In this document: piece by piece, positions 1 to 64,000 of the stretch
Numbering within the stretch: the first letter of the stretch is position 1
Layout of the letters: every line of letters begins with the position of its first letter
Origin: Methanolobus vulcani
GTDB taxonomy: Archaea > Halobacteriota > Methanosarcinia > Methanosarcinales > Methanosarcinaceae
NCBI RefSeq assembly: GCF_900100715.1
Contig: NZ_FNCA01000002.1
Location: 186,001-250,000, forward strand
Reading direction: 5' to 3'
Length of the DNA: 64,000 nucleotides
Made by a program: the position numbers and the translations under genes
The notes under the pieces: generated by a model
What the model was told of the DNA's origin: nothing
Database searches by the model: none
The model's input: only the letters and a program-made list of their open reading frames with translations

Positions 1-456
1 AGGCGTCTGAATGACACCAACGGTGCAGACCGTGAAGTTCAGAGGACACTTATGCAGTTGCTTGCGGAAATGGATGGTTTTGATAACAGGGGCGATGTAA
101 GAATTATCGCAGCTACAAACAGGCTGGATGTTCTTGACCCTGCTATTCTGAGACCTGGCAGATTTGACAGGATAGTCAATGTACCAATGCCGGACGAAGA
201 AGCACGTGCAAATATCTTCAGGATACACACACGTTTCATGTCCGTTGCAAAAGATATTGACTTTAGGAAACTGGCAAAACTCACTGAGAAAGCAAGCGGT
301 GCAGATCTGAATGCCATTTCCATGGAAGCAGGCATGCTTGCTGTAAGACTTGACAAGAAAACAATCTCCATGGATGATTTCCTTGAGTCTGTGCAGAAGG
401 TCATGTCAAAGAAAGAAACTGAAAAGGAAGTTCTTCCGGAAGGAATGTTCATTTAA
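1..456 (+). CDS. pan: Proteasome-activating nucleotidase (PAN), C-terminal part
   Basis: The reading frame is open from base 1, so the gene starts outside the window; 151 residues are seen. They are the second half of an AAA+ ATPase domain: MDGF, the sensor-1 segment IAATNR, the arginine-finger region RPGRFDR and the C-terminal helical lid. Position by position this fits the proteasome-regulatory ATPases better than Cdc48/VAT. PAN unfolds substrates and opens the gate of the 20S proteasome. The protein ends in Met-Phe-Ile, which has Phe where the usual docking tail (hydrophobic-Tyr-X) has Tyr. The next gene follows after about 50 bp. Confidence 0.93.
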
Positions 457-504
457 CATTCCTGCTGGTAAGTTACTTCACTACCTTTTTTCATATTATT
501 TTTA

Positions 505-1104
505 GTGAATAGCTCATACCGTCATTTTCATATTAAAGATGAGATCCGCATACTTGGTATAGATGATTCTGCGCTTCTCAGCGATAAAATAACTATAGTC
601 GGAGCCTTCTTTCGTGGCGGTAAATGGCTTGATGGCGTACTTCGCTCAGAGATTACAAGGGATGGTCTGGACGCAACTGGCAGGATCGTTTCAATGGTTA
701 ACAACAGCAAACATTTGCCACAAATTCGTGCCATAATGCTGGATGGTGTTACTTATGGCGGTTTCAATCCTGTGGACATCGTTTATCTTTATGAAAGAAC
801 CAATGTTCCGGTAATCGTCCTGATGCGTGACCTGCCAGATTTTGAAAGTATAGAAAAGGCTCTTTCATTTCTCCCTGAATCAGAAATGAGAATGGAAATT
901 ATTAGAAAGGCTGGGAAGATTAGCAGTGTTGTAACAAAAGATAACAAAAATCCTGTTTTTTTCCAGTGTTCTGGAATTGATTATGATATTGCCGCAAAAA
1001 TAATAAAAATAACTTCAACAAGGAGCAATATCCCTGAGCCACTCAGAGTTGCTCATCTGATAGCTACGGGAATTGTCCTTGGCGAATCAAGAGGAAAGGC
1101 CTGA
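505..1104 (+). CDS. DUF99 family protein
   Basis: A 199-residue protein beginning at a GTG 48 bp after PAN. The segments RILGIDDSAL near the N-terminus and MLDGVTYGGFNPVDI around residues 75-90 are characteristic of DUF99 (UPF0215), a widespread archaeal family with an endonuclease V-like fold and no settled function. No signal peptide or membrane segment is seen. It may be co-transcribed with PAN, given the short gap and the lack of a clear terminator between them. It is convergent with glmM. Confidence 0.85.
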   Translation: MNSSYRHFHIKDEIRILGIDDSALLSDKITIVGAFFRGGKWLDGVLRSEITRDGLDATGRIVSMVNNSKHLPQIRAIMLDGVTYGGFNPVDIVYLYERTNVPVIVLMRDLPDFESIEKALSFLPESEMRMEIIRKAGKISSVVTKDNKNPVFFQCSGIDYDIAAKIIKITSTRSNIPEPLRVAHLIATGIVLGESRGKA

Positions 1105-1145
1105 TCTTGTTCTACAAATACAAGCCTACTTTACGAATGTGAATG

Positions 1146-2486
1146 TTATTTCGACTTGTTGACAAGTTCGACACCCTCATTCATGAGAGCATCTGCTCTT
1201 TCCTCTGTCTTTGATTCTGCAAATATCCTGATTATTGGCTCGGTTCCTGATGGTCTTATAAGCACCCAGCCATCGTCATACCAGACCTTAACTCCGTCAG
1301 TTGTGTCTACCTCGTTGTCTCCGGCAAGAACCTCTTTCTTAACTTTCTCCATAGTTGCAGTTGAGTCCTTAATCCTTATCTTTGTCTTGGAGTTACAGTA
1401 TTCAGGCACACTCTGGGCAAGTTCTGAAATCTTCTGTCCGTTTGCAATTATCTCAAGGAATTTAGCGCATGCCATAGCACCGTCACGGCAGTACTGGTGT
1501 TCAGGGAAGATGAGACCTCCATTGCCCTCTCCTCCGAATACTGCTCCTATTTCCATCATTTTACGTGCCACGTTAATGGAACCTACAGCAGTCCATACAA
1601 GTTCAACGCCGGCTTGTTTGGCAACGTCGAGCATACGCGATGAGGAACTGACCGGTGTGACTATTGGTCCCTTTTTCCTTGCAAGGACATATTTAGCCAT
1701 CATTGCAAGCTGTATCTCTTCCTCGATGAAATTTCCATTTTCATCAAAGAATACTGCACGATCTGCATCCCCATCCTGTGCAACTCCCATGTTTGCACCT
1801 GTTTTTTTAACGATATCCGCAAGTTCTGTAAGTACATCAGGAGTTGGTTCCGGGTTTCTCCATGGGAAATTACCATCTACCTGTCCGTTGATAGTTATGA
1901 CCTCACATCCGAGTTTTTGTAACAGGAAAGGAAGCGTGGTAGATCCTGCACCGCACCCGGTATCAGTTACGACCTTAAATTTCTTTTCACGGATGAGCTC
2001 ATAGTCAACTGAATTGATTATTCCTTCAAGATAAAACGCGTTAGCATTACTGTCATGGCGCAGGTCTCCCGTTTTTTCCCATGATGCAGCGTTAAATTCT
2101 TTGGAATAGTATATCTTTTCAATCTCTCTTTCACCTTCGCGTGACATCTCACTCCCGTCAGAAGCGATGAGTTTTATTCCATTATATTCTCTTGGGTTAT
2201 GGGAAGCTGTTACAACAATTCCTGCGTCCGCATATTCTTTAACATAATACTGAACAGAAGGTGTAGGACATATACCTATATTAATAACCGTAAGTCCTGC
2301 TGATAGTGCACCGGCAATTGCGGCGGATTTTAACATCTCCCCTGAGGCTCTTGTGTCTCTCCCTATAGCCACAACGCCTTTTGAACCCATATAAGTTCCA
2401 AGACTCCTTGCAACATCAATTGCAAGTTGTGGAGTAATGTATTCGTTTGCTATTCCCCTAACGCCATTAGTTCCGAAAAATGCCAT
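1146..2486 (-). CDS. glmM: Phosphoglucosamine mutase (phosphohexomutase family)
   Basis: A 446-residue alpha-D-phosphohexomutase with the phosphoserine loop TASHNP near residue 95, a metal-binding DGDADR motif near residue 240, the sugar-recognition segment GEGNGG and the C-terminal phosphate-binding RPSGTEP. The N-terminal FGTNGVRG matches the GlmM/archaeal subgroup, so the likely reaction is glucosamine-6-phosphate to glucosamine-1-phosphate for UDP-GlcNAc and surface glycans; a phosphomannomutase role cannot be excluded. The ATG at 2486 is chosen because GGTGAT lies 5 bp upstream; an in-frame TTG one codon earlier is too close to it. Transcribed away from larE. Confidence 0.88.
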   Translation of the reverse strand: MAFFGTNGVRGIANEYITPQLAIDVARSLGTYMGSKGVVAIGRDTRASGEMLKSAAIAGALSAGLTVINIGICPTPSVQYYVKEYADAGIVVTASHNPREYNGIKLIASDGSEMSREGEREIEKIYYSKEFNAASWEKTGDLRHDSNANAFYLEGIINSVDYELIREKKFKVVTDTGCGAGSTTLPFLLQKLGCEVITINGQVDGNFPWRNPEPTPDVLTELADIVKKTGANMGVAQDGDADRAVFFDENGNFIEEEIQLAMMAKYVLARKKGPIVTPVSSSSRMLDVAKQAGVELVWTAVGSINVARKMMEIGAVFGGEGNGGLIFPEHQYCRDGAMACAKFLEIIANGQKISELAQSVPEYCNSKTKIRIKDSTATMEKVKKEVLAGDNEVDTTDGVKVWYDDGWVLIRPSGTEPIIRIFAESKTEERADALMNEGVELVNKSK

Positions 2487-2610
2487 CAATTATCACCATT
2501 ATTAAAAGTATTGCATGTATATGTTAAAATCCTATTTTATGCTTTGTGAAGAACATAATGTCCTAGAGTTCTCTATTTGTCCGTACGAAAGTCCTAGTGA
2601 GGATATTCTT

Positions 2611-2620
2611 AATAATATAT
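2611..2620 (+). promoter_or_regulatory. TATA box of larE
   Basis: AATAATATAT is centred about 24 bp before the larE ATG. The transcript would begin at or very near the start codon, so this gene is probably leaderless. Confidence 0.55.
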
Positions 2621-2638
2621 TCTACATATTGTAATTAA

Positions 2639-3457
2639 ATGAAAATATCCAAAATTGAATTGCTTAAAAAGGACATAGCCTCTTATGAAAGCGCATTAGT
2701 GGCTTTTTCAGGCGGCGTTGACAGTGCAACCCTTGCTTTTCTGGCGCATGAGGTACTTGGAGAAAAGGCAGTTGCTGTTACTGTAGATCTTCGTTCGTTC
2801 CCGGAAAGGGAGCTCAAAGAGGCAAAGAAAATCGCTGCGGAAATAGGTATCACACATAAGGTTGTGCAGCTTGATGAACTGTCTTTTCCTCGGATTGCAG
2901 AGAATAGCCCTGATAGATGCTATTACTGTAAAAAAGAGATTCTTGCATCTATGGACAATGTCAGAAAAAAGCTTGGATTAAATGTAATACTTGAAGGCAG
3001 TAATTCTTCTGATCTTGCATCCTATCGTCCCGGAAGAAAAGCAATAGAAGAAGCTGGTGGTATTGTGTATTCTCCTTTTATGACACAGGGCATCAGCAAG
3101 AACGAGGTACGTCAGATTGCAAGCGAACTTGGTATTTCAGTTGCAGAGAAAATGTCATCTCCATGTCTTGCTTCAAGGTTCCCTTACGGTGAAGCTCTAA
3201 CTGAAGAGGGCATTAAGAGAGTAGAATCTGCTGAATCTTTCCTTTTTGATAATGGGTTAAAGGGGTTCAGGGTTCGTGACCATAAAGGCATTGCACGTAT
3301 AGAAGTAAATGCAGATGACATGCTTATACTGATATGTATGAAAGATGAAGTCACTCGTTATTTTAAAGAGATCGGTTTTAGTTATGTAACCATGGATCTT
3401 GAAGGTTTCAGGAGTGGCAGCATGGATGAGGTTCTGTGGGCACAACATGAACCATGA
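2639..3457 (+). CDS. larE: LarE-type ATP-dependent sulfur transferase (PP-loop)
   Basis: A 272-residue PP-loop pyrophosphatase. SGGVDSA at residues 24-30 binds ATP, and the middle contains EGSNSSDL and the SSPCLASRF segment with Cys176. Cys94 and Cys97 form a CYYC pair. LarE proteins with only the Cys176 equivalent give up that sulfur; homologues with three cysteines are thought to hold an iron-sulfur cluster that carries sulfur. This one has the three-cysteine pattern. No larB or larC is in the window, so its acceptor may not be the lactate-racemase cofactor. The ATG follows a TATA box by about 25 bp. Confidence 0.88.
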   Translation: MKISKIELLKKDIASYESALVAFSGGVDSATLAFLAHEVLGEKAVAVTVDLRSFPERELKEAKKIAAEIGITHKVVQLDELSFPRIAENSPDRCYYCKKEILASMDNVRKKLGLNVILEGSNSSDLASYRPGRKAIEEAGGIVYSPFMTQGISKNEVRQIASELGISVAEKMSSPCLASRFPYGEALTEEGIKRVESAESFLFDNGLKGFRVRDHKGIARIEVNADDMLILICMKDEVTRYFKEIGFSYVTMDLEGFRSGSMDEVLWAQHEP

Positions 3458-3550
3458 ATATGCAATCAGGTATATTCTTCTTTATGCAACAGCTTTAATA
3501 ACTGTAAGTAATCTGTGTTTGCCTGGAAATTAGGCTGAAAGGTGATAGGC

Positions 3551-4087
3551 ATGCTGACATTAGGTATAGTGAATACATATGATAAGATCAAAGTGCTGGA
3601 TGCCCATTACAGGGCAATAGCAAGAGCTGCACCTATATGTTATGCATATGGTTTTTCCCTTGCACTTTATGATTTCCCTTTTAAGATGGATGCAGATGAG
3701 CTTGTGCAATTTGTTGCTGATAAGACAACTATCGGTGAATCCGGAAAATACCTGAAGTTACTGCATGAGAAAAAACACCTTTTTGTTTTCGACCTTCCAA
3801 AGAAAGGTTTCCAACCTCAATTCGGCTCGGTAGTTGTGACAACTTCAAAACCTGAAAAGAAATTTGCCATTACTCCCGAGGCTTTTGCAGATGAGATAAT
3901 GAATAACAAGTCTTTCCTTGTGCTTGTCGGCCTTGGCCGAAAAGGGCTTCCAAAGGAGCTTTTCAGCCTTGCAAGATCTCATCTTGACATAACTTCTCAG
4001 GGAGTTTCACTTGAAACATGTACAGCAATTGGATGTATACCTTCCTATGTAATGGGAATTGTTCGTACAAAGGGTTCAGTAAAGTAA
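3551..4087 (+). CDS. DUF531 family protein
   Basis: A 178-residue protein of a family largely confined to methanogens and relatives (DUF531), recognised by the LGIVNTYDKIKVLDAHYRA start and the glycine-rich LVGLGRKGLPKEL. The fold may be SPOUT-like, with the knotted region around LVGLGRKG (inference); its role is unknown. The ATG at 3551 is chosen because GGTGAT sits 4 bp upstream; a GTG nine bases earlier lies inside that ribosome-binding site. It sits 40 bp before the DUF166 gene. Confidence 0.8.
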   Translation: MLTLGIVNTYDKIKVLDAHYRAIARAAPICYAYGFSLALYDFPFKMDADELVQFVADKTTIGESGKYLKLLHEKKHLFVFDLPKKGFQPQFGSVVVTTSKPEKKFAITPEAFADEIMNNKSFLVLVGLGRKGLPKELFSLARSHLDITSQGVSLETCTAIGCIPSYVMGIVRTKGSVK

Positions 4088-4127
4088 GTAGGGAACTTTA
4101 TTTAGTATCAATTGTATACTATGTTGC

Positions 4128-4871
4128 ATGCGTCTGAGCATTTTTTATTCAGGGGAGTTTGGAAAGAAGGTTGTAGGTAATCTTGTCAACTCTGACAGTT
4201 TTTGTGTGTCATGTGGTGATCTCTGTGACCATTGCCGTGAACCAAGAACGAGTTTTGCTCCTATGATCGTAGGTCTTTTTGAACTAAGAACTGACCTTCC
4301 TGATTTTGTAGAGGATACGGATGAATATATTCCATCCAATCTTCCGATTGCAGATCTGGTAATCGCAATTGACCTTCACCCTGATCTTATGATGTCCGTA
4401 CCTGATATTGCTCTGTCGAGCAATGCAAAGGCTGTTATTATTCCAGTTGATGACTCACGCCTTGTTCCGGCAGGTCTTACTGAACAGATAAGAAAAAAGC
4501 TGGAATCAGCAGGTATTGAGTTTGAGTGTCCCAAACCTTTCTGTTCCCTGGAACTAACAGGAAAACCCACAATTGACGAGTTCGTTAAACTGGGATTCGG
4601 TCGACCTCTGCTTAAAATTGATGTGGATCATATCAATGATATCTTTACACATGTTGAAGTTATCAGGGATGCTCCCTGCGGTGCAACCTGGTTTGTTGCC
4701 AAGAAACTGAAATGGTCTGATGTAATAGATTACAAGGAAACTATTTCCGGCGCTCATCACTCATACCCATGTACTGCAAGTATGGAAAAAGATGCTCAGA
4801 TAGGTGATACTATTCTGCATGAAGCCGGTTATATTATCAGAAAAAGCGTGGAAGAAGCTATGGATAATTGA
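4128..4871 (+). CDS. DUF166 family protein
   Basis: A 247-residue protein of the DUF166 family, at one time annotated as a methanogen thymidylate synthase; that function is not established. Near residue 26 it has CVSCGDLCDHC, a CxxCxxxCxxC arrangement that could bind zinc or an iron-sulfur cluster, and further cysteines near residues 134, 138, 184 and 215. The second half contains DAPCGATWFVAKKL, well conserved in the family. It follows DUF531 closely on the same strand and ends 28 bp from the convergent PEF-CTERM gene. Confidence 0.8.
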   Translation: MRLSIFYSGEFGKKVVGNLVNSDSFCVSCGDLCDHCREPRTSFAPMIVGLFELRTDLPDFVEDTDEYIPSNLPIADLVIAIDLHPDLMMSVPDIALSSNAKAVIIPVDDSRLVPAGLTEQIRKKLESAGIEFECPKPFCSLELTGKPTIDEFVKLGFGRPLLKIDVDHINDIFTHVEVIRDAPCGATWFVAKKLKWSDVIDYKETISGAHHSYPCTASMEKDAQIGDTILHEAGYIIRKSVEEAMDN

Positions 4872-4875
4872 TATT

Positions 4876-4908
4876 AAAAAAAAGTTTTAAGGAGCAAATT
4901 TACTCCTT
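4876..4908 (-). terminator. Hairpin terminator overlapping the end of the first PEF-CTERM gene
   Basis: AAGGAG (4889-4894) and CTCCTT (4903-4908) pair around an 8-base loop. On the minus strand the hairpin is followed by a run of eight T after four other bases. The stop codon (4900-4902) lies in the loop. Confidence 0.65.
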
Positions 4909-5391
4909 TCTACGCTGCATCAGGAACGCAATTCCGATAATTGCTGCAATTGGCACAGCAATTGTTGGGAATTCTGGAACTTCGTAATCTCCAGGGCAGT
5001 AGTGTGAAAGTGTTATCATTGCATTTGCATCCAGATTTGCATCAGGATCATTCAATGCGTACTGCACTGTTACTGTCTTGTCCTTGAGAGTATCAAACTC
5101 GTAATAAGGCGTAGTATAAAAGTCTACATTATTACCCTGATACGTGTTCGCAGGGAACTCTTCACCGTCAACCAGAATCACAGCATAAGTGACATTTGTT
5201 GCACCTATGAATATCCAGTGTAGGTATCCATCTTCGCCAGAGGGTGCTTTATCGTCATTACAATTCAACTGGGCTGAGGTTAGGCCTTGGTTACCATCCC
5301 AATCTATACTGCCGTCAAAGGGCACTGATGCTGATGCCATTTGTGCAAAGGCAATCAGTACTATTAAAATTGTTATTATTGCTCTTTTCAT
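4900..5391 (-). CDS. PEF-CTERM secreted protein, copy 1
   Basis: A 163-residue secreted protein. The N-terminus is a signal peptide (MKRAIITILIVLIAFAQM). The C-terminus has the PEF-CTERM sorting signal: VPEFP, a hydrophobic helix and the basic tail QRRKE, the type of tail processed by archaeosortase. The body has conserved Trp and Cys residues and ends in SHYCPGDYEVPEFP. It is a paralogue of the next gene on the same strand. The start is the second Met, because GGTGGGG lies just upstream of that ATG. No archaeosortase gene is in the window. Function unknown; probably an exported surface protein. Confidence 0.85.
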   Translation of the reverse strand: MKRAIITILIVLIAFAQMASASVPFDGSIDWDGNQGLTSAQLNCNDDKAPSGEDGYLHWIFIGATNVTYAVILVDGEEFPANTYQGNNVDFYTTPYYEFDTLKDKTVTVQYALNDPDANLDANAMITLSHYCPGDYEVPEFPTIAVPIAAIIGIAFLMQRRKE

Positions 5392-5406
5392 GGTCCCCAC
5401 CATCTA

Positions 5407-5430
5407 CATAGAAACATAGCCATTTCTATG
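5407..5430. repeat. Inverted repeat in the leader of PEF-CTERM copy 1
   Basis: CATAGAAA (5407-5414) and TTTCTATG (5423-5430) are perfect inverted arms around 8 bases. The element lies just upstream of the ribosome-binding site of the 4900-5391 gene, so the mRNA could fold there. Confidence 0.55.
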
Positions 5431-5484
5431 TTAATAATTATTCTCATCTTATTGTTATTATACTTTCCGAAGGAGTTGTAATAG

Positions 5485-5502
5485 TCATTATGATCATAAT
5501 GA
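5485..5502. promoter_or_regulatory. 18-bp palindrome between the two PEF-CTERM genes
   Basis: TCATTATGATCATAATGA is a perfect 18-bp palindrome about 95 bp before the start of PEF-CTERM copy 1 and upstream of its likely TATA region (about 5458-5466 on the minus strand). It has the form of a dimeric-regulator operator; no regulator can be named. Confidence 0.45.
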
Positions 5503-5553
5503 TGAGGTATTTGGGATTAGGATGTGTAAAAGGCTTATTTAATAGTATAGTCA

Positions 5554-5587
5554 AAAAAGAAAGCTTAAAGGAGTATTTTACTCCTTT
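5554..5587 (-). terminator. Hairpin terminator overlapping the end of the second PEF-CTERM gene
   Basis: AAAGGAG (5567-5573) and CTCCTTT (5581-5587) pair around 7 bases that contain the stop codon (5578-5580). On the minus strand a T-rich tract follows. Confidence 0.62.
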
Positions 5588-6066
5588 CTACGCTGCATCA
5601 GAAATGCAATTCCGATAATTGCTGCAATTGGCACTGCAATTGTTGGGAATTCTGGAACTTCAGTATTTTCACCAGGGCAGTAATGTGAAAGTGTTATAAA
5701 TCCATTTCCATCTAGTGTCCCAGTGTACCTAACTGTCACTGTCATACTCTTGAGTTCGTCCTCAGTATAATAAGGTTCTGTGTAGAAGTCTATATTAGTA
5801 CCCTGTTGTGAGTCCATGTAAATCCATTCACCATCACCTACTTTGATCTCAGCACCGGTGACACTGCCTGAATGTAAGAGGACCCAGTGAAGCCATCCTG
5901 TATCAGGATTCTCTGCATTATAGCCGCTACAATCCAGCATTTCTGAGGTAAATGTTGCACCATTTTGGTGATTCCAGTCAATGTAATTATAACTTGGAGC
6001 AATCGCTGCTGCTGTAAAAGGCATAAGAGCCATCGCTATTATCATTGTTATTAATATTTTCTTCAT
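5578..6066 (-). CDS. PEF-CTERM secreted protein, copy 2
   Basis: A 162-residue paralogue of the protein at 4900-5391. It has a signal peptide (MKKILITMIIAMALMPFTAAA), a body with the shared segments YIDW, TGWLHW and FYTEPYY, and the same C-terminal sorting signal (VPEFP, hydrophobic helix, QRRKE). The last 26 residues of the two copies are identical while the bodies have diverged. GTGGTG lies upstream of the ATG. The two genes run in tandem with 186 bp between the coding regions and look separately terminated. Probably exported and processed by an archaeosortase; function unknown. Confidence 0.85.
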   Translation of the reverse strand: MKKILITMIIAMALMPFTAAAIAPSYNYIDWNHQNGATFTSEMLDCSGYNAENPDTGWLHWVLLHSGSVTGAEIKVGDGEWIYMDSQQGTNIDFYTEPYYTEDELKSMTVTVRYTGTLDGNGFITLSHYCPGENTEVPEFPTIAVPIAAIIGIAFLMQRRKE

Positions 6067-6278
6067 CGTGCACCACCACTTATTGTAAGTTTTTAACTCA
6101 CCATAAATTGATACATCCTTTTTCTTTATATTTGGATATATACTTTTCCAATTTGTGTGTTAAGTCATCATCCTAATAATAATGATATGTGGTATTTTAT
6201 TTTTCTCAAATTATTTGGCTATGTATGAAAGTACTTATTCAATACTTATTTCAAGTTACTTCCCTAATATTGTCCTCA

Positions 6279-7406
6279 ATGGCTGACAAAGTTTCCATCG
6301 TAAAATGTGATGACTATTCAAAATCCAAAGAATGCATCATTGAAGCACTTTCCATGATTGGCGGTCTGAGTTCCATAATCTCCGAAGGGGACCGTGTCCT
6401 TTTGAAACCAAATGTTCTTGCCGCACGCAAGCCAGAGGATGCTGTAACAACTCATCCATCTATAGTTGCCGCAATGTGTGAACTGGTAAAGGACGCAGGA
6501 GGTATACCTGTAATAGGAGATGGTGCCGGGATTACCAGACCTGGCGCAACAGCTCATGCATTCAGGATCTCATGCATTGAGGATGTGGCAAAATCTCAGG
6601 GTGTCCAGCTACTCAATTTTCAGACAGAAGGTTATGTTGAAGTAGAGATTCCCAATGCAATGCATTTTTCCACTCTTCATATCTCTAAAGCGATAACTGA
6701 TGCTGATGTCATAGTCTCTCTTCCGAAGATGAAAACCCATGAATTAACATATTATACAGGTGCTGTAAAGAATATGTTCGGTGCATTGCCACTCAAAACC
6801 AGAAAGGAAATGCACCTTCTGGGTGACAGGAAGATATTTGGAGAAGCTGTCATTGATTTGTATTCAATTGCAAAACCTCATCTTGCCGTAATGGACGCAG
6901 TTACAGGTATGGAAGGCAATGGACCTGCTCATGGAACGCCAATAAAAACAGGTGCTATTATAGCATCATATGATTGTGTCTCACTTGATGTGATTGCTTC
7001 AGGAATAATGGGTGTTGATCCCATTCAGGTACCGACAACAGTTGCAGCCCAGGAACGTGGGTTTGGAAGCCAGGTTCCTGAAGTGGTCGGAATTGATCCA
7101 AAAACGATCACAATGAGATACAAACCTTCCAGTGGTTGTGTTCTTTTCAATGTTCCTCCTTTTGTCACAAAGTTTTTTGGTAAATATTTCGAAATGAAGC
7201 CAAAGATCAATACTTCTAAGTGTGTGCTTTGTGGTGCTTGTGCAATGAATTGCTCTGTGAAGGCAATTGATGAAGTAGAAGATCATTTAGAGATCAATAA
7301 GGAAAAATGTATAATGTGTTATTGCTGCCGGGAACTCTGTCCTGCTAATGCAGTTGATATAGATATGTCATTATTGGCAAAAATAATCACAACTGTCAAA
7401 AGATAA
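6279..7406 (+). CDS. DUF362 protein with two C-terminal [4Fe-4S] motifs
   Basis: A 375-residue protein. Residues 1 to about 300 form the DUF362 domain (GDRVLLKPN, TTHPS, SLPKMKTHELTYYTGAVKNMFG). The last 80 residues hold two ferredoxin clusters, CVLCGACAMNCS and CIMCYCCRELCP. Such fusions are common in methanogens and clostridia; the DUF362 part may reduce or modify a substrate using electrons from the clusters, but no reaction is assigned. The ATG at 6279 starts the domain (MADKVSIVKCDDY); the longer frame from 6189 adds 30 hydrophobic residues over what looks like promoter sequence, and is less likely. Confidence 0.85.
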   Translation: MADKVSIVKCDDYSKSKECIIEALSMIGGLSSIISEGDRVLLKPNVLAARKPEDAVTTHPSIVAAMCELVKDAGGIPVIGDGAGITRPGATAHAFRISCIEDVAKSQGVQLLNFQTEGYVEVEIPNAMHFSTLHISKAITDADVIVSLPKMKTHELTYYTGAVKNMFGALPLKTRKEMHLLGDRKIFGEAVIDLYSIAKPHLAVMDAVTGMEGNGPAHGTPIKTGAIIASYDCVSLDVIASGIMGVDPIQVPTTVAAQERGFGSQVPEVVGIDPKTITMRYKPSSGCVLFNVPPFVTKFFGKYFEMKPKINTSKCVLCGACAMNCSVKAIDEVEDHLEINKEKCIMCYCCRELCPANAVDIDMSLLAKIITTVKR

Positions 7407-7452
7407 CTTCAATCAATAGCTTTTAGATTGTTTTCAAAATAGAGTAGATACT

Positions 7453-7486
7453 AAAAAATAGGATTGTATGTTCAGCTTAAAGCTGA
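7453..7486 (-). terminator. Terminator of pheS, stop codon inside the hairpin
   Basis: TCAGCTT (7472-7478) and AAGCTGA (7480-7486) are perfect arms around one base. The pheS stop codon (7477-7479) lies at the tip. On the minus strand a run of six T follows. Confidence 0.6.
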
Positions 7487-8955
7487 CATACTTCACTCTT
7501 GCGCAGCCAGTCAATGTCAGAGTGATACAACTGGCGCAGGTCTTTGAGTCCGAGTTTGAGCATTGCAAGTCTGCTGACTCCAAGTCCCCACGCAAGTACC
7601 GGGTATTTGATTCCAAGTGGTGAAGTGACTTCTTTTCTGAACACTCCAGCTCCACCAAGCTCAACCCAGCCAAGTCCGTCAACATATACCTCGGGCTCGA
7701 CGCTTGGTTCCGTGTATGGGAAGTATCCTGGCCTGAATCTTACGTCCTCAAATCCCATCCTATGATAGAACTCAGCAAGACATCCCAGAAGGTTTGAGAA
7801 AGACATGTCCTTGTCCATCACGACACCCTCAAGTTGCTCGAACTCAGGTGTGTGAGTCGGGTCAATTGTTTCCCTGCGGTAAGCCCTGTCAATAGAGAAT
7901 GCCTTTACAGGTGCATCCGGATTGTCTGCAAGGTACTTGATTGTCAGTGCTGTGGTGTGGGTTCTGAGAACATTCTTACATGCAATCTCTTCACTCCATT
8001 TTCCGCCCCAACCGGTGGAACCTGTTTCTCCGCCATTCTCATGGGCTGCGCACACCTTATCCTTATATTCAGCAGGAAGGTCTGATGTGCTGGAAAGGTG
8101 GAATGTATCCTGCATTTCTCTTGCAGGGTGGTCCTGTGGCTGGAACAGTGAATCGAAGTTCCAGAATGAGCTCTGAACTGCTTCTCCCTTGATCTCAGTG
8201 AATCCCATATCAAGGAAGATACGTCTCATTTCATCAATGAGGCGCTGGTATGGGTGAATCTTTGCTCCGTATATTGGTCTTGGAGCTGTGTGAATGTTAT
8301 ATGGTCTGAATTTCTTCTCTTTCCATTCTCCACTTTTCAGGAGTTCGGATGTGAGTTGTGCAACCTCTTCTTCAACAGTGATGCCTGCTGCAACAAGTTC
8401 CTTTCCTTCAGATGTGATGCAGATCTTTCTCTTCTTATCTTCAGTCTTAGCTACAAGCTTACGTTTGATGAGATCATTAATGACATTTTTGTCTGCTCCA
8501 AGTTCCTCGAATGTCTTTGATTCACCCGCGAATGCTTCCAGGACCTTTTCATCCTCTCCTTTTTCTGCATTGCCGGTTGGAACTATCATTCCCTTTTCAA
8601 TTCCTGCCCAACCCTTGCGGCGAAGCCATCCGGTAGCAATGCCGGCAACAGCAGGATTGAATTTCTCCTTAAGCTCATCCATTGAGGTCGGACCGGAAAT
8701 AGCATCAATTATCTGTCTTTCAGGCAGTCCTTCCAGGGCATACTTCTTTCCTTCATCCGTAAGATCAAAAATCTCTGTTACTGTTTCATCTACCTGGGAA
8801 AGTCCTTTCTCTTCTAGTAAAAAAGCAGCCTGCATTGAAGTTTCCATTTTCATTTCAGACTTATCAGCAAGTTCATCCGGACTTGCATCTTTTAGATTAT
8901 CCAATGCGATCAATACATTTTTCTCATTGGATGTAAGGTTGTACTGGGAGCTCAT
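7477..8955 (-). CDS. pheS: Phenylalanyl-tRNA synthetase alpha subunit
   Basis: A 492-residue class II aminoacyl-tRNA synthetase subunit of the long archaeal/eukaryotic type. The N-terminal 200 residues are winged-helix repeats that contact tRNA. The catalytic half shows motif 2 ([27 protein letters not shown]) and motif 3 ([15 protein letters not shown]). The Phe-binding [15 protein letters not shown] segment is intact. The start is the ATG at 8955, with AGGTG 5 bp upstream; a GTG two codons earlier overlaps that site. The beta subunit is not in this window. It lies 95 bp downstream of the divergently regulated or co-oriented trpS end. Confidence 0.95.
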
Positions 8956-9050
8956 TATCACACCTTTTAAATTGACCTGTTAGTAATTGTAATTGATAAG
9001 TAATAATTGATTATTAGTAATTGACTATTCGATAATTGTAATATTCCAAG

Positions 9051-10349
9051 TCAGAGTCTGTATTCGTCAAGTCTGTCCTTTGCGACTTCACGCAGTTCCT
9101 GGTGCTCTTTCAGGAACTTTTCCGTTCTTTCTGCTGCAAGGGCTTTACAGTGTCCGCACATTCTGGTTCCGTCACGACATTCCGTGTATATCTGTGCAAG
9201 TTCTTCGTCATCATCCACAAGGTGGAACAGGAACATCTCATAAACAGAACACTTCTCAGGTTCTCCGCCAAGTTTCTTCTGTTCCTCAAGGGTTATTCTG
9301 CCGCCTGTCTTTGCTCTTTTTACCTTCTTTGCAGCACCCTTTGGCTCTTCTGTGAGTGAAATATAACTTTCAGGCACACTGCTTGACATCTTTCCACCCT
9401 GAAGTCCTGACATGAATCTGTGGTATGTTGATGAAGGCGGAACAAAAGCATAACCTCCAAATTCCAGTTCAACATCCTGAACTACTTTCATAAGGCTTTC
9501 AAAGTTGTCTGCACTGAAAACATCAACGTGGCCTTCAAATAGCTTTGTTTTGCCGGGAATACGTTGGCTTAGTTCTTTAAGTGCTTCTTCAGGTGCAGCT
9601 TTACTGCGGATGCTGAAATACTTGTTTCCTTCCTTGTCTTCCCTGCCTTCGATCTTGAACATATTCATCTTATGTCCAAGTCCTCTTGTAAGCCTGATGT
9701 GTGGGTCCTGATCAGAACCGACAGGAATAACGGTTGGTTTCGGTCCACCGTACTCTTCAAGCTGTGGGTGAAGTATGTCTGCACTCTGTGTAACAGCACT
9801 CAGCATATGTGCGACATTTGTCTCACCTGTAAAACCGTAGATCGCACTGAGTTCCGAATAGTTTGCTTTTGAACTCAATTCGAATGCAAGGTCTTTGACC
9901 TGTTCGGATTTTGACTGGAAGTAGATATGTCCGTTCGGTTCAAATCCAAGAGCAATCAGGCTGATAATATATTCATTGATGCCAATATCGCTGCATCTTT
10001 CCCATGACATGCCTCTGACAGCATGTGCTTCACGGTCTGCAATTCCGACAAATGCATCAGCACCCTGCTGTTGGTGCCAGATAATCTCTTCCATTACCAT
10101 CTTGTGCCCAAGGTGGATCTTTCCGGAAGGCATGAACCCGCTCATTACTGAGAATGGCTTGTTGTTGTTCATTGCATCAGTGATGCGGTCATAGTTCCTG
10201 TGACCAAAGATTATCTTACGGCTCATGAACTTGTGAGGATTCTCAATCTCCCGGACCATATCATCAAATGGCTGAATACCAAATTCATCGAATAATTTGG
10301 AATAATCATCAATGTTCAATGCGCTCCAGGGGTCAATCTTCATGTTCAT
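9051..10349 (-). CDS. trpS: Tryptophanyl-tRNA synthetase
   Basis: A 432-residue class I synthetase of the archaeal/eukaryotic type. The HIGH-like motif is PSGKIHLGH and the KMSKS-like motif is [18 protein letters not shown] and [14 protein letters not shown] fit the Trp/Tyr family, and the overall length fits archaeal TrpS. A pair of cysteines, [10 protein letters not shown], near the C-terminus may bind metal. The ATG at 10349 is chosen because AAGAGG lies 6 bp upstream; the frame is open further upstream but that stretch is AT-rich promoter-like sequence. Confidence 0.92.
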
Positions 10350-10550
10350 ATGTTGCCTCTTAATCTCCTGTTTCTCGGATTTTTCATTTAGTGTCCGGCA
10401 CTTAAAATTGTTAGTAAAAACACGTTGTGATATGTAAAGGTTCTTATTGCATTTCGGCACAAACACTTGTAATTTAATTAGTCATACAGTAAATATTTAA
10501 TACAATCATGATGATTAATTTATTTAGGTCAATTTCATGGAGACAAGTCA

Positions 10551-11093
10551 ATGGATATAAGCTTCTTTCATTTTGCAGCACTGTTTTTCGTCTTACTAGC
10601 AATTTATAACTTGTATTCAGCTCATAAGTATCAAAATAGTTATTTACCTGCAATTATGGGTGCTATGATGGCTATTTCTTTCTTTTTATTCTTAATCACA
10701 AAGATAGTTGGTGCAATTGCTTTTTTCCTAACAATGCTATTTGCTCTCGTAAATTTTAAAAAAATCCGCAACATCAATGAAAATAAAATGAAAAGGTATC
10801 TCAGTGATTCCGGAAACAATGAACCTATAAAAGTCGCAGACTTATTTACTGGTTGGAAATTACTGCATCGATTAAACAAAAAGTATGGTCCTCGTAAAGC
10901 TTCTTTTATCAATTCGTCAATAATATGGATTTTTTGTATTTTGATAGCTTTCATGTACACTTATCTGTGGCCTGATATTTTCACAAACATCTGGTATCTT
11001 ATTTTTATCATGACTATTATCGTAGCTGGATTTTATCGGCAAAATAAAAGATTGCTGGAAAAGCTTGAAAACGCCAACCCTGCAGAAAAATAA
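10551..11093 (+). CDS. Hypothetical multi-pass membrane protein
   Basis: A 180-residue protein I do not recognise. It has four or five hydrophobic segments (about residues 5-22, 33-50, 52-68, 120-137 and 143-160), with a charged loop in the middle (residues 70-115) and a lysine-rich C-terminal tail. Base composition is AT-richer than its neighbours. It stands alone between the trpS promoter and the convergent radical SAM gene, with 18 bp separating it from the latter. Confidence 0.7.
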   Translation: MDISFFHFAALFFVLLAIYNLYSAHKYQNSYLPAIMGAMMAISFFLFLITKIVGAIAFFLTMLFALVNFKKIRNINENKMKRYLSDSGNNEPIKVADLFTGWKLLHRLNKKYGPRKASFINSSIIWIFCILIAFMYTYLWPDIFTNIWYLIFIMTIIVAGFYRQNKRLLEKLENANPAEK

Positions 11094-11100
11094 AACGAAA

Positions 11101-11123
11101 AAGAGCAAAATTCAAGCCTGAAT
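11101..11123 (-). terminator. Terminator of the radical SAM gene
   Basis: ATTCA (11110-11114) and TGAAT (11119-11123) pair around four bases; the stop codon (11112-11114) is in the stem. On the minus strand T-rich sequence follows (TTTTGCTCTTTTTCG). The stem is short, so support is moderate. Confidence 0.45.
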
Positions 11124-12314
11124 CTTATCAATATCATAAGGTTTTGATGCATCTTCAGGAATCTTGTCCACAAGTTGAAGATACTCTTTTTCCTGCATCA
11201 GGCATGTTCTCCGCTGTCCCCTGAAAGCCTTGTCCTTGCGAATCTTTGTCCAGATGTCTTTTATCGAGCTGTCCTGTATGTTTCCATAGTGGAATGGGAT
11301 ATACGGACATCCTTTTACAAGACCGTCAACGCAGACGTGCATCCATCTCTGGCCTGCCATGCATCCGAGCATTTCTCCCTCAAAATAAGTATTGGCAAAA
11401 ATACGTGGTCCACCTTTGGTAGAGTTTATTCGGTGATACATTTCAAGCACCTTTTTCCTGTCACCATCTGAGATTATAGGGTCATCTTTCTTTTTCGGGA
11501 CAGATTCCCACAGGGAAAATTCATGAACACCGATATCTCTTGCAAGTTGGTACATTGCAGGCAGTTCATCAATGTTCTTCGGGGACACGTGGGTTGCCAT
11601 TGTTACAAGCAGTCCTGCATCAAGTCCCATTCTCATAGCATTGGTCGCGATATCAAAAGCACCATCAAGCCTTCTAACAGCATCATGTTTCTCAGTTTCT
11701 GTGGAATAAATACTGACAAGCAGGTTATGTAGTCCTGCTTCCTTGAGCCTGCGTGCATTCTCTGGAGTCATCTCGGTTCCCGGGGTGTACATATTGACAA
11801 TTGCTCTTTCCTTGTCCACATAATCGATAAGCTCGTAGATATCCTCACGCAGCATTGGATCACCTTCTGTGAAGACAATGACCATTGCACCCATGTCAAG
11901 CACATCATCGATAGCCTGTTTAATGGTCTCTATATCAAGGTCGCCTTCTCCTCCGCTCACCACGCAATGCTCACAATTACATTTACAGTTACGTGTTATC
12001 TCAAAGGAAACAGTTTCAGGTATGTATCTGCCAAGCGCGATCTGGGTCTCAGCCAGCAACAGGCGATTAAATGCTTTACTTGGAATTGGTGGTAGCCATG
12101 TTGAAGCTATCACCTTGTCATCATCGACCAACGCAGGTTTTTCTTCCTTAAGACGCTGATTTATTTTCTTTAAAAAAGGTGCACACGCCTTTCTCAACGG
12201 TCCATGTGCTTTAAGCTGAACAAAATCAGCCTTTTTGTCCATTTTGATTGAAAGTCCGGGTATTGAAACCAATGCAATGTCTTTATTATCTGAATTTTTA
12301 TGATCGGCTTTCAT
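11112..12314 (-). CDS. Radical SAM protein with C-terminal SPASM-like cysteines
   Basis: A 400-residue radical SAM enzyme. The cluster motif is NCKCNCEHC (a CxxxCxxC) near residue 112, followed by EGDPML and a TIM-barrel domain. The C-terminal quarter has further cysteines (GCMAGQRWMHVCVDGLVKGCPY, and CLM near residue 370) in the pattern of SPASM-type auxiliary cluster domains. The first 100 residues are a separate N-terminal region. The substrate is unknown. It starts 5 bp after the stop of the KaiC-like ATPase, so the two are probably one operon. Confidence 0.82.
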   Translation of the reverse strand: MKADHKNSDNKDIALVSIPGLSIKMDKKADFVQLKAHGPLRKACAPFLKKINQRLKEEKPALVDDDKVIASTWLPPIPSKAFNRLLLAETQIALGRYIPETVSFEITRNCKCNCEHCVVSGGEGDLDIETIKQAIDDVLDMGAMVIVFTEGDPMLREDIYELIDYVDKERAIVNMYTPGTEMTPENARRLKEAGLHNLLVSIYSTETEKHDAVRRLDGAFDIATNAMRMGLDAGLLVTMATHVSPKNIDELPAMYQLARDIGVHEFSLWESVPKKKDDPIISDGDRKKVLEMYHRINSTKGGPRIFANTYFEGEMLGCMAGQRWMHVCVDGLVKGCPYIPFHYGNIQDSSIKDIWTKIRKDKAFRGQRRTCLMQEKEYLQLVDKIPEDASKPYDIDKIQA

Positions 12315-12319
12315 TTACA

Positions 12320-13099
12320 TTATTCCCCTAGAATCGAAGATCGCTGTAGGGAGAACACATCAGCTTCCTTGCCTATAACAGAATCGGATGAATAGACAAA
12401 AATGCCATTATCAGTAATCACATATGGGCGGAGCACTTCATCATGCTTTACACCCCGCATTTTCAATATCTCAAGGGATCTGATCCTTTCTCCGCCAATC
12501 CTGTTGACTTTAAGACAGATAACTCCTTCGGCAAGGTACTCTTCGACACTGAAATGGTCGGGTTCAATGTTTGCTTCGCTGGTTATCAATGTAGTGCAGT
12601 CAAAGTTCTCGATGTTCTTGATAAATTCAAGTATAATATATCTGACATCTACCGGATCAGGAGATATTTTAAGAGATGTCAGTGAATCAATGAAAAGGCG
12701 TTTAGCATTGATTTCCTTTACACTTGCATAGATCTGCTTTAACACAGTTTCAAGTGTGGCATTATCATGGTCGTGTTTATCAGGTTCAAGTGTCTTCTTG
12801 ATGTAACGTCCATATGCAATGGGGTCTGCCCTGATAATGCGGAGTCTGTTCTCTTTTATAAGACGCTCCATGTCCCACCCGTATCTCCACATGTTTCTCA
12901 TGATGCGGGCAGGTGTTTCTTCAAATGTGACATAGACTCCAGGTTCATTATATTGTGTGATGCCTGCATACAGGTATTGTGATCCGAAAGTGGATTTCCC
13001 TGCACCGGGTCCTCCAGTCAGGAGGATGACATCGTTTTCAATGAATCCGCCTTCTATAAGCTCGTCAAATCCTGGTATTCCTGTGGGTACTCGTGCCAT
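12320..13099 (-). CDS. KaiC-like RecA-superfamily ATPase
   Basis: A 259-residue single-domain KaiC/RadA-type ATPase. Walker A is GGPGAGKST (residues 29-37), with VTFEET and the Walker B-like RLFIDSLTSL. GVKHDEVLRPYVITDNGI is the typical C-terminal part of archaeal KaiC-like proteins. These are often signalling or regulatory ATPases whose partners are encoded nearby; here the partner may be the radical SAM protein downstream. A good ribosome-binding site (GAGGAAAGAT) precedes the ATG. Confidence 0.85.
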   Translation of the reverse strand: MARVPTGIPGFDELIEGGFIENDVILLTGGPGAGKSTFGSQYLYAGITQYNEPGVYVTFEETPARIMRNMWRYGWDMERLIKENRLRIIRADPIAYGRYIKKTLEPDKHDHDNATLETVLKQIYASVKEINAKRLFIDSLTSLKISPDPVDVRYIILEFIKNIENFDCTTLITSEANIEPDHFSVEEYLAEGVICLKVNRIGGERIRSLEILKMRGVKHDEVLRPYVITDNGIFVYSSDSVIGKEADVFSLQRSSILGE

Positions 13100-13176
13100 A
13101 TCTTTCCTCGATTATTTATTTTCGAGTGATTTAATATATTTAGCGCACGAATATTATATAACAATTGCTTTTAAAA

Positions 13177-13220
13177 AAGATTTCAAAAAAGAAGATTATT
13201 GATACCTGTGGTCAGGTATC
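13177..13220 (-). terminator. Terminator of the L10e-aIF2beta operon
   Basis: GATACCTG (13201-13208) and CAGGTATC (13213-13220) form a perfect 8-bp stem with a 4-base loop. The aIF2beta stop codon (13219-13221) overlaps the stem. Two T-rich runs follow on the minus strand. Confidence 0.75.
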
Positions 13221-13827
13221 ATGCTTTTTCAGCAAACGCGAGAGTTCCGCTGATTCTCTTTATTCTTATCTTAAGGGTTTCACCCTTTGCAGCACCCGGT
13301 ACAAAGATCGTAAACTTGTCAACCTTTGCAATTCCGTCGCCTTTTGAACCAACTGCATCGATACGAACATCGTATTCTTTGCCTTCTTCAATGGAATCCT
13401 GCTTAACAGGTGCACTTGCGCGTCTCTTCTTTACAGGCCTGTGAGCTCCACATGCTGCACATTTCAACACAAGGATCCTGTCCATCTTGGTAAGCTGGGT
13501 GTCAGGTCTTCCACATTCGGAACACATAACGAATTCTTCAACATATGCTTCGATATTGGATTGAATCTGGTCTTTGGAGAACCTACCCTGAAATACTGCC
13601 CTAAGTCCATCGATCTTTCCAGCAGTTCCCATTTCACGTGTGAGATATTTCATCAAATGATCAGGTTCTCTGTTAAGAACATCGGCGATATTATTGAAGT
13701 TGTCAAGGATCGTGGTCTTACCCTCGACCATGATCTTTGGTTCAGGGATTACGAAACGGGCATCCGTAGTCTCCATGTCGGGTAAGTTAGCTATCGCACG
13801 ATCCAGAAGCGCTTCGTAATCTTCCAT
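13219..13827 (-). CDS. Translation initiation factor aIF2 beta subunit with C-terminal TRAM domain
   Basis: A 202-residue aIF2beta. The core shows [27 protein letters not shown] and a zinc ribbon (CSECGRP, then CAACGAH). It helps carry initiator tRNA to the ribosome. After the zinc ribbon there is an extra TRAM domain (about residues 145-202: [29 protein letters not shown]), an RNA-binding module also seen on this protein in Methanosarcina. The ATG at 13827 is chosen because GAGGG lies upstream and the N-terminus then matches the family; the frame runs back into L10e. It follows L10e by 25 bp. Confidence 0.93.
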
Positions 13828-13852
13828 ATTTAATCCCTCTTTATAATTTAGT

Positions 13853-14371
13853 TTACTGCACAAGTTCCATACCCTGGTCAACTACAATTCTGACTGGGGT
13901 TGGCAGTTTCTGACCAGCCTTTCTAAGTGCATCCTTTGCTGCTACAAAGTGTTCTTTGTTAACAGATATTGTGAAGATCTTCTGCTCGGCTGAAACCCTT
14001 GCTGCTGTTCCTACGTTCTTTCCGAATGCACCACGCATTCCACTGGATACACGGTCTGCTCCTGCTCCGGTAGCCTGTTTGTTCTCTCTGAGTACCTCAT
14101 GTGGGTATACTCTGAGTTTGATGTGGTATCCTGTACGGCCCGCTGCGTTTACCATTGCTCTGTTAGCTGTGATACGTGCAGCTTCAAGTGCAGTGTGACG
14201 CAGTTGGCATCTTTCTTTGACTACGAGTGTTACTTTTATTGGAAACTCAGCACTCTTGTTACCCATGTCGTAGTGAATGATGTGGCTACCTGGCACACCA
14301 CCCATGTATTTCCTTCTGGTGTATGAGCGTTGTCTGACGTTCCTGTACATACTTGCTGGTTTTCTTACCAT
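13853..14371 (-). CDS. rpl10e: Large ribosomal subunit protein L10e (uL16 family)
   Basis: A 172-residue ribosomal protein L10e. [42 protein letters not shown] and GMRGAFGK are its conserved segments. It sits near the peptidyl-transferase centre of the 50S subunit. AAGGAGAT precedes the ATG. It is the first gene of a two-gene operon with aIF2beta. Confidence 0.96.
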
Positions 14372-14478
14372 GAATAAAATCTCCTTGAATTAATTATTGT
14401 AATTGTAATTTAGCACGATACTATTAGATTCTATTAGCATCGTCATTTTTCGCATCTGGATCTGCACCTTAATTTGTA

Positions 14479-14490
14479 TGTATATATTTG
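14479..14490 (-). promoter_or_regulatory. TATA box of the L10e operon
   Basis: On the minus strand the sequence reads CAAATATATACA. It lies about 110 bp before the L10e ATG, which would give a leader of roughly 80 bases. The rest of 14372-14577 shows no gene. Confidence 0.5.
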
Positions 14491-14577
14491 TATTTGTTGA
14501 TGTTGCTCTCAACAATATGGATTAATCTAGATGGCTGTCCTCATACTACCTAGGAGTTTATAAGTCTTGTCACAGGC

Positions 14578-15666
14578 TCAGAGTTCTTTATCCAGCTGAA
14601 CTGTAAGAAGACCAAAACAACCAGACAGCATCATATTGCCATAAGGGGATGCAAAATATAATTTGTCCCACACAGAGCTGTCTTTTTTCTCTTCAGCCAT
14701 ATCCATGAGTATATTACGCCTGGGTCCGGTGATCATTATTGACCTGATGGCATCAGATCCCGGAGTTTCACGTATATAACAACCATGTCCTCCATCATCA
14801 AAGATATCCTTAAAACCAAGCTTTCCGCTGGCAAAGTCCATTATATATTTCTGTAATTTTTCACCGTCAAGTGCTGAGCTGTGATGTTCGAACAATGCCA
14901 CTACGTGATTATCTTTCACAATAGCCGCAAGTGTATGCCCGTTACCAATATTCACTACAACTGCAGGTTGTAATGCATTCTCATCAAGCAAAGCACCAAA
15001 TATTGCCGCTGGTCCGGTATCCATAATAATAGTATCTTTAATGAAATCCTGCTTTTTCAGCGTTCTTGCAACTGCTGCCATACGGGTGAATTCTTCAGGA
15101 ACCGCATATGCACTGTAAGCAAACTGCTCAAAGCTGCCACCTTTATCTATAAGTCCTTCAAATATCCTGAAACGGTATATACGGTTACTTTCCTGCGGGG
15201 AGTTCCCATGATCCTGAACCGCCACAGCGATCATTTCAGGCATATCTACACCAAAACTTGCAAGAGCATTACTGAGTGCATCAACATCAATGTCCTGAAG
15301 AACGATCTCTTCGGATACATTTGAAAGGTTTGTAACTTCATCATCGGAAATGATGTCAATACCCATTGACCTGACCCTTTCAATGTCATCTTTAATTGTA
15401 AGGGCGGCTTTCTCAGTTGCATAGACCTTTAATCCTTTTTCCATGTGGGCTTTAATAGCTCTTACACAAGGTCCTCCACCCATGACATCTCCGGTCAGGA
15501 CTATATTTTGCCCGTTTTGAGTTGCCTTTCCAATCTTCTCTGCAACAATTACTGTCGGCGATGGCATTATCATCACAAGACTGTTCTCAATCTCACGTTC
15601 AGTATCGTAAAGCAGTATGTCCTGCGTACCTGTCCCGACATCAATAGAAAGTACTCTCATGGTCAA
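14578..15666 (-). CDS. DUF1786 family protein (ASKHA-like fold)
   Basis: A 362-residue protein of DUF1786, sometimes loosely annotated as pyruvate formate-lyase-activating. The N-terminal VLSIDVGTGTQDILLYD is a phosphate-1 loop of the actin/hexokinase type and NIGNGHTLA near residue 240 is a second phosphate-binding loop, so it probably binds ATP. VLTGDVMGGGP and the C-terminal YGNMMLSGC are family features. Substrate unknown. Transcribed divergently from moaB with about 40 bp between the starts. Confidence 0.8.
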   Translation of the reverse strand: MTMRVLSIDVGTGTQDILLYDTEREIENSLVMIMPSPTVIVAEKIGKATQNGQNIVLTGDVMGGGPCVRAIKAHMEKGLKVYATEKAALTIKDDIERVRSMGIDIISDDEVTNLSNVSEEIVLQDIDVDALSNALASFGVDMPEMIAVAVQDHGNSPQESNRIYRFRIFEGLIDKGGSFEQFAYSAYAVPEEFTRMAAVARTLKKQDFIKDTIIMDTGPAAIFGALLDENALQPAVVVNIGNGHTLAAIVKDNHVVALFEHHSSALDGEKLQKYIMDFASGKLGFKDIFDDGGHGCYIRETPGSDAIRSIMITGPRRNILMDMAEEKKDSSVWDKLYFASPYGNMMLSGCFGLLTVQLDKEL

Positions 15667-15707
15667 ATCGAGTGTTTCTTATACTTTTTCAGGTATAAAT
15701 ACTTCGT

Positions 15708-16247
15708 ATGAGCAGTCAGTCTACAAAAGAACATAAAGAAGGTACACAAAAAGCATATTCATTTTATCTTGTAACCATTTCCAGTTCCAGGTTCAGTGAA
15801 TTCGGTGCAGTTACTTCACCGGAAGATGCCAGTGATGGCTCCGGGAAACTAATGCAGGAACTTGTGATTTCCAGTGGCCACGCAGTTACGAAATATGAAT
15901 TGGTCCCTGATGATCCTTCATTGATAAAAGGTGCCATACACCGTGCCCTTGAATCTGAAGCTGATGTTGTGATCACAAGCGGTGGAACAGGACTTGCATC
16001 TAAGGACGTTACTATTGAATCTGTAGTTCCTCTATTCGAAAAGGACATTCCGGGATTTGGTGAACTTTTCCGATTCAAGAGTATAGAACAGATAGGCAGT
16101 TCTGTTATTCTCTCACGTGCAGCGGCAGGCCTGTTAAAAGGAAAAGTAATATTCTGTGTTCCCGGGTCTCCAAATGCTGTGGAACTTGCTTTACGAGATA
16201 TTATTCTCCCGGAAACTGGTCATCTTGTGAAACATGCTCGCCAGTAA
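15708..16247 (+). CDS. moaB: Molybdenum cofactor biosynthesis protein MoaB/MogA family
   Basis: A 179-residue protein with the MPT-binding motifs VITSGGTGLASKDVTIE (residues 84-100) and FCVPGSPNAVELAL. The family adenylylates molybdopterin before metal insertion. The partner MoeA and a MoaD-like protein are encoded 5 kb away on the other strand. TATA-like sequences at 15676-15698 and no ribosome-binding site suggest a short or absent leader. Confidence 0.9.
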   Translation: MSSQSTKEHKEGTQKAYSFYLVTISSSRFSEFGAVTSPEDASDGSGKLMQELVISSGHAVTKYELVPDDPSLIKGAIHRALESEADVVITSGGTGLASKDVTIESVVPLFEKDIPGFGELFRFKSIEQIGSSVILSRAAAGLLKGKVIFCVPGSPNAVELALRDIILPETGHLVKHARQ

Positions 16248-16352
16248 CCAAAAAAGGTTTATATTGTATATTTTATTTAATTAAAGTGTGTCAAAAGGCA
16301 CATTTATATACGTTAATATTTATATTTGTAATAGAAGTTAACGGTGTAGAAC

Positions 16353-16385
16353 CCCTTTAAAGAGAAATGATAACTCTCTAAAGGG
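16353..16385 (+). repeat. Stem-loop in the leader of the KaiC-like gene at 16421
   Basis: CCCTTTA-AA-GAGA (from 16353) can pair with TCTCTAAAGGG (ending 16385), giving a stem of about 11 bp with a 2-base bulge. It lies after the TATA-rich block at 16257-16335 and 36 bp before the ATG, so it is probably in the 5' leader. Confidence 0.5.
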
Positions 16386-16420
16386 CAAATCCTATATACA
16401 ATCCCAATGAAGAGGGAAAC

Positions 16421-17119
16421 ATGTCCGGCTACTCTTTAGGCATCAAGGAACTGGATGAGCTCTTAGGCGATATCCGGGAAGGAACCAATCTTATGATGAT
16501 AGGTCCACCTATGAGCCGAAAAGATGACCTGCTGGATGCCATTATTTTTAAAAGCCAGAGTCCTGCCGGATCTGCAATAATAGTATCTACACGTGAGCCA
16601 GGGGAACGTGTTCTCGGATGGTTCCAGGATTATGGTCTGGACACATCAAAAGCCGATATTGGTGTTGTTGATTGTGTGACCAAGACACTTGGACTGGGTG
16701 CAGCAGATACTGAAAAGATTAAAAGAGCATCAAGTCCTGTTGATCTCACCGGTATCGGGGTCAAGATCAGCCAGTTCTTTGAAGAAATGCTGGTGAAAAA
16801 GAAGAAACAACAGGTCCATCTGTGTATCAATTCACTGTCAACTATTCTGATGTATTCCAACATACAGACGGTTTTCAGATTTCTTCATGTCTTCACCGGA
16901 CGTGTAAAAGCTGCCAATGGCTTTGGTCTGTATGTGGTTGAAGATGAGATGCATGACGCACAGACAATAGCTACTCTGAAACAGCTATTTGACGGAATGA
17001 TCGAGATAAAGGCTGTTGGAGATTCCTATGCAATGAGAGTAGTGGGCATGACATCAAAGCCAACACCATGGTTTGAGTACACCATCGAGGGAACAGATAT
17101 CGTTCTCAAGAAAACATAA
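16421..17119 (+). CDS. KaiC/RAD55-like protein with degenerate nucleotide-binding loop
   Basis: A 232-residue protein with the outline of a KaiC-like RecA domain: YSLGIKELDELLGDIREGTNLMMIGPP at the start and a Walker B-like strand (VHLCINSLSTILMY). Where Walker A should be there is GPPMSRKDD, which lacks the GK[ST] signature. STREPGERVLGWFQDYGLD resembles the KaiC region after Walker A. It may have lost ATP hydrolysis and act as a regulatory partner. GAGGG lies before the ATG. No partner gene adjoins it. Confidence 0.7.
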   Translation: MSGYSLGIKELDELLGDIREGTNLMMIGPPMSRKDDLLDAIIFKSQSPAGSAIIVSTREPGERVLGWFQDYGLDTSKADIGVVDCVTKTLGLGAADTEKIKRASSPVDLTGIGVKISQFFEEMLVKKKKQQVHLCINSLSTILMYSNIQTVFRFLHVFTGRVKAANGFGLYVVEDEMHDAQTIATLKQLFDGMIEIKAVGDSYAMRVVGMTSKPTPWFEYTIEGTDIVLKKT

Positions 17120-17150
17120 ACTGTCAGTGAAGGCAGTTATATTTCTTTAG
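17119..17150 (+). terminator. Hairpin after the KaiC/RAD55-like gene
   Basis: AACTGTC (17119-17125) pairs with GGCAGTT (17132-17138), including one G-T pair, around a 6-base loop, followed by ATATTTCTTT. The arm begins at the last base of the stop codon. Confidence 0.5.
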
Positions 17151-17276
17151 TATCTACTTTTTGCGTGTATTTTACAACCTTGAACATATCCTATGTCCAA
17201 TGGTCAGTTTCAAATACTCAATGATCAACTGGTAACATATAAATCAAAGCTTAATACAAATTATCGGAGTATCATT

Positions 17277-17537
17277 ATGGATAAAGACAAATTATACCAA
17301 TTAAAGAACGAAGCAACCAAGATCAAACCTATAATCAATATAGGAAAGAATGGAATTACCGATTCTGTAGTAGAAGAAATAAAAAAGCAGGTCAAAGCAA
17401 ATCGTCTTGTTAAGATAAAGATGCTGAAGACCAGTGCAGAGGGAGAGGATATCAAGACATCTGCTGAGAAGCTTGCAGAAGCAACTAAGACAACCCTTAT
17501 TGACGTAAGGGGAAGCACAGTTGTTATCTATAGGTGA
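17277..17537 (+). CDS. YhbY/CRM-domain RNA-binding protein
   Basis: An 86-residue protein covering one CRM (CRS1-YhbY) domain: LKNEATKIKPIINIGKNGITDSVVEEI, KVKANRL-like VKIKMLK, and the end VIYR. Bacterial YhbY binds the 50S ribosome precursor; the archaeal version is probably a ribosome-assembly or RNA-binding protein. The ATG at 17277 is chosen because it follows a TATA element (AACATATAAA near 17233) by a short leader and begins the domain; the frame from 17193 would add 28 unrelated residues across the promoter. Confidence 0.85.
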   Translation: MDKDKLYQLKNEATKIKPIINIGKNGITDSVVEEIKKQVKANRLVKIKMLKTSAEGEDIKTSAEKLAEATKTTLIDVRGSTVVIYR

Positions 17538-17539
17538 TC

Positions 17540-17556
17540 AGAGACTCACAGTCTCT
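17540..17556. terminator. Hairpin between the convergent yhbY and DUF190 genes
   Basis: AGAGACT (17540-17546) and AGTCTCT (17550-17556) are perfect arms around three bases, placed exactly between the two stop codons. On the plus strand moderately T-rich sequence follows. Confidence 0.5.
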
Positions 17557-17886
17557 TCACTCTTCTTTAAACCCTTCTCCAGAAACAACTTCCACTTCCT
17601 GCACTATCATTAGCTCAGTGGGAAGCATTTCCTTTAGCTCAGGAATGAGTTTTCTTATCTTTTCTTCCTTATCCACAGCCTGAACTATCACCGGCAGGTC
17701 TGTTCCAAGTCTCAGGACACTTGCAGTGTGTATCTTGTGGTGAACTCCGTATCCTTCCATGCAATGATGAACAGTGGCTCCTGCGATACCTTTGTCTTTC
17801 AGGAACTCAATGACAGCATGGTGTGCGGTTTTGCCTTTGTATTTGTCATTCTCACTCAGATATATTCTCAAAAATAATGTTCTCAT
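17557..17886 (-). CDS. DUF190 family PII-like protein
   Basis: A 109-residue protein of DUF190: RIYLSENDKYKGKTAHHAVIEFLKDKGIAGATVHHCMEGYG and LPVIVQAVDKEEKIRKLIPEL. The fold is PII-like and members often neighbour crcB fluoride-channel genes. Here two crcB genes lie 1.7 kb upstream on the same strand, separated by an oppositely oriented redox pair. A sensing or regulatory role in fluoride handling is possible but not shown. Confidence 0.85.
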   Translation of the reverse strand: MRTLFLRIYLSENDKYKGKTAHHAVIEFLKDKGIAGATVHHCMEGYGVHHKIHTASVLRLGTDLPVIVQAVDKEEKIRKLIPELKEMLPTELMIVQEVEVVSGEGFKEE

Positions 17887-18055
17887 GTTTTCCCCTGAAT
17901 ACTTTGCTTGTTAATGCAAATGAGGTAATGTTACATCTTCTTTCTGGTTCCCATCAATATATTAATTATTTCTTATGTCAATATCTAATTTTTATGATTA
18001 GGTTGCATGATGATGTTTAGTAAACTTTATAGCTTAAATGCTAATACCAATACTT

Positions 18056-18481
18056 ATGGAAAAAAACAAAAAATATGTCATTGCAGTTATAGCTGTTCTG
18101 ATACTGGTGGGAATAGCAGGTGCTTACACGTACCTGGGTACTGATAGTGCGGATACTAAAATTAACTCTTCGGAGGCGGTGTCTATTGTTGAGAACGATC
18201 CGATGGCAATCAATTATTCCGAAGAATACTTCCATGTGGAAGGATGGAGGGTTACAAACACCGAGCTTTTAGATTCTGTACCTACCGAAACTGTTCAGGA
18301 TAATAGTGTATGGAGAGTTAGAATAATGGAACGTAGTTGTGCTTGTTCCGGTATCAAGGATCTATTCGTAATAGAAGGATATGTATCTTCCAGCACAGGT
18401 GAACTCCTGGGTATTGAAACCAAATCCGTTCTGGAAAGCGAGTATGATAAAAAGACCTGTTCATCGACATCCTGTCACTGA
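18056..18481 (+). CDS. Membrane-anchored or secreted protein with C-terminal cysteines
   Basis: A 141-residue protein with a single N-terminal membrane segment or signal peptide (YVIAVIAVLILVGIAGAYTYL). The exported part has CACSG in its middle and a C-terminal tail with CSSTSCH. I do not recognise the family. CTTTATA at 18023-18029 places the transcription start near the ATG at 18056, so this ATG is preferred over one at 18038. The next gene, a thioredoxin-CcdA fusion, overlaps it by 38 bp, so a thiol-redox link or a metal site is likely. Confidence 0.7.
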   Translation: MEKNKKYVIAVIAVLILVGIAGAYTYLGTDSADTKINSSEAVSIVENDPMAINYSEEYFHVEGWRVTNTELLDSVPTETVQDNSVWRVRIMERSCACSGIKDLFVIEGYVSSSTGELLGIETKSVLESEYDKKTCSSTSCH

Positions 18482-19559
18482 ACGAAATGACTGCAGGTTT
18501 TTACTTGCATTCTTCTTTTCCATCATACTTCTAACCGGTTTAGCCCAGGCTGCCGTGTCTGTAGAATATTTCTACGAAGATGGCTGTCTGAAATGCGCAC
18601 AGGCATCGCCTGTAATTGAAGATGTGATTTCCAGTTACCCTGACACCAACTTCAGTTCATACGAGATCAAATCCGCTTTCAGTCTGGCTAAAAGCTATGG
18701 CGTGACGACTGTACCGGCCATTGTTGTAAATGGCAGCACTGTCATTAGTTATAATGATTACGAAGGCGACACCGGGAAACTCAGTTCAATGCTTTCAGAA
18801 GCAATAGAAACAGCTCCTGTGATTGATTATGCTACTGTTTCATCAAAGACTGAGCTTATATCCCATGAATCATTGGATGATCAAACCCCGGCTGTGATTT
18901 TTATTGCCGGCCTTCTGGCAGGTTTTAATCCGTGTCTTATTGCTGTCATGGCCTTTCTTGCATCAGCAATTGTATCTTCCGGAGGGTCCCGCAAGGATAT
19001 GCTTGTCCTGGTTATCGGATTCTGTGCCGGGATATTTGTAACTTATATGATTGTAGGTTTTGGAATACTGAATACCATCACTTCTTTCCCTGGGATAAAA
19101 GATTTAATAACGAAATCCATGATATTCCTTGTTGCGATTTTCGGATTCTGGCACCTCTATGATGCATATTATATCAAGAAATATTCAAAATCCTCATTCA
19201 AAACCCCACATTCCTTTGTAGACTTGATGGATCATGCAAGAGGCAAGAATATACTTCTCATCTCTTTCGTTGGCGGAGGAATATTCTCTCTCGTAAAAGC
19301 TCCATGTGTAGGTGCTGTTTACCTGATGATCCTTGAAATGCTCCTGTCCGGTGGCAACACTGTTAATGCTGTGTTATACATGGGTCTCTATAATTTTGCA
19401 GTTATTCTGCCGATTCTGATACTTGGTGCACTTCTTGCTTTTGGTCTGGATCCTGAAAAGGTCAATGAGTTCAGGGAAAAGAGACGTGTGGAAGTTCGTC
19501 TGATCACGGGACTTATATTGATCCTGCTGGCTGCGTTGTTGCAGTTGAACATCATCTAA
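18444..19559 (+). CDS. Thioredoxin-like domain fused to CcdA/DsbD-type transmembrane domain
   Basis: A 371-residue membrane protein. After a signal-like segment (FLLAFFFSIILLTGLAQA) comes a thioredoxin-fold domain with a CLKC active site and the cis-proline loop VTTVPAIVV. Then six or so membrane helices follow with the paired cysteines FNPCLIAV and KAPCVGAVY that pass reducing power across the membrane in the CcdA/DsbD family. It would deliver electrons to exported thiol proteins, perhaps the cysteine-containing protein just upstream. Its start is uncertain; the ATG at 18444 is the best in-frame choice and lies within the upstream gene. Confidence 0.82.
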   Translation: MIKRPVHRHPVTERNDCRFLLAFFFSIILLTGLAQAAVSVEYFYEDGCLKCAQASPVIEDVISSYPDTNFSSYEIKSAFSLAKSYGVTTVPAIVVNGSTVISYNDYEGDTGKLSSMLSEAIETAPVIDYATVSSKTELISHESLDDQTPAVIFIAGLLAGFNPCLIAVMAFLASAIVSSGGSRKDMLVLVIGFCAGIFVTYMIVGFGILNTITSFPGIKDLITKSMIFLVAIFGFWHLYDAYYIKKYSKSSFKTPHSFVDLMDHARGKNILLISFVGGGIFSLVKAPCVGAVYLMILEMLLSGGNTVNAVLYMGLYNFAVILPILILGALLAFGLDPEKVNEFREKRRVEVRLITGLILILLAALLQLNII

Positions 19560-19902
19560 CAAAGATGTACGCTAAAAACACTGCAACAAGACACAATAGT
19601 AGGTTAAGTCCTATATTCATCATGGAATGTTTGTTCTCTCCCTCATCCAGAAGCCTGAAGCTCTCATACGCGAATGTGGAGAATGTTGTGAAAGAACCAA
19701 GCATCCCTACACTTATCATGTAACGCAGTGTTCCCTCTAAAGAAGTGAATGTCAGCACTGCGAGGACAAAGCTTCCAATAGTATTTACTGCAAGTGTTCC
19801 TGCAGGAATCTCATTTATTCTGGGAATCGCTCCGGAAACAAGATATCTGAGGTTTGCACCGATAAAACCTCCGATCCCTACAAGAATTATCTCATATGCC
19901 AG
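19552..19902 (-). CDS. crcB: CrcB fluoride channel, second copy, probable CTG start
   Basis: A protein of about 116 residues with the CrcB features GIGGFIGANLRYLVSG, VNTIGSFVLA and GMLGSFTTFSTFAYE and four membrane helices. CrcB (Fluc) exports fluoride; many organisms pair two unlike copies. The frame has no ATG, GTG or TTG in its first 45 codons, and a TGA lies six codons before 19902. GGAGGG ends about 7 bases before a CTG at 19902, the likely start. It overlaps the first crcB by 11 bases and may be translationally coupled. A start at 19758 would remove the first half of the domain. Confidence 0.8.
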   Translation of the reverse strand: MAYEIILVGIGGFIGANLRYLVSGAIPRINEIPAGTLAVNTIGSFVLAVLTFTSLEGTLRYMISVGMLGSFTTFSTFAYESFRLLDEGENKHSMMNIGLNLLLCLVAVFLAYIFVR

Positions 19903-20290
19903 TTCCTTCCCTCCTTCTCATTAAATATATCACCAGTGCCCTGCCGGCGAAAATTCCCGCAAGTGTCAGGATGACGTTTGCAAGAATATTGAATGCGGCT
20001 TCAGCCAGTTGCATCTGGAATGTCTGGACCATGAATGTCGAAAAAGTAGTAAGTGATCCGCAAAATCCAATTCCCACAAACATACGTGTTCTCGGAGACA
20101 CAATGCCAAGGTACTCAGAGCTGTACATGAGGATACCAATAAGTATGCTCCCAAGTACATTTACCACAAGTGTTCCGGATGCAGAAGTAAAGTATCCCGC
20201 AATAAGGAATCTTGATATTGCTCCAAAGAACCCTCCCATGCCGATGGTGATAAGTTCTGAGCCCTGGTTTTTCAGATAATCACTATTCAA
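19892..20290 (-). CDS. crcB: CrcB fluoride channel, first copy
   Basis: A 132-residue CrcB protein: GMGGFFGAISRFLIAGYF, VVNVLGSILIGILMY and GFCGSLTTFSTFMVQTFQ, with four membrane segments. The start is a TTG at 20290 that overlaps the end of moeA by 8 bases. It is followed by the second copy with an 11-base overlap. The last genes of a moaD-moeA-crcB-crcB operon. Confidence 0.88.
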   Translation of the reverse strand: MNSDYLKNQGSELITIGMGGFFGAISRFLIAGYFTSASGTLVVNVLGSILIGILMYSSEYLGIVSPRTRMFVGIGFCGSLTTFSTFMVQTFQMQLAEAAFNILANVILTLAGIFAGRALVIYLMRRREGTGI

Positions 20291-21467
20291 TTAACACTAC
20301 GTCCACTTCGCTTCCTTCTTCACACCCTTCAACATTTTCCGGGATTATAACGAACCCATCGGATTTTGCAATGGAGCTCAGTATTCCTGCACCAGCTGTC
20401 ATCAGTGGATGAGCAATGTTACCTTCGAGTATTACCCTGGCATAACTGAGATATCCTTCTCTTGAGAGTATTTTCCCGCTTAATGTGGCTTTTACGGTTG
20501 TGTCAGGTATATCGGGTATATTTCCGGATTTTCTAAGTGCAGGTTTACCAAAAGCAAAGAGTGCTACAAGTCCTGCTGCCGGATATCCGGGCATACAAAG
20601 TACAGGAACATTTTCAACAATTCCAAGAGCAGTTGGTTTTCCAGGGCTGAGTCCGACTCCATGAACAAGTTTCCTGCCCAGTCTCTCCACCACAGCCGGG
20701 ACAAAATCCCTATCCCCGACAGAGGTTCCACCTGAAACCACTATCATATCAGCATCAAGGTTTGCCTTTATGGCATCTTCAATGAGATCAGCATTTTCAG
20801 GAACGATATCACAATATCTTGCAGCTCCGCCCCATTTCTCGACATATTCTCCTATCATGAGGCTGTTTATATCAAGTGTTTTACCCGGTGCAGGTTCTTC
20901 ATATCCGGGAAGTGGTAGAAGGTCATTGCCGGTAGGGATGATAGCAACAACAGGTTTGGAATAGACTTTGACCTCACTGATTCCAAGTGATGCCAGCACT
21001 GCAATATCACATGGTCTGAGTATATGGCTTTTGTTGAATATGATTTCATTCTTCCTGACATCCTCTCCGATCTCACCGACGTTCTTTCCGGGATGTACCT
21101 GCGCCCTGATCTCGATCATATCTCCGATGGAAATGGTATCTTCCATCATCAGCACAGCATCAGCATCATCAGGTACATAATCTCCAGTATTCACCGGGGT
21201 ACAGGTTCCTTCCATTATCTCGTCGGATATCTGGAGCATAACAGGATTTGTTGGGGATGCACCTATGAGGTCCACAGATCTTACTGCAAATCCATCCATG
21301 GCAGAACGTCTGTAGTGAGGAACATTGCGTGGTGCAAGTATGCTTGTAGAGAGAACTCTCCCTATTGCAGACCTTGCAGGGAGTACTTCTGTTCTATCAA
21401 TGCTATTTATCCCGGCAAGGAACATTTCCTTTGCCTTTCCGACATCTGTACGTTCTCTGAATATCAT
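20283..21467 (-). CDS. moeA: Molybdopterin molybdenumtransferase MoeA
   Basis: A 394-residue MoeA: LPARSAIGRVLSTSI, RRSAMDGFAVRS, PTGNDLLP, VVSGGTSVGDRD (MPT-binding) and LCMPGYPAAGL, then a C-terminal beta domain (from about residue 325). It inserts molybdate or tungstate into adenylylated molybdopterin, needed for formylmethanofuran dehydrogenase. GAGGGA precedes the ATG. It follows the MoaD-like gene by 21 bp. Confidence 0.93.
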   Translation of the reverse strand: MIFRERTDVGKAKEMFLAGINSIDRTEVLPARSAIGRVLSTSILAPRNVPHYRRSAMDGFAVRSVDLIGASPTNPVMLQISDEIMEGTCTPVNTGDYVPDDADAVLMMEDTISIGDMIEIRAQVHPGKNVGEIGEDVRKNEIIFNKSHILRPCDIAVLASLGISEVKVYSKPVVAIIPTGNDLLPLPGYEEPAPGKTLDINSLMIGEYVEKWGGAARYCDIVPENADLIEDAIKANLDADMIVVSGGTSVGDRDFVPAVVERLGRKLVHGVGLSPGKPTALGIVENVPVLCMPGYPAAGLVALFAFGKPALRKSGNIPDIPDTTVKATLSGKILSREGYLSYARVILEGNIAHPLMTAGAGILSSIAKSDGFVIIPENVEGCEEGSEVDVVLIE

Positions 21468-21488
21468 CCAAGTCCCTCTGTTGTCAGT

Positions 21489-21770
21489 TTAACCGCCGGA
21501 TACCGGTGGGAATATTCCCAGTTCATCGTTATCATTCAGGATAGTATCCAGTCCTTCCATGTGTTTGATGTTGTTTCCGTTCAGGAATACATTGATGTAA
21601 CCGCAAAGTTTTACATCGTCTCCTGCCTCGAATACAAGTTCTTTAAGAGCAGGATATTGTTCTGTAAGTGAAAGGAGAACATCTTTTACAGAGTCTCCTG
21701 TAAGTGATAATGACGAAGTTTGTGCAATCTCCCTGAGATTTGCAAATAGTTTCACTTTAACGTTTGCCAT
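21489..21770 (-). CDS. MoaD/ThiS/SAMP ubiquitin-like protein
   Basis: A 93-residue beta-grasp protein: VKVKLFANLREIAQ at the start and FPPVSGG at the end. The terminal Gly-Gly is adenylylated and thiocarboxylated in this family. Being next to moeA suggests the small molybdopterin synthase subunit, but archaeal SAMPs can also act in tRNA thiolation or protein conjugation. First gene of the moeA-crcB operon. Confidence 0.88.
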   Translation of the reverse strand: MANVKVKLFANLREIAQTSSLSLTGDSVKDVLLSLTEQYPALKELVFEAGDDVKLCGYINVFLNGNNIKHMEGLDTILNDNDELGIFPPVSGG

Positions 21771-21875
21771 GGGGACATTATTCCCGGCGGATATGTTATA
21801 AAACTAATCCTGTAAGGAGAAAGAGACTAAGCTGATGGTCACAGCACATTGAGATAATAATTGTAAAAAAAGTTC

Positions 21876-21953
21876 TGGTGGGATAGCGCGGATTTGAACC
21901 GCAGTCCAAGCGTCCCAAACGCTCGAGGATGGACCAAGCTACCCTACTATCCC
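21876..21953 (-). tRNA. tRNA-Pro (UGG), CCA encoded
   Basis: On the minus strand GGGATAG at the 5' end pairs with CTATCCC at the 3' end. The anticodon stem GAGCG/CGCTT holds the 7-base loop TTTGGGA with anticodon TGG. The T arm is GCGGTTCAAATCCGC. The discriminator A is followed by an encoded CCA (21876-21878). A minus-strand TATA element (TTTTTATACAATATAT, about 21984-21999) is placed for its promoter. Confidence 0.95.
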
Positions 21954-22157
21954 AATCAGATTCAGAAGGGTAGCTCTCACATAGCATATATTGTATAAAA
22001 AGGTTTCGTGATGACTGTGTTAAAATGGAAAATACTATGGATTGCAGAAGGCTGAGTATAAATACTCCTTATAATTTCCTCTCCGGTTTTATATTCTTGG
22101 GACATAGAATTTTCCCGTATCTATCCATGTTTCGATTTTTTAGCTTCAAAATCATGC

Positions 22158-22169
22158 GGGCAACCGCCC
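22158..22169 (-). terminator. Possible terminator of the ABC-2 permease gene
   Basis: GGGC and GCCC pair around four bases, with a weak T run after it on the minus strand. Apart from this and the tRNA-Pro promoter, 21954-22185 shows nothing convincing. Confidence 0.3.
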
Positions 22170-22185
22170 AACTACGTTACCTCTT

Positions 22186-22959
22186 TCACTGGTCAACTGC
22201 GCTGTCAAAAGCCCGGCTTCCAATTGTCATCATGATAAGTGCAAAAGCTGTGATTACTCCAAGTGACAGGGTTATAGGAACATCGGAAGCATCCAGCAGC
22301 ATCCATCTCAGTGCCTCCACGCCATAAGTAAGTGGATTCAGGTGAACAGGTATGCTCAACCAGCCCGGGAGATTCTCCATAGGGTAGAACGCAGTACTGG
22401 TCATGATGGTGGGGAACGTGATGAAAGTCATCATCATCTGGAATCCCTCATGTGATTCTATTTTTGAGGCCAGCGTTATTCCAAGACCAATGAACCCCAG
22501 TCCCATAGTGAACATTATGGGTATACACAGGAGTTCTCTCCATACAGATACGTATTCTATTCCAATCATCCCGCTGATGAACATGAGCAGTGTGCCCTGC
22601 ACCATTGCTGTTGTAACTCCTCCTGCGGCTTTTCCAAGAGCAGTGTAAAAGCGGCTTACAGGCGCTACCAGTATCTCCTTCAGGAATCCGAATTCCCTAT
22701 CCCATATGATGGAAATTCCACCCATAAGCGATGCGAAGAGAATTGACATCCCTATGATGCCCGGTGCCATGTAATCAATATACCTGCCGCTGCGAAGGGT
22801 CATGGTACTTCCCAGTGCAGAACCCATTATGACAAGAAAAAAGAGTGGCGTTGCAAGGGAGCCTATTATCCTTGAACGTGAGCGCTTGTAGCGCAGCATT
22901 TCCCGCAGCCACAGTGTGAACACAGTGTTCAGGCAGAGTCTTTTCCCTGAAAGTGCCAT
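22186..22959 (-). CDS. ABC-2 type transporter permease
   Basis: A 257-residue permease with six predicted membrane helices. The segment EILVAPVSRFYTALGKAAGGVTTAMVQGTLLM and HLNPLTYGVEALRWMLL are signatures of the DrrB/NodJ-like ABC-2 family (drug, lipid or polysaccharide export). No ATP-binding gene lies beside it, so the ATPase must be elsewhere. The ATG at 22959 is preferred: it directly follows the ubiX stop, with GGGAG 4 bp upstream. It belongs to the HD-LpdD-like-ubiX run. Confidence 0.85.
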   Translation of the reverse strand: MALSGKRLCLNTVFTLWLREMLRYKRSRSRIIGSLATPLFFLVIMGSALGSTMTLRSGRYIDYMAPGIIGMSILFASLMGGISIIWDREFGFLKEILVAPVSRFYTALGKAAGGVTTAMVQGTLLMFISGMIGIEYVSVWRELLCIPIMFTMGLGFIGLGITLASKIESHEGFQMMMTFITFPTIMTSTAFYPMENLPGWLSIPVHLNPLTYGVEALRWMLLDASDVPITLSLGVITAFALIMMTIGSRAFDSAVDQ

Positions 22960-22960
22960 T

Positions 22961-23512
22961 TCACTCCCAGCGTTTGTAAACGTCGTTTTCAATATCCATC
23001 AGATCAAGTGCACGACCTGCCATTGAATTAACAAGATCATCGATTGTCTGTGGTCTGGAATAAAAACCCGGACATGCGGGAAGGATTACTCCGCCGGCTC
23101 TCTCAAGTCTCAGCATATTCTCAAGATGGATCTGGTTAAGAGGGGTTTCACGTGGCATTAGTACCAGTTTTCTTCTCTCCTTTAGGCAAACATCGGCCAC
23201 CCTGCCAAGTAGGTTGTCAGACATTCCGCCTGAGATCTCACCAAGCGTTTTCATGCTGCATGGGGCGATAATCATCCCGTAGAACCTGTGAGAACCGCTT
23301 GCAATTGGCGCTGTAAAGTCATTTTCATCGTAGACTGCATCTGCCAGACTTTCAACATATGATAGTTTGTAATCGGTCTCTATCTCAAGTATCTGCTTTG
23401 CAGCTTTTGTCATAACAAGGTGAGTATAAATGTCAGTTTTTGCCAGAATTTCCAGCAACCGTACTCCGTAAGCAGAACCCGAAGCCCCGCTGATACCTAT
23501 TACTACTTCCAT
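22961..23512 (-). CDS. ubiX: UbiX family flavin prenyltransferase
   Basis: A 183-residue UbiX/Pad1 protein: VIGISGASGSAYGVRLLEIL (FMN-binding), IAPCSMKTLGEISGGMSDNLLGR, LVLMPRETPLNQIHLENML and PGFYSRPQTIDDLV. It makes prenylated FMN for UbiD-type decarboxylases. The gene just upstream is an LpdD-like protein, a family also found with prenylated-flavin decarboxylases. No UbiD gene is in the window. Confidence 0.93.
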   Translation of the reverse strand: MEVVIGISGASGSAYGVRLLEILAKTDIYTHLVMTKAAKQILEIETDYKLSYVESLADAVYDENDFTAPIASGSHRFYGMIIAPCSMKTLGEISGGMSDNLLGRVADVCLKERRKLVLMPRETPLNQIHLENMLRLERAGGVILPACPGFYSRPQTIDDLVNSMAGRALDLMDIENDVYKRWE

Positions 23513-23525
23513 TAAAATCCCTCTC

Positions 23526-23879
23526 CTACTTTCCTATAATTACAGCAAGCTCACTGATCATTTCCTCTGATGCAGCAACGATTTCATTTATTTCGCTGAG
23601 TTTAATATTGTCCAGATGAATGCCAACTATGAATACGGATGTCGCTTTGCAGGCTTTGCTGAATGCCTTTGCACCATTTAGTGCGATCTCAGTTTCCCTG
23701 TGTCCCGGTGTTGTAATCACAGATGAAGATGCCCTTTTTGATTCATGGTCATAGAACCCGATTCCAACAGCTCCTACGTGTTCATCACCACCGGTAAGGC
23801 TGGCAACATAGTCCTCTCCTGTCTTTTTCCATTCAAGCACAAGGCTGATACCCGCCGCAATCTTCCTGATCTCCTGCAT
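23526..23879 (-). CDS. LpdD-like prenylated-flavin-associated protein
   Basis: A 117-residue protein. HVGAVGIG, SSVITTPGHRETEIALNGAKAF and FIVGIHLDNIKLSEINEI match, from memory, the small LpdD-type proteins that accompany UbiX and UbiD-type decarboxylases. Being next to ubiX (13 bp gap) supports this. Its role, perhaps in loading or protecting the cofactor, is not settled. The ATG at 23879 directly follows the HD gene stop, with GAGGAA as ribosome-binding site. Confidence 0.72.
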   Translation of the reverse strand: MQEIRKIAAGISLVLEWKKTGEDYVASLTGGDEHVGAVGIGFYDHESKRASSSVITTPGHRETEIALNGAKAFSKACKATSVFIVGIHLDNIKLSEINEIVAASEEMISELAVIIGK

Positions 23880-23880
23880 A

Positions 23881-25083
23881 TTATTCCTCAATTTCTGTCA
23901 GACGGAACTGTTTCGTGGTTCTTTTAACTTCAAAGAAGTTCTTTGCTGCCTTTCCAACAGCTTCCCTATATTCGGTTGGAGTATAAACTCCCATCTTCCA
24001 GTTGTCACGGTGTGCCTGCTCCAGGGTGGCAACAACATGAGATGCCTCGTCAAGCCGAAGCATTCTGTTATTGACTTTTACAAGAGCTTTCATTTCAGCT
24101 ATTTCCGGATTTCTGGGAATATCAATAAGCACAGATTCAGGTTCTATTCCCACTTCTGCCGCAATCTCAGCTTCTACTCTTTTGATGTTCTTTCGGTGCT
24201 TTAGAACTCCCTCGCCGACTTCTTCAAATCCAACATACATCGCCCTCTTGTAGAGTTTCCTGTTGTCAAGTCGCTGTGCAAGTTCACCTGCATACCCGTC
24301 ATCGTTACGTATCATTTCCAGCAGTCTGGAGTCATCCATCTTCCTGAGGTCGAAAGGATTAAGTGACCTTTTTTGGATAAGGTCATCAACTGCTCTTGTA
24401 AACATCGTCTCAGCGATTCTTGAAACGTGGTGGTAGTAAACTGATGGATGCATAAGGAATCTGGAAACCAAAAGTGATTCCGCCGCCTTGACACCGCCGG
24501 AATTCACTACAAGATTGTTCTCGTAGAACTTCATCTCATTGATGAGCCTTACATGGTCAACAAGACCGAAAGCAACACCGGTGTAATGAGAATCTCTTAC
24601 CAGATAGTCCATTCTATCTACATCGATCTCACTGTTGAGTATCTTTCCAAGATCGGTCTTCCCCTGTATGTGATCCTCAATAGTTGCAGGGTTCAGGCCA
24701 TTATCACTGAGAATCTCTCCAAGTTCACCTTTTTTAAGAATGTCACGAACATCCTCATGGTGTTGTCTTGTGTAAAGTTTTGTAAGGTTTTCTGTTACAT
24801 GTGAGTATGGTCCGTGTCCTACATCATGGAGAAGAGCAGCAACTCTGAGTTCTTCTTTTTCATCATCTGTGACGGAATCTATCTTTCCGGTTAGCATGGT
24901 GGCAAGATGCATGACACCCAGAGAGTGCTCAAAACGTGAATGGTTAGCTCCGGGATACACAAGGTTTGACAGACCAAGCTGGCTCAGTCTTCTAAGTCGC
25001 TGCATCTGCGATGAATCGATTATTGATAATGTGAGCGGGTCAAGCTCAATATATCCATGTATAGGGTCACGGATGACTTTCAT
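23881..25083 (-). CDS. HD-domain phosphohydrolase (dNTPase/SAMHD1-like)
   Basis: A 400-residue HD protein: DPIHGYIEL, QMQRLRRLSQLGLSNLVYPGANHSRFEHSLGVMHL and ALLHDVGHGPYSH, with His86-Asp87 as the metal-binding pair. The family includes deoxynucleoside triphosphate hydrolases; the exact substrate cannot be read from sequence. It is the first gene of a run with the LpdD-like, ubiX and permease genes. Confidence 0.88.
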   Translation of the reverse strand: MKVIRDPIHGYIELDPLTLSIIDSSQMQRLRRLSQLGLSNLVYPGANHSRFEHSLGVMHLATMLTGKIDSVTDDEKEELRVAALLHDVGHGPYSHVTENLTKLYTRQHHEDVRDILKKGELGEILSDNGLNPATIEDHIQGKTDLGKILNSEIDVDRMDYLVRDSHYTGVAFGLVDHVRLINEMKFYENNLVVNSGGVKAAESLLVSRFLMHPSVYYHHVSRIAETMFTRAVDDLIQKRSLNPFDLRKMDDSRLLEMIRNDDGYAGELAQRLDNRKLYKRAMYVGFEEVGEGVLKHRKNIKRVEAEIAAEVGIEPESVLIDIPRNPEIAEMKALVKVNNRMLRLDEASHVVATLEQAHRDNWKMGVYTPTEYREAVGKAAKNFFEVKRTTKQFRLTEIEE

Positions 25084-25158
25084 ACAACCTACATATCCTT
25101 CATCTTATAATGATTTTGCACTTGTTTCTGTTTCTGCTCTCTTCCAATGTTAGTTCTC

Positions 25159-26094
25159 TCAGAAATACATTCCATAGGATGGAGACGCTTCTTCAACAGA
25201 TGTACCTGCCAATCCTTTTCCAAAACCATATCCAAAAGAGTACAGAGCATCATTGAGTTTCATTCCCAGAAAACCGGATGATTTTCCTCCGTATTCATAT
25301 AGATCAGGTTCCCCGGAAATGCCTGCCATCTCTGCAGCAATATCGATTGCATCTTCCTCTGTTCCTACCATGTCAACAAGCCCTGCTTTCTTGGCCTGGG
25401 AACCACTGTATATCCTGCCGTCAGCAACCTTGTAGGTTTCCTCAAGGGTCATGTTCCTGTTCTCAGCCACCCAGGAAACAAAATCTTCATAGCTTTCATT
25501 CACAATTGAACCAAGCATTTCCTTTTCTTCTTCCGTCATGGGTCTTGTGGGGGAACCTATGTCTTTGTATTCACCGCTTTTGATAGTTGTCACGTTAATT
25601 CCAAGATCATCCATCAGGCTATAATAATGGACAATTTCCATTCTTACTCCGATATTACCAACAAGCGACTGCTTTTCAGCCACAATATAATCAGTAGATG
25701 ATGCCGCCTGATAAGCTGCGGAAGCTGCCATTGATTCAACGTATGCCACAACAACTTTCTTTTCAGATGCTTCCTTTATAGCCCTTGCAAGTTTCTCACT
25801 GGCAATGGCCTCTCCGCCGGGAGAGTTGATCCTGATGAGAATAGCTTTTGTTCCATCATCATCTTGCGCATCTTCTATCCATTCGATATAGTCCTCAACC
25901 CCGGGCTGATAATCACTGAATAGACCTTCTTCCGTTCCTCCGGAATAAATGGTTCCGTCAAGGTCTATGACTGCTACATCTCCTGACCCTTCGATTGGAA
26001 CCTGCATGATAGCTACAATTATCCCAGTGAGTGCTAGAACCACAATGATTATGGCCAGAAGTCCATAAATCAATATTTTACTTGATCTTTCCAA
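25159..26094 (-). CDS. sppA: Signal peptide peptidase SppA (S49 family)
   Basis: A 311-residue membrane-anchored serine protease of the short archaeal SppA type. One N-terminal membrane helix (residues 7-30) is followed by INSPGG (89-94), the nucleophile Ser125 in ESMAASAAYQAA and the general base Lys177 in SGEYKDIGSP. It degrades cleaved signal peptides or membrane fragments. The start is TTG, with AAGGAGAAGGGA upstream. Divergent from cofD. Confidence 0.92.
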   Translation of the reverse strand: MERSSKILIYGLLAIIIVVLALTGIIVAIMQVPIEGSGDVAVIDLDGTIYSGGTEEGLFSDYQPGVEDYIEWIEDAQDDDGTKAILIRINSPGGEAIASEKLARAIKEASEKKVVVAYVESMAASAAYQAASSTDYIVAEKQSLVGNIGVRMEIVHYYSLMDDLGINVTTIKSGEYKDIGSPTRPMTEEEKEMLGSIVNESYEDFVSWVAENRNMTLEETYKVADGRIYSGSQAKKAGLVDMVGTEEDAIDIAAEMAGISGEPDLYEYGGKSSGFLGMKLNDALYSFGYGFGKGLAGTSVEEASPSYGMYF

Positions 26095-26202
26095 TTTCCC
26101 TTCTCCTTATTCTTCTGATATGAATTATATTAATTTACGAGGTCTTTACTTATATAGCTTGAACCGTATAACGAAGGAAAACTGGCAAGGAGATGGACTA
26201 AG

Positions 26203-27114
26203 ATGATAATCTTTTCAGGCGGCACCGGCACACCCAAATTACTGAATGGCCTTCGCGAAGTTTACCCGGAAGAAAAGATCACTGTTGTGGTGAATACTGC
26301 GGAAGATATATGGGTTTCAGGAAACCTGATAACACCCGATATTGATACTGTGCTTTATCTGCTTTCAGGCAGGCTTGACACTTCAAAGTGGTGGGGTGTG
26401 AAGGATGATACATATCGTACCCACGGGGCTATGAAAGAACTGGGATATGACGAGGTCATGATGCTCGGTGACATTGATCGTGCAACCCATATCATGCGCT
26501 CAGACATGCTCAGAAGCGGTCTCACACTTACCGAGTCAATAGTCGGTCTTTCAAAGTCATTTGGTGTAAAGGCTAATGTGTTCCCTATGTCTGATGATCC
26601 CGTCTCAAGCATGATTAGCACGCCGGAAGGAAAGATGCATTTTCAGGATTTCTGGGTTGGAAAACATGGAGGGCCTGAGGTTCTGGAAGTATGCCAGGAA
26701 GGTATTGATAAAGCAAGTATCTCTCCGGCTGTTGTTGAGGCACTTGAAAGGGAAGATAATGTTCTGATAGGTCCGAGCAATCCGATAACAAGTATCGGAC
26801 CAATAATCGAGCTTCCTGGAATGAGAGATATTCTGAAAGAGAAAAAGGTTGTTGCAGTCAGTCCTATAATCGGAACTGAACCTGTAAGTGGTCCGGCAGG
26901 TAAACTTATGACTGCAAGAAGTATTGAAGTTTCTTCTTATGGTCTTGCTTCATACTATTCTGATTTCCTTGACCATCTGATAATCGATGAGCGTGACCCG
27001 ATTGACGTTGGACGTTTCAGTGGTCTTGGGTGCAGTGTTTCAAGAACTGATACATTGATGAAGGCTGTGAATGTAAGCAGGAATCTTGCAGAAACTGTGC
27101 TGAAACAGTTCTAA
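26203..27114 (+). CDS. cofD: 2-phospho-L-lactate transferase (coenzyme F420 synthesis)
   Basis: A 303-residue CofD. IIFSGGTGTPKLLNGLREV binds the substrate phosphate; VVNTAEDIWVSGNLITPDIDTVLYLLSGRLD and IGPSNPITSIGPIIELP are family signatures. It joins the phospholactyl group to the deazaflavin FO to make F420-0, the hydride carrier of methanogenesis. GGAGAT lies upstream of the ATG. Single gene, followed by a terminator hairpin. Confidence 0.95.
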   Translation: MIIFSGGTGTPKLLNGLREVYPEEKITVVVNTAEDIWVSGNLITPDIDTVLYLLSGRLDTSKWWGVKDDTYRTHGAMKELGYDEVMMLGDIDRATHIMRSDMLRSGLTLTESIVGLSKSFGVKANVFPMSDDPVSSMISTPEGKMHFQDFWVGKHGGPEVLEVCQEGIDKASISPAVVEALEREDNVLIGPSNPITSIGPIIELPGMRDILKEKKVVAVSPIIGTEPVSGPAGKLMTARSIEVSSYGLASYYSDFLDHLIIDERDPIDVGRFSGLGCSVSRTDTLMKAVNVSRNLAETVLKQF

Positions 27115-27117
27115 ATA

Positions 27118-27160
27118 ATGCAGAACCTGTCTTTTGCTCTGCATACTTTCTTTTTTATTT
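27118..27160 (+). terminator. Terminator of cofD
   Basis: ATGCAGA (27118-27124) and TCTGCAT (27138-27144) are perfect arms around 13 bases, followed by ACTTTCTTTTTTATTT. Confidence 0.65.
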
Positions 27161-27270
27161 AACGCAGCATAGTAACTAGTTTAATAAGTATATTTTTATT
27201 ATTATAATGCATATATTCCATATCTCCAATTTGAGGGCATACCAACAAAACATATTCTTAAGGTGAAATT

Positions 27271-27678
27271 GTGGGTGATGAATGGAAAATAGATTTGAAG
27301 ATCCCTGACATAGGGATGATGGTCACGCTTATGACAGCTGCATTATGCTCAATGATAATGGGCGCTGCAGAAATTGCTTACACTATGATGTGGATAACGG
27401 CTTCATATATCAGGCACGGGAAAGACTTTTTTATTGATCTTCTGAATGCTAAGGCGCTGACATGGACAGCAGAATATATTCTTGTTGCAGGATCACTGTT
27501 ACTTCTTTCAGCCATTCTCTTTCTTTTAAGTTCCACATTCTCTCTCTATGAGCTCAACGGAATGGCAAAAAATGCAGAAAAGAAAGTACACACAAAAGTT
27601 GTGTTCGGATTCTTCATAGGTGGACTAATTCTCCTATTCATGGCACTTATCTCTGCAATAATTCTGAGGTATCTGTAA
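27271..27678 (+). CDS. Hypothetical membrane protein
   Basis: A 135-residue protein with hydrophobic segments near residues 17-45, 70-90 and 110-133, and a short cytoplasmic loop with charged residues. Family not recognised. The start is GTG with AAGGTGA just upstream. It precedes the chlI-type gene by 76 bp on the same strand and could be co-transcribed with it; nothing in the sequence links the two functions. Confidence 0.7.
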   Translation: MGDEWKIDLKIPDIGMMVTLMTAALCSMIMGAAEIAYTMMWITASYIRHGKDFFIDLLNAKALTWTAEYILVAGSLLLLSAILFLLSSTFSLYELNGMAKNAEKKVHTKVVFGFFIGGLILLFMALISAIILRYL

Positions 27679-27754
27679 GGTTCAGGAACACTAAAAGCAA
27701 TAACAAAAGAAGCAACAAACAAAAGTCAAGATTTCATGCTGGGAAGGCGATAAT

Positions 27755-28882
27755 ATGAGTTCAAGTATCACCGGGACTGTAACAGAGGTCCCTAAAGTAG
27801 TAGAAAACGAGTCTCCGTCACAATATCTGGAGGATATTGCCAGACAGGCTACTAAAACGGAAAGAGTACTTTATCCGATAGCTGCCATAGTCGGACAGGA
27901 GAAAATGCTTCGAGCACTCATCCTTAACACTATCAATCCTTCTATTGGTGGTGTTCTTATACGCGGTCAGAAAGGCACTGCAAAATCAACTGCGGTCAGA
28001 GGTCTGGCCGAAATATTACCTGAGACCGAAATGGTAGAGGGCTGTAAGTTCAATTGTGATCCTAGTGATCCTGAAAAGTTCTGCTGGGAATGTCTGGAGA
28101 AGAAACGCAAAGGTACAATGCACATTGGCAGACGCCAGATGAGAGTCGTGGACCTTCCGGTCGGTGCAACAGAGGACAGGGTTGTAGGCAGTCTTGATAT
28201 TGAAAAAGCCGTGCGCCAGGGTGTTCAGGCTTTTGATCCGGGAATTCTTGCCCAGGCAAACCGCGGGATTCTTTATGTTGATGAGATTAACCTGCTGGAT
28301 GACTTCGTAGTTGATGCACTTCTGGATGCTGCTGCAATGGGTGTGAATACCGTTGAGCGTGAAGGTGTAAGCGTAAGCCATCCTGCTAATTTCATAATTG
28401 TTGGAAGTATGAACCCTGAAGAGGGTGAGCTTCGTCCCCAACTGCTTGACAGGATCGCATTGCAGGTGGAGGTCACCGGTATCTATGATGTTGAACAGCG
28501 TATCGAAATTGTAGAACGACGTAACAGGTTCAACGATGACCCAAAACAGTTCATCCGTGAGTTCGAGGCTGAACAGGAGAAACTGCGTTCAAAGATCGTA
28601 AAAGCTATGCAGATGCTTCCACGTGTAACTACAACAAGGGACAACCTGCGTACAATTGCAGAGATCTGTATTGCTTTTAATGTGGACGGACACCGCGCAG
28701 ATATCATGATCGAGCGTGCCTCCAGGACAAATGCTGCTTATGAGGGCAGGGAACGCATCACAAATGATGATATCATCGAAGCTTCTGAAATGGTACTGCC
28801 TCACAGGATGCGTAAGAAACCATTTGAGGAAGAAGAGTTCAGTGTTGACCAGTTAAGAGCGGTCGTTGACGGCAAGGTATGA
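27755..28882 (+). CDS. Magnesium/cobalt chelatase AAA+ subunit (ChlI/BchI type)
   Basis: A 375-residue AAA+ ATPase: Walker [11 protein letters not shown] (about residues 70-79), the cysteine-containing [15 protein letters not shown] insert, [12 protein letters not shown], Walker [11 protein letters not shown] and [14 protein letters not shown]. It forms the hexameric motor of a class I metal chelatase. Methanogens lack chlorophyll, so cobalt insertion for cobamides with CobN is the likely use; no cobN is in the window. Followed at 13 bp by the VWA subunit. Confidence 0.9.
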
Positions 28883-28895
28883 AAGAGGTGCGGGG

Positions 28896-30563
28896 ATGGA
28901 CGATGAACTTGTTCAGCGCCTGCGCAGGAATCTTCCTCGCAATTATGGCATAAAAGTGTTGTATCTGGGTTATCCTGTGCTTGGGCTGCGTATCCCCCAA
29001 AATTCTGTTTCAGAGTTTTCCAAAGAGGATACGGATGTCCTGTACGAGAACCTGTACGCAAATATGGAGCAGATAAGGCCAGGTGAGATCGAAGATGTCT
29101 GCATCGTTGCGGATTCAGATCATATGTCAATCGAGCCTGAAACATTTTTCAAACCTCTTATCGGAACATCAGATTCAGCTATTGCAGATGTATTCAGGTA
29201 TGCTCAGGAGAAAGTGTCCATTGACGATGCTATCATTCTACCTCCGGATACTTCAGAACCTGACAGTTCCCTCGTAGAGGATATTATTCCGGAGGATGCT
29301 TTTGTCGGTGCTGAAGCAGAAACTCAGGAAATTGATCCTGAAAGGTCGATTTTTGCTGACATTCTGAAACCTGCTGAAAATGAGGAAGTTCCTGAAGTTG
29401 AATTTAATGATAAAACAGTAAATGATAAACCTGAAATTCAGGAACGTTTTGAAGATCAAGAACATCAGGAGGCTCAGGAGCTTGATTATCCTGTTGAGGA
29501 GCTATCTTTTGAAGTTCCTGCTTCTCTTCCTGATGAAGTTCTCCTTGAAGTAGATGAAAACGAATCTGCGGAAATATGTATTTATGAACCTGAAGTATGC
29601 GTAGACCTCACTCCAAAGGAATACGTTCCTATTCTCAGCCATGCTGAACTTGAGAAAGAGTTAGAGGGTGATTCAAGAGTTTCTAAATCAGAATCCAGTA
29701 AACTGTTTGATGACCTGAAAGAGGACAAGACAGTTGGTAAGATCCTCAATGATTTTGCCCGCAGTTCCCAGAAGAAGAGACTTGCAGCTGGCAGGCTGAA
29801 ATCCGGAAGGCGTGCAGAGGTACTTACCAAGAGCAAGCGTGGTCGTTATGTAAGATACAGAATGCCCGGGGAGAAGATCACTGATATTGCCATTGCTCCA
29901 ACTGTAAGGGCTGCTGCTCATCATGCAAAGGATGGCAAGATCGAGATCAAGAAAGGTGACATAAGGGAGAAAGTACGAAGAAGACGTATTTCCAGTCTGA
30001 TCAACATTGTTTTTGATACATCTGGTTCAATGGATGAAAGCGATAAGGTTCAGATTACCACAAGTGTTGTTCTCGCACTGCTGAAAGACGCTTACCAGCG
30101 CAGGGACAGGGTTTCACTGGTGACATACAGCGGTCGTTCCGGTGAACTGGTGCTGCCGTTCACATCATCTGTGGAAGCTGCAAAAAGGTATCTTGAGAAA
30201 GTTCCTTTTGGAGGCACAACTCCTATGGCTTCCGGGATGCTCAGGGGACTTGATACTCTTGTCAGGGAAGTGAAGAAAGAGCCTTCAGCTGTTCCTATTA
30301 TGATCCTTGTAACGGATGGTACTGCAAATTCTTCACTTCATCTTGGTGGCAATATCAAGAGGGAAATAATGCAGATCTGCAAGCAGATAGCTGACCACCG
30401 TGTCAATATTCTTGTTGTTGATATCAGTGCAACCGGTTCAATGCTTGCAAAGGAGGTTGCAATGAAAAGCAATGGAAGTTATTATCATCCGATGTCACTT
30501 AGCAAAGAAGCTCTTTATTCTGCAATAAAGCAGGAGAGGGATCAGGTAACGGCTTTTGCTTGA
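28896..30563 (+). CDS. VWA-domain chelatase partner subunit (ChlD-like)
   Basis: A 555-residue protein. The first 60 residues form a small N-terminal region. A long acidic, Glu/Pro-rich part follows (about residues 75-270), probably disordered. Then a basic segment and a C-terminal von Willebrand A domain from about 365, with the metal site DTSGSMD, T in GGTTPM and D in LVTDGTANS. With ChlI it would form the motor/adapter of a cobalto- or magnesium-type chelatase. The start is the ATG at 28896 with AGGTG upstream; the longer frame overlaps chlI by a few codons. Confidence 0.87.
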   Translation: MDDELVQRLRRNLPRNYGIKVLYLGYPVLGLRIPQNSVSEFSKEDTDVLYENLYANMEQIRPGEIEDVCIVADSDHMSIEPETFFKPLIGTSDSAIADVFRYAQEKVSIDDAIILPPDTSEPDSSLVEDIIPEDAFVGAEAETQEIDPERSIFADILKPAENEEVPEVEFNDKTVNDKPEIQERFEDQEHQEAQELDYPVEELSFEVPASLPDEVLLEVDENESAEICIYEPEVCVDLTPKEYVPILSHAELEKELEGDSRVSKSESSKLFDDLKEDKTVGKILNDFARSSQKKRLAAGRLKSGRRAEVLTKSKRGRYVRYRMPGEKITDIAIAPTVRAAAHHAKDGKIEIKKGDIREKVRRRRISSLINIVFDTSGSMDESDKVQITTSVVLALLKDAYQRRDRVSLVTYSGRSGELVLPFTSSVEAAKRYLEKVPFGGTTPMASGMLRGLDTLVREVKKEPSAVPIMILVTDGTANSSLHLGGNIKREIMQICKQIADHRVNILVVDISATGSMLAKEVAMKSNGSYYHPMSLSKEALYSAIKQERDQVTAFA

Positions 30564-30598
30564 AAGGGATATTTGGATATCCCTTGCATTCTATTTTT
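30564..30598 (+). terminator. Terminator of the chlI-chlD-like operon
   Basis: AAGGGATAT (30564-30572) and ATATCCCTT (30577-30585) form a perfect 9-bp stem with a 4-base loop, starting at the base after the stop codon; CTATTTTTCC follows. Confidence 0.75.
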
Positions 30599-30651
30599 CC
30601 GGCAGTTTTGTTATGGTGTTAATTATAAAAGGTATCATTAGTAACATTATA

Positions 30652-30693
30652 ATTGCCACTTATAATAAATGCCAGTTTCTTATAATTGGCAAT
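30652..30693. promoter_or_regulatory. Inverted repeat before the AAA-DUF4143 gene
   Basis: ATTGCCA (30652-30658) and TGGCAAT (30687-30693) are perfect inverted arms, each preceded by or next to TATAAT-like sequence, just upstream of a TATA element (CTAATATAAG, about 30695-30704). A candidate operator for the following gene pair. Confidence 0.4.
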
Positions 30694-30731
30694 GAAAACT
30701 AATATAAGTGATTACATTCCCATATGAGTAT

Positions 30732-31991
30732 ATGGATACTGAAACCCTCAAAATGGCAGTTATATCTCATAACTCAATTCCTGAGGAAGAATTCATAGAG
30801 AGGGATATTTTCGACAAGGTAAAAGATTCAGGTGAAAATCCATTTATCATTATAATCAATGGGATACGTCGTTGCGGTAAATCCACTTTGATGCAGCAGA
30901 TAAGAAGAATCAATAAAGAGAATCGGTATTACCTGAATTTTGACGATGAACGCCTGATAGGGTTTAGTATCGATGATTTTCAGAAAGTTCATGAGATATA
31001 TGTTGAGTTATATGGTTTGGAGAATACCTTTTACTTTGATGAGATCCAGAATATCGACAAATGGGAAACTTTTGTAAGGCGTATGCACGACAGCAAAAAT
31101 AAGGTCTATATCACAGGATCGAACGCTTCCATGCTGAGCCGGGAACTTGGAACCCGACTTACAGGCAGGCATTTGTCATACACTCTTTATCCGTTCTCTT
31201 TCAGGGAATATCTCAGATTCAACAACATTTCCGTCAGTAAAGATGATTTCTATCTTACAGAATCGCGTTCAATAATAAAAAAGCATTTCAACCAGTATCT
31301 TACAACTGGCGGAATCTCTGAATATCTGATGTATGGAAATACCGATTATCTCAAGTCACTTTACGAAAGTATAATCTATCGGGATGTTATCGCCAGATAT
31401 AATCTGTCTGATGAGAAAACGCTCAAGGATTTGATACATTATCTTGCATCCAATATCGGGCGTGAATTCAGTTTCAATTCCCTCAGGAAAATGCTTGGTC
31501 TGTCAAACGCGACGACAGTCAAGGAATATCTTAATTATTTCGAGAATAGTTTCCTCGTTTTTACAATACTCAGGTATTCTCCTTCATTGAAAAAACAGAT
31601 GTATTCCAACAAAAAAGTATACTTCATAGATAACGGTCTTACGAACAGCATCTCTTTCCGTTTCTCAGAAAATCGTGGAAGTATGCTGGAAAATCTCGTG
31701 TTTCTCTCTTTGAAAAGAAAGGACTGTGAGATCTACTTCCACAAGGATAAAAAAGAGTGTGATTTCGTCATCAAAGATGGATTTGAAATACGCGAGGCAA
31801 TACAGGTAACTCAGAATATTGAAGATCCCGAAACTAGAAAAAGGGAGATAGAGGGCCTTAAGGAAGCAATGGACGAGTACGAATTGAAAGAAGGTCTGAT
31901 ATTGACAGAAGATACCGAAGAGGAAATTGTTCTGCAAGACAAAAGAATGATTATTGTCAAACCTATCTGGAAATGGTTGTTGGAAACATGA
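30732..31991 (+). CDS. AAA ATPase with DUF4143 C-terminal domain
   Basis: A 419-residue protein. AAA_14-type N-terminal domain: IINGIRRCGKSTLM (Walker A), YYLNFDDER, YFDEIQNIDKWE (Walker B), YITGSNASMLSRELGTRLTGRH. The C-terminal DUF4143 region has a PD-(D/E)XK-like core (ENLVFLSLKR, ECDFVI, AIQVT). These are common, poorly understood archaeal and bacterial ATPases found in accessory regions. The ATG at 30732 lies about 28 bp after a TATA element, so the transcript is nearly leaderless; a GTG at 30708 is in the promoter. Confidence 0.87.
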   Translation: MDTETLKMAVISHNSIPEEEFIERDIFDKVKDSGENPFIIIINGIRRCGKSTLMQQIRRINKENRYYLNFDDERLIGFSIDDFQKVHEIYVELYGLENTFYFDEIQNIDKWETFVRRMHDSKNKVYITGSNASMLSRELGTRLTGRHLSYTLYPFSFREYLRFNNISVSKDDFYLTESRSIIKKHFNQYLTTGGISEYLMYGNTDYLKSLYESIIYRDVIARYNLSDEKTLKDLIHYLASNIGREFSFNSLRKMLGLSNATTVKEYLNYFENSFLVFTILRYSPSLKKQMYSNKKVYFIDNGLTNSISFRFSENRGSMLENLVFLSLKRKDCEIYFHKDKKECDFVIKDGFEIREAIQVTQNIEDPETRKREIEGLKEAMDEYELKEGLILTEDTEEEIVLQDKRMIIVKPIWKWLLET

Positions 31992-32146
31992 CTGGGCAAA
32001 CAGATGAAGAGTTCATATGTGATCTTTCAGAGGAAACAAAAGAGCTATCTGAAGAGACCAAGAGGGATATTGAAGAAGCGCGCAAAGAGATACGAGCCGG
32101 TAAAATCTCAAATCTGGAAGATGTCAGGCGTGAGCTTGGTTTTTGA
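31988..32146 (+). CDS. Small antitoxin-like protein overlapping the AAA-DUF4143 gene
   Basis: A 52-residue acidic, helical protein. Its ATG overlaps the upstream stop (ATGA). The ending AGKISNLEDVRRELGF resembles the C-termini of small RelB-like or PHD-like antitoxins, which end in segments such as GKxxSxEEVKKxLG. The first 35 residues are a charged coiled-coil-like stretch. No toxin gene follows; the next 220 bp are non-coding. It could be an orphan antitoxin or a partner of the ATPase. Confidence 0.6.
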   Translation: MTGQTDEEFICDLSEETKELSEETKRDIEEARKEIRAGKISNLEDVRRELGF

Positions 32147-32294
32147 TTTATAGTTAATGTATCGTTTCGTCCTAAATTAAGCTGACACCGATATATACTA
32201 ATTGGACATGATCTTTAATTTTGCTATTGAATTACTTCTTTTGATTTTGTTTATTTTCAAATATCCGGTTATAATCAACAATTTTACTTGAAAT

Positions 32295-32312
32295 CATCGA
32301 TTATGATCGATG
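32295..32312. promoter_or_regulatory. Inverted repeat upstream of hpt
   Basis: CATCGAT-TATG-ATCGATG is an 18-bp perfect inverted repeat lying 24 bp before the hpt TATA box. A candidate binding site for a dimeric regulator. Confidence 0.45.
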
Positions 32313-32336
32313 TTTGTATTTTACATAGGTATTCTC

Positions 32337-32346
32337 TTTATATAAT
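32337..32346 (+). promoter_or_regulatory. TATA box of hpt
   Basis: TTTATATAAT is centred about 27 bp before the ATG, predicting a leaderless transcript. Confidence 0.6.
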
Positions 32347-32367
32347 GTCAGATATTAAGCCATAACT

Positions 32368-32931
32368 ATGCTAAAGATACTACGTGAATCCCTGCTGAAT
32401 GCGCCAATCGTTCACAGAGGAAAATATCACTATTTTATTCATCCGATATCGGATGGAGTTCCAAGACTTGAGCCGGAACTTCTGCAAGAGGTTACTGACC
32501 ATATTCTGGGAATGGTCAGCAGGGATTTTGACAAGATTATTGCAATAGAGGCCATGGGGATCCCTCTTGCAACTGCAATATCCATGAAGACCGGGGTTCC
32601 TTTCTGCATTATAAGGAAAAGACCTTATGGTCTTGAAGGCGAAATAAAACTGTCACAGGAAACAGGTTATTCCAAGGGTGAGCTTTACATTAATGATATC
32701 TCAGAAGGTGACAGGGTCCTTATTGTGGATGACGTCATCAGCACTGGGGGAACCCTTGTAGCATTGATGAGTGCCCTTAAGGGAGTTGGTGCCACCGTAA
32801 CCGATACTATTGTAGTTATTGAACGTGGTGATGGTGTTTCCAGACTTAAGGAAATGGGTATTGATGTAAAGACACTTGTTCGCATTGATGTGACAGAGAA
32901 AGGCGTTTCCATCGAGGATATACATGAGTAA
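32368..32931 (+). CDS. hpt: Hypoxanthine/guanine phosphoribosyltransferase, archaeal type
   Basis: A 187-residue type I phosphoribosyltransferase. The PRPP-binding motif is [13 protein letters not shown] (residues 117-129), and [20 protein letters not shown] matches the archaeal Hpt subgroup, whose members have this length. It salvages hypoxanthine or guanine to nucleotides. It overlaps the dph2 start by 8 bases, so the two are coupled. Confidence 0.88.
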
Positions 32932-33919
32932 CGGCGAAGCATTTGATTTCAGACTTGATTACATAATTTCTGTAATTAATGATACAGGTGCAAAAGTAGT
33001 GGGTTTGCAGTTTCCCGAGGGTTTCAAGAGGCGTTCTCCGGGGATAGCTTCTCGTATAGAGAATGAAACAGGTGTAACTGTATTCATTTCCGGAAATCCC
33101 TGTTTTGGAGCATGCGACCTTGACGTTGCTCTGCTTAATGATGTTGATATTCTTTTCCACTTTGGGCATGCTCCTCTTGATGATAACAAACTCTCGCAGA
33201 AAGTATATTTCATAGAGACAAGGTCGGCTGTTGATGTACAGGACGTTGTGGAACTGGCAGCTTCCAGACTGGAAGGCAAACGTATCGGTCTTATCACAAC
33301 GGTACAGCATGTACACAAATTGAATGATGCTGTTAAGGTTCTGGAACGTCATGGAAAAGAATGTGTGATCTGTTCCGGTGACAGCAAGATTGCATATCCT
33401 GGTCAGGTGCTTGGATGTAATTTCTCCGCTGCCCGCAGTGCAGATTGTGATGAGTATCTTTTCATTGGAAGCGGACAATTCCATCCGCTCGGGGTTTCAA
33501 TTGCCATGAAGAAACGTGTCCTTATAGCTGATCCTTTTGTCAATGAGTTGAGGGTAGCAGATCACTCTAAAGTTCTGAGGCAGAGAAGTGCTGTCATTGC
33601 AAAATCCCTTGATGCAGAGGTCTTTGGTATTGTTGTGTCATCTAAACCCGGACAGGAGCGCATGGAACTTGCTATGAAGCTTAAAAATATGGCAAAATCT
33701 CATGGAAAGGATGCACATATTTTCACTATGGACCTTGTAACTCCTGATCAGTTATTGCAGTTCAAGGTGGATGCATTTATCAACACCGCCTGTCCCCGGC
33801 TTGCTATTGATGAGGTTGGAAGGTTCCATGCTCCAATGCTGACTCCACTTGAATTTGAGATCGTGCTTGGAGAAAGGGAATGGGAAGACCTTTACTTTGA
33901 TGAGATCACAGGTGAATAA
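32924..33919 (+). CDS. dph2: Diphthamide biosynthesis protein Dph2 (3-amino-3-carboxypropyl transferase)
   Basis: A 331-residue Dph2, an unusual radical SAM enzyme that begins diphthamide synthesis on elongation factor 2. Three separated cysteines hold the cluster: in [10 protein letters not shown] (near residues 59 and 63), AARSADC (near 170) and [11 protein letters not shown] (near 287). GLQFPEG and [14 protein letters not shown] are family segments. Start overlaps hpt; the next gene begins 2 bp after its stop. Confidence 0.93.
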
Positions 33920-33921
33920 GA

Positions 33922-34509
33922 TTGAAGCAACGTAAGCTTGAGATGTTGTTGGAGCAGGTGGAAGGTTTTGATTCTCCAAATGTGAACCTTGAGCAATATG
34001 CAACTCCTGCATTACTCGCGGCTGAAATGCTTCATTTTGCATATATGCAGGGTGATCTGGAAGGAACTGTCTTTGATCTTGGATGCGGGACAGGTATGCT
34101 TGCAATTGGTGCAAAGATTCTTGGAGCAGAGAAAGTTATAGGTTTTGATATTGATAACAAGGCTCTGGAAGTTGCCCGCAGGAATGCTGAAAAACTTGGT
34201 GTTGATGTTGAGTTCCTCCATGCCGATATTTTCGAAGTTGAAGGGCACGCTGATACTGTTGTCATGAATCCTCCGTTCGGCGCTCAGGCCAAAGGCAATG
34301 ATCGACCGTTTCTTTTAAGTGCGTTGAAAACCAGTGATGTGATATATTCCATTCATAATTGCGGGAGCCATGATTTTATAAGTAAGTTCATAGGTGATGC
34401 CAGGATAACAGACTGGTACTCAACGGCATTTCCAATGAAACGAACATTTAAATTCCATAAAAAAGAAGTAGAAATGGTAAAAGTAGAGATTTATCGGATA
34501 GTGCGATAA
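33922..34509 (+). CDS. METTL5-like SAM-dependent N6-adenine methyltransferase
   Basis: A 195-residue methyltransferase. QYATPALLAAEMLHFAY, the SAM-binding FDLGCGTGMLAIGA and the catalytic NPPFGAQ are features of the METTL5/archaeal COG2263 group, which methylates an adenine in small-subunit rRNA in eukaryotes. The start is TTG at 33922, with GGTGAA upstream. It belongs to the hpt-dph2 run. Confidence 0.87.
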   Translation: MKQRKLEMLLEQVEGFDSPNVNLEQYATPALLAAEMLHFAYMQGDLEGTVFDLGCGTGMLAIGAKILGAEKVIGFDIDNKALEVARRNAEKLGVDVEFLHADIFEVEGHADTVVMNPPFGAQAKGNDRPFLLSALKTSDVIYSIHNCGSHDFISKFIGDARITDWYSTAFPMKRTFKFHKKEVEMVKVEIYRIVR

Positions 34510-34560
34510 TATTTTAAGAAATGCGGTTCTTACTTGAAGGAATTCATGGATTTGTGCATT

Positions 34561-34568
34561 TTTATATA
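34561..34568 (+). promoter_or_regulatory. TATA box of the csl4-rpoL genes
   Basis: TTTATATA lies about 25 bp before 34590, so transcription should begin within the in-frame extension upstream of the csl4 ATG rather than near that ATG. Confidence 0.55.
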
Positions 34569-34582
34569 ATTTCAGATTATAA

Positions 34583-34819
34583 GAAGGGATTCTAATTAGG
34601 ATAAGAAATAGACGTAAGACTTCACGCAGGAAGATCAAATCATCTGATTCTGAAGACCAGCAGGTAAGTGAAGAAAAGGTTCTTTCCTCAGAGACAGAAG
34701 TAGTTGAGGCGCCTAAAAAGGTTGCTGAAGACTCTGTCAAAGAAAAAGAACAGGGCCGTGAAAGAAGGTCAGGAAAGAAAGACAATAAGGCCGATAAAGG
34801 ATCAACAGAAGATGATGAT
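34583..34819 (+). other. In-frame coding-like extension of csl4 without standard start codon
   Basis: These 79 codons follow a TAA (34580-34582) and run without a stop into the csl4 ATG at 34820. They encode a very charged sequence (basic NRRKTSRRKIKSS, then acidic and Ser-rich), as expected of a disordered tail. No ATG, GTG or TTG occurs in frame. ATT at 34595 or ATA at 34601, a few bases after AAGGG (34584-34588), are the plausible starts. Confidence 0.55.
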
Positions 34820-35407
34820 ATGGATGATGAAGAGGAACTTAGTACAGAAGAATCTGTATTTGTAATGCCCGGTGACTTTGTAGGAACTACTGAAGAGTTC
34901 AAGGCAGGCGCAGGAACTTATGTCAACGTTGCAGATATTCACTCACTTAACACCGGATATGTAAAAGTTGACAGAAAATCACGAACAATCTCCATAATAC
35001 CTCAGACAAGTATTCCTCCTGAGATCAAAGAAGGCGATATTGTTATCGGAAGCGTTGTCAATATGCGTGATTCAGTGGCTCTTGTTGAAATTGGTGCGAT
35101 CAAAGGAAAGGGAGAGCGTGAGTTCCAGACAAATGGCGCTGCAGCAATTCATGTATCCAATGTGAAAGATTCCTATGTCAAGAACCTTGGCTACGAGTTT
35201 TCACTTTCTGACGTTGTCAAGGCAAAGGTCATTAACACTCAGAATATGCGTCTGAGTACCGATGAAAAGTCCCTTGGAGTTATGAAGGCATATTGTTCAA
35301 GGTGTCACAGCCCTATGGTAAAGGACAATAAGAAACTGAAATGTCCTGAATGTGGTCGCACAGAGACAAGAAAGATTTCTGCAGATTACGGAACCGGAAT
35401 TGTTTAA
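34820..35407 (+). CDS. csl4: Exosome RNA-binding subunit Csl4
   Basis: A protein of at least 195 residues. VFVMPGDFVGTTEEFKAGAGTYV begins the Csl4 N-terminal domain, followed by an S1 domain (GDIVIGSVVNMRDSVALVEI) and a C-terminal zinc ribbon (CSRCHSP and CPECGRT). It caps the archaeal RNA exosome and recruits RNA and DnaG. The ATG at 34820 is the first standard start, but the frame probably begins upstream at a rare codon (separate entry). rpoL follows by 53 bp. The hpt-dph2-methyltransferase-csl4-rpoL order is common in archaea. Confidence 0.9.
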   Translation: MDDEEELSTEESVFVMPGDFVGTTEEFKAGAGTYVNVADIHSLNTGYVKVDRKSRTISIIPQTSIPPEIKEGDIVIGSVVNMRDSVALVEIGAIKGKGEREFQTNGAAAIHVSNVKDSYVKNLGYEFSLSDVVKAKVINTQNMRLSTDEKSLGVMKAYCSRCHSPMVKDNKKLKCPECGRTETRKISADYGTGIV

Positions 35408-35460
35408 GATTAATTTAAATTATCATTTAATGATTACACATTACTTATGGTGAGATAAAG

Positions 35461-35739
35461 ATGGAATTGAAGATCATTGACAAAACAGAAGACGAGATGC
35501 ATCTTGAGATAATTGGTGAGAACCACACTCTTCTCAACATGCTCAAGTCCGCTCTGCTCGATGACAAGAGAGTTCAGATAGCAACATACGACATGAAACA
35601 CGTATCAATTAGTGATCCTATCCTTTTTGTAAAGACAGATGGAGCCGATCCTATTGAAGTGGTCAAGGATGCTGCTAATGTTATGGTAACTCAGTGTGAT
35701 GAGTTCCTTGGCGTTTTTAAAACAGCTATTGATATTTAA
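35461..35739 (+). CDS. rpoL: DNA-directed RNA polymerase subunit L
   Basis: A 92-residue RpoL (Rpb11-like). EDEMHLEIIGENHTLLNMLKSALL and the alpha-like dimerisation fold are typical; with RpoD it forms the assembly platform of archaeal RNA polymerase. GGTGA lies upstream of the ATG. Probably co-transcribed with csl4. Confidence 0.95.
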   Translation: MELKIIDKTEDEMHLEIIGENHTLLNMLKSALLDDKRVQIATYDMKHVSISDPILFVKTDGADPIEVVKDAANVMVTQCDEFLGVFKTAIDI

Positions 35740-35747
35740 TTTAGTTT

Positions 35748-35775
35748 AAAGCTGCACTTAGGTGCTCTTTTTCAT
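35748..35775 (+). terminator. Weak terminator of rpoL
   Basis: GCAC and GTGC pair around TTAG, followed by CTTTTTCATTTT and later GTTTTTTC. The stem is short but the T-rich tract is strong. Confidence 0.4.
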
Positions 35776-35894
35776 TTTATTATGTTTTTTCTCTAGCTGG
35801 AACTATACAGTTTGTCTTAATTTTAATTGCATAGTATGAAGTATTTTACAATGAACATTTTTAACTAGTATTGGAAAGTTCAATATCAGTATAA

Positions 35895-37104
<1,210 letters not shown>

Positions 37105-37130
37105 TGTTTTTCCCAGCTGAAAAAGTTAGA

Positions 37131-38039
37131 TTATGCAATTGTGGTACTAACCAACAATTGATTCGCAGGATCATTTGTTATTTCAAATGAGGCCTTTTCA
37201 GAAGAACCTAGATTTGCTGCACGTTCAACTCTTACATATAGTACGAATGATTCTCCATTATCCAGCGAGTACACATAATGATGTAATCCAAGTTGTTCGC
37301 TTATTTCCGGTGATTGAATTGTCTCACCAGGGTTTAGCAAATAACTTTCATTAAATATGGATTTGTTATACGGATCAAAGACCTCTACAGAAAATTCGTG
37401 ATTTAAACTGTCTTCGTTGATTATATCAAATGTAAGAGGGTCTACAGAATATTTTTCCAGCTCTGACCTTGAATCCGTTATGTCGTAAACAGCTACATAG
37501 TGGACAGTTTTTCCGTCAGCTACAACATCAGTAGGGAAGATACTGTACATTCTGTCATAGGTTGTTATGGATGCATATACTTCCTCTCCTCTGAGAGACA
37601 TATCTACGTTGTAATCGGGATTCTCCTGTGCAAAACCTTTGTACCGGATTACATCCTGGTCACGGTCATCTATTACCTGGATTACAATATCAATGTCTTC
37701 ATCCATAAGAGCAATGTTCAAAGTTCCATTTCTTGCGAAAGCATTCAATTTTTCTGTGTCTATTATGACAGTTTCATTGTAATCCCAGTCTTCAGGTAGT
37801 TTGATGGAAACTGAACCAACGTCAACCTTAGAAACAATTCCTGTGCGTTGTTCTATTTTGGTGTTTACAGCACTTGTTTGAGAGGTGATATTTTTCTGTC
37901 CATCTGATACAGTACTTAGGTTATATTCTTCGCTCATATTTTCATGATTTCCGAGTGTTCTGGAATGTAAAAAGGCACTGGCAGAAATAACAGAAAACAG
38001 AATGACTAATAGTACAATGATTTGATTTTTTGCTTTTAT
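37131..38039 (-). CDS. Secreted/membrane-anchored protein, probable ATA start
   Basis: A protein of about 302 residues that I do not recognise. From an ATA at 38039 it has a clear N-terminal signal or anchor segment (KAKNQIIVLLVILFSVISASAF), and this ATA is preceded at 5 bp by GGGAGGGAG, a very strong ribosome-binding site. The first ATG (37937) lacks such a site and would remove the signal. The exported part is beta-rich, with possible Ig-like domains (KYSVDPLTFDIINEDSLNHEFSVEVFD) and several N-glycosylation sequons. A minus-strand TATA element lies near 38095-38102. Confidence 0.72.
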   Translation of the reverse strand: MKAKNQIIVLLVILFSVISASAFLHSRTLGNHENMSEEYNLSTVSDGQKNITSQTSAVNTKIEQRTGIVSKVDVGSVSIKLPEDWDYNETVIIDTEKLNAFARNGTLNIALMDEDIDIVIQVIDDRDQDVIRYKGFAQENPDYNVDMSLRGEEVYASITTYDRMYSIFPTDVVADGKTVHYVAVYDITDSRSELEKYSVDPLTFDIINEDSLNHEFSVEVFDPYNKSIFNESYLLNPGETIQSPEISEQLGLHHYVYSLDNGESFVLYVRVERAANLGSSEKASFEITNDPANQLLVSTTIA

Positions 38040-38264
38040 GTAAACTCCCTCCCGACGTGGTACTTAACTATACTTCTAACTGTTTAATTAATCTTTTTAT
38101 ATAATGTATTATTTCATGGAAGTATTATGTAATGTTCTTTATGATTTCATATCGCCAGTCGCTATACTATCTAACGTTTTTTTTGTCAAAAAATCGATAG
38201 AATGATATACATAGAAAATTGAGTATAGAAAAACAATTATCTCTGTAACAGGAGCAAGCTATAC

Positions 38265-39161
38265 ATGGTTAAAAAGACACCACGTAGTGGACTTATTTAT
38301 GTAAAATCAAAACTTGTTCATAAATCATTGAACACTTTTTTCATGTTCTTTGTGTTTCTCATAGCCATTGCTCTGGGAATTATTGCTGTTGATGAACATC
38401 AGATATTTGATATTCCTGATGTGGTGACAGGAACACTGAAGGTATTAGTCACTATTTTTGTATCGTATGCAGTTGCAACTCTTTTTACAAAACTTACAGT
38501 GAATCGTTTTCTCAATTACTTTGAAGAATTAGGAGAAATCGAAGAGCGCATACTTATGGGTAAGATGTACCTGTGGTTTGTATATCTCATTGCAACACTG
38601 GTGGCTTTTTCACTTCTTGGTGGCACTGTAAGCAATATTGCTCTCTTTCTTGGTCTGATAACCACAGGTTTTGCGTTTGCAATAAGGGATGTCATCCTTT
38701 CATATTTCATCTGGTTCATACTGCTTACCAAAAAGCCATTCAAGATAGGCGATTACATCAGGGTGGGAGAGGATGATTATCTTGAGGGTCAGGTAAAACA
38801 CATAGGACTTTTCTATGTGGTTGTTAGTCCAATGCCGGAAATGTCTGATGATTATTTCAAAATACCAAATAAGAAGTTCCTTGAAGAACCCATTAAGAAT
38901 TATGGAAGGGGTAAGTTCAGAAATGTGTTCGATATGTATTTTGGAATGGATGAGGTCCCCGAAAACCTGCCAGCAAAGATCGAGGCTCTTAAAGATAAAG
39001 TATGGAACAGCCTTGATGTGAGTGTAAGTTTTTTCCTTGGTGCAGACCGCGATGGTGTGAAGATTACTGTCTATTACAAGTCTACTTATGATCGCAGGGA
39101 CCAGATCAGGCATCAAATAACAAGTATGATGCTTGAAGAGCTGATGCCTTCAGGTAGATGA
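38265..39161 (+). CDS. Mechanosensitive channel of the MscS family
   Basis: A 298-residue MscS-type channel: three or four N-terminal membrane helices (residues 20-130), then the pore-lining helix and beta domain, LITTGFAFAIRDVILSYFIWFILLTKKPFKIGDYIRV, which is the family core, and a cytoplasmic alpha/beta C-terminal domain. It would release solutes on hypo-osmotic shock. CAGGAGC precedes the ATG. A second MscS-family gene lies at 48085-49026. Confidence 0.87.
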   Translation: MVKKTPRSGLIYVKSKLVHKSLNTFFMFFVFLIAIALGIIAVDEHQIFDIPDVVTGTLKVLVTIFVSYAVATLFTKLTVNRFLNYFEELGEIEERILMGKMYLWFVYLIATLVAFSLLGGTVSNIALFLGLITTGFAFAIRDVILSYFIWFILLTKKPFKIGDYIRVGEDDYLEGQVKHIGLFYVVVSPMPEMSDDYFKIPNKKFLEEPIKNYGRGKFRNVFDMYFGMDEVPENLPAKIEALKDKVWNSLDVSVSFFLGADRDGVKITVYYKSTYDRRDQIRHQITSMMLEELMPSGR

Positions 39162-39172
39162 TCTCACAACCT

Positions 39173-39841
39173 TCAAAGATGGTCTGCTAACCATTGTCTG
39201 TAGAAGCTGAGATGTTCTGCTGTATGAAAGTAATGTTCACCGTTTTCCATTACTTCCAGATCGCAACTAAAATCCTTTGAAAAAGAACTCACAATATCAT
39301 ATTCGCAAATGTTATCCTCTTTTCCATAAAGGATTGCAGTAGGGCTATTCCATCGAGTAATTGGATTTTCTTTAACATAGCAATAGTAATCCCAGTACAA
39401 TATCTGTCCAATAGGTGTGAGAATTTCCTGCTCTGTGTTCAGTTGTTCCTCACTCACGTTGAACCAGTTCATCATGTTGTTAATGATGCGTTCCATGTTA
39501 ACCACTGGAGAAAGGAAGAGGCACTGACGTAAGGGAATTTTTTTAAAGGCAAACAGACTGATATCATCGGTTTTTGTTTGTGCATAGTGAATTATCTTGC
39601 AGAGGTCGCTGACACAGTTCTGAACCTTGCAAGGTGTAGATTCATTTTTTCTGTCTCCATGCTGTGGAAGATCAAAACTAAGAACCTGGTACCCCAGGGA
39701 AACTGCTTCTTCGGCAAGAATGGAAATTGGAGCATCTGCTTTGTGTGACATGTTCCCATGAACTGCAACAAATAGCTTTGAGCTGTTCTCTCCCCACAGG
39801 ATAGCCAGGATGTTATCGATGAGCAGGTCTTTTTTTATCAT
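39173..39841 (-). CDS. Alpha/beta-hydrolase-like protein lacking the nucleophile elbow
   Basis: A 222-residue protein with an alpha/beta-hydrolase outline: FVAVHGNMSHKADAPI near the N-terminus, YQVLSFDLPQHGDR, CLFLSPVVNMERII, TAILYGKEDNICEYD and a late MENGEHYFHTAEH that supplies Asp and His. The strand that should lead to the G-x-S-x-G nucleophile reads DISLFAFKKIPLRQ, jumping straight to the next element, so about a dozen residues including the serine seem to be missing. It may be inactive or an assembly/sequence artefact. Convergent with the MscS gene. Confidence 0.75.
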   Translation of the reverse strand: MIKKDLLIDNILAILWGENSSKLFVAVHGNMSHKADAPISILAEEAVSLGYQVLSFDLPQHGDRKNESTPCKVQNCVSDLCKIIHYAQTKTDDISLFAFKKIPLRQCLFLSPVVNMERIINNMMNWFNVSEEQLNTEQEILTPIGQILYWDYYCYVKENPITRWNSPTAILYGKEDNICEYDIVSSFSKDFSCDLEVMENGEHYFHTAEHLSFYRQWLADHL

Positions 39842-39980
39842 TGTTTTCTTCCAGTTTCAAAGTCACAGTAATCTCTTAAAATATTTGTGGGTGTTATGTG
39901 GATGATTATTTTTGATAGATTCTTACAATTCGTTCTAGTTCCTCTGTCACCGCCACAAAATCTATAATCTCAGCCGTAAT

Positions 39981-39990
39981 ACTATTTATC
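39981..39990 (+). promoter_or_regulatory. TATA element of tRNA-Gly
   Basis: ACTATTTATC lies about 20 bp before the tRNA 5' end. The stretch 39842-40004 otherwise holds only the upstream region of the hydrolase-like gene. Confidence 0.4.
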
Positions 39991-40004
39991 AATCTTTTTA
40001 ACGT

Positions 40005-40076
40005 GCGGCTGTAGTCTAGCGGTCATGACCGAAGCTTCCCAAGCTTTGAACCCGAGTTCGAATCCCGGCAGCCGCA
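40005..40076 (+). tRNA. tRNA-Gly (CCC)
   Basis: GCGGCTG pairs with CAGCCGC, the anticodon stem GAAGC/GCTTT holds TTCCCAA with anticodon CCC, and the T arm is CCGAGTTCGAATCCCGG. Discriminator A; no CCA is encoded. No integrase or att-like repeat is seen beside it. The 120 bp from here to 40196 hold no other feature. Confidence 0.94.
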
Positions 40077-40196
40077 TTGGTATTTTTGTTTAACGGATAA
40101 TGGTTTTTAAGTATTCATTCATAGAACCAAAGGAAGTTTTGAAATATATTCAGTGATAAAAAAGCTGCTGATCAAGAAAGTGGGTGGAGTGGTCAG

Positions 40197-40910
40197 ATGA
40201 AGCAGAAAATGATAACTTGTGAGATATGCGGTCAATCTAAAAAGATGTCAGAGGTAGTTCCTCTGGAACTAGTAAGCAAGTCAGTTATGGATATAATTCT
40301 AAAAGAACACCCCGAATGTTCATCCACAGGCCATATTTGTATATCTGATCTTAACCGTTTCAGGCAGGTCTACATAAATGATCTTCTTGAAACAGAAAGA
40401 GGTGAACTTTCTAAGTTGGAAGAGGAGGTTGTTCAAAGTCTCAGGGAGCAGGATTTTCTTTCAAAGAACATCAATCTCGAATTTGACCGGAAACTGACAT
40501 TTGGGGAAAGGCTGTCGGACAGGCTTGCAGATTTTGCAGGAAGCTGGTTCTTTATCTGCTCGTTTACCTTACTGACATTATTCTGGATCGCTATAAACAC
40601 ATTCCTGTTGATCTCAAAACCTTTTGACCCATATCCTTACATTCTTCTGAACCTGATGCTCTCCTGTCTTGCTGCGATACAGGCGCCTTTTATTCTCATG
40701 AGCCAGAACCGACAGGAAGCAAAGGATCGCCTTCAGGCAGAATATGATTATCGCGTAAATCTGAAATCAGAGCTGGAAATCCGCACCCTGCATGAAAAAA
40801 TGGATCATCTCCTGATGTATCAATTCAAGAGATTCATGGAAATTCAGGAAATTCAGATCGAGATGATGGAGGAGATCTTAGAGAAAAATGTGATTACTGA
40901 AGTCAGTTGA
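40197..40910 (+). CDS. DUF1003 family membrane protein
   Basis: A 237-residue protein. The first 45 residues contain a CEICGQ pair and later cysteines, which could bind zinc. The core is DUF1003: FGERLSDRLADFAGSWFFIC and two membrane helices (about residues 112-132 and 148-168), then PFILMSQNRQEAKDRLQAEYDYRVNLKSELEIRTLHEKMDHLL, a conserved coiled-coil. Function unknown. GGAGTGGT precedes the ATG. Confidence 0.82.
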   Translation: MKQKMITCEICGQSKKMSEVVPLELVSKSVMDIILKEHPECSSTGHICISDLNRFRQVYINDLLETERGELSKLEEEVVQSLREQDFLSKNINLEFDRKLTFGERLSDRLADFAGSWFFICSFTLLTLFWIAINTFLLISKPFDPYPYILLNLMLSCLAAIQAPFILMSQNRQEAKDRLQAEYDYRVNLKSELEIRTLHEKMDHLLMYQFKRFMEIQEIQIEMMEEILEKNVITEVS

Positions 40911-41080
40911 ATCGTTCAGAAAATACCTTCTCTGATATTTCCAAAGCAAATTTACTGCCTCACTTCATGCTTCCTTTTGAAAAATCAATTTTCATCCCAA
41001 ATTACAAAACCGGATATTGATACAGGTTATCTTTATTACTCGAAATCCCCTTATACTCAATCTCAAGGTGAGTGAAAACA

Positions 41081-41881
41081 GTGAAAGTTGCCTGCATCCA
41101 GATGAATGTCTCAGTCTGCTTAAAACATGATAATCTTCAGCATGCTCTTAAAATGGCAGAAGAAGCAGTTTCCAGAGAAGCAGAATTGCTTGTTTTCCCT
41201 GAAGTGTTCTCCACCGGATTCTGTTATGATAAAATAGAACAGGTTGCAGAAGATGTTCCGGGTCCGACAATTGATGCACTCTGTGACTTTTCAAAGGAAC
41301 ATGGCTGTATCCTTGCAGGTTCAATGATAGAACGAAGAGAAAAGGATACAACAAACGAAAAAGATCAATCTCCATCTCAATATAATCTGGGTTTCTGTAT
41401 CGAGTCAGGAAAACTGGCAGGTTCACACCGCAAGGTCCAGCTTTACGGACCGGAAAAAGAATATTTTACATCAGGAGCCAGCATAGTTCCTGTTAAACTG
41501 AAAAAGCACGACCTTTCGGTCGGTCTTATCGTATGTAACGAACTTCGCTACCCGGAAATTGCAAGAAAACTGGCAGTTGAAGGCGCAGATATATTTGTAT
41601 CATCAGCCGAGATCCCGGATTTTTACGCTCATCCCTGGCACATCATGTCAATTTCAAGAGCAATTGAAAATCAACTACCACATGTTGCCTGCAACAGGGT
41701 TGGAAAAAGAAAGCGTACAATTTACCCAGGTGGTTCTTTGATCGCAGATGGCTGGGGCCGTATCCTGAAGGAAGCCGGAAGCGAGGAAACCGTTCTCATC
41801 GGGGAAATTGATCTTGATAAAGCAAAAGAGATCAAACAAAAAGGTTCTATTTTGCAGGATTTAAGAACTGATCTTTACTGA
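41081..41881 (+). CDS. Carbon-nitrogen hydrolase (nitrilase superfamily)
   Basis: A 266-residue nitrilase-superfamily amidase with the catalytic triad Glu (LVFPEVFSTGF), Lys (HRKVQLYGPE) and Cys (LIVCNELRYPE). The last motif has Asn before Glu, so specificity is not clear; omega-amidase-like or N-carbamoyl amidase roles are possible. The GTG at 41081 is chosen: AAGGTGA lies about 9 bp upstream, whereas a GTG at 41072 abuts it. Confidence 0.85.
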   Translation: MKVACIQMNVSVCLKHDNLQHALKMAEEAVSREAELLVFPEVFSTGFCYDKIEQVAEDVPGPTIDALCDFSKEHGCILAGSMIERREKDTTNEKDQSPSQYNLGFCIESGKLAGSHRKVQLYGPEKEYFTSGASIVPVKLKKHDLSVGLIVCNELRYPEIARKLAVEGADIFVSSAEIPDFYAHPWHIMSISRAIENQLPHVACNRVGKRKRTIYPGGSLIADGWGRILKEAGSEETVLIGEIDLDKAKEIKQKGSILQDLRTDLY

Positions 41882-41986
41882 GATGATTATGTGATTTTAT
41901 TCTTCTGTTTATTGGAATAGTCTTTCCTAAAAACACCCACAGCTTTATTTTACTTACAAGACCTAATTACTTAGGAGGAGAATCAT

Positions 41987-42118
41987 ATGGCAAGATATTG
42001 TAAGATATGTGGAGCAAAAAGCGGACGATGCAATCATCTGGTAATTGATTTTAGAGAAAAGGAAGAGGAAAGCAGTAAGAACAAGGAAGATTCTCAAAAC
42101 TCTGATACACAAAAATGA
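41987..42118 (+). CDS. Small CxxC protein (43 residues)
   Basis: A short gene with a strong ribosome-binding site (AGGAGGAG at 41973-41980) before the ATG. It begins MARYCKICGAKSGRCNHL: two cysteines as CxxC and then Cys-x-His, which would make one small zinc site. The second half is acidic and probably disordered. Such single-site zinc-ribbon peptides are common in methanogens but rarely studied. It lies between the nitrilase and carbonic anhydrase-like genes and may be co-transcribed with the latter. Confidence 0.75.
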   Translation: MARYCKICGAKSGRCNHLVIDFREKEEESSKNKEDSQNSDTQK

Positions 42119-42164
42119 TTTAACAAATAATTTTTGATAATCTCTTTTCCAAAACGTGATTTAT

Positions 42165-42683
42165 ATGATCCTTAAATTCAGATCTTCAAGTCCTGAAATC
42201 TCAGATTCTGCTTTTGTAGCTGACAATGCAACGGTGATAGGTGATGTAGTTCTGGGAGAAGAGTCAAGCGTGTGGTTCGGTGCGGTAATTCGTGGTGATG
42301 CAAATCCTATTCGCATAGGCAAACGTACAAACGTTCAGGACAACGTTGTGATACACATTTCTGATACATCTCGTGTAGACATAGGTGACAACGTTATCAT
42401 TGGTCACTGTGCAGTGGTCCATGGATGTAAGATCGGCAATAATGTTTTAATAGGGATGAACTCAACAGTTCTGGACGGTGCAGAGATAGGAGAGAACTGT
42501 ATCATCGGTGCAAATGCACTTGTACCACCGGGGAAGAAAATTCCTGCCGGGAGCATGGTCATGGGAGTTCCTGCAAAGGTTGTCAGGCATCTTTCAGAAA
42601 AAGAGATTATTGGAATAAAAGAGAATGCGGCAGTTTACGTAAAAATGCTTCATGAATACAAGGGAATGGATCCAATAAAATAA
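42165..42683 (+). CDS. Gamma-class carbonic anhydrase family protein
   Basis: A 172-residue left-handed beta-helix protein made of hexapeptide repeats. VVIHI, IGHCAVVHGC and surrounding residues supply the three His that bind metal in the gamma carbonic anhydrases, and SVWFGAVIRGDANPIRIGKRTNVQDN is the family core. It lacks the acidic loop of Cam, so it is the CamH/YrdA-like type, whose activity varies. The ATG at 42165 follows GTGAT at 42156. Confidence 0.88.
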   Translation: MILKFRSSSPEISDSAFVADNATVIGDVVLGEESSVWFGAVIRGDANPIRIGKRTNVQDNVVIHISDTSRVDIGDNVIIGHCAVVHGCKIGNNVLIGMNSTVLDGAEIGENCIIGANALVPPGKKIPAGSMVMGVPAKVVRHLSEKEIIGIKENAAVYVKMLHEYKGMDPIK

Positions 42684-42708
42684 AAAAAGTATTTGGTGCA
42701 GTTGCTCT

Positions 42709-43095
42709 TTAGATGCCAAAGCGCACCATTGCTACAAACATAATAATTCCAAGTATGAACAATGCTCCGAAAATAAGGACCATCTTCTTTCTGAGTTCTC
42801 TTTCCTTTGGCGTAAGAGGTCTTAATTCATTTTCGTGCTTCTTCTCATTGCGGGTTCCCAAAATTGTTCCAATAACAAGACCTGCCATATATCCGTAGAA
42901 TATATTGTTCAGGATAAATGCAATTGGAATACCTATTGCAATACCAATTGCAAGGCCCTGACCCATGTAGTGCCCTCTTGGATATTTCCCTGTACGTTTG
43001 TATTCTTCCTTTTTGAGCTTTAAAGCAAAATACGACATTACAAGTCCTGCAAGGAGTATTACAAGGATAATTATCATAAGAATTAAATAATTCAT
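42709..43095 (-). CDS. Hypothetical membrane protein
   Basis: A 128-residue protein with three membrane segments (about residues 2-24, 47-78 and 106-126). The loop PRGHYMGQGLAIGIAIGIPIAFI and the cytoplasmic ELRPLTPKERELRKKM are its notable parts. I do not recognise a characterised family. Convergent with the carbonic anhydrase-like gene. Confidence 0.7.
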   Translation of the reverse strand: MNYLILMIIILVILLAGLVMSYFALKLKKEEYKRTGKYPRGHYMGQGLAIGIAIGIPIAFILNNIFYGYMAGLVIGTILGTRNEKKHENELRPLTPKERELRKKMVLIFGALFILGIIMFVAMVRFGI

Positions 43096-43287
43096 AACCC
43101 AGCTTTGTTTCCTTTTGGTTAATAGTTAACGGATAACAGTAATTTTTCTTTCATACATATAGTGAGTGCGCATTCTTTAGTTTCAAATAGTTGTGAAGCA
43201 TATTATATAATGGAGTGAATGGCTGTCTGTGCGGCAGGGGAAGCCACAGTTCAGCATAAGAAAGGTTCACATTCAGGGAGTGAATCA

Positions 43288-44088
43288 ATGAAAGTCGGTG
43301 ACATAATGACCACAGATCTGGTCTGTGTGAAAGAGAGTGATCTCATGACACATGCCAGGCAGGTACTGCGTGATAATCATCTGCATGGACTTCCGGTACT
43401 GAACGATAATGGTTCTGTACTTGGAATGCTCGATGATCAGGATATATTGAGGATAAAGTCGAACAAATCAGATGTAACGGTAAGAGGCTACATACGTGAG
43501 ACCCCTCTTATAACTCCTGAAACTGACGTGCGCGAAGCTGCAAAACTTCTTCTTCAGGCAAGGCAGCACCGCTGTGCAGTTGTAAGATCCTCAACTGACA
43601 GAACCATTGTGGGTATAATAAGTGATAAGGACATACTGAGGAATGCCCACATATCAAAAATGGAACCAAAAACAATATCCTGTATTATGAATACCAGGGT
43701 TCTGACAGCTTATCCTGATGACAGCATTGCAAAGATATGGGGTAACATGCTTGAATGGGATTTCTCTGGAATACCGGTGATATCCCATGAGGATGAGGCA
43801 ATGGGCATTATAACACGCAGCGACATTATAAAAGCCGGTTTTGCCAGGATAAGGGACCGTTCCGGTGACATGCACAGCACTGGCTCAGGAGATTCTCCAA
43901 AAGTGGAGCGTCTGATGTCCACCCCGCTTTATTCCATCAGCCCGGAGACCACCATATCAAAAGCCATCGAAGCACTGAATCATCATGATGTGGGTCGTAT
44001 CTGTGTGACCAATGACAAAAAGATAGTAGGCCTTGTAGATCGCTTCACCATGTTGAAGGAATGTGTTGAAGGGTTTGGCTATCTGTGA
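43288..44088 (+). CDS. Protein with four CBS domains
   Basis: A 266-residue protein made of two CBS pairs: MKVGDIMTTDLVCVKESDLMTHARQVL, the second from about residue 65, the third from about 130 and the fourth from about 205. CBS pairs bind adenine nucleotides or SAM; four in tandem without an enzyme domain suggest a stand-alone sensor. The ATG at 43288 is chosen for GGGAGTGA upstream; the earlier ATG at 43219 is only 8 bp from a TATA element. Confidence 0.85.
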   Translation: MKVGDIMTTDLVCVKESDLMTHARQVLRDNHLHGLPVLNDNGSVLGMLDDQDILRIKSNKSDVTVRGYIRETPLITPETDVREAAKLLLQARQHRCAVVRSSTDRTIVGIISDKDILRNAHISKMEPKTISCIMNTRVLTAYPDDSIAKIWGNMLEWDFSGIPVISHEDEAMGIITRSDIIKAGFARIRDRSGDMHSTGSGDSPKVERLMSTPLYSISPETTISKAIEALNHHDVGRICVTNDKKIVGLVDRFTMLKECVEGFGYL

Positions 44089-44253
44089 TAGCACCGGAAC
44101 AGGCAATTAGTATCCGAAAACAGTCATAGGAAATATATAATTGCGAGTGAGGTCATGCTTTAGATCATTGCAAAAGTTCATGTCGTACGTTTATCTTTTG
44201 ATAAGGATACATATAGTCCTATATAGAAGTTAATAGAGTATATATTACTCAAT

Positions 44254-45213
44254 TTGTGGGGACATGAATTTTTGAAAAATTACGTAAATACTCTTTATCC
44301 GGGAGATTGTTTCAGAGACTGGCTCGTCTGGATACTTGGTGACAGGATACATAACAAGAACTGTGCTGTTGACGTGTTCAAGTATTCACCATCCTCGCAT
44401 ACTGTTTGCAGATATAAGTTCCGGGATGAGCACTATAGTGTGATAGCGAAATTCTTTGGTGAACCCTGTGGTAAGATGAAAAGGTACAATGCCTATGAGG
44501 CAATGACAAATGAATTCAATAATCTCAAAAGAGCGGAACAATTCATTAATGTTGCAAGGCCGATAGTCATGAATAGCGATATGAATTATGTTCTCGTGAC
44601 AGAATACATTTCAGGCAAGTCCCTTTTCACCTATATGGAAAGTGAAAGGCATCTTTACGACCGTTTGACATCGGTTGCACATATGCTTCGCAGGCTCCAT
44701 GACAATACTGATGGGTATTATAACAAGGAGCGTGAATTTGCAAATTTTCATCATGTGCTTGACCAGCTTCATCTGAACCATTCTACAAGACAGCGTTTCA
44801 ATGAACTGCTGGGAAAATGGTGGAATAGCTCACTTATAGATCGATATTCCGGGTGCATGGTACACAGAGATGCAACACCATGCAATTATATATTCAGGCA
44901 TGGAGTACCTTATGCTCTGGATTTTGAAAGTTCCTGGGAGAACGGCAATGCTGTAAGGGATCTGGGAATAATGTGCTCGGAACTAAAAAATTATTTTGAG
45001 TTTAATAAAGGATCGGGAAATAATGCAGAGCCTTATATCGGGCATTTTCTCTGGCATTATAGCAGGAGTGAAGAGGATTTTCATTATGTGTCACGAACTC
45101 TTCCTTTCTTCATGAGTCTGGGTCTGCTGAGGTCTGCAAGATTGCACCGCCGTTATCCCCATTACAACTATCTTTTAAAGGAGGCTATGGAATGTCTGAA
45201 AGCTTACAGGTAA
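44254..45213 (+). CDS. Kinase-like phosphotransferase (APH/choline kinase type)
   Basis: A 319-residue protein with the protein-kinase-like fold of aminoglycoside/choline kinases. YVLVTEYISGKSL is the hinge region, MVHRDATPCNYIF the catalytic loop and ALDFESSWENGNAVRDLG the metal-binding part. The nucleotide-binding lysine is probably in YSVIAKFFGEP. The substrate is unknown. The start is uncertain: TTG at 44254 or TTG at 44272; a TATA element at about 44235-44244 favours the latter. It overlaps the next gene by 22 bp. Confidence 0.75.
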   Translation: MWGHEFLKNYVNTLYPGDCFRDWLVWILGDRIHNKNCAVDVFKYSPSSHTVCRYKFRDEHYSVIAKFFGEPCGKMKRYNAYEAMTNEFNNLKRAEQFINVARPIVMNSDMNYVLVTEYISGKSLFTYMESERHLYDRLTSVAHMLRRLHDNTDGYYNKEREFANFHHVLDQLHLNHSTRQRFNELLGKWWNSSLIDRYSGCMVHRDATPCNYIFRHGVPYALDFESSWENGNAVRDLGIMCSELKNYFEFNKGSGNNAEPYIGHFLWHYSRSEEDFHYVSRTLPFFMSLGLLRSARLHRRYPHYNYLLKEAMECLKAYR

Positions 45214-45890
45214 AGGGAATGATATTTGACTGTTACCACACATTGATCGATATCAGCACAGATGAAAGCAGTTTCTATACGTATGATTCACTAAGCAAAT
45301 GGCTAAAGTATCATGGTGTGGTCATCGATGCTTCCCAGTTAATGGATGAATATAAAAGCAGGGCGGTATCCATGGCGGTAAGTACAGCTGAAACTTACCC
45401 CGAGATCAAAGTGGAAGATGTCTTTGAATCGATATGCAGGGATTTTTCCATATGGGATATTGATGCGGTAGAGCTTGGTGTGGCAAGTTCTCTTCTTTTC
45501 AGGTCAGCTTCGTTACGCAAGCTAGAGGCATATCCACAAAGTATGAGGCTGCTGGAGAAATACCAGGATCTTCCAAAATGTATAGTTTCCAACGGACAGC
45601 GCGTATTTTCAGAACCAGAACTGCGTTTTCTGGGTTTTTATCAGTATTTTGACCATATTATTTTCTCCTCGGACCTTGGTTATAAGAAACCTGACAAACG
45701 TCTCTTTGAGGAAGCTCTGGATCTTCTGGGGTTAGAGGCTAGTGAGGTAATATCTATTGGTGACACCCCTGAAAATGACATTGATCCTCCACAGGAACTT
45801 GGAATGCAGACCATGCACATATATGATGCATGGGAAAAAATGTTGAGTGAAGAATCCATGTTTGAAGAAAATGAGTATGGGAATGATTAG
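45192..45890 (+). CDS. HAD-superfamily hydrolase
   Basis: A 232-residue HAD phosphatase. MIFDCYHTLIDIS is motif I, in which the usual second Asp is replaced by Tyr (DxY), so the general acid may be absent or shifted. VSNGQRV is motif II, LGYKKPDKRLFEEA motif III and SIGDTPENDI motif IV. It overlaps the kinase-like gene, and the pair may work on one phosphorylated metabolite. GGAGG precedes the ATG. Confidence 0.82.
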   Translation: MSESLQVKGMIFDCYHTLIDISTDESSFYTYDSLSKWLKYHGVVIDASQLMDEYKSRAVSMAVSTAETYPEIKVEDVFESICRDFSIWDIDAVELGVASSLLFRSASLRKLEAYPQSMRLLEKYQDLPKCIVSNGQRVFSEPELRFLGFYQYFDHIIFSSDLGYKKPDKRLFEEALDLLGLEASEVISIGDTPENDIDPPQELGMQTMHIYDAWEKMLSEESMFEENEYGND

Positions 45891-45896
45891 TTCTTC

Positions 45897-46505
45897 TTAT
45901 TTTTCCTTTATTCTGCAATCATCTTTACACATGGTTCTGATAAATTGTTCCACTGAATAGTAATTTTCAGGTGTACAGAACACAATGCTCTTTTCGGCAA
46001 ATCCAGCCTTAAGAGTAATTGTTTTAGATTTTGGATAAAATATGGCTTTTTTAACATTCTTCCATTTGATATCCTGGTTCTGGTGTGAAGCTGCAAGGAA
46101 TCCTGTACCAGCAGCGGTTGGATTTCCTGTAAGCAATCCTGCAAATATAAGCAAAAAATTGATTTTACTGTTCTTTGCTTTCTGGTTTTCTCTGGTGATG
46201 GTACTTACTGATCTGCTGTCAAGATTGTAGGATAACATGTATTTGTTGCCGTAGTATGCAATGATAAATAGTGCTGTAAACAGGAACAATATTCCTATCA
46301 ACATAAGTGCATATTTTGCATCCCTGGCATTGCTGCTTGAGGTATACATGCTTCCACTAAGGATTGACGGAAGCATGATAAGTGTTACAATAGCTGCTGT
46401 GATCAGTGTGGCAATTCCAAGTACTCTCAGTAGCTCATTGAGAATGAATCTGTTAGTTAATATTGAAACATCAATGTCCCATTCTATATTTTCCCCTGTA
46501 CTCAT
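45897..46505 (-). CDS. Hypothetical membrane protein
   Basis: A 202-residue protein with two membrane helices (about residues 28-52 and 67-86), a hydrophobic stretch near 117-133, and a C-terminal part (KWKNVKKAIFYPKSKTITLKAG) that resembles the bacterial PH-like domains seen after paired helices. Family not certain. It shares strand and orientation with the PrsW gene 32 bp upstream and may be co-transcribed with it. Confidence 0.7.
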   Translation of the reverse strand: MSTGENIEWDIDVSILTNRFILNELLRVLGIATLITAAIVTLIMLPSILSGSMYTSSSNARDAKYALMLIGILFLFTALFIIAYYGNKYMLSYNLDSRSVSTITRENQKAKNSKINFLLIFAGLLTGNPTAAGTGFLAASHQNQDIKWKNVKKAIFYPKSKTITLKAGFAEKSIVFCTPENYYSVEQFIRTMCKDDCRIKEK

Positions 46506-46537
46506 TTTTAATCAGCCTTTTCATTTTTAATTGAAGC

Positions 46538-47440
46538 TTATTTCCAGCATCCAGAATGCTGGATTCCCTGTTTAAGACGTTCAATTTGAAGTCTTTTAGC
46601 CTCCCTATAGTGTCTCCATAGCAAATAAAAACCTATGATAGCAACAGATATCTGGCCAGTGAACACATTGAATAAGGTAAGAGGGAACAATGATAGAACA
46701 TCAGGTAATCCGTTCCATAATCCATGTAAGGCAGCTACTGTAATGTATGCTCCAATAACCTTGAGGTTAATATGGAATTTACGGGGTCCACTTTCCCTGA
46801 ACATCGTACTGACAAGTATTGCTGTCCATGTACCATGTCCGATTGGTGCTATAACTCCTCTTACCAATGTAATAAGCACTGTTTGTGAAAGACTTCCTCC
46901 ACTATTGAGGAATGCTGTAAATGTGTATCCTGTACTTTCCAGCGCGGCAAACCCCATTCCGGAAGCAGCTCCAAGGATAAGTCCGTCCATTTCAGAATCA
47001 TGGAAGCAGCGTTTGGCAATTATAATTACTCCTATTATTTTTGCAAACTCCTCTATAAGTCCCACTTCAAAGGAATAAAATAACGATTTTTGTGACAGGA
47101 ATATTGGTTCAAGGGTAGCGGCTGCCAGTACTCCCAGCAGTCCTCCGTAGAAAAAAGCCCATGCAGTTGTCGGCATGTCCAGTTTACTAAGGTGCCTTCT
47201 CTGGTAGAAAAAGGCAACATAGGTAATGGGTACCAGGAAATTTCCAAGCATTACAACAGTGGGGAATATATTGGTATTGCGGGTAGCAGCAAGTGCAAAA
47301 ACTCCGAATACATAGAGAAACAATCCTCCGGTGAAGACCTTAAGCCATGAAAGATTTCTGTTATTCTGTATTTCCTCATAATGGGCGTGCTGATCAGCAT
47401 CAGTATCTGCTGATAGTTCATCAGGAGTTGTACTATCCAT
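46538..47440 (-). CDS. PrsW family intramembrane metalloprotease
   Basis: A 300-residue membrane protein with eight or so helices. VGLIEEFAKIIGV carries the EExxK zinc motif, GFAALESTGY the FxxxE motif, and ALHGLWNGL the third (His present, Asn where Asp is usual). PrsW-type proteases cut membrane-bound regulators or anchors. Start ATG at 47440 within a short promoter region shared with the divergent gene. Confidence 0.83.
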   Translation of the reverse strand: MDSTTPDELSADTDADQHAHYEEIQNNRNLSWLKVFTGGLFLYVFGVFALAATRNTNIFPTVVMLGNFLVPITYVAFFYQRRHLSKLDMPTTAWAFFYGGLLGVLAAATLEPIFLSQKSLFYSFEVGLIEEFAKIIGVIIIAKRCFHDSEMDGLILGAASGMGFAALESTGYTFTAFLNSGGSLSQTVLITLVRGVIAPIGHGTWTAILVSTMFRESGPRKFHINLKVIGAYITVAALHGLWNGLPDVLSLFPLTLFNVFTGQISVAIIGFYLLWRHYREAKRLQIERLKQGIQHSGCWK

Positions 47441-47596
47441 TTTATCCCGCTACCTTGTTTGTCCGTAATTATATGTATAACAAAACTTATTTTTATTTAA
47501 AGATACTTTGGGTTCTATCTTTGTCAGATGAAAGTAGATTATATGGCAGATACAAGATTTGCAGCATCGCCAGAATGGATCAGTGGAGATATCAAT

Positions 47597-48049
47597 ATGT
47601 CAGAAAAGGATGATACGTTGTCAGAAGTGGAAAGAAAACAACTTCTTACAGCTTTGCATTCCAGACTTTTCTGGGTAGGTGAAGAAATTCCGTATTCTGT
47701 TGACATTGAAGGTAAAAAATGTAAGTTACACGAACGTGTATGGCAACTGATAAACAAGAACAATATTACCGATGAAGACAGAAAACATATTGATGAGTAT
47801 ATAAGGTATCTCCGGGAAAAAGAGCAGGAAGACGAAACAAAGCTCAAAACAGAAAGTCTCACAAAAGAAGAGGCAAAAGCTCTTTTCAACGAGACCGGAG
47901 GAATTTTGAGAGCCATTATGGACCTCAGGGAAATAGAGGAGGGGACTATCAGGAAAAAGGAAAAAGAGTACCATGATATTTTTTCTAAGGAGCGTGTGGC
48001 TGAGGCACGCAGATGGCTTAAGTTCCTGAATGACACAGGTAGATCATAA
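47597..48049 (+). CDS. DUF5788 family protein
   Basis: A 150-residue, helical, charged protein. RLFWVGEEIPYSVDIEGKKCKLHERVWQLINK, an REKEQEDE helix and LFNETGGILRAIMDLREIEEGT match, from memory, DUF5788, an archaeal family of unknown function. The ATG at 47597 is chosen for GGAGAT upstream; an ATG at 47528, just after a TATA-like block, would add 23 residues and cannot be excluded. Confidence 0.72.
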   Translation: MSEKDDTLSEVERKQLLTALHSRLFWVGEEIPYSVDIEGKKCKLHERVWQLINKNNITDEDRKHIDEYIRYLREKEQEDETKLKTESLTKEEAKALFNETGGILRAIMDLREIEEGTIRKKEKEYHDIFSKERVAEARRWLKFLNDTGRS

Positions 48050-48084
48050 ATAATAAATGATGAGGAATCAATCGATTTTTAGTT

Positions 48085-49026
48085 TTATGGCATTTTAGTA
48101 ATCTCAATACTGGATATACTTCCAATAACAATGCCTGGTTCAGTAGCAAAAGCATCAAGTAAGCCCTGGTTGAGGAGGTCATTTACATATCTTCTCTGTT
48201 TTGTATCCACTACATATCTCAGATGCATCTCTATCCTGTCACTCTCGATGAACAAGAATATCTTCGTATCAACATCATATGAAGTAAACATGTATTTTCG
48301 TTCCATGCTTGCAAGTTCTTTCTTTGAATGTTCAACATAATCCTTGATCAGTGAGTTTGTAGTCTGCAGTGCTATATCTCTTGATTTTCTCCAGTCGCTT
48401 TCGGGACTCAATATTATTGTTACTTCGTCCCATATAAAAGAAAAATCACGTGTATAGTTTTTCACAGTGCTATCAAGGACAAAACTGTTGGGCATTGTGA
48501 GTATCCTTCCTGTATATTGATCCCCATCAACCCACTCTCTGATCTCCATAAGGGTTGTATGGAAATAATTTATATCCAGAACATCACCGTAACAATCACC
48601 TACCTGTATCCTGTCTCCTGCCTGAAATGTCCTGGAAAACAGGATGATGATACCTCCGGCAAAATTACGGAACACATCCTGTAATGTAATGACAACACCA
48701 GCACTTAATATTCCGTAGGCTACGATCAATGTAGTTGTCTCTTTAAGGAAAACTATCATTATGGCTCCCACAGCCAGCAGAGTAATTACAACAGATACTA
48801 CCTTGCGGAGTGTATATCTGTTCTTTGTATCCTGAACCTGTTTGCCTATGATATTTTCAAAGAAGGAATTCAACAGGTATGCAATCATTATTATGGAGGA
48901 TGCTTGTATGAGTTTCAGTAGGATGTCACCATAATTAGGTGCAAGGACTGTGAAGTAATTGATGTACGAAAGTGCCAGGATGATAAAAGCAAATACGATA
49001 ATCCCTATGTAGTTTCTCCCACTCAC
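48085..49026 (-). CDS. Mechanosensitive channel of the MscS family, second gene
   Basis: A 313-residue MscS-family protein with four membrane segments, then the core ILSAGVVITLQDVFRNFAGGIIILFSRTFQAGDRIQVGDCYGDV and a cytoplasmic domain. It differs strongly from the one at 38265 and probably senses different tension. The start is GTG at 49026; a minus-strand TATA element at about 49050-49058 suggests a leaderless transcript. Confidence 0.87.
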   Translation of the reverse strand: MSGRNYIGIIVFAFIILALSYINYFTVLAPNYGDILLKLIQASSIIMIAYLLNSFFENIIGKQVQDTKNRYTLRKVVSVVITLLAVGAIMIVFLKETTTLIVAYGILSAGVVITLQDVFRNFAGGIIILFSRTFQAGDRIQVGDCYGDVLDINYFHTTLMEIREWVDGDQYTGRILTMPNSFVLDSTVKNYTRDFSFIWDEVTIILSPESDWRKSRDIALQTTNSLIKDYVEHSKKELASMERKYMFTSYDVDTKIFLFIESDRIEMHLRYVVDTKQRRYVNDLLNQGLLDAFATEPGIVIGSISSIEITKMP

Positions 49027-49149
49027 ATAATATTCTTGATTTCAATCTTATATGAATTTTATCTGTAGTTTCTGTTATCACTTGTTTTTCTACATGCACT
49101 AATTAAAAATACTCATCATTATGATGATTATTAGATATCATTGTGTAGA

Positions 49150-49161
49150 TATATTTATATA
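49150..49161 (+). promoter_or_regulatory. TATA box before the small ORF at 49220
   Basis: TATATTTATATA lies 58 bp before the ATG, which would give a leader of about 40 bases containing GTGAT at 49208-49212. The stretch 49027-49219 otherwise holds the MscS promoter and an AT-rich element with inverted TCATCA/TGATGA arms (49110-49124). Confidence 0.5.
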
Positions 49162-49219
49162 GTATGTTATAATTGTAGATTATGTAGTCACAGCCAAAAC
49201 ACAGGCATGTGATAGAGAA

Positions 49220-49387
49220 ATGTCCCAAAATGGTACGATATGGACATCATCAAACCCGCCAAAAAACGAATTGGATTGCATAGGAATGTGGGATGAAGAT
49301 ATTCCCCTCAATATCTTCAATGTTGCACGCACCCACATTCCATTTGTCAACCAGGAGTATGAGCAAAGGCAGGGAGTAAAAAAGTAG
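49220..49387 (+). CDS. Small protein of 55 residues, unrecognised
   Basis: A short frame starting MSQNGTIWTSSNPP and ending QEYEQRQGVKK. The middle reads LDCIGMWDEDIPLNIFNVA, a compact mix of Cys, Trp and acidic residues that looks like a folded peptide rather than noise. It has its own TATA box and a GTGAT ribosome-binding site 7 bp before the ATG. In-frame codons continue upstream but without a start. The overlapping minus-strand frame (49180-49416) has no promoter-like support. Confidence 0.55.
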   Translation: MSQNGTIWTSSNPPKNELDCIGMWDEDIPLNIFNVARTHIPFVNQEYEQRQGVKK

Positions 49388-49433
49388 CATTCAACTGAAT
49401 GCGGGGTTATTGTCATTTCATTTACTCTACGCC

Positions 49434-51893
49434 TTAAGCACCCTCTTCTATTCTTCTTGCACTTTCATACATCCAGTTTGCATCATCTTTTCTTCCCATA
49501 AGCTCAAGAACGTATCCCAGATTCTCAAGGGTGATGGTCACATAGGATTTGTATGTCTTATTTTCAGGATTCTGATCCATAATAGCAGCGTATGATCGCA
49601 GTGCATTCTCATAGCTTTTCTTTGCTTCACCATACATTCCGGCATTCAGGAAAAAAGCACCCATTCCGTCAAGCACACCTGCGTGGTCAAGCTCATATTC
49701 AATATTGCAAGGATCAGCGTCCATAAGATTTCTGTAGGCTTCAAGGGAAGTGAGGAATCTCTTTTCTGCCTCATTTGCAATTCCAGCGCCCACTGCTATC
49801 TCTGCAAGTCTGGTATTGAGGGCTGCGATCCTTTCAACGGGGTACATGTTTTCAGGTTCCATGGCAGCAAGTTCTGAATATGCTTCAAGGGCATAGTTAC
49901 ACATATAACCGGATTCTTCTGTCTCACCTGTTTCTGAAAGCGCATATGCAATACCATCAATGACAGATGCTTTGTTAACAAGTATCTGGATGTTGTCAGG
50001 GTGTCTTTCTGCAAGGACATTGTATTTTGAGAGTAAGAATTTCAAAGTTTCAAGCTTTTTGTTGATCTGCTCTTTTGAGGCAGACATTTCCATCTTCTCA
50101 AGCAGTTTTATGATCTTAGGAATGTACCTACCGGAATCTTCACTTTCCTGAAGTTGCTCATAAAGTTCCAGTGCATCCATTAAATGTCCCATTGCAACCA
50201 TTATATCTGCTTTCTTTCCCTGTATCTCTTTTATTCTTCCTGTGTTCCTTCCTTCCTGATCAGGGACAATACCAAGCAGTTCTGCTCTTATCTCAAGAAT
50301 GCGGTCATATTCCTTTCCGATAAGATCAACATCACCAGTATGGTCTGCTTTCCTTTCCAGCTCTAAAAGAATGCTGTCCACCTTGTCCGCAAATTCTCTG
50401 TCAGTCTCTCCACTCTTTATAAGTTGCATATAACTTATCAAAGCCTCATCATAGCGCCCAAGATCAAATTGTGCCTTTGCTGTGTTCTTCAGAACCTCAT
50501 TCATCTTAGAATCATCTCCAGTTGCATGCTTCACGGTCTCATATATGGATAAGGCTTTCTTGAAATTCTCAAGGGCTTCAGAATAACGTTTTTCTTCAGC
50601 AAGTATCAGTCCTGTTTCTCTGCACATATCTGCGCTGATGAGTCCGAGTTCAAGGTTGTCCTGACCAAGTTTTCCTATCTTTTCTCCAAGTTGTCTGTAT
50701 AAATCAAGTTTTGATCCGTTTTCTTCTTTAAGCTCCGCAAGAGCCAGCATGTCTTCAATAATAGCTATTGCAGCATGGATTGTATTATTGTCATCAACTT
50801 CGCTTTGAAGGATATTTACAACAATATCTACTGATTCTTCTATGTTTCTAATTGCACCTTCTATATCACCGGAATCTTTCAGGAGATTGCCGATGATGTC
50901 TAGTGAGAAAGCCACATTTAGCTGGTATGAAGTATTTTCAGGCGCAGAGGTAAGTATTTTTCTTGATGTATCAAGTATTAGTCCATATTTATCCATCAGT
51001 TTCTGATTGTCATCCTCCGCTTCCAGAAGCCTGTTCATATCCCTCAGGATACCAATACTTATCTTCCTGCCGCCATCCTCATCTTTTTCATTGTCGATGA
51101 ATGTAGAAGCAATTCTAAGTGCCTCTTCAAGTTTAGAGAATGCATCATCCTTCTGGCCTTCCTTTTCAAGCACATGGGCGCTGTTTTGCAGTATAGCAGC
51201 AACTTTCAGGGAATTTTCTCCTTCTTTTTCTGCTTCTTCCATATACAACTGCAGCAGTTTTTCGTATTTTTCTTTCTCCATTTCGGATGCATTTTCCAGA
51301 GGAATGTTCAGCAGGTTCTCACGGATGGTCTTTTTCTTCTGTAGAGTGCTGCTTTCATCCGGAGTTTCCTCATCCATTCCTTCCTGAAGTCCAAGAGCCT
51401 CTTCAAAAGCATCAAATGCCCTGTCATATTTCCCTGTTTCAGCAAAAAGAGCACCCATGTTATTCAGGGTTGAAACCATGTTGGCGATATGTGACTGGTT
51501 AGAAGGATCTTTCTGTACAAGGTCCCGGTAGTTCTGCGCAGCAATAGTATACCTGTCTCCTGCTTCTAATTTCCTTCCCGTATTTTCAAGTGCAAGCGCC
51601 ATATTACTGAACATGTTAGCTCTCTGTTCAGGCAAAAGGTAATCTGGTTCACTTTCAACAATACCCGCAGCTTTGATGTATCCTTTAAGTGCTTCCTCCT
51701 TTTTACCCTGTGAGAATAACAGGTCTGCATATGTCTGCAACACTGCGACCTCAATCTGCGGTGAATCAGCATCCTTTGCCTGTTCAGCTGCCTGTTTTAA
51801 AATCTCCAGTGCATTTTCATGCTGTCCCTTCTCAATAAGGCTTACTCCTTTGTTGAAGTGCCTGTATGCCATATCTCTTGCTCTTTTGGACAT
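49434..51893 (-). CDS. Large TPR-repeat protein, cytoplasmic
   Basis: An 819-residue protein built almost wholly of tetratricopeptide repeats (for example HFNKGVSLIEKGQHENALEIL, AFDAFEEALGLQ, SEALENFKKALSIYE, EAKKSYENALRSYA). There is no signal peptide or enzymatic domain. A scaffold for a protein complex is likely; partners are unknown. It is one of three TPR-type genes within 8 kb. Confidence 0.85.
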   Translation of the reverse strand: MSKRARDMAYRHFNKGVSLIEKGQHENALEILKQAAEQAKDADSPQIEVAVLQTYADLLFSQGKKEEALKGYIKAAGIVESEPDYLLPEQRANMFSNMALALENTGRKLEAGDRYTIAAQNYRDLVQKDPSNQSHIANMVSTLNNMGALFAETGKYDRAFDAFEEALGLQEGMDEETPDESSTLQKKKTIRENLLNIPLENASEMEKEKYEKLLQLYMEEAEKEGENSLKVAAILQNSAHVLEKEGQKDDAFSKLEEALRIASTFIDNEKDEDGGRKISIGILRDMNRLLEAEDDNQKLMDKYGLILDTSRKILTSAPENTSYQLNVAFSLDIIGNLLKDSGDIEGAIRNIEESVDIVVNILQSEVDDNNTIHAAIAIIEDMLALAELKEENGSKLDLYRQLGEKIGKLGQDNLELGLISADMCRETGLILAEEKRYSEALENFKKALSIYETVKHATGDDSKMNEVLKNTAKAQFDLGRYDEALISYMQLIKSGETDREFADKVDSILLELERKADHTGDVDLIGKEYDRILEIRAELLGIVPDQEGRNTGRIKEIQGKKADIMVAMGHLMDALELYEQLQESEDSGRYIPKIIKLLEKMEMSASKEQINKKLETLKFLLSKYNVLAERHPDNIQILVNKASVIDGIAYALSETGETEESGYMCNYALEAYSELAAMEPENMYPVERIAALNTRLAEIAVGAGIANEAEKRFLTSLEAYRNLMDADPCNIEYELDHAGVLDGMGAFFLNAGMYGEAKKSYENALRSYAAIMDQNPENKTYKSYVTITLENLGYVLELMGRKDDANWMYESARRIEEGA

Positions 51894-52009
51894 GTTGCTC
51901 TCTGTTTATTTGATGATGATAAAGTAAACAAGTGAATGTTCCTATTTTATTTTTCCAGGAAAAATAATATGTAATGATTTTATTGACCCTGCTTTTTAGG
52001 TGGAAGTAT

Positions 52010-52606
52010 CTATATAATAGTAACCCTGTTCCGGGTTATGTTAATAAGCTTTTCCTGAAAAGCATCCCTGGAATCCGAATCTACTTCCACTGTAAAAGAA
52101 ACAACTTCTGTGTAATCTGTTTTTAATATAGTTCCGTACTGTTGTGCAAACCTGGAAACAGTATCCATATCAGAATACTCCGATTCGATTTTCACAACAG
52201 ACTTCTCAGTAACTTCAATGATACCTGCATTTTCAATGGCTTCAATGGCCGCCTCTCTGTAAGCTCTGGCAAGTCCTCCGAATCCAAGCTTGATACCTCC
52301 AAAATACCGGGTTACAACAACTGCAACGTTGCTTAGTTCCTTCATTTCAAGGATCTTAAATACAGGTTTTCCTGAACTTCCGGCAGGCTCACCGTCATCA
52401 TCATATTTCATTGCAAGCACATTGTCTCTGTTTATAAGGTATGCTGAAACATTGTGGTTTGCATCTTGGTGACGCTCTTTGATGGTAGAAACAAATGATC
52501 TTGCCTCTTCCTCATTGTCTACTGGAATGGCATTGGCAATAAATATGGAATTTTTGACCTCTTTTTGCGCCTGTCCTGCCTTATTTAAAGTTCTAAATCC
52601 TGTCAA
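52010..52606 (-). CDS. IMPACT/YigZ family protein
   Basis: A 198-residue protein with the UPF0029 N-terminal domain: KKSxF-like VKNSIFIANAIPVDNEEEARSFVSTIKERHQDANHNVSAYLI, DDGEPAGSSGKPVFKIL and VVVTRYFGGIKLGFGGLARAYREA. The C-terminal DUF1949-like ferredoxin-fold domain follows. IMPACT proteins bind translation factors or RNA in other organisms. The start is TTG at 52606, with GGAGAT upstream. Confidence 0.9.
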   Translation of the reverse strand: MTGFRTLNKAGQAQKEVKNSIFIANAIPVDNEEEARSFVSTIKERHQDANHNVSAYLINRDNVLAMKYDDDGEPAGSSGKPVFKILEMKELSNVAVVVTRYFGGIKLGFGGLARAYREAAIEAIENAGIIEVTEKSVVKIESEYSDMDTVSRFAQQYGTILKTDYTEVVSFTVEVDSDSRDAFQEKLINITRNRVTII

Positions 52607-52756
52607 TGTTCAATCTCCATTCCATTATATTAATATATGTCCGGTACAATAATAATCAATTACTATCTACAATTCAAATTAGATATATGTAAATACTTTC
52701 AATTACTATATCAGATTACAATTATTAGCACAATTTTTGATTAGTCAGGTAATGTT

Positions 52757-55700
52757 ATGGTCTCTAAAAACTCTGTCCTCAGCATAATACTCCTGTTGGC
52801 TTTGATCTTTTTTTGTCCTTTAGCTGACAGTCTGGGTCAGGAGGCCAGGGATTTCAACTCAATTGCAGTTTCGATGACTGAGAACGGATCTTATAATGAA
52901 GCGATTAATTATTATAATAAAGCACTTGAGGCAGAACCTGATTACATTCAGGCACTTGATAACAAGGGCTCTACACTTTACCTGATGGGTGATTACAATG
53001 ACGCCTCAAAAATATTTGACCGTATACTTTCCATTTATCCTGATTCACCTGCAGCCCTTTTCAAAAAAGGTATGGTCCTTTCCAGTCAGGGTCAGGATGA
53101 AGAAGCCATTGAATATTACAACAGATCACTTGTGCTGATTGTCAATGAAAGCACATTCGATTATGAAAATGTCTTTGACATTGGTATCTTTTCACTGGTT
53201 GATATTTCAAATGACTGTGAAACTCCTGAAATATCATTTGACCCAAGGTTGCCAAGTGTCTGGTACCAAAAAGCAGTTTCTCTTGAAGCTCTTGGAAGAT
53301 ATAACGAATCTATGTACTATTATGATCAGGTTATTGATCTTGCAGAGTCTCAATCTTCTGAATTTTCAATGACCGCAGCCAGTCTTTATGAACTGAACAA
53401 GTACAACGACTCGATCGATTATTATAACAGGGCACTTGAGATAGAACCTGATAACTCAAAGTACTGGTATGGAAAAGGACTGGCATATGATGGACTGGAT
53501 GATTACCAGGCAGCAGTCTCTGCTTATGATGAGGCTATCTATTACGATTCTGAAAACATCAATGCTATCTATAACAAAGCCGTTGACCTTGACAAAATGG
53601 GTCAGCCCGATCTTGCGGTAGTACAATACAATGCTTACCTGGCACTGGATCCATATGCTGTTGATATCTGGTACAAGATGGGAACTACCTATGAAGAGCT
53701 TGGAGACTATGGATCTGCACTTAAAGCTTACAATCAGGTGCTTGTGTATGAACCTGAAAATGGTGAGGTATGGACCCGAAAAGGTGATGTTCTCGACATA
53801 CTGGGAAGATATCAGGAAGCCATTGATGCATATGATAAGGCACTTCTGGTAGGTACTGATAACAAGGCTTCAGGTACTTATGGTGCAGGAGCCGGGCTTT
53901 TTGGAATGCCTGTGGAAGTATCAGACTGCTATTCAGAAACACCGGATATCAAATCCAGTTCCGCACTTATATGGTACAACAAGGGTCTTGCTTTCTACAA
54001 GATGGGCAACTATGAAAGTGCAATTGAAGCATTAGGTAATGCGGCTGCAACTGAATCCGATCATCCTCTATTATGGTATCATATGGCAGTTTCTTATGAG
54101 AAGCTCGGAATGTATGAGGAAGCTGCAAGTTCATATGAAAAATCAGTTAAAGTAGACAACTCATGCCCAAGGATATACTATGATCTTGCACTGGATTATG
54201 ATCGTTTAGGTGAATATAGTTCTGCTCAAAGGGCTTACACTAAGGCCATTCAACTGGAACCTAACTTCACAGCTGCCTACTACAACAAAGCTCTTGACCT
54301 TGATAATCTGGAAAAGTATGATGAATCTGTAGACGTCTATTCAAAGGTTCTTGAACTGCAGCCTGCTTCCATTGATGCATTGCTCAGAAAAGGAAATGCA
54401 TTGAATAAGATTGGCGAATATGAAGAAGCAGTCGGCTGTTATGAACAGATACTGCAGATCGATCCAACTCACGCTGTGGCAAAATTCCAGCTAGAAGTGA
54501 ACAGGGATATCCTTGAAAGTGCAAATAGGAGTTCTTCCTGTTATGTTGCTCCTTCAACGGTTTTTGGTGTCATGGACGATGATATTTTTAGTTCTGACAT
54601 CTTTATATGGTATTCATCAAATCCGTTTGAAGGCTCTTACTCTACCAGTTTAAATAATGCTGAGATATTGGGTGATGTAGTTACGTATGATAATGTGTGG
54701 GTTTCCAGAGGTTTAACTCTTGAAAGTTTATCCCTGAACAACCAGGCAGTAGAATCATACACTACAGCTTTACTTTTAGATCCATCTTCTTCTGAAGCAT
54801 GGGTCAGTCTTGCATCTTCTTACGAACAACTGGGTAAGTATTCAAATGCCATCACATGTTATGAGCAGGCAGTGTTGCTTGATCCGTCTGACAAGGCTGC
54901 ATGGTACAGTAAAGGTCTTTCTCACTTTAACAATGGTGACAACCAGTTAGCTGTGGAATCCTTCTCCAAGGTGCTTCTGCTAAATCCTGGTAACCTTGCT
55001 GCTCTTTATTATGAGGCAATGGCTTATGATAATCTGGGAATGTACACTGAATCTCTAAAATCCTATGAGACTATCCTCAAAAATGATGCCCAGAATACAG
55101 ATGTCTGGTACAAGGCAGGTTCAGCTGCATACAAACTTGGACTCTATGACAAATCTATAGATTCTTTCAACCGTGTACTGATGTATGATCCGACCAACGT
55201 ATCCGTGCTTAAAATGCAAAGCAATTCAGCTGTGGGTCTTGGAGAATATGATGCTGCGCTGGGATATTATGGCAGGATACTTGAGGTAACACCGGCTGAT
55301 TCAATCACACTCTTTGGAAAAGCTTCCACATATACCATCCTTGAAAGATATGATGAAGCAATTGAAACTTACGATGCAATACTGGAACTTGAGCCTACCA
55401 ATGTGAGAGCACTGAACAGCAAAGGTTTCACTTATTATCTGATGGGTGATCTTGATGGTGCTACATCCTGCTTTGAAGCGGCAGCAGCAGAAGACCCGGC
55501 GAGTGCATCTGCATGGTATCATCTGGGTATGCTATCTTATATGAGAAGTAGCTACAAGGGTTCTGTCTATTATTATGATAAAGCTCTGGAAATTGATCCT
55601 TTATGCATTACTGCATGGTATAACAAGGGCTTTATACTGAACATAATGGGCGAGGTAGATGCTGCAGTGGAATGTTATGACAAGATACTGGCAATTGATC

Positions 55701-55945
55701 CAAACTCAGCATCAGCACTTTATAATAAACAGTTTGCTCTCTATCGTGTCGGTAAATCAGTGTCTGCCGACGAAACCAAAGCAAAACTGGAGGCAATAGA
55801 TCCTGGCTTTACAGCAGCCCTTGATGACAGAGGTACTAAGTTCTTCCTGCCAACGTCATATAGTGATACCCTGGATTACGAACTGCCATCCAGATGGTAT
55901 TCAGATACTGCAGGCAGTCTGGATAATACGACTGCAAATGCATGA
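52757..55945 (+). CDS. Large exported TPR-repeat protein
   Basis: A 1062-residue protein with an N-terminal signal peptide (NSVLSIILLLALIFFCPLADS) and some 20 or more TPR units (consensus like WYNKGLALDxLGxYxEAIxxYDKALEIDP). Between repeats there are non-TPR inserts, near residues 135-165, 375-400 and 595-635, that share an aromatic/acidic character. The ending lacks a PEF-CTERM signal. A surface or periplasmic-space scaffold is likely. AGGTAATG lies before the ATG. The internal repeats are homologous, so assembly collapse should be kept in mind. Confidence 0.87.
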   Translation: MVSKNSVLSIILLLALIFFCPLADSLGQEARDFNSIAVSMTENGSYNEAINYYNKALEAEPDYIQALDNKGSTLYLMGDYNDASKIFDRILSIYPDSPAALFKKGMVLSSQGQDEEAIEYYNRSLVLIVNESTFDYENVFDIGIFSLVDISNDCETPEISFDPRLPSVWYQKAVSLEALGRYNESMYYYDQVIDLAESQSSEFSMTAASLYELNKYNDSIDYYNRALEIEPDNSKYWYGKGLAYDGLDDYQAAVSAYDEAIYYDSENINAIYNKAVDLDKMGQPDLAVVQYNAYLALDPYAVDIWYKMGTTYEELGDYGSALKAYNQVLVYEPENGEVWTRKGDVLDILGRYQEAIDAYDKALLVGTDNKASGTYGAGAGLFGMPVEVSDCYSETPDIKSSSALIWYNKGLAFYKMGNYESAIEALGNAAATESDHPLLWYHMAVSYEKLGMYEEAASSYEKSVKVDNSCPRIYYDLALDYDRLGEYSSAQRAYTKAIQLEPNFTAAYYNKALDLDNLEKYDESVDVYSKVLELQPASIDALLRKGNALNKIGEYEEAVGCYEQILQIDPTHAVAKFQLEVNRDILESANRSSSCYVAPSTVFGVMDDDIFSSDIFIWYSSNPFEGSYSTSLNNAEILGDVVTYDNVWVSRGLTLESLSLNNQAVESYTTALLLDPSSSEAWVSLASSYEQLGKYSNAITCYEQAVLLDPSDKAAWYSKGLSHFNNGDNQLAVESFSKVLLLNPGNLAALYYEAMAYDNLGMYTESLKSYETILKNDAQNTDVWYKAGSAAYKLGLYDKSIDSFNRVLMYDPTNVSVLKMQSNSAVGLGEYDAALGYYGRILEVTPADSITLFGKASTYTILERYDEAIETYDAILELEPTNVRALNSKGFTYYLMGDLDGATSCFEAAAAEDPASASAWYHLGMLSYMRSSYKGSVYYYDKALEIDPLCITAWYNKGFILNIMGEVDAAVECYDKILAIDPNSASALYNKQFALYRVGKSVSADETKAKLEAIDPGFTAALDDRGTKFFLPTSYSDTLDYELPSRWYSDTAGSLDNTTANA

Positions 55946-55958
55946 CCCATGTCTGAGC

Positions 55959-55985
55959 TTATCACACAAACTTTATTGTGGATAA
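55959..55985 (+). terminator. Stem-loop between the TPR and HAD genes
   Basis: TTATC-A-CACAA (55959-55969) pairs with TTGTG-GATAA (55976-55985) with one bulged A. No T-run follows, so it may be a processing or attenuation hairpin rather than a terminator. Confidence 0.35.
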
Positions 55986-56000
55986 AGCCAATTAGGGCCC

Positions 56001-56657
56001 ATGCTCAGTTCCCTTATTTTTGATATGGATGGCGTGCTTGTGGATTCCATGCCCTATCATGCCGAGGCGTGGATGCAGGTCTCCCGTGAAGTAGGTGCCA
56101 ATGTTACATCCGAAGACATATATGAAATTGAAGGCGCCAATCACAGACTGGGTTTACAATGGCTTTTTGAGAAAGCAGGTGGAAACATCGATCCTGATCG
56201 ATATGATACAATTTTACAGAGGAAAGTGGAAATATTCACCAGTATTGCCGATGTCAAACCATTCAATGGAATGGCAGATTGCCTTAAGGCAATGAAAAAT
56301 AATTTCAGACTTGCGGTGGTTACAGGTTCTGAGCGTGTGACTGTTGAATCCTTTATGGACCAGTTCTTCCCTGGTATTTTTGATGTGATCGTTTCCGGTG
56401 AGGATGTGCATTATGGAAAACCATATCCTGAACCGTATCTTAAGGCTGTTGAGCTTCTTGATATTGAAAAAGAAGAATGTCTTGTGGTGGAAAATGCTCC
56501 CATGGGAGTTGAATCCGCAAAGAGGGCAGGTCTTTATTGTGTGGGTGTGCCCACGTATGTTTCCCCGGATAAACTTTCACAGGCGGATATTGTGTTGGAG
56601 GATCATGCCTCATTAACAGATTATCTTTATACTCATCTCAATAATTGTTCACAATAA
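56001..56657 (+). CDS. HAD-superfamily phosphatase, beta-phosphoglucomutase-like
   Basis: A 218-residue HAD protein: IFDMDGVLVDSMPYHAEAWM (motif I with both Asp), VVTGSERVTV, GKPYPEPYLKA and VVENAPMGVESAKRAG (motif IV has Glu-Asn rather than Gly-Asp, as in the phosphoglucomutase group). It removes phosphate from or isomerises a sugar phosphate; the exact substrate is unclear. Confidence 0.87.
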   Translation: MLSSLIFDMDGVLVDSMPYHAEAWMQVSREVGANVTSEDIYEIEGANHRLGLQWLFEKAGGNIDPDRYDTILQRKVEIFTSIADVKPFNGMADCLKAMKNNFRLAVVTGSERVTVESFMDQFFPGIFDVIVSGEDVHYGKPYPEPYLKAVELLDIEKEECLVVENAPMGVESAKRAGLYCVGVPTYVSPDKLSQADIVLEDHASLTDYLYTHLNNCSQ

Positions 56658-56757
56658 TTCGGACTTTCTTTTTTACAATGACTTTATCGTTTGTCAAAAC
56701 GTCATGATTGGAAGTTGTTCGTAAGTTTTTAAAATAGATTGTTCTATATTATTTAGC

Positions 56758-57480
56758 ATGGAAGATAAAAGCGAAGTTGACATGAAAGCTGTAATGAAGG
56801 ATAACCTGCAAAGTCTGAAAGAAAGTTTCCATGAAACGCCAAGCATGGAATATCTCCTCCAGATAGTTGCTACCTATCGTGGACTTGAAATGACCGAACG
56901 CGGAGTTGGTTTTGCAGAAGCTTTCCTTATGCAGATAGAGGATGAAAAGGAAAGACTACTTCAGACATCCATGATCTTTGAGATGGTAGATCTTAATGAA
57001 GAAGCTCTCTCTTATCTTACAGAGGCTATGGATAAATATCCTGAAGATACACAGGTAAAGAACCATCATGGTATGCTCTTAAACAAGAGTTCAAAGTTTG
57101 AGGACGCTCTTTTGATCTACGATGGATTACTGGAAAGCAGCCCTAAATCCCTGGAATCTCTTTCCGGGAAACTGATAGCTCTTATAGGACTTGGAAGACA
57201 TGGTGATGTGCTTAAAATCTATAAGACTTCAATTACTATCACTCCTTCATCACCTCAGGACTGGCACTTCAAAGGAGTTATCGATGGTCTTCTTAAGGAT
57301 TATTTTGACCATGAAAAAGGTAAATCGATTACTGAAGGGCAGGCAGAGAAGTTATCCAAAAGCTTTGATTCAATAACTCATATAATGGATGGTCTTGGAC
57401 CGGAAGTCAGCAATTTCTATATGATGGGCAATTTTGCAGGTAAAGAGATTTACCATGAAATTCTGGAAAATAAGTCCTGA
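56758..57480 (+). CDS. Helical TPR-like protein
   Basis: A 240-residue, all-helical protein with TPR-like periodicity (EEALSYLTEAMDKYPEDTQVKNHHG, FEDALLIYDGLLESSP). No signal peptide. Family not recognised. It is a third repeat protein in this region, separate from the larger two, and ends at the terminator before the cysteate synthase gene. Confidence 0.72.
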   Translation: MEDKSEVDMKAVMKDNLQSLKESFHETPSMEYLLQIVATYRGLEMTERGVGFAEAFLMQIEDEKERLLQTSMIFEMVDLNEEALSYLTEAMDKYPEDTQVKNHHGMLLNKSSKFEDALLIYDGLLESSPKSLESLSGKLIALIGLGRHGDVLKIYKTSITITPSSPQDWHFKGVIDGLLKDYFDHEKGKSITEGQAEKLSKSFDSITHIMDGLGPEVSNFYMMGNFAGKEIYHEILENKS

Positions 57481-57484
57481 ATTG

Positions 57485-57515
57485 AAAACTTGAGGCTGAG
57501 TTCCTCAAGTTTTTG
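57485..57515 (+). terminator. Terminator after the TPR-like gene
   Basis: AAAACTTGAGG (57485-57495) and CCTCAAGTTTT (57503-57513) are perfect 11-bp arms around 7 bases, with TTG following. It isolates the coenzyme M locus from upstream transcription. Confidence 0.7.
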
Positions 57516-57602
57516 TAAGGAACTGCAATATTAGTGTCCGTTTTGTACGTAGTTTTTTTTGATATCTTCCATTTTAGGAAAATCTATCTGGTTTTAGGGT
57601 AA

Positions 57603-57612
57603 CTTTTATAAC
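57603..57612 (+). promoter_or_regulatory. TATA box of the coenzyme M operon
   Basis: CTTTTATAAC is centred about 26 bp before the cysteate synthase ATG, predicting a leaderless transcript that could extend through comE. Confidence 0.55.
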
Positions 57613-57633
57613 AGCTTTTTCCTCATTCGTTAT

Positions 57634-58884
57634 ATGGACAAATATAATGTAAAATGCCTGCTGTGTGGCGAAGTCCACGACCCGTACTCATTGAATTGTA
57701 AAAACGGGGACGAATCTCTTCTTCGTGCATATTACACAGAAAAACAGTTAATTCCAACTGACATGCCAGGTATCTGGAAATTTTATAACTGGCTTCCTGT
57801 TGACGGTATTATTGAGGAAGGCTCCGGCAAAACTGTAACTTATAAAAGCGAGGCTTTAGCTTCCGAACTAGAACTTGATGACCTGTGGATTGCCTTTAAT
57901 GGCTACTGGCCGGAAAAAGGAGCAGATCTTATGACCTGCACTTTCAAGGATCTTGAATCTTTCCCGACAATGCAGAGGCTTAAGGAACAGGATGAACAGA
58001 GAATAATGGTGGTGGCATCCGCAGGCAACACTGCAAGGGCATTTGCCAATGTTTGCAGCATAACAGGACAGCCACTTCTCCTTGTAGTTCCTAAGGAAAG
58101 TGTTCACAGATTATGGACTATACGTGATGACAATCATTCAATTTGTCTTGTAACAGTTGAAGGTGATTATTTTGATGCAATTTCCCTTGCAGGTAAGATT
58201 GCTGCCAGGGATGGATTTGTTAATGAAGGCGGTGCCAAGAACGTAGCAAGGCGTGATGGTATGGGTACCGTTATGCTTGATGCAGTACTGACCTCAGGCA
58301 AGGTCCCGGACCACTATTTCCAGGCTGTAGGAAGCGGAACTGGCGGAATCTCAGCATGGGAAGCATCTCTGAAATTACTTGATGACGGCAGGTTTGGAGA
58401 AACACTTCCAAAGCTCCATTTAGGCCAGAGTCTGCCATGTGCACCTTTGTATTCACTATGGAAAGGTGTTGATGCGGTAGATGCTGCATGTCCGGACGGG
58501 ATGTATGATGACGTTTTATTCAACAGGAAGCCACCTTATGCTCTGAAAGGCGGTGTTAAGGATGTGCTTGAAGCAAGTGGAGGCGACATTTACGCTGTAA
58601 CTAATGAAGAAGCATCCGCTGCCCAGAAACTCTTTGAGAAGTCAGAGGGAATCGATCTTAACCCGGCCGCTGCGGTTGCAGTTGCAACACTTGTGCAGGC
58701 TATCGAAGCTGGAACTGTAAAACCGGATGAAAAAATAGTCCTGAACATCACCGGTGGCGGACAAAAACGATTGATGCAAGATTACGAATTAAAGCAATTA
58801 CCTGTTTCACTCGAAGTGTCAGCAAAAGATGAAGATGCTGAAGACAAAGTAGTAAAAAAGGTAGCAGGAGTATTTGGAATTTGA
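57634..58884 (+). CDS. Cysteate synthase (coenzyme M biosynthesis)
   Basis: A 416-residue PLP enzyme related to threonine synthase. It turns phosphoserine and sulfite into cysteate, the Methanosarcinales/Methanomicrobiales entry into coenzyme M synthesis. The PLP lysine is Lys105 in TCTFKDLE; VASAGNTARAF and GSGTGGISAW bind cofactor. The N-terminal CLLCGE...NC has extra cysteines. It is distinguished from threonine synthase by its place before comDE and by FYNWLPVDGII. The aminotransferase that makes sulfopyruvate from cysteate is not in the window. Confidence 0.9.
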   Translation: MDKYNVKCLLCGEVHDPYSLNCKNGDESLLRAYYTEKQLIPTDMPGIWKFYNWLPVDGIIEEGSGKTVTYKSEALASELELDDLWIAFNGYWPEKGADLMTCTFKDLESFPTMQRLKEQDEQRIMVVASAGNTARAFANVCSITGQPLLLVVPKESVHRLWTIRDDNHSICLVTVEGDYFDAISLAGKIAARDGFVNEGGAKNVARRDGMGTVMLDAVLTSGKVPDHYFQAVGSGTGGISAWEASLKLLDDGRFGETLPKLHLGQSLPCAPLYSLWKGVDAVDAACPDGMYDDVLFNRKPPYALKGGVKDVLEASGGDIYAVTNEEASAAQKLFEKSEGIDLNPAAAVAVATLVQAIEAGTVKPDEKIVLNITGGGQKRLMQDYELKQLPVSLEVSAKDEDAEDKVVKKVAGVFGI

Positions 58885-58899
58885 TGATTGGTGTGCAAT

Positions 58900-59664
58900 A
58901 TGAGTGAAATAATAAATCTTACTATACTGGGCGGAGTCAACAAGGAAGGAGCTGACGAGCCTATAAGATCAGTAGAAATTTCCAGCGGTGAGATTGTGGG
59001 CATTGTAGGTCCCACAGGCTCCGGGAAAAGCACTCTTATCGACGATATCGAACAGCTTGCCCAGGGCGATACTCCAACCGGCAGGACAATTCTTGTTAAC
59101 GGAGAAAAACCTGATGCAAACATACGTGTAGACCCACGAAAGAAACTTGTTGCTCAGCTTTCCCAGAATATGCATTTCCTTGCAGACATGACAGTTGAGG
59201 AATTCCTGCAGATGCATGCACGCAGCAGGGGTAAGGATGAAAGTCTTGTCTCAAGAGTTATTGAGCTTGCAAACACACTCACAGGAGAGCCAATTGCTCC
59301 ACACCACCACCTCACAGCTCTCAGCGGTGGTCAGTCCCGGTCACTTATGACTGCGGATATTGCAGTAATAAGCGACTCTCCTGTGGTTCTCATTGATGAA
59401 GTTGAAAATGCAGGTATCAAGAAGCAGGAAGCTCTCCAGTTACTTGCAGGTGAAGGAAAGATCGTTGTTGTTGTCACACATGACCCGGTACTTGCTCTTA
59501 TGTCCTCACGCAGGATTGTCATCAGGAATGGTGGTATGGTTGACATAATCACCACAAGCCAGGAAGAGCAGAATGTCTGCTGCAAGATAAGTGAAGTTGA
59601 CAACTGGCTCATGTCCCTGAGGGAAACCATCAGGCGTGGCGATATTGTGGAGCAGGTTGCATGA
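58900..59664 (+). CDS. Soluble ABC-type ATPase in the coenzyme M operon
   Basis: A 254-residue ABC ATPase with no membrane partner. Walker A is GPTGSGKST, the signature is LSGGQSRS, and Walker B with its neighbours is VVLIDEVENAG, where the usual DEP is DEV. A histidine-rich stretch, PHHHL, lies before the signature and two cysteines, NVCCKI, late in the protein. It is closer to accessory ATPases than to importers. The ATG at 58900 has GGTG upstream. It overlaps the next gene by 4 bases (ATGA), so the two are coupled. Role unassigned. Confidence 0.82.
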   Translation: MSEIINLTILGGVNKEGADEPIRSVEISSGEIVGIVGPTGSGKSTLIDDIEQLAQGDTPTGRTILVNGEKPDANIRVDPRKKLVAQLSQNMHFLADMTVEEFLQMHARSRGKDESLVSRVIELANTLTGEPIAPHHHLTALSGGQSRSLMTADIAVISDSPVVLIDEVENAGIKKQEALQLLAGEGKIVVVVTHDPVLALMSSRRIVIRNGGMVDIITTSQEEQNVCCKISEVDNWLMSLRETIRRGDIVEQVA

Positions 59665-60359
59665 AGCTGGTAGTAGTTGCAGGTACACCAGGTTCAGGAA
59701 AGACCTCTGTTCTTTTACACACCATAAAAGCTCTCATGAGAAATGAGAAACGTCCTGCAGTTGTTAAGGTAGACTGTCTCTGGACCGATGATGACCAGCG
59801 TTTCAAGAGGCTGGACATTCCTGTACATGTGGGACTTGCCAAGGACATGTGTCCTGATCATTTTACTATTTACAATACCGAGGAAATGCTCAGGTGGGCA
59901 GAGGATGAAGGTGCCGATGTCCTGCTGAGTGAAACGGCCGGACTTTGCCTGCGCTGTGCTCCATATCCTGACGAATGTCTCGCAGTCTGTGTTATTGACG
60001 TTACAACAGGACCTAACACTCCACTAAAGGTTGGACCACTACTCACAACTGCCGATATAGTTGTCATGACAAAAGGTGACCTTGTCTCCCAGGCAGAGCG
60101 TGAGGTATTCAGGGAACGTGTACTTGAGGTAAATCCAGGCTGTAACATTGTTGAAGCCAACGGACTGACAGGTAAAGGTGCTTTTGAACTTGCAGAACTT
60201 ATCCGCTCCGGTCCTGATGCTGTTGATAATATGCTTCTGCGTTACAATCCTCCACTTGCAATATGCTCTCTCTGTACAGGTGAGACCAGAGTTGCAAGAA
60301 AGCATCACATGGGAGTCCTGAGAAACCTTGACGGTTTCATGGAATACAAGGGGGAATAA
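59661..60359 (+). CDS. HypB/CobW-like P-loop GTPase in the coenzyme M operon
   Basis: A 232-residue SIMIBI GTPase: Walker A GTPGSGKTS, VVKVDCLW (switch region), LLSETAGLCLRCAP (a D/E-xxG motif next to a Cys pair), and TKGDLV in place of NKxD. The cysteines in CLRCAPYPDEC, the pair in ICSLCTG and the HH in RKHHMG could bind metal. HypB, UreG and CobW relatives load nickel, zinc or cobalt into enzymes; here the target may be an iron-sulfur enzyme of the locus. It overlaps the ABC ATPase gene. Confidence 0.8.
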   Translation: MKLVVVAGTPGSGKTSVLLHTIKALMRNEKRPAVVKVDCLWTDDDQRFKRLDIPVHVGLAKDMCPDHFTIYNTEEMLRWAEDEGADVLLSETAGLCLRCAPYPDECLAVCVIDVTTGPNTPLKVGPLLTTADIVVMTKGDLVSQAEREVFRERVLEVNPGCNIVEANGLTGKGAFELAELIRSGPDAVDNMLLRYNPPLAICSLCTGETRVARKHHMGVLRNLDGFMEYKGE

Positions 60360-60362
60360 CCC

Positions 60363-61004
60363 TTGAGCGAAATTGAAAAACTACTTCCAGGTTACAACTG
60401 TGGAAGTTGTGGCTTCCGTCAGTGCAGGGACTTTGCAGCGGAACTTTCAGAGAAGAAAAACGCAGAAGAACTGCATAAATGTCCATTCCTTTCCCGTGAT
60501 AATTTCAAGGATAATGTGGATAAAATCCTTTTTCTTCTTGGAAAAGATGTCCCGATGGCCGAAAAGATAATAGGTATTATTGATGGTCAGGAAGCTGATT
60601 TTATACTTGCACCTCTGCGGGATGAATGTTCATGCAGAGAAGATATCCATCCATTTGACGGTTCCATTGAAATAGAGGTTGGTGACATACTTCGTTACAG
60701 GCCATTGGGATGTCCTGTTACCCACTTTGCAAAGGTCATTGACAAAGTACCGGGAATATACACGGTCCACATGGTAGGGCCGCTTCACAGGCTTGGAAAT
60801 GATGATATCAAGTTCAAGGATGTTGGTCTCTGTATGATACTGGCCTTTGACGGTAAAGTGGCAAAGGGCAGGATCCCTAAAGTCGGCCAGACAGTACGTT
60901 TTGTTCCTGAATACTGCATGATGCAGAAAGTTCACTCCGGCATGGTTGTCGGAGTTGAAGGAAAGAACGTGCGTATAGAAGCTATTGATCTTAAAGTATG
61001 GTAA
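60363..61004 (+). CDS. [4Fe-4S] protein in the coenzyme M operon
   Basis: A 213-residue protein. The N-terminal domain, with Cys13, Cys16, Cys21 and Cys40 (CGSCGFRQC then KCPF), is the four-cysteine cluster domain also found in RnfB and the corrinoid-protein subunits. The rest is a beta-rich domain (VGDILRYRPLGCPVTHFAKVID, GLCMILAFDGKVAKGRIPKVGQTVRFVP) that could hold another ligand. The start is TTG at 60363 with GGGGGAA upstream, 3 bp after the GTPase gene. Function unknown. Confidence 0.78.
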   Translation: MSEIEKLLPGYNCGSCGFRQCRDFAAELSEKKNAEELHKCPFLSRDNFKDNVDKILFLLGKDVPMAEKIIGIIDGQEADFILAPLRDECSCREDIHPFDGSIEIEVGDILRYRPLGCPVTHFAKVIDKVPGIYTVHMVGPLHRLGNDDIKFKDVGLCMILAFDGKVAKGRIPKVGQTVRFVPEYCMMQKVHSGMVVGVEGKNVRIEAIDLKVW

Positions 61005-61018
61005 GAATGGTGATTTTT

Positions 61019-61543
61019 ATGACAGGTTTGCCAGAAGTTCTCACTCCGTCTGAAGCGGTATTCAAAGGTATAAAGGACGCAGGAATTGATTTTATTGTTA
61101 GTGTTCCCTGTGCCAATCTCAAGGAGCTCATTCCCATGGTTGATGAAGCTCCAGAAATTCTTCATCTTCCGGTAACCCGTGAGGAAGAAGGCGTGGGAAT
61201 CTGTGCAGGAGCCTATATGGGTGGTAAAAAAACTGCTATGCTTATGCAGAATTCCGGACTTGGAAATTCAATTAATGCTCTTGCATCACTGGATATGCTT
61301 TACAATATCCCGCTTTTGATGATAATGAGCCACAGGGGTGTGGAAGGCGAACCAATTGTTGCCCAGGTGCCAATGGGTGAACTCACTCCAAAATTGCTTG
61401 ATACTATGGAGATTCCCTATTTTATGCCGGAAAGTGGTGTTGACCCGGCAGACCTTATTGTAAAAGCATGGAATACGGCAGTGGAAATGAAAAAGCCGGT
61501 TGCAGTACTTTTACCAATTCCATTCTGGAGGAAACAGGCATGA
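61019..61543 (+). CDS. comD: Sulfopyruvate decarboxylase subunit alpha
   Basis: A 174-residue TPP-enzyme subunit with the cofactor-activating glutamate in VTREEEGVGICAGAYMGG and the MQNSGLGNSINALASL segment. With ComE it converts sulfopyruvate to sulfoacetaldehyde. The ATG at 61019 is chosen because GGTGAT lies 5 bp upstream; the longer frame begins inside the preceding gene. It overlaps comE by 4 bases (ATGA). Confidence 0.93.
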   Translation: MTGLPEVLTPSEAVFKGIKDAGIDFIVSVPCANLKELIPMVDEAPEILHLPVTREEEGVGICAGAYMGGKKTAMLMQNSGLGNSINALASLDMLYNIPLLMIMSHRGVEGEPIVAQVPMGELTPKLLDTMEIPYFMPESGVDPADLIVKAWNTAVEMKKPVAVLLPIPFWRKQA

Positions 61544-62103
61544 AACGCATAGATGCTATCAATGAGATTGCTGCAAAAGTAAAGGAAAGCGGTGCTCTGC
61601 TCATAGGCAATATCGGAATTCCATGTAAAGAGATTCATCATGTTTGTGACATCCCGACAAATTTCTACATGCTTGGTTCCATGGGACTGGCTTCTTCAAT
61701 AGGGCTCGGTCTTGCACTTGCACGACCTGACAAAAAGGTTGTTGCAATAGATGGCGATGGTTCCATCCTCATGAATATGGGAACTCTTGCAACCATAGCT
61801 ACACAGAGTCCTGAAAATTACCTGCTGGTAATAGTTGACAACGGAGCCTACGGTTCAACAGGTAATCAGCCCACTGCTACGTCTGTTGTAACTGACCTTG
61901 CAGCAGTTGCAAGAGGTGCCGGTAACAGGGATGTTCTTGAAGTATCAACTCCAGAAGGACTCAGGGATGTGCTGAAAAAAACAGAGAAAGGTATCATTGT
62001 TGTAAAAGCAGAGCCTGGAAATACTGATGCTCCGGTAATAGAAATGACACCTGAAGGAATAATTAAGAGGTTTATGGATATATCCTCTCAACCATCTCAT
62101 TGA
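61540..62103 (+). CDS. comE: Sulfopyruvate decarboxylase subunit beta
   Basis: A 187-residue subunit. The TPP-binding motif is GDGSILMNMGTLATIATQSPENYLLVIVDNGAYGSTGNQPT and GSMGLASSIGLGLALARP precedes it. In some Methanosarcinales comD and comE are one fused gene; here they are separate and coupled. GGAGG lies upstream of the ATG. Its last 32 bases overlap the 3' end of the convergent comF gene. Confidence 0.93.
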   Translation: MKRIDAINEIAAKVKESGALLIGNIGIPCKEIHHVCDIPTNFYMLGSMGLASSIGLGLALARPDKKVVAIDGDGSILMNMGTLATIATQSPENYLLVIVDNGAYGSTGNQPTATSVVTDLAAVARGAGNRDVLEVSTPEGLRDVLKKTEKGIIVVKAEPGNTDAPVIEMTPEGIIKRFMDISSQPSH

Positions 62104-63355
62104 GCTTGAATTCTCCGCTCAATATCTTTTCTTTCAATTTTTCTGCCATTTCTTCTGCTCTCTTGCGGTCAGACTGCCGCAGGACAATAGGTACATCCTG
62201 ATGCTTTCCTTCCATTTCAAAGTGAAGGGTTCCAAGTTCGGCAGTGAAAACTCCTCCCGGACAGACAGTTGAGCAGAATCCACAATTGAAGCACTGGTAT
62301 CTATTAAGCAATATTCTATTGTCTTTGCGCTGAATTGCTTCCATTGGGCAGTCCCTGATAGGTTTGCAGACCTCACAATCAAGACATGCATCAGGATTGA
62401 AACTTATTGCACGGTCAGTATTTTTCCATGCATCTGCATAGGTGCTGCTGCCAATCATGACTCTTTTATCGACATCGTTTACAACCATTGGAATGTCACT
62501 GTCTGTCTGCAGGGCAGCATCAAGTACAGACTGGCTAGTGACTGGTATAGCAATTGCCCATGATGCTATGCACTCCGGTCCGGCGGATGTTTTGAATCCT
62601 CCCATTAGGGCTGCGTCCATCTTGTGCATATCGGCAACGCCTGTGAGATTTGGTTTTGCAGGGCTGCTGCGTGTTCCTTCTCCGATAACGAAACCTTCGG
62701 CTCCGTTCATGAGTACGCGTGTACCAATTCCAATTGTTTCCATCTTTGGGTCATTCTGAACCGGATTAATCTCTCCACAACCGGAAAGCGTTGCACCGTG
62801 CATGTCAGGGCTGAATTGGGTTGCATGGAAAATAGTATTCACAGGTTTATCGGAACCATTTACAAAAGCTGCATAATTCTTGAATGCATGTCTTGTGGCA
62901 TAGAGTTTGGCAAAAGGCATATCCACCAGTTTAACCTGGCTTTCTATTGTTTCTTCTTCATTTGTTACAACAGAAACATTAACTTCCTTTCCTTCAACAA
63001 GTTCCCTGAAAACATGTCCGGCACCGTAATTGTGTTTGAGGACTGAATGTGCGGTTCCAAATACTATCGCATCGACGATTCCAAGACTTTCATTCGGGCA
63101 TGGTCCAACATGTGCAGGAACGCCGTTGAGAAGCACTTTTGAGGCTCGTTTGAAACATACGGGGGAGTTTACAGGGAAGGACAGAACAGCATAAGTTCCG
63201 CTCATAATGGCTCTTGTTGCGGTTGTAACAACGTCCACATCCATGCTGGAAACGTCTTCTCCTTTGTCCACAAGTTCGGATATCTCCTGAGCTGTCATTA
63301 CAACAGCTTCTTTATTTTCTAATTTCTCCCTGATTTCAGCTACTGAACGTTCCAA
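62072..63355 (-). CDS. comF: ComF / methanogenesis marker 16 (DUF39 with ferredoxin domain)
   Basis: A 427-residue protein: a DUF39 domain (residues 1 to about 325, with SGCGEINPVQNDPKMETIGIGTR, EGTRSSPAKPNL and an early PVCFKRASK cysteine), then two [4Fe-4S] motifs, CLDCEVCKPIRDCP and CFNCGFCSTVCPGG, and a short C-terminal helix. It is the family called methanogenesis marker 16, related to the aspartate-semialdehyde sulfurtransferase and reported to reductively thiolate sulfoacetaldehyde to coenzyme M. Its position facing comDE supports this. Confidence 0.88.
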   Translation of the reverse strand: MERSVAEIREKLENKEAVVMTAQEISELVDKGEDVSSMDVDVVTTATRAIMSGTYAVLSFPVNSPVCFKRASKVLLNGVPAHVGPCPNESLGIVDAIVFGTAHSVLKHNYGAGHVFRELVEGKEVNVSVVTNEEETIESQVKLVDMPFAKLYATRHAFKNYAAFVNGSDKPVNTIFHATQFSPDMHGATLSGCGEINPVQNDPKMETIGIGTRVLMNGAEGFVIGEGTRSSPAKPNLTGVADMHKMDAALMGGFKTSAGPECIASWAIAIPVTSQSVLDAALQTDSDIPMVVNDVDKRVMIGSSTYADAWKNTDRAISFNPDACLDCEVCKPIRDCPMEAIQRKDNRILLNRYQCFNCGFCSTVCPGGVFTAELGTLHFEMEGKHQDVPIVLRQSDRKRAEEMAEKLKEKILSGEFKLNEMVERIYP

Positions 63356-63428
63356 AACTATCCCTCATAAATTGGTTACCATTATTCGCTTAAATATTAA
63401 TTCAAGCGTAAGTAAATATAGAGCTAAA

Positions 63429-63457
63429 AGTAAAAAAAGGTTGCAGCATTTGCTGCA
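63429..63457 (-). terminator. Terminator of the 63458-63976 gene
   Basis: TGCAGCA (63442-63448) and TGCTGCA (63451-63457) form a perfect 7-bp stem directly after the stop codon; CC and a run of T follow on the minus strand. Confidence 0.65.
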
Positions 63458-63976
63458 TTAATCAACATTAAGGATGCTGGCAAGTTCCAGACCTTCGCTT
63501 CCAAGTTCTGCGAGCTGGTCAAATGCCTCTTCCTTAGTTATGTATTTCTCGGTTCTGGTTCCGTCAGATGCTTCAATCTTGATTGTGATCTCATTTTTGA
63601 CATAACCCTTTTCCAGAGATTCGCTTACAATTTCACCGTACTGCTCAGCAATAAGTTTCAGGCAGTCAAATACCTCATTGTTGCGTACTGCATCCTGTCC
63701 GTCAAGAAGTATCTGGGTAAGTTTCTGGTGTTTGATGAAAAGTTCCATGTACTTTTTAACATCGTTTACAACGCCTGAAACGTCGTCGATGTTTAATGAC
63801 TGTAACAGTTTTTCATCACCAGTTATTTCGAATTCTCCCTGGTATATCTGGTATGCATCACTATCAGAAACAATCTTGAATTTCTGGTCACCTTTCTTGT
63901 TCTCAAAACTCAGATCAATGTGTGCGACACCATCAAAGTTCATAGAAGTAATTGTGTAATCAGAAACATCAATCAT
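63458..63976 (-). CDS. Hypothetical acidic protein
   Basis: A 172-residue soluble acidic protein without cysteine pairs, membrane segments or a recognisable domain. The centre is helical (VSGVVNDVKKYMELFIKHQKLTQIL). The only notable residues are a single Cys in FDCLKLI and a C-terminal EEAFDQLAELGSEGLELASIL. It lies 102 bp upstream of, and separated by a terminator from, nothing that defines its role; comF, on the same strand, has its own promoter region at 63356-63428. Confidence 0.65.
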   Translation of the reverse strand: MIDVSDYTITSMNFDGVAHIDLSFENKKGDQKFKIVSDSDAYQIYQGEFEITGDEKLLQSLNIDDVSGVVNDVKKYMELFIKHQKLTQILLDGQDAVRNNEVFDCLKLIAEQYGEIVSESLEKGYVKNEITIKIEASDGTRTEKYITKEEAFDQLAELGSEGLELASILNVD

Positions 63977-64000
63977 TTTTACCTTGTTTTCTTTTGAGAA

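Follow-up and report, generated by a model that had tools for sequence, protein, structure and literature searches.

The window, that is, the whole 64,000-nucleotide stretch of Methanolobus vulcani DNA analyzed here, harbors on its forward strand the gene order dph2 (diphthamide synthesis; positions 32924 to 33919, TIGR03682), a METTL5-type rRNA m6A methyltransferase gene (33922 to 34509, matching METTL5 chains in the PDB at an E value of approximately 1.6e-33), csl4, and rpoL, encoding RNA polymerase subunit L (35461 to 35739, NF002237). The csl4 gene, which is present in 59 of 60 relatives, resides in a stop-to-stop frame of 274 codons (34583 to 35407). The assignment of its product to Csl4, made in a sequence-only reading of this DNA, was borne out by a match to the curated model NF034126 at 219 bits against a cut-off of 90 (E = 3.4e-65), which spans residues 93 to 270 of the open frame and leaves the N-terminal extension outside the model. 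Archaeoglobus Csl4 (PDB 2ba1, E = 4.7e-42) aligns with the conserved core alone (34820 to 35407, plus strand; family match from approximately 34859), the match covering nearly the full length of that known protein.

Read from 34583, the codons of the frame run GAA GGG ATT (34589) CTA (34592) ATT (34595) AGG ATA (34601) AGA AAT, and codon-by-codon reading agreed with the earlier claim that no in-frame ATG, GTG, or TTG lies within the 79 codons 5′ of the Csl4 ATG. The first such codon of the frame is that ATG itself (34820 to 34822, codon index 79), which exhibits weak Shine-Dalgarno (SD) pairing (−3.3 kcal/mol) and is presumably the start that automatic gene finding would choose. The TATA box that had been placed ahead of the extension corresponds to the TATA-like sequence ttttatataa (34560 to 34569), located within the operon. 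Downstream of it lie an SD region, GAAGGGAT (34583 to 34590), which reads GAGGGAT in most relatives; a 4-nt spacer, TCTA (34591 to 34594), which is variable in relatives; and ATT (AUU; 34595 to 34597), which we propose as the csl4 start codon on the basis of codon conservation, SD distance, and the onset of coding constraint.

The N-terminal extension of Csl4

The extension preceding the core (34595 to 34819, plus strand) comprises a basic motif, RIRNRRKTSRRK, and then an acidic linker of low complexity; its net charge, +9 over 16 residues counted from ATT 34595 and −14 across the remainder before the core, is that of the basic and then acidic tail described previously. The sequence-only reading went on to speculate that this tail may be disordered and, made from a rare start, might modulate the recruitment function of the exosome. 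The extension is open in each of the 27 Methanolobus genomes studied (82 to 144 codons), its length varying without loss of frame, and the other two frames contain 1 to 6 and 6 to 17 stops. The first 16 or so residues are retained far beyond the genus, and conservation of the initial codons extends throughout the order. Among the five most closely related species, counts of differences at the three codon positions (62/59/95) show only a mild third-position bias and single changes comprise 56 synonymous and 84 nonsynonymous substitutions, indicating that the linker evolves fast and that this count, taken alone, is weak support for coding. Judged from sequence, the extension is a coding region which is conserved across the order.

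Outside the class, csl4 frames are 186 to 213 codons in length, and all 22 outgroup genomes examined, like 2ba1 and unlike the window, lack the basic/acidic N-terminal extension. Within family f7, the start motif defined below is absent from all 30 genomes, 29 of which possess an ATG no more than 12 codons before the core. Far longer extensions, rich in Arg/Gly/Pro repeats, were observed at loci L059 (genome G027), L070, and L260 to L264 (genus g10), where the open frames extend to 367 to 462 codons; that of L059 is cut by a contig end and comprises at least 380 codons.

Comparative analysis of the csl4 start region

The start region was compared across 142 order-level genomes out of 227 genomes of the class with a match, in addition to the 30 genomes of f7 and two of family f6. 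Rows were selected using the motif GGG-AT.-NNN-AT.-ARR (or CGN or AGC in the last position), which is present in 136 of the 142 genomes (24 genera by labels); a wide version of the pattern proved too loose, with chance matches among the matches listed. The six order-level genomes lacking the motif are G035, G027, G153, G039, G043, and G059, among which G027 is truncated by its contig, G153 carries an in-frame stop within the extension, and G043 and G059 contain one extra ATT. Genome G058 carries another exact instance of the SD-ATT motif (contig C102, 42313 to 42331), away from the csl4 position.

Across the 136 motif-holding genomes, the codon at 34595 is ATT in 130 and ATC in 6, and it is ATT in all 11 further genomes which hold the motif. 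The preceding codon, 34592, takes 19 forms (CAT, CCT, and GGC among them) and is ATG in 19 genomes, while codon 34589 is ATT in 103, ATC in 18, ATA in 13, and ATG in 2. Codon 34601 is mainly ATA, ATC, or ATT and is CTN or TTG in 24 genomes, belonging to family f3 and part of families f1 and f2. The sequence-only reading had offered ATT 34595 or ATA 34601 as the start; the former stands as the best candidate, whereas the latter is disfavored by a 13-nt spacer and by its replacement with CTN in relatives. The absence of change in the GGG, AT, and AT columns is a product of the motif by which rows were selected and proves nothing by itself. Changes were, in addition, counted on a core-protein tree of the 115 genomes in which neither 34589 nor 34592 is ATG. 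On this tree, the third base of codon 34595 underwent 4 changes, compared to 10 to 20 for the third base of each of the nine codons that follow. For the first, second, and third bases of 34592, the counts were 18, 5, and 13, respectively, unlike the pattern of a codon, and codon-like periodicity sets in directly after 34595.

Three lines of evidence are independent of the motif selection, the first being a length change in family f6, which belongs to another order. Both f6 genomes read GAGGGAT-GTGCT-ATT-AAG-GTA, and their protein aligns after the ATT; the spacer is 5 nt, making the stretch from SD to ATT one base longer and implying that this stretch is not read in frame. The second is the occurrence of canonical codons at the same place (alignments made by eye): ATG AGC AGA in all six genomes of genus g10 corresponds to ATC AGC AGA in its sister genus g9, and TTG AGG ATA in G039 corresponds to ATT AGR ATA in other genomes. 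The third is the spacing of SD sequences. When the interval between GAGG and a candidate start was tallied in six Methanolobus genomes, a peak appeared at 6 nt (19 cases against a background of 1.6) and 7 nt (18 against 1.2), and ATT 34595, at 7 nt from the SD core, falls within this peak (the SD-like AAGGG at 34584 to 34588 ends 6 nt before it). Distances of 1, 4, and 13 nt yielded 2 cases each, at or near background.

The positions −10 to −5 are fixed, with G at −11 in 130 of 136 genomes, the GGG and AT being set by selection. As a 16S search of the window's own assembly returned no match, the anti-SD was taken from five relatives representing four genera, where the 16S 3′ end is GGATCACCTCCT. 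Two other genes of the window display the same layout as csl4, namely, GAGGGAT-TTTA-ATG (frame 22961 to 23533) and GAGGGAT-AGTT-TTG (frame 62072 to 63364). In the window's own species, the csl4 SD is weak, its AAGGG duplex being estimated at −4.6 kcal/mol versus a median of −6.7 kcal/mol for 59 window genes, and low output is therefore to be expected in this clade.

Standard codons do not account for the conserved N terminus. From codon −6 to codon +12 relative to GGG, ATG, GTG, and TTG are all absent in 94 of the 136 genomes, with some present in the remaining 42. In G054 and G110, the whole stretch from the upstream in-frame stop to the Csl4 core is devoid of them, rendering a standard start impossible there, and the sole standard start before the core in G019 is a GTG only a few codons ahead of it. 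An in-frame stop lies immediately 5′ of GGG in 51 of the 136 genomes, which consequently cannot be served by an upstream start; the same finding led us to reject entry from the METTL5 gene by frameshifting or readthrough. Upstream of the SD, ATG is found in two g4 genomes and TTG in a few. The 19 genomes with an ATG one codon 5′ of the ATT belong to genera g7, g11, and g2; in g7, this ATG is present in 15 of 16 motif-holding genomes and the ATT itself is retained in all 16. At locus L143 (G173, genus g7), AAG takes the place of the upstream ATG and is followed by AUU as usual. The ATG at 34589 in two Methanolobus genomes lies 1 nt after GAGG, which is too close by the spacing data.

Modes of initiation at csl4

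Based on this comparison, the csl4 start most probably lies at ATT 34595. It is proposed, with a probability of roughly 83%, that csl4 is translated from this AUU in an SD-directed manner using the ordinary initiator tRNA and that this start is old in the class, having been kept in most lineages and shifted in a few.

The strongest of the alternatives, which we nonetheless regard as unlikely, is that ribosomes finishing the METTL5 gene reinitiate at the csl4 AUU. Of 25 genomes in family f5, 21 have the METTL5 stop 2 to 15 nt ahead of the AUU and 2 have it overlapping the AUU; in genus g22 (family f2; G052 and G072) the stop overlaps the AUU in both genomes, at a distance of −5 nt, in the form ATTAG, an overlap type which is given as possible only with an ATT start (PMC10666635). 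Such overlaps or very short gaps were found in f5 and g22 alone and not in the window's genus, where the gap measures 80 to 115 nt in 27 of 27 genomes, a distance beyond the coupling range reported in PMC10666635, and the distance rises to 305 to 478 nt in genus g7 (14 of 16 found; L135 to L150 among others). Lineages other than Methanolobus, namely f5 and g22, may thus use coupling with METTL5.

Somewhat less probable is leaderless or near-leaderless initiation, in which transcripts from the TATA-like sequence at 34560 to 34569 would carry the AUU at or near their 5′ end. The position of the box fits the 19- to 22-nt spacing between TATA and transcription start in M. psychrophilus, a species in which 15.6 to 16% of transcripts have leaders of <10 nt (PMC5378194); if that spacing is counted from the 3′ end of the box, transcription would start near 34588 to 34591. 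Given the 80- to 115-nt gap and the internal TATA box, transcripts starting near the SD are possible in Methanolobus, and transcription from the box may begin at the SD or beyond it. Against this mode as the general explanation stand the conservation of the SD sequence and its spacing and the arrangement in f5, where a METTL5 stop within 10 nt of the AUU, or overlapping it, leaves no promoter gap in 22 of 25 genomes.

A start of the extension at another nearby codon (ATT 34589, CTA 34592, or ATA 34601) is improbable. The substitution of ATG at the first two of these places in 2 and 19 of the 136 genomes would be compatible with it, as would the retention of AT at 34589 in 136 of 136, this AT being part of the selection, but the corresponding spacers of 1, 4, and 13 nt occur at or near background in Methanolobus, the SD-to-ATT length differs by one base in f6, and codons 34592 and 34601 are variable; these starts were rejected on spacing and codon variability. 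Least probable is that the extension is untranslated, with Csl4 starting at ATG 34820 and the upstream conservation reflecting a regulatory element: that ATG is present, the core alone matches the solved archaeal structure, and frames outside the class are short, but the reading frame and amino acids are conserved over the order, G054, G110, and G019 offer no or just one nearby standard start, and SD pairing at ATG 34820 is poor, for which reasons it was rejected as the sole start. A folded RNA element was likewise rejected, as neither stretch folds better than shuffled sequences (z scores of 0.55 and −0.24).

Initiation at AUU 34595 is retained as the preferred reading, reflecting the absence of a standard start that serves the conserved N terminus, the SD distance, the onset of constraint, and the canonical starts of orthologs. 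In this mechanism, the SD would position the ribosome with AUU in the P site, where the ordinary initiator tRNA would decode it through imperfect pairing, such that initiation at AUU 34595 presumably occurs with methionine and the protein would begin Met-RIRNRRKTSRRK. The AUU start would be old in the class, with a few lineages having moved to AUG one codon upstream or to AUG or UUG at the same codon. The weak codon could hold Csl4 at a low or adjustable level, by analogy with the AUU of E. coli pcnB.

Relation to known near-cognate starts

The infC gene of E. coli initiates at AUU, which is associated with autoregulation, and pcnB of the same species is reportedly another AUU-initiated gene (Binns and Masters are said to have described it in 2002). 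As in csl4, the AUU of infC and pcnB is placed on genes of translation or RNA 3′-end metabolism (PMC4245954). PcnB adds tails to RNA, an activity of which the archaeal exosome is also capable; the systems differ in that IF3 operates in bacteria and aIF1 in archaea, and in that dose limitation through the pcnB AUU is established in E. coli, whereas the likeness of csl4 is a matter of sequence. S. aureus cvfC1 (AUU), ccpN, and infC (both AUA) resemble csl4 in having conserved AUU/AUA starts placed by an SD and give a reduced yield, approximately 10% of AUG in reporters (PMC13009471); those starts are bacterial, experimentally established, and accompanied by an extended strong SD, in contrast to the archaeal csl4 start with its comparative evidence and weak SD.

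For AUU in E. coli, PMC10666635 cites a yield of approximately 0.3% of AUG, compared to the approximately 10% in S. aureus, where the SD is extended. As aIF1 in Sulfolobus and Pyrococcus systems selects against codons of this kind (PMC6237735 and PMC8211752), low yield from AUU is to be expected. PMC8211752, a 2021 review, describes noncanonical translation in Archaea as shown for elongation and termination only. In the related archaeon Methanosarcina mazei, Ribo-seq assigned a CTG start to 5% of unannotated small open reading frames, and the main text, to the extent available, mentions CTG and not AUU or AUA, with the exosome and Csl4 absent (PMC11456600). A search of the openly available literature for AUU or near-cognate starts in archaea listed no archaeal AUU case by title or abstract.

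Companion starts within the window and implications

The claim that csl4 is one of three genes with nonstandard starts in the window gained support from the finding that orthologs of the other two possess standard starts at the same place. The second crcB (minus strand; frame 19552 to 19917) would start at CTG 19900 to 19902, which lies 7 nt after a GGAGG in six Methanolobus genomes. From 24 crcB loci given, 3 were without an anchor, and 6 of the remaining 21 fall in a clade in which both copies share a frame; orthologs in separate frames have TTG (1), GTG (6), or ATG (2) at this position, while the shared-frame clade has GTG (1), ATG (3), ATC (1), or GTC (1), a codon which need not be a start when both copies lie in one open frame. 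At loci L293 to L299, in several Methanolobus, the two crcB copies occupy a single frame of 285 to 290 codons and possibly represent a fused gene. The second companion, in frame 37131 to 38063 (minus strand), has a candidate ATA start at 38037 to 38039, which is ATA in four species and ATG at the same place in G005. Its N terminus resembles a signal peptide by inspection, and paralogs carry ATA (L323, L322, and L314) or ATT (L315) at the start position. The SD duplex of both companions is strong (−11.1 kcal/mol).

A census of 76 conserved frames in the window, 68 of which comprise at least 100 codons, identified 8 whose first standard start falls >20 codons downstream of the median alignment start. 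These are csl4, crcB, the 37131 gene, and five frames that were set aside: 63434 and 63606, which are antisense to a minus-strand gene reaching the window end, and 40992, 51832, and 63291, which are 51 to 67 codons in length and overlap other genes.

A wider reading, which we advance tentatively and consider doubtful as a whole, is that AUU has been the selected csl4 start since the class ancestor, tying the Csl4 level to the stringency of initiation (through aIF1 and perhaps METTL5-dependent m6A at the decoding site), and that AUU, AUA, and CUG serve as starts for a few percent of the genes, these being truncated by gene finders. The retention of the AUU in most of the relatives compared suggests that weak start codons have long persisted in these archaea and have been overlooked. 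If confirmed, the csl4 AUU would represent a start codon beyond ATG, GTG, and TTG that is conserved over an archaeal order, providing a natural test bed for archaeal start-codon fidelity, and Csl4 would gain approximately 75 residues, including a conserved basic motif resembling RNA-binding sequences. Together with the crcB and 37131 genes, it would mean that automatic start calls may be wrong for several percent of the genes in these genomes.
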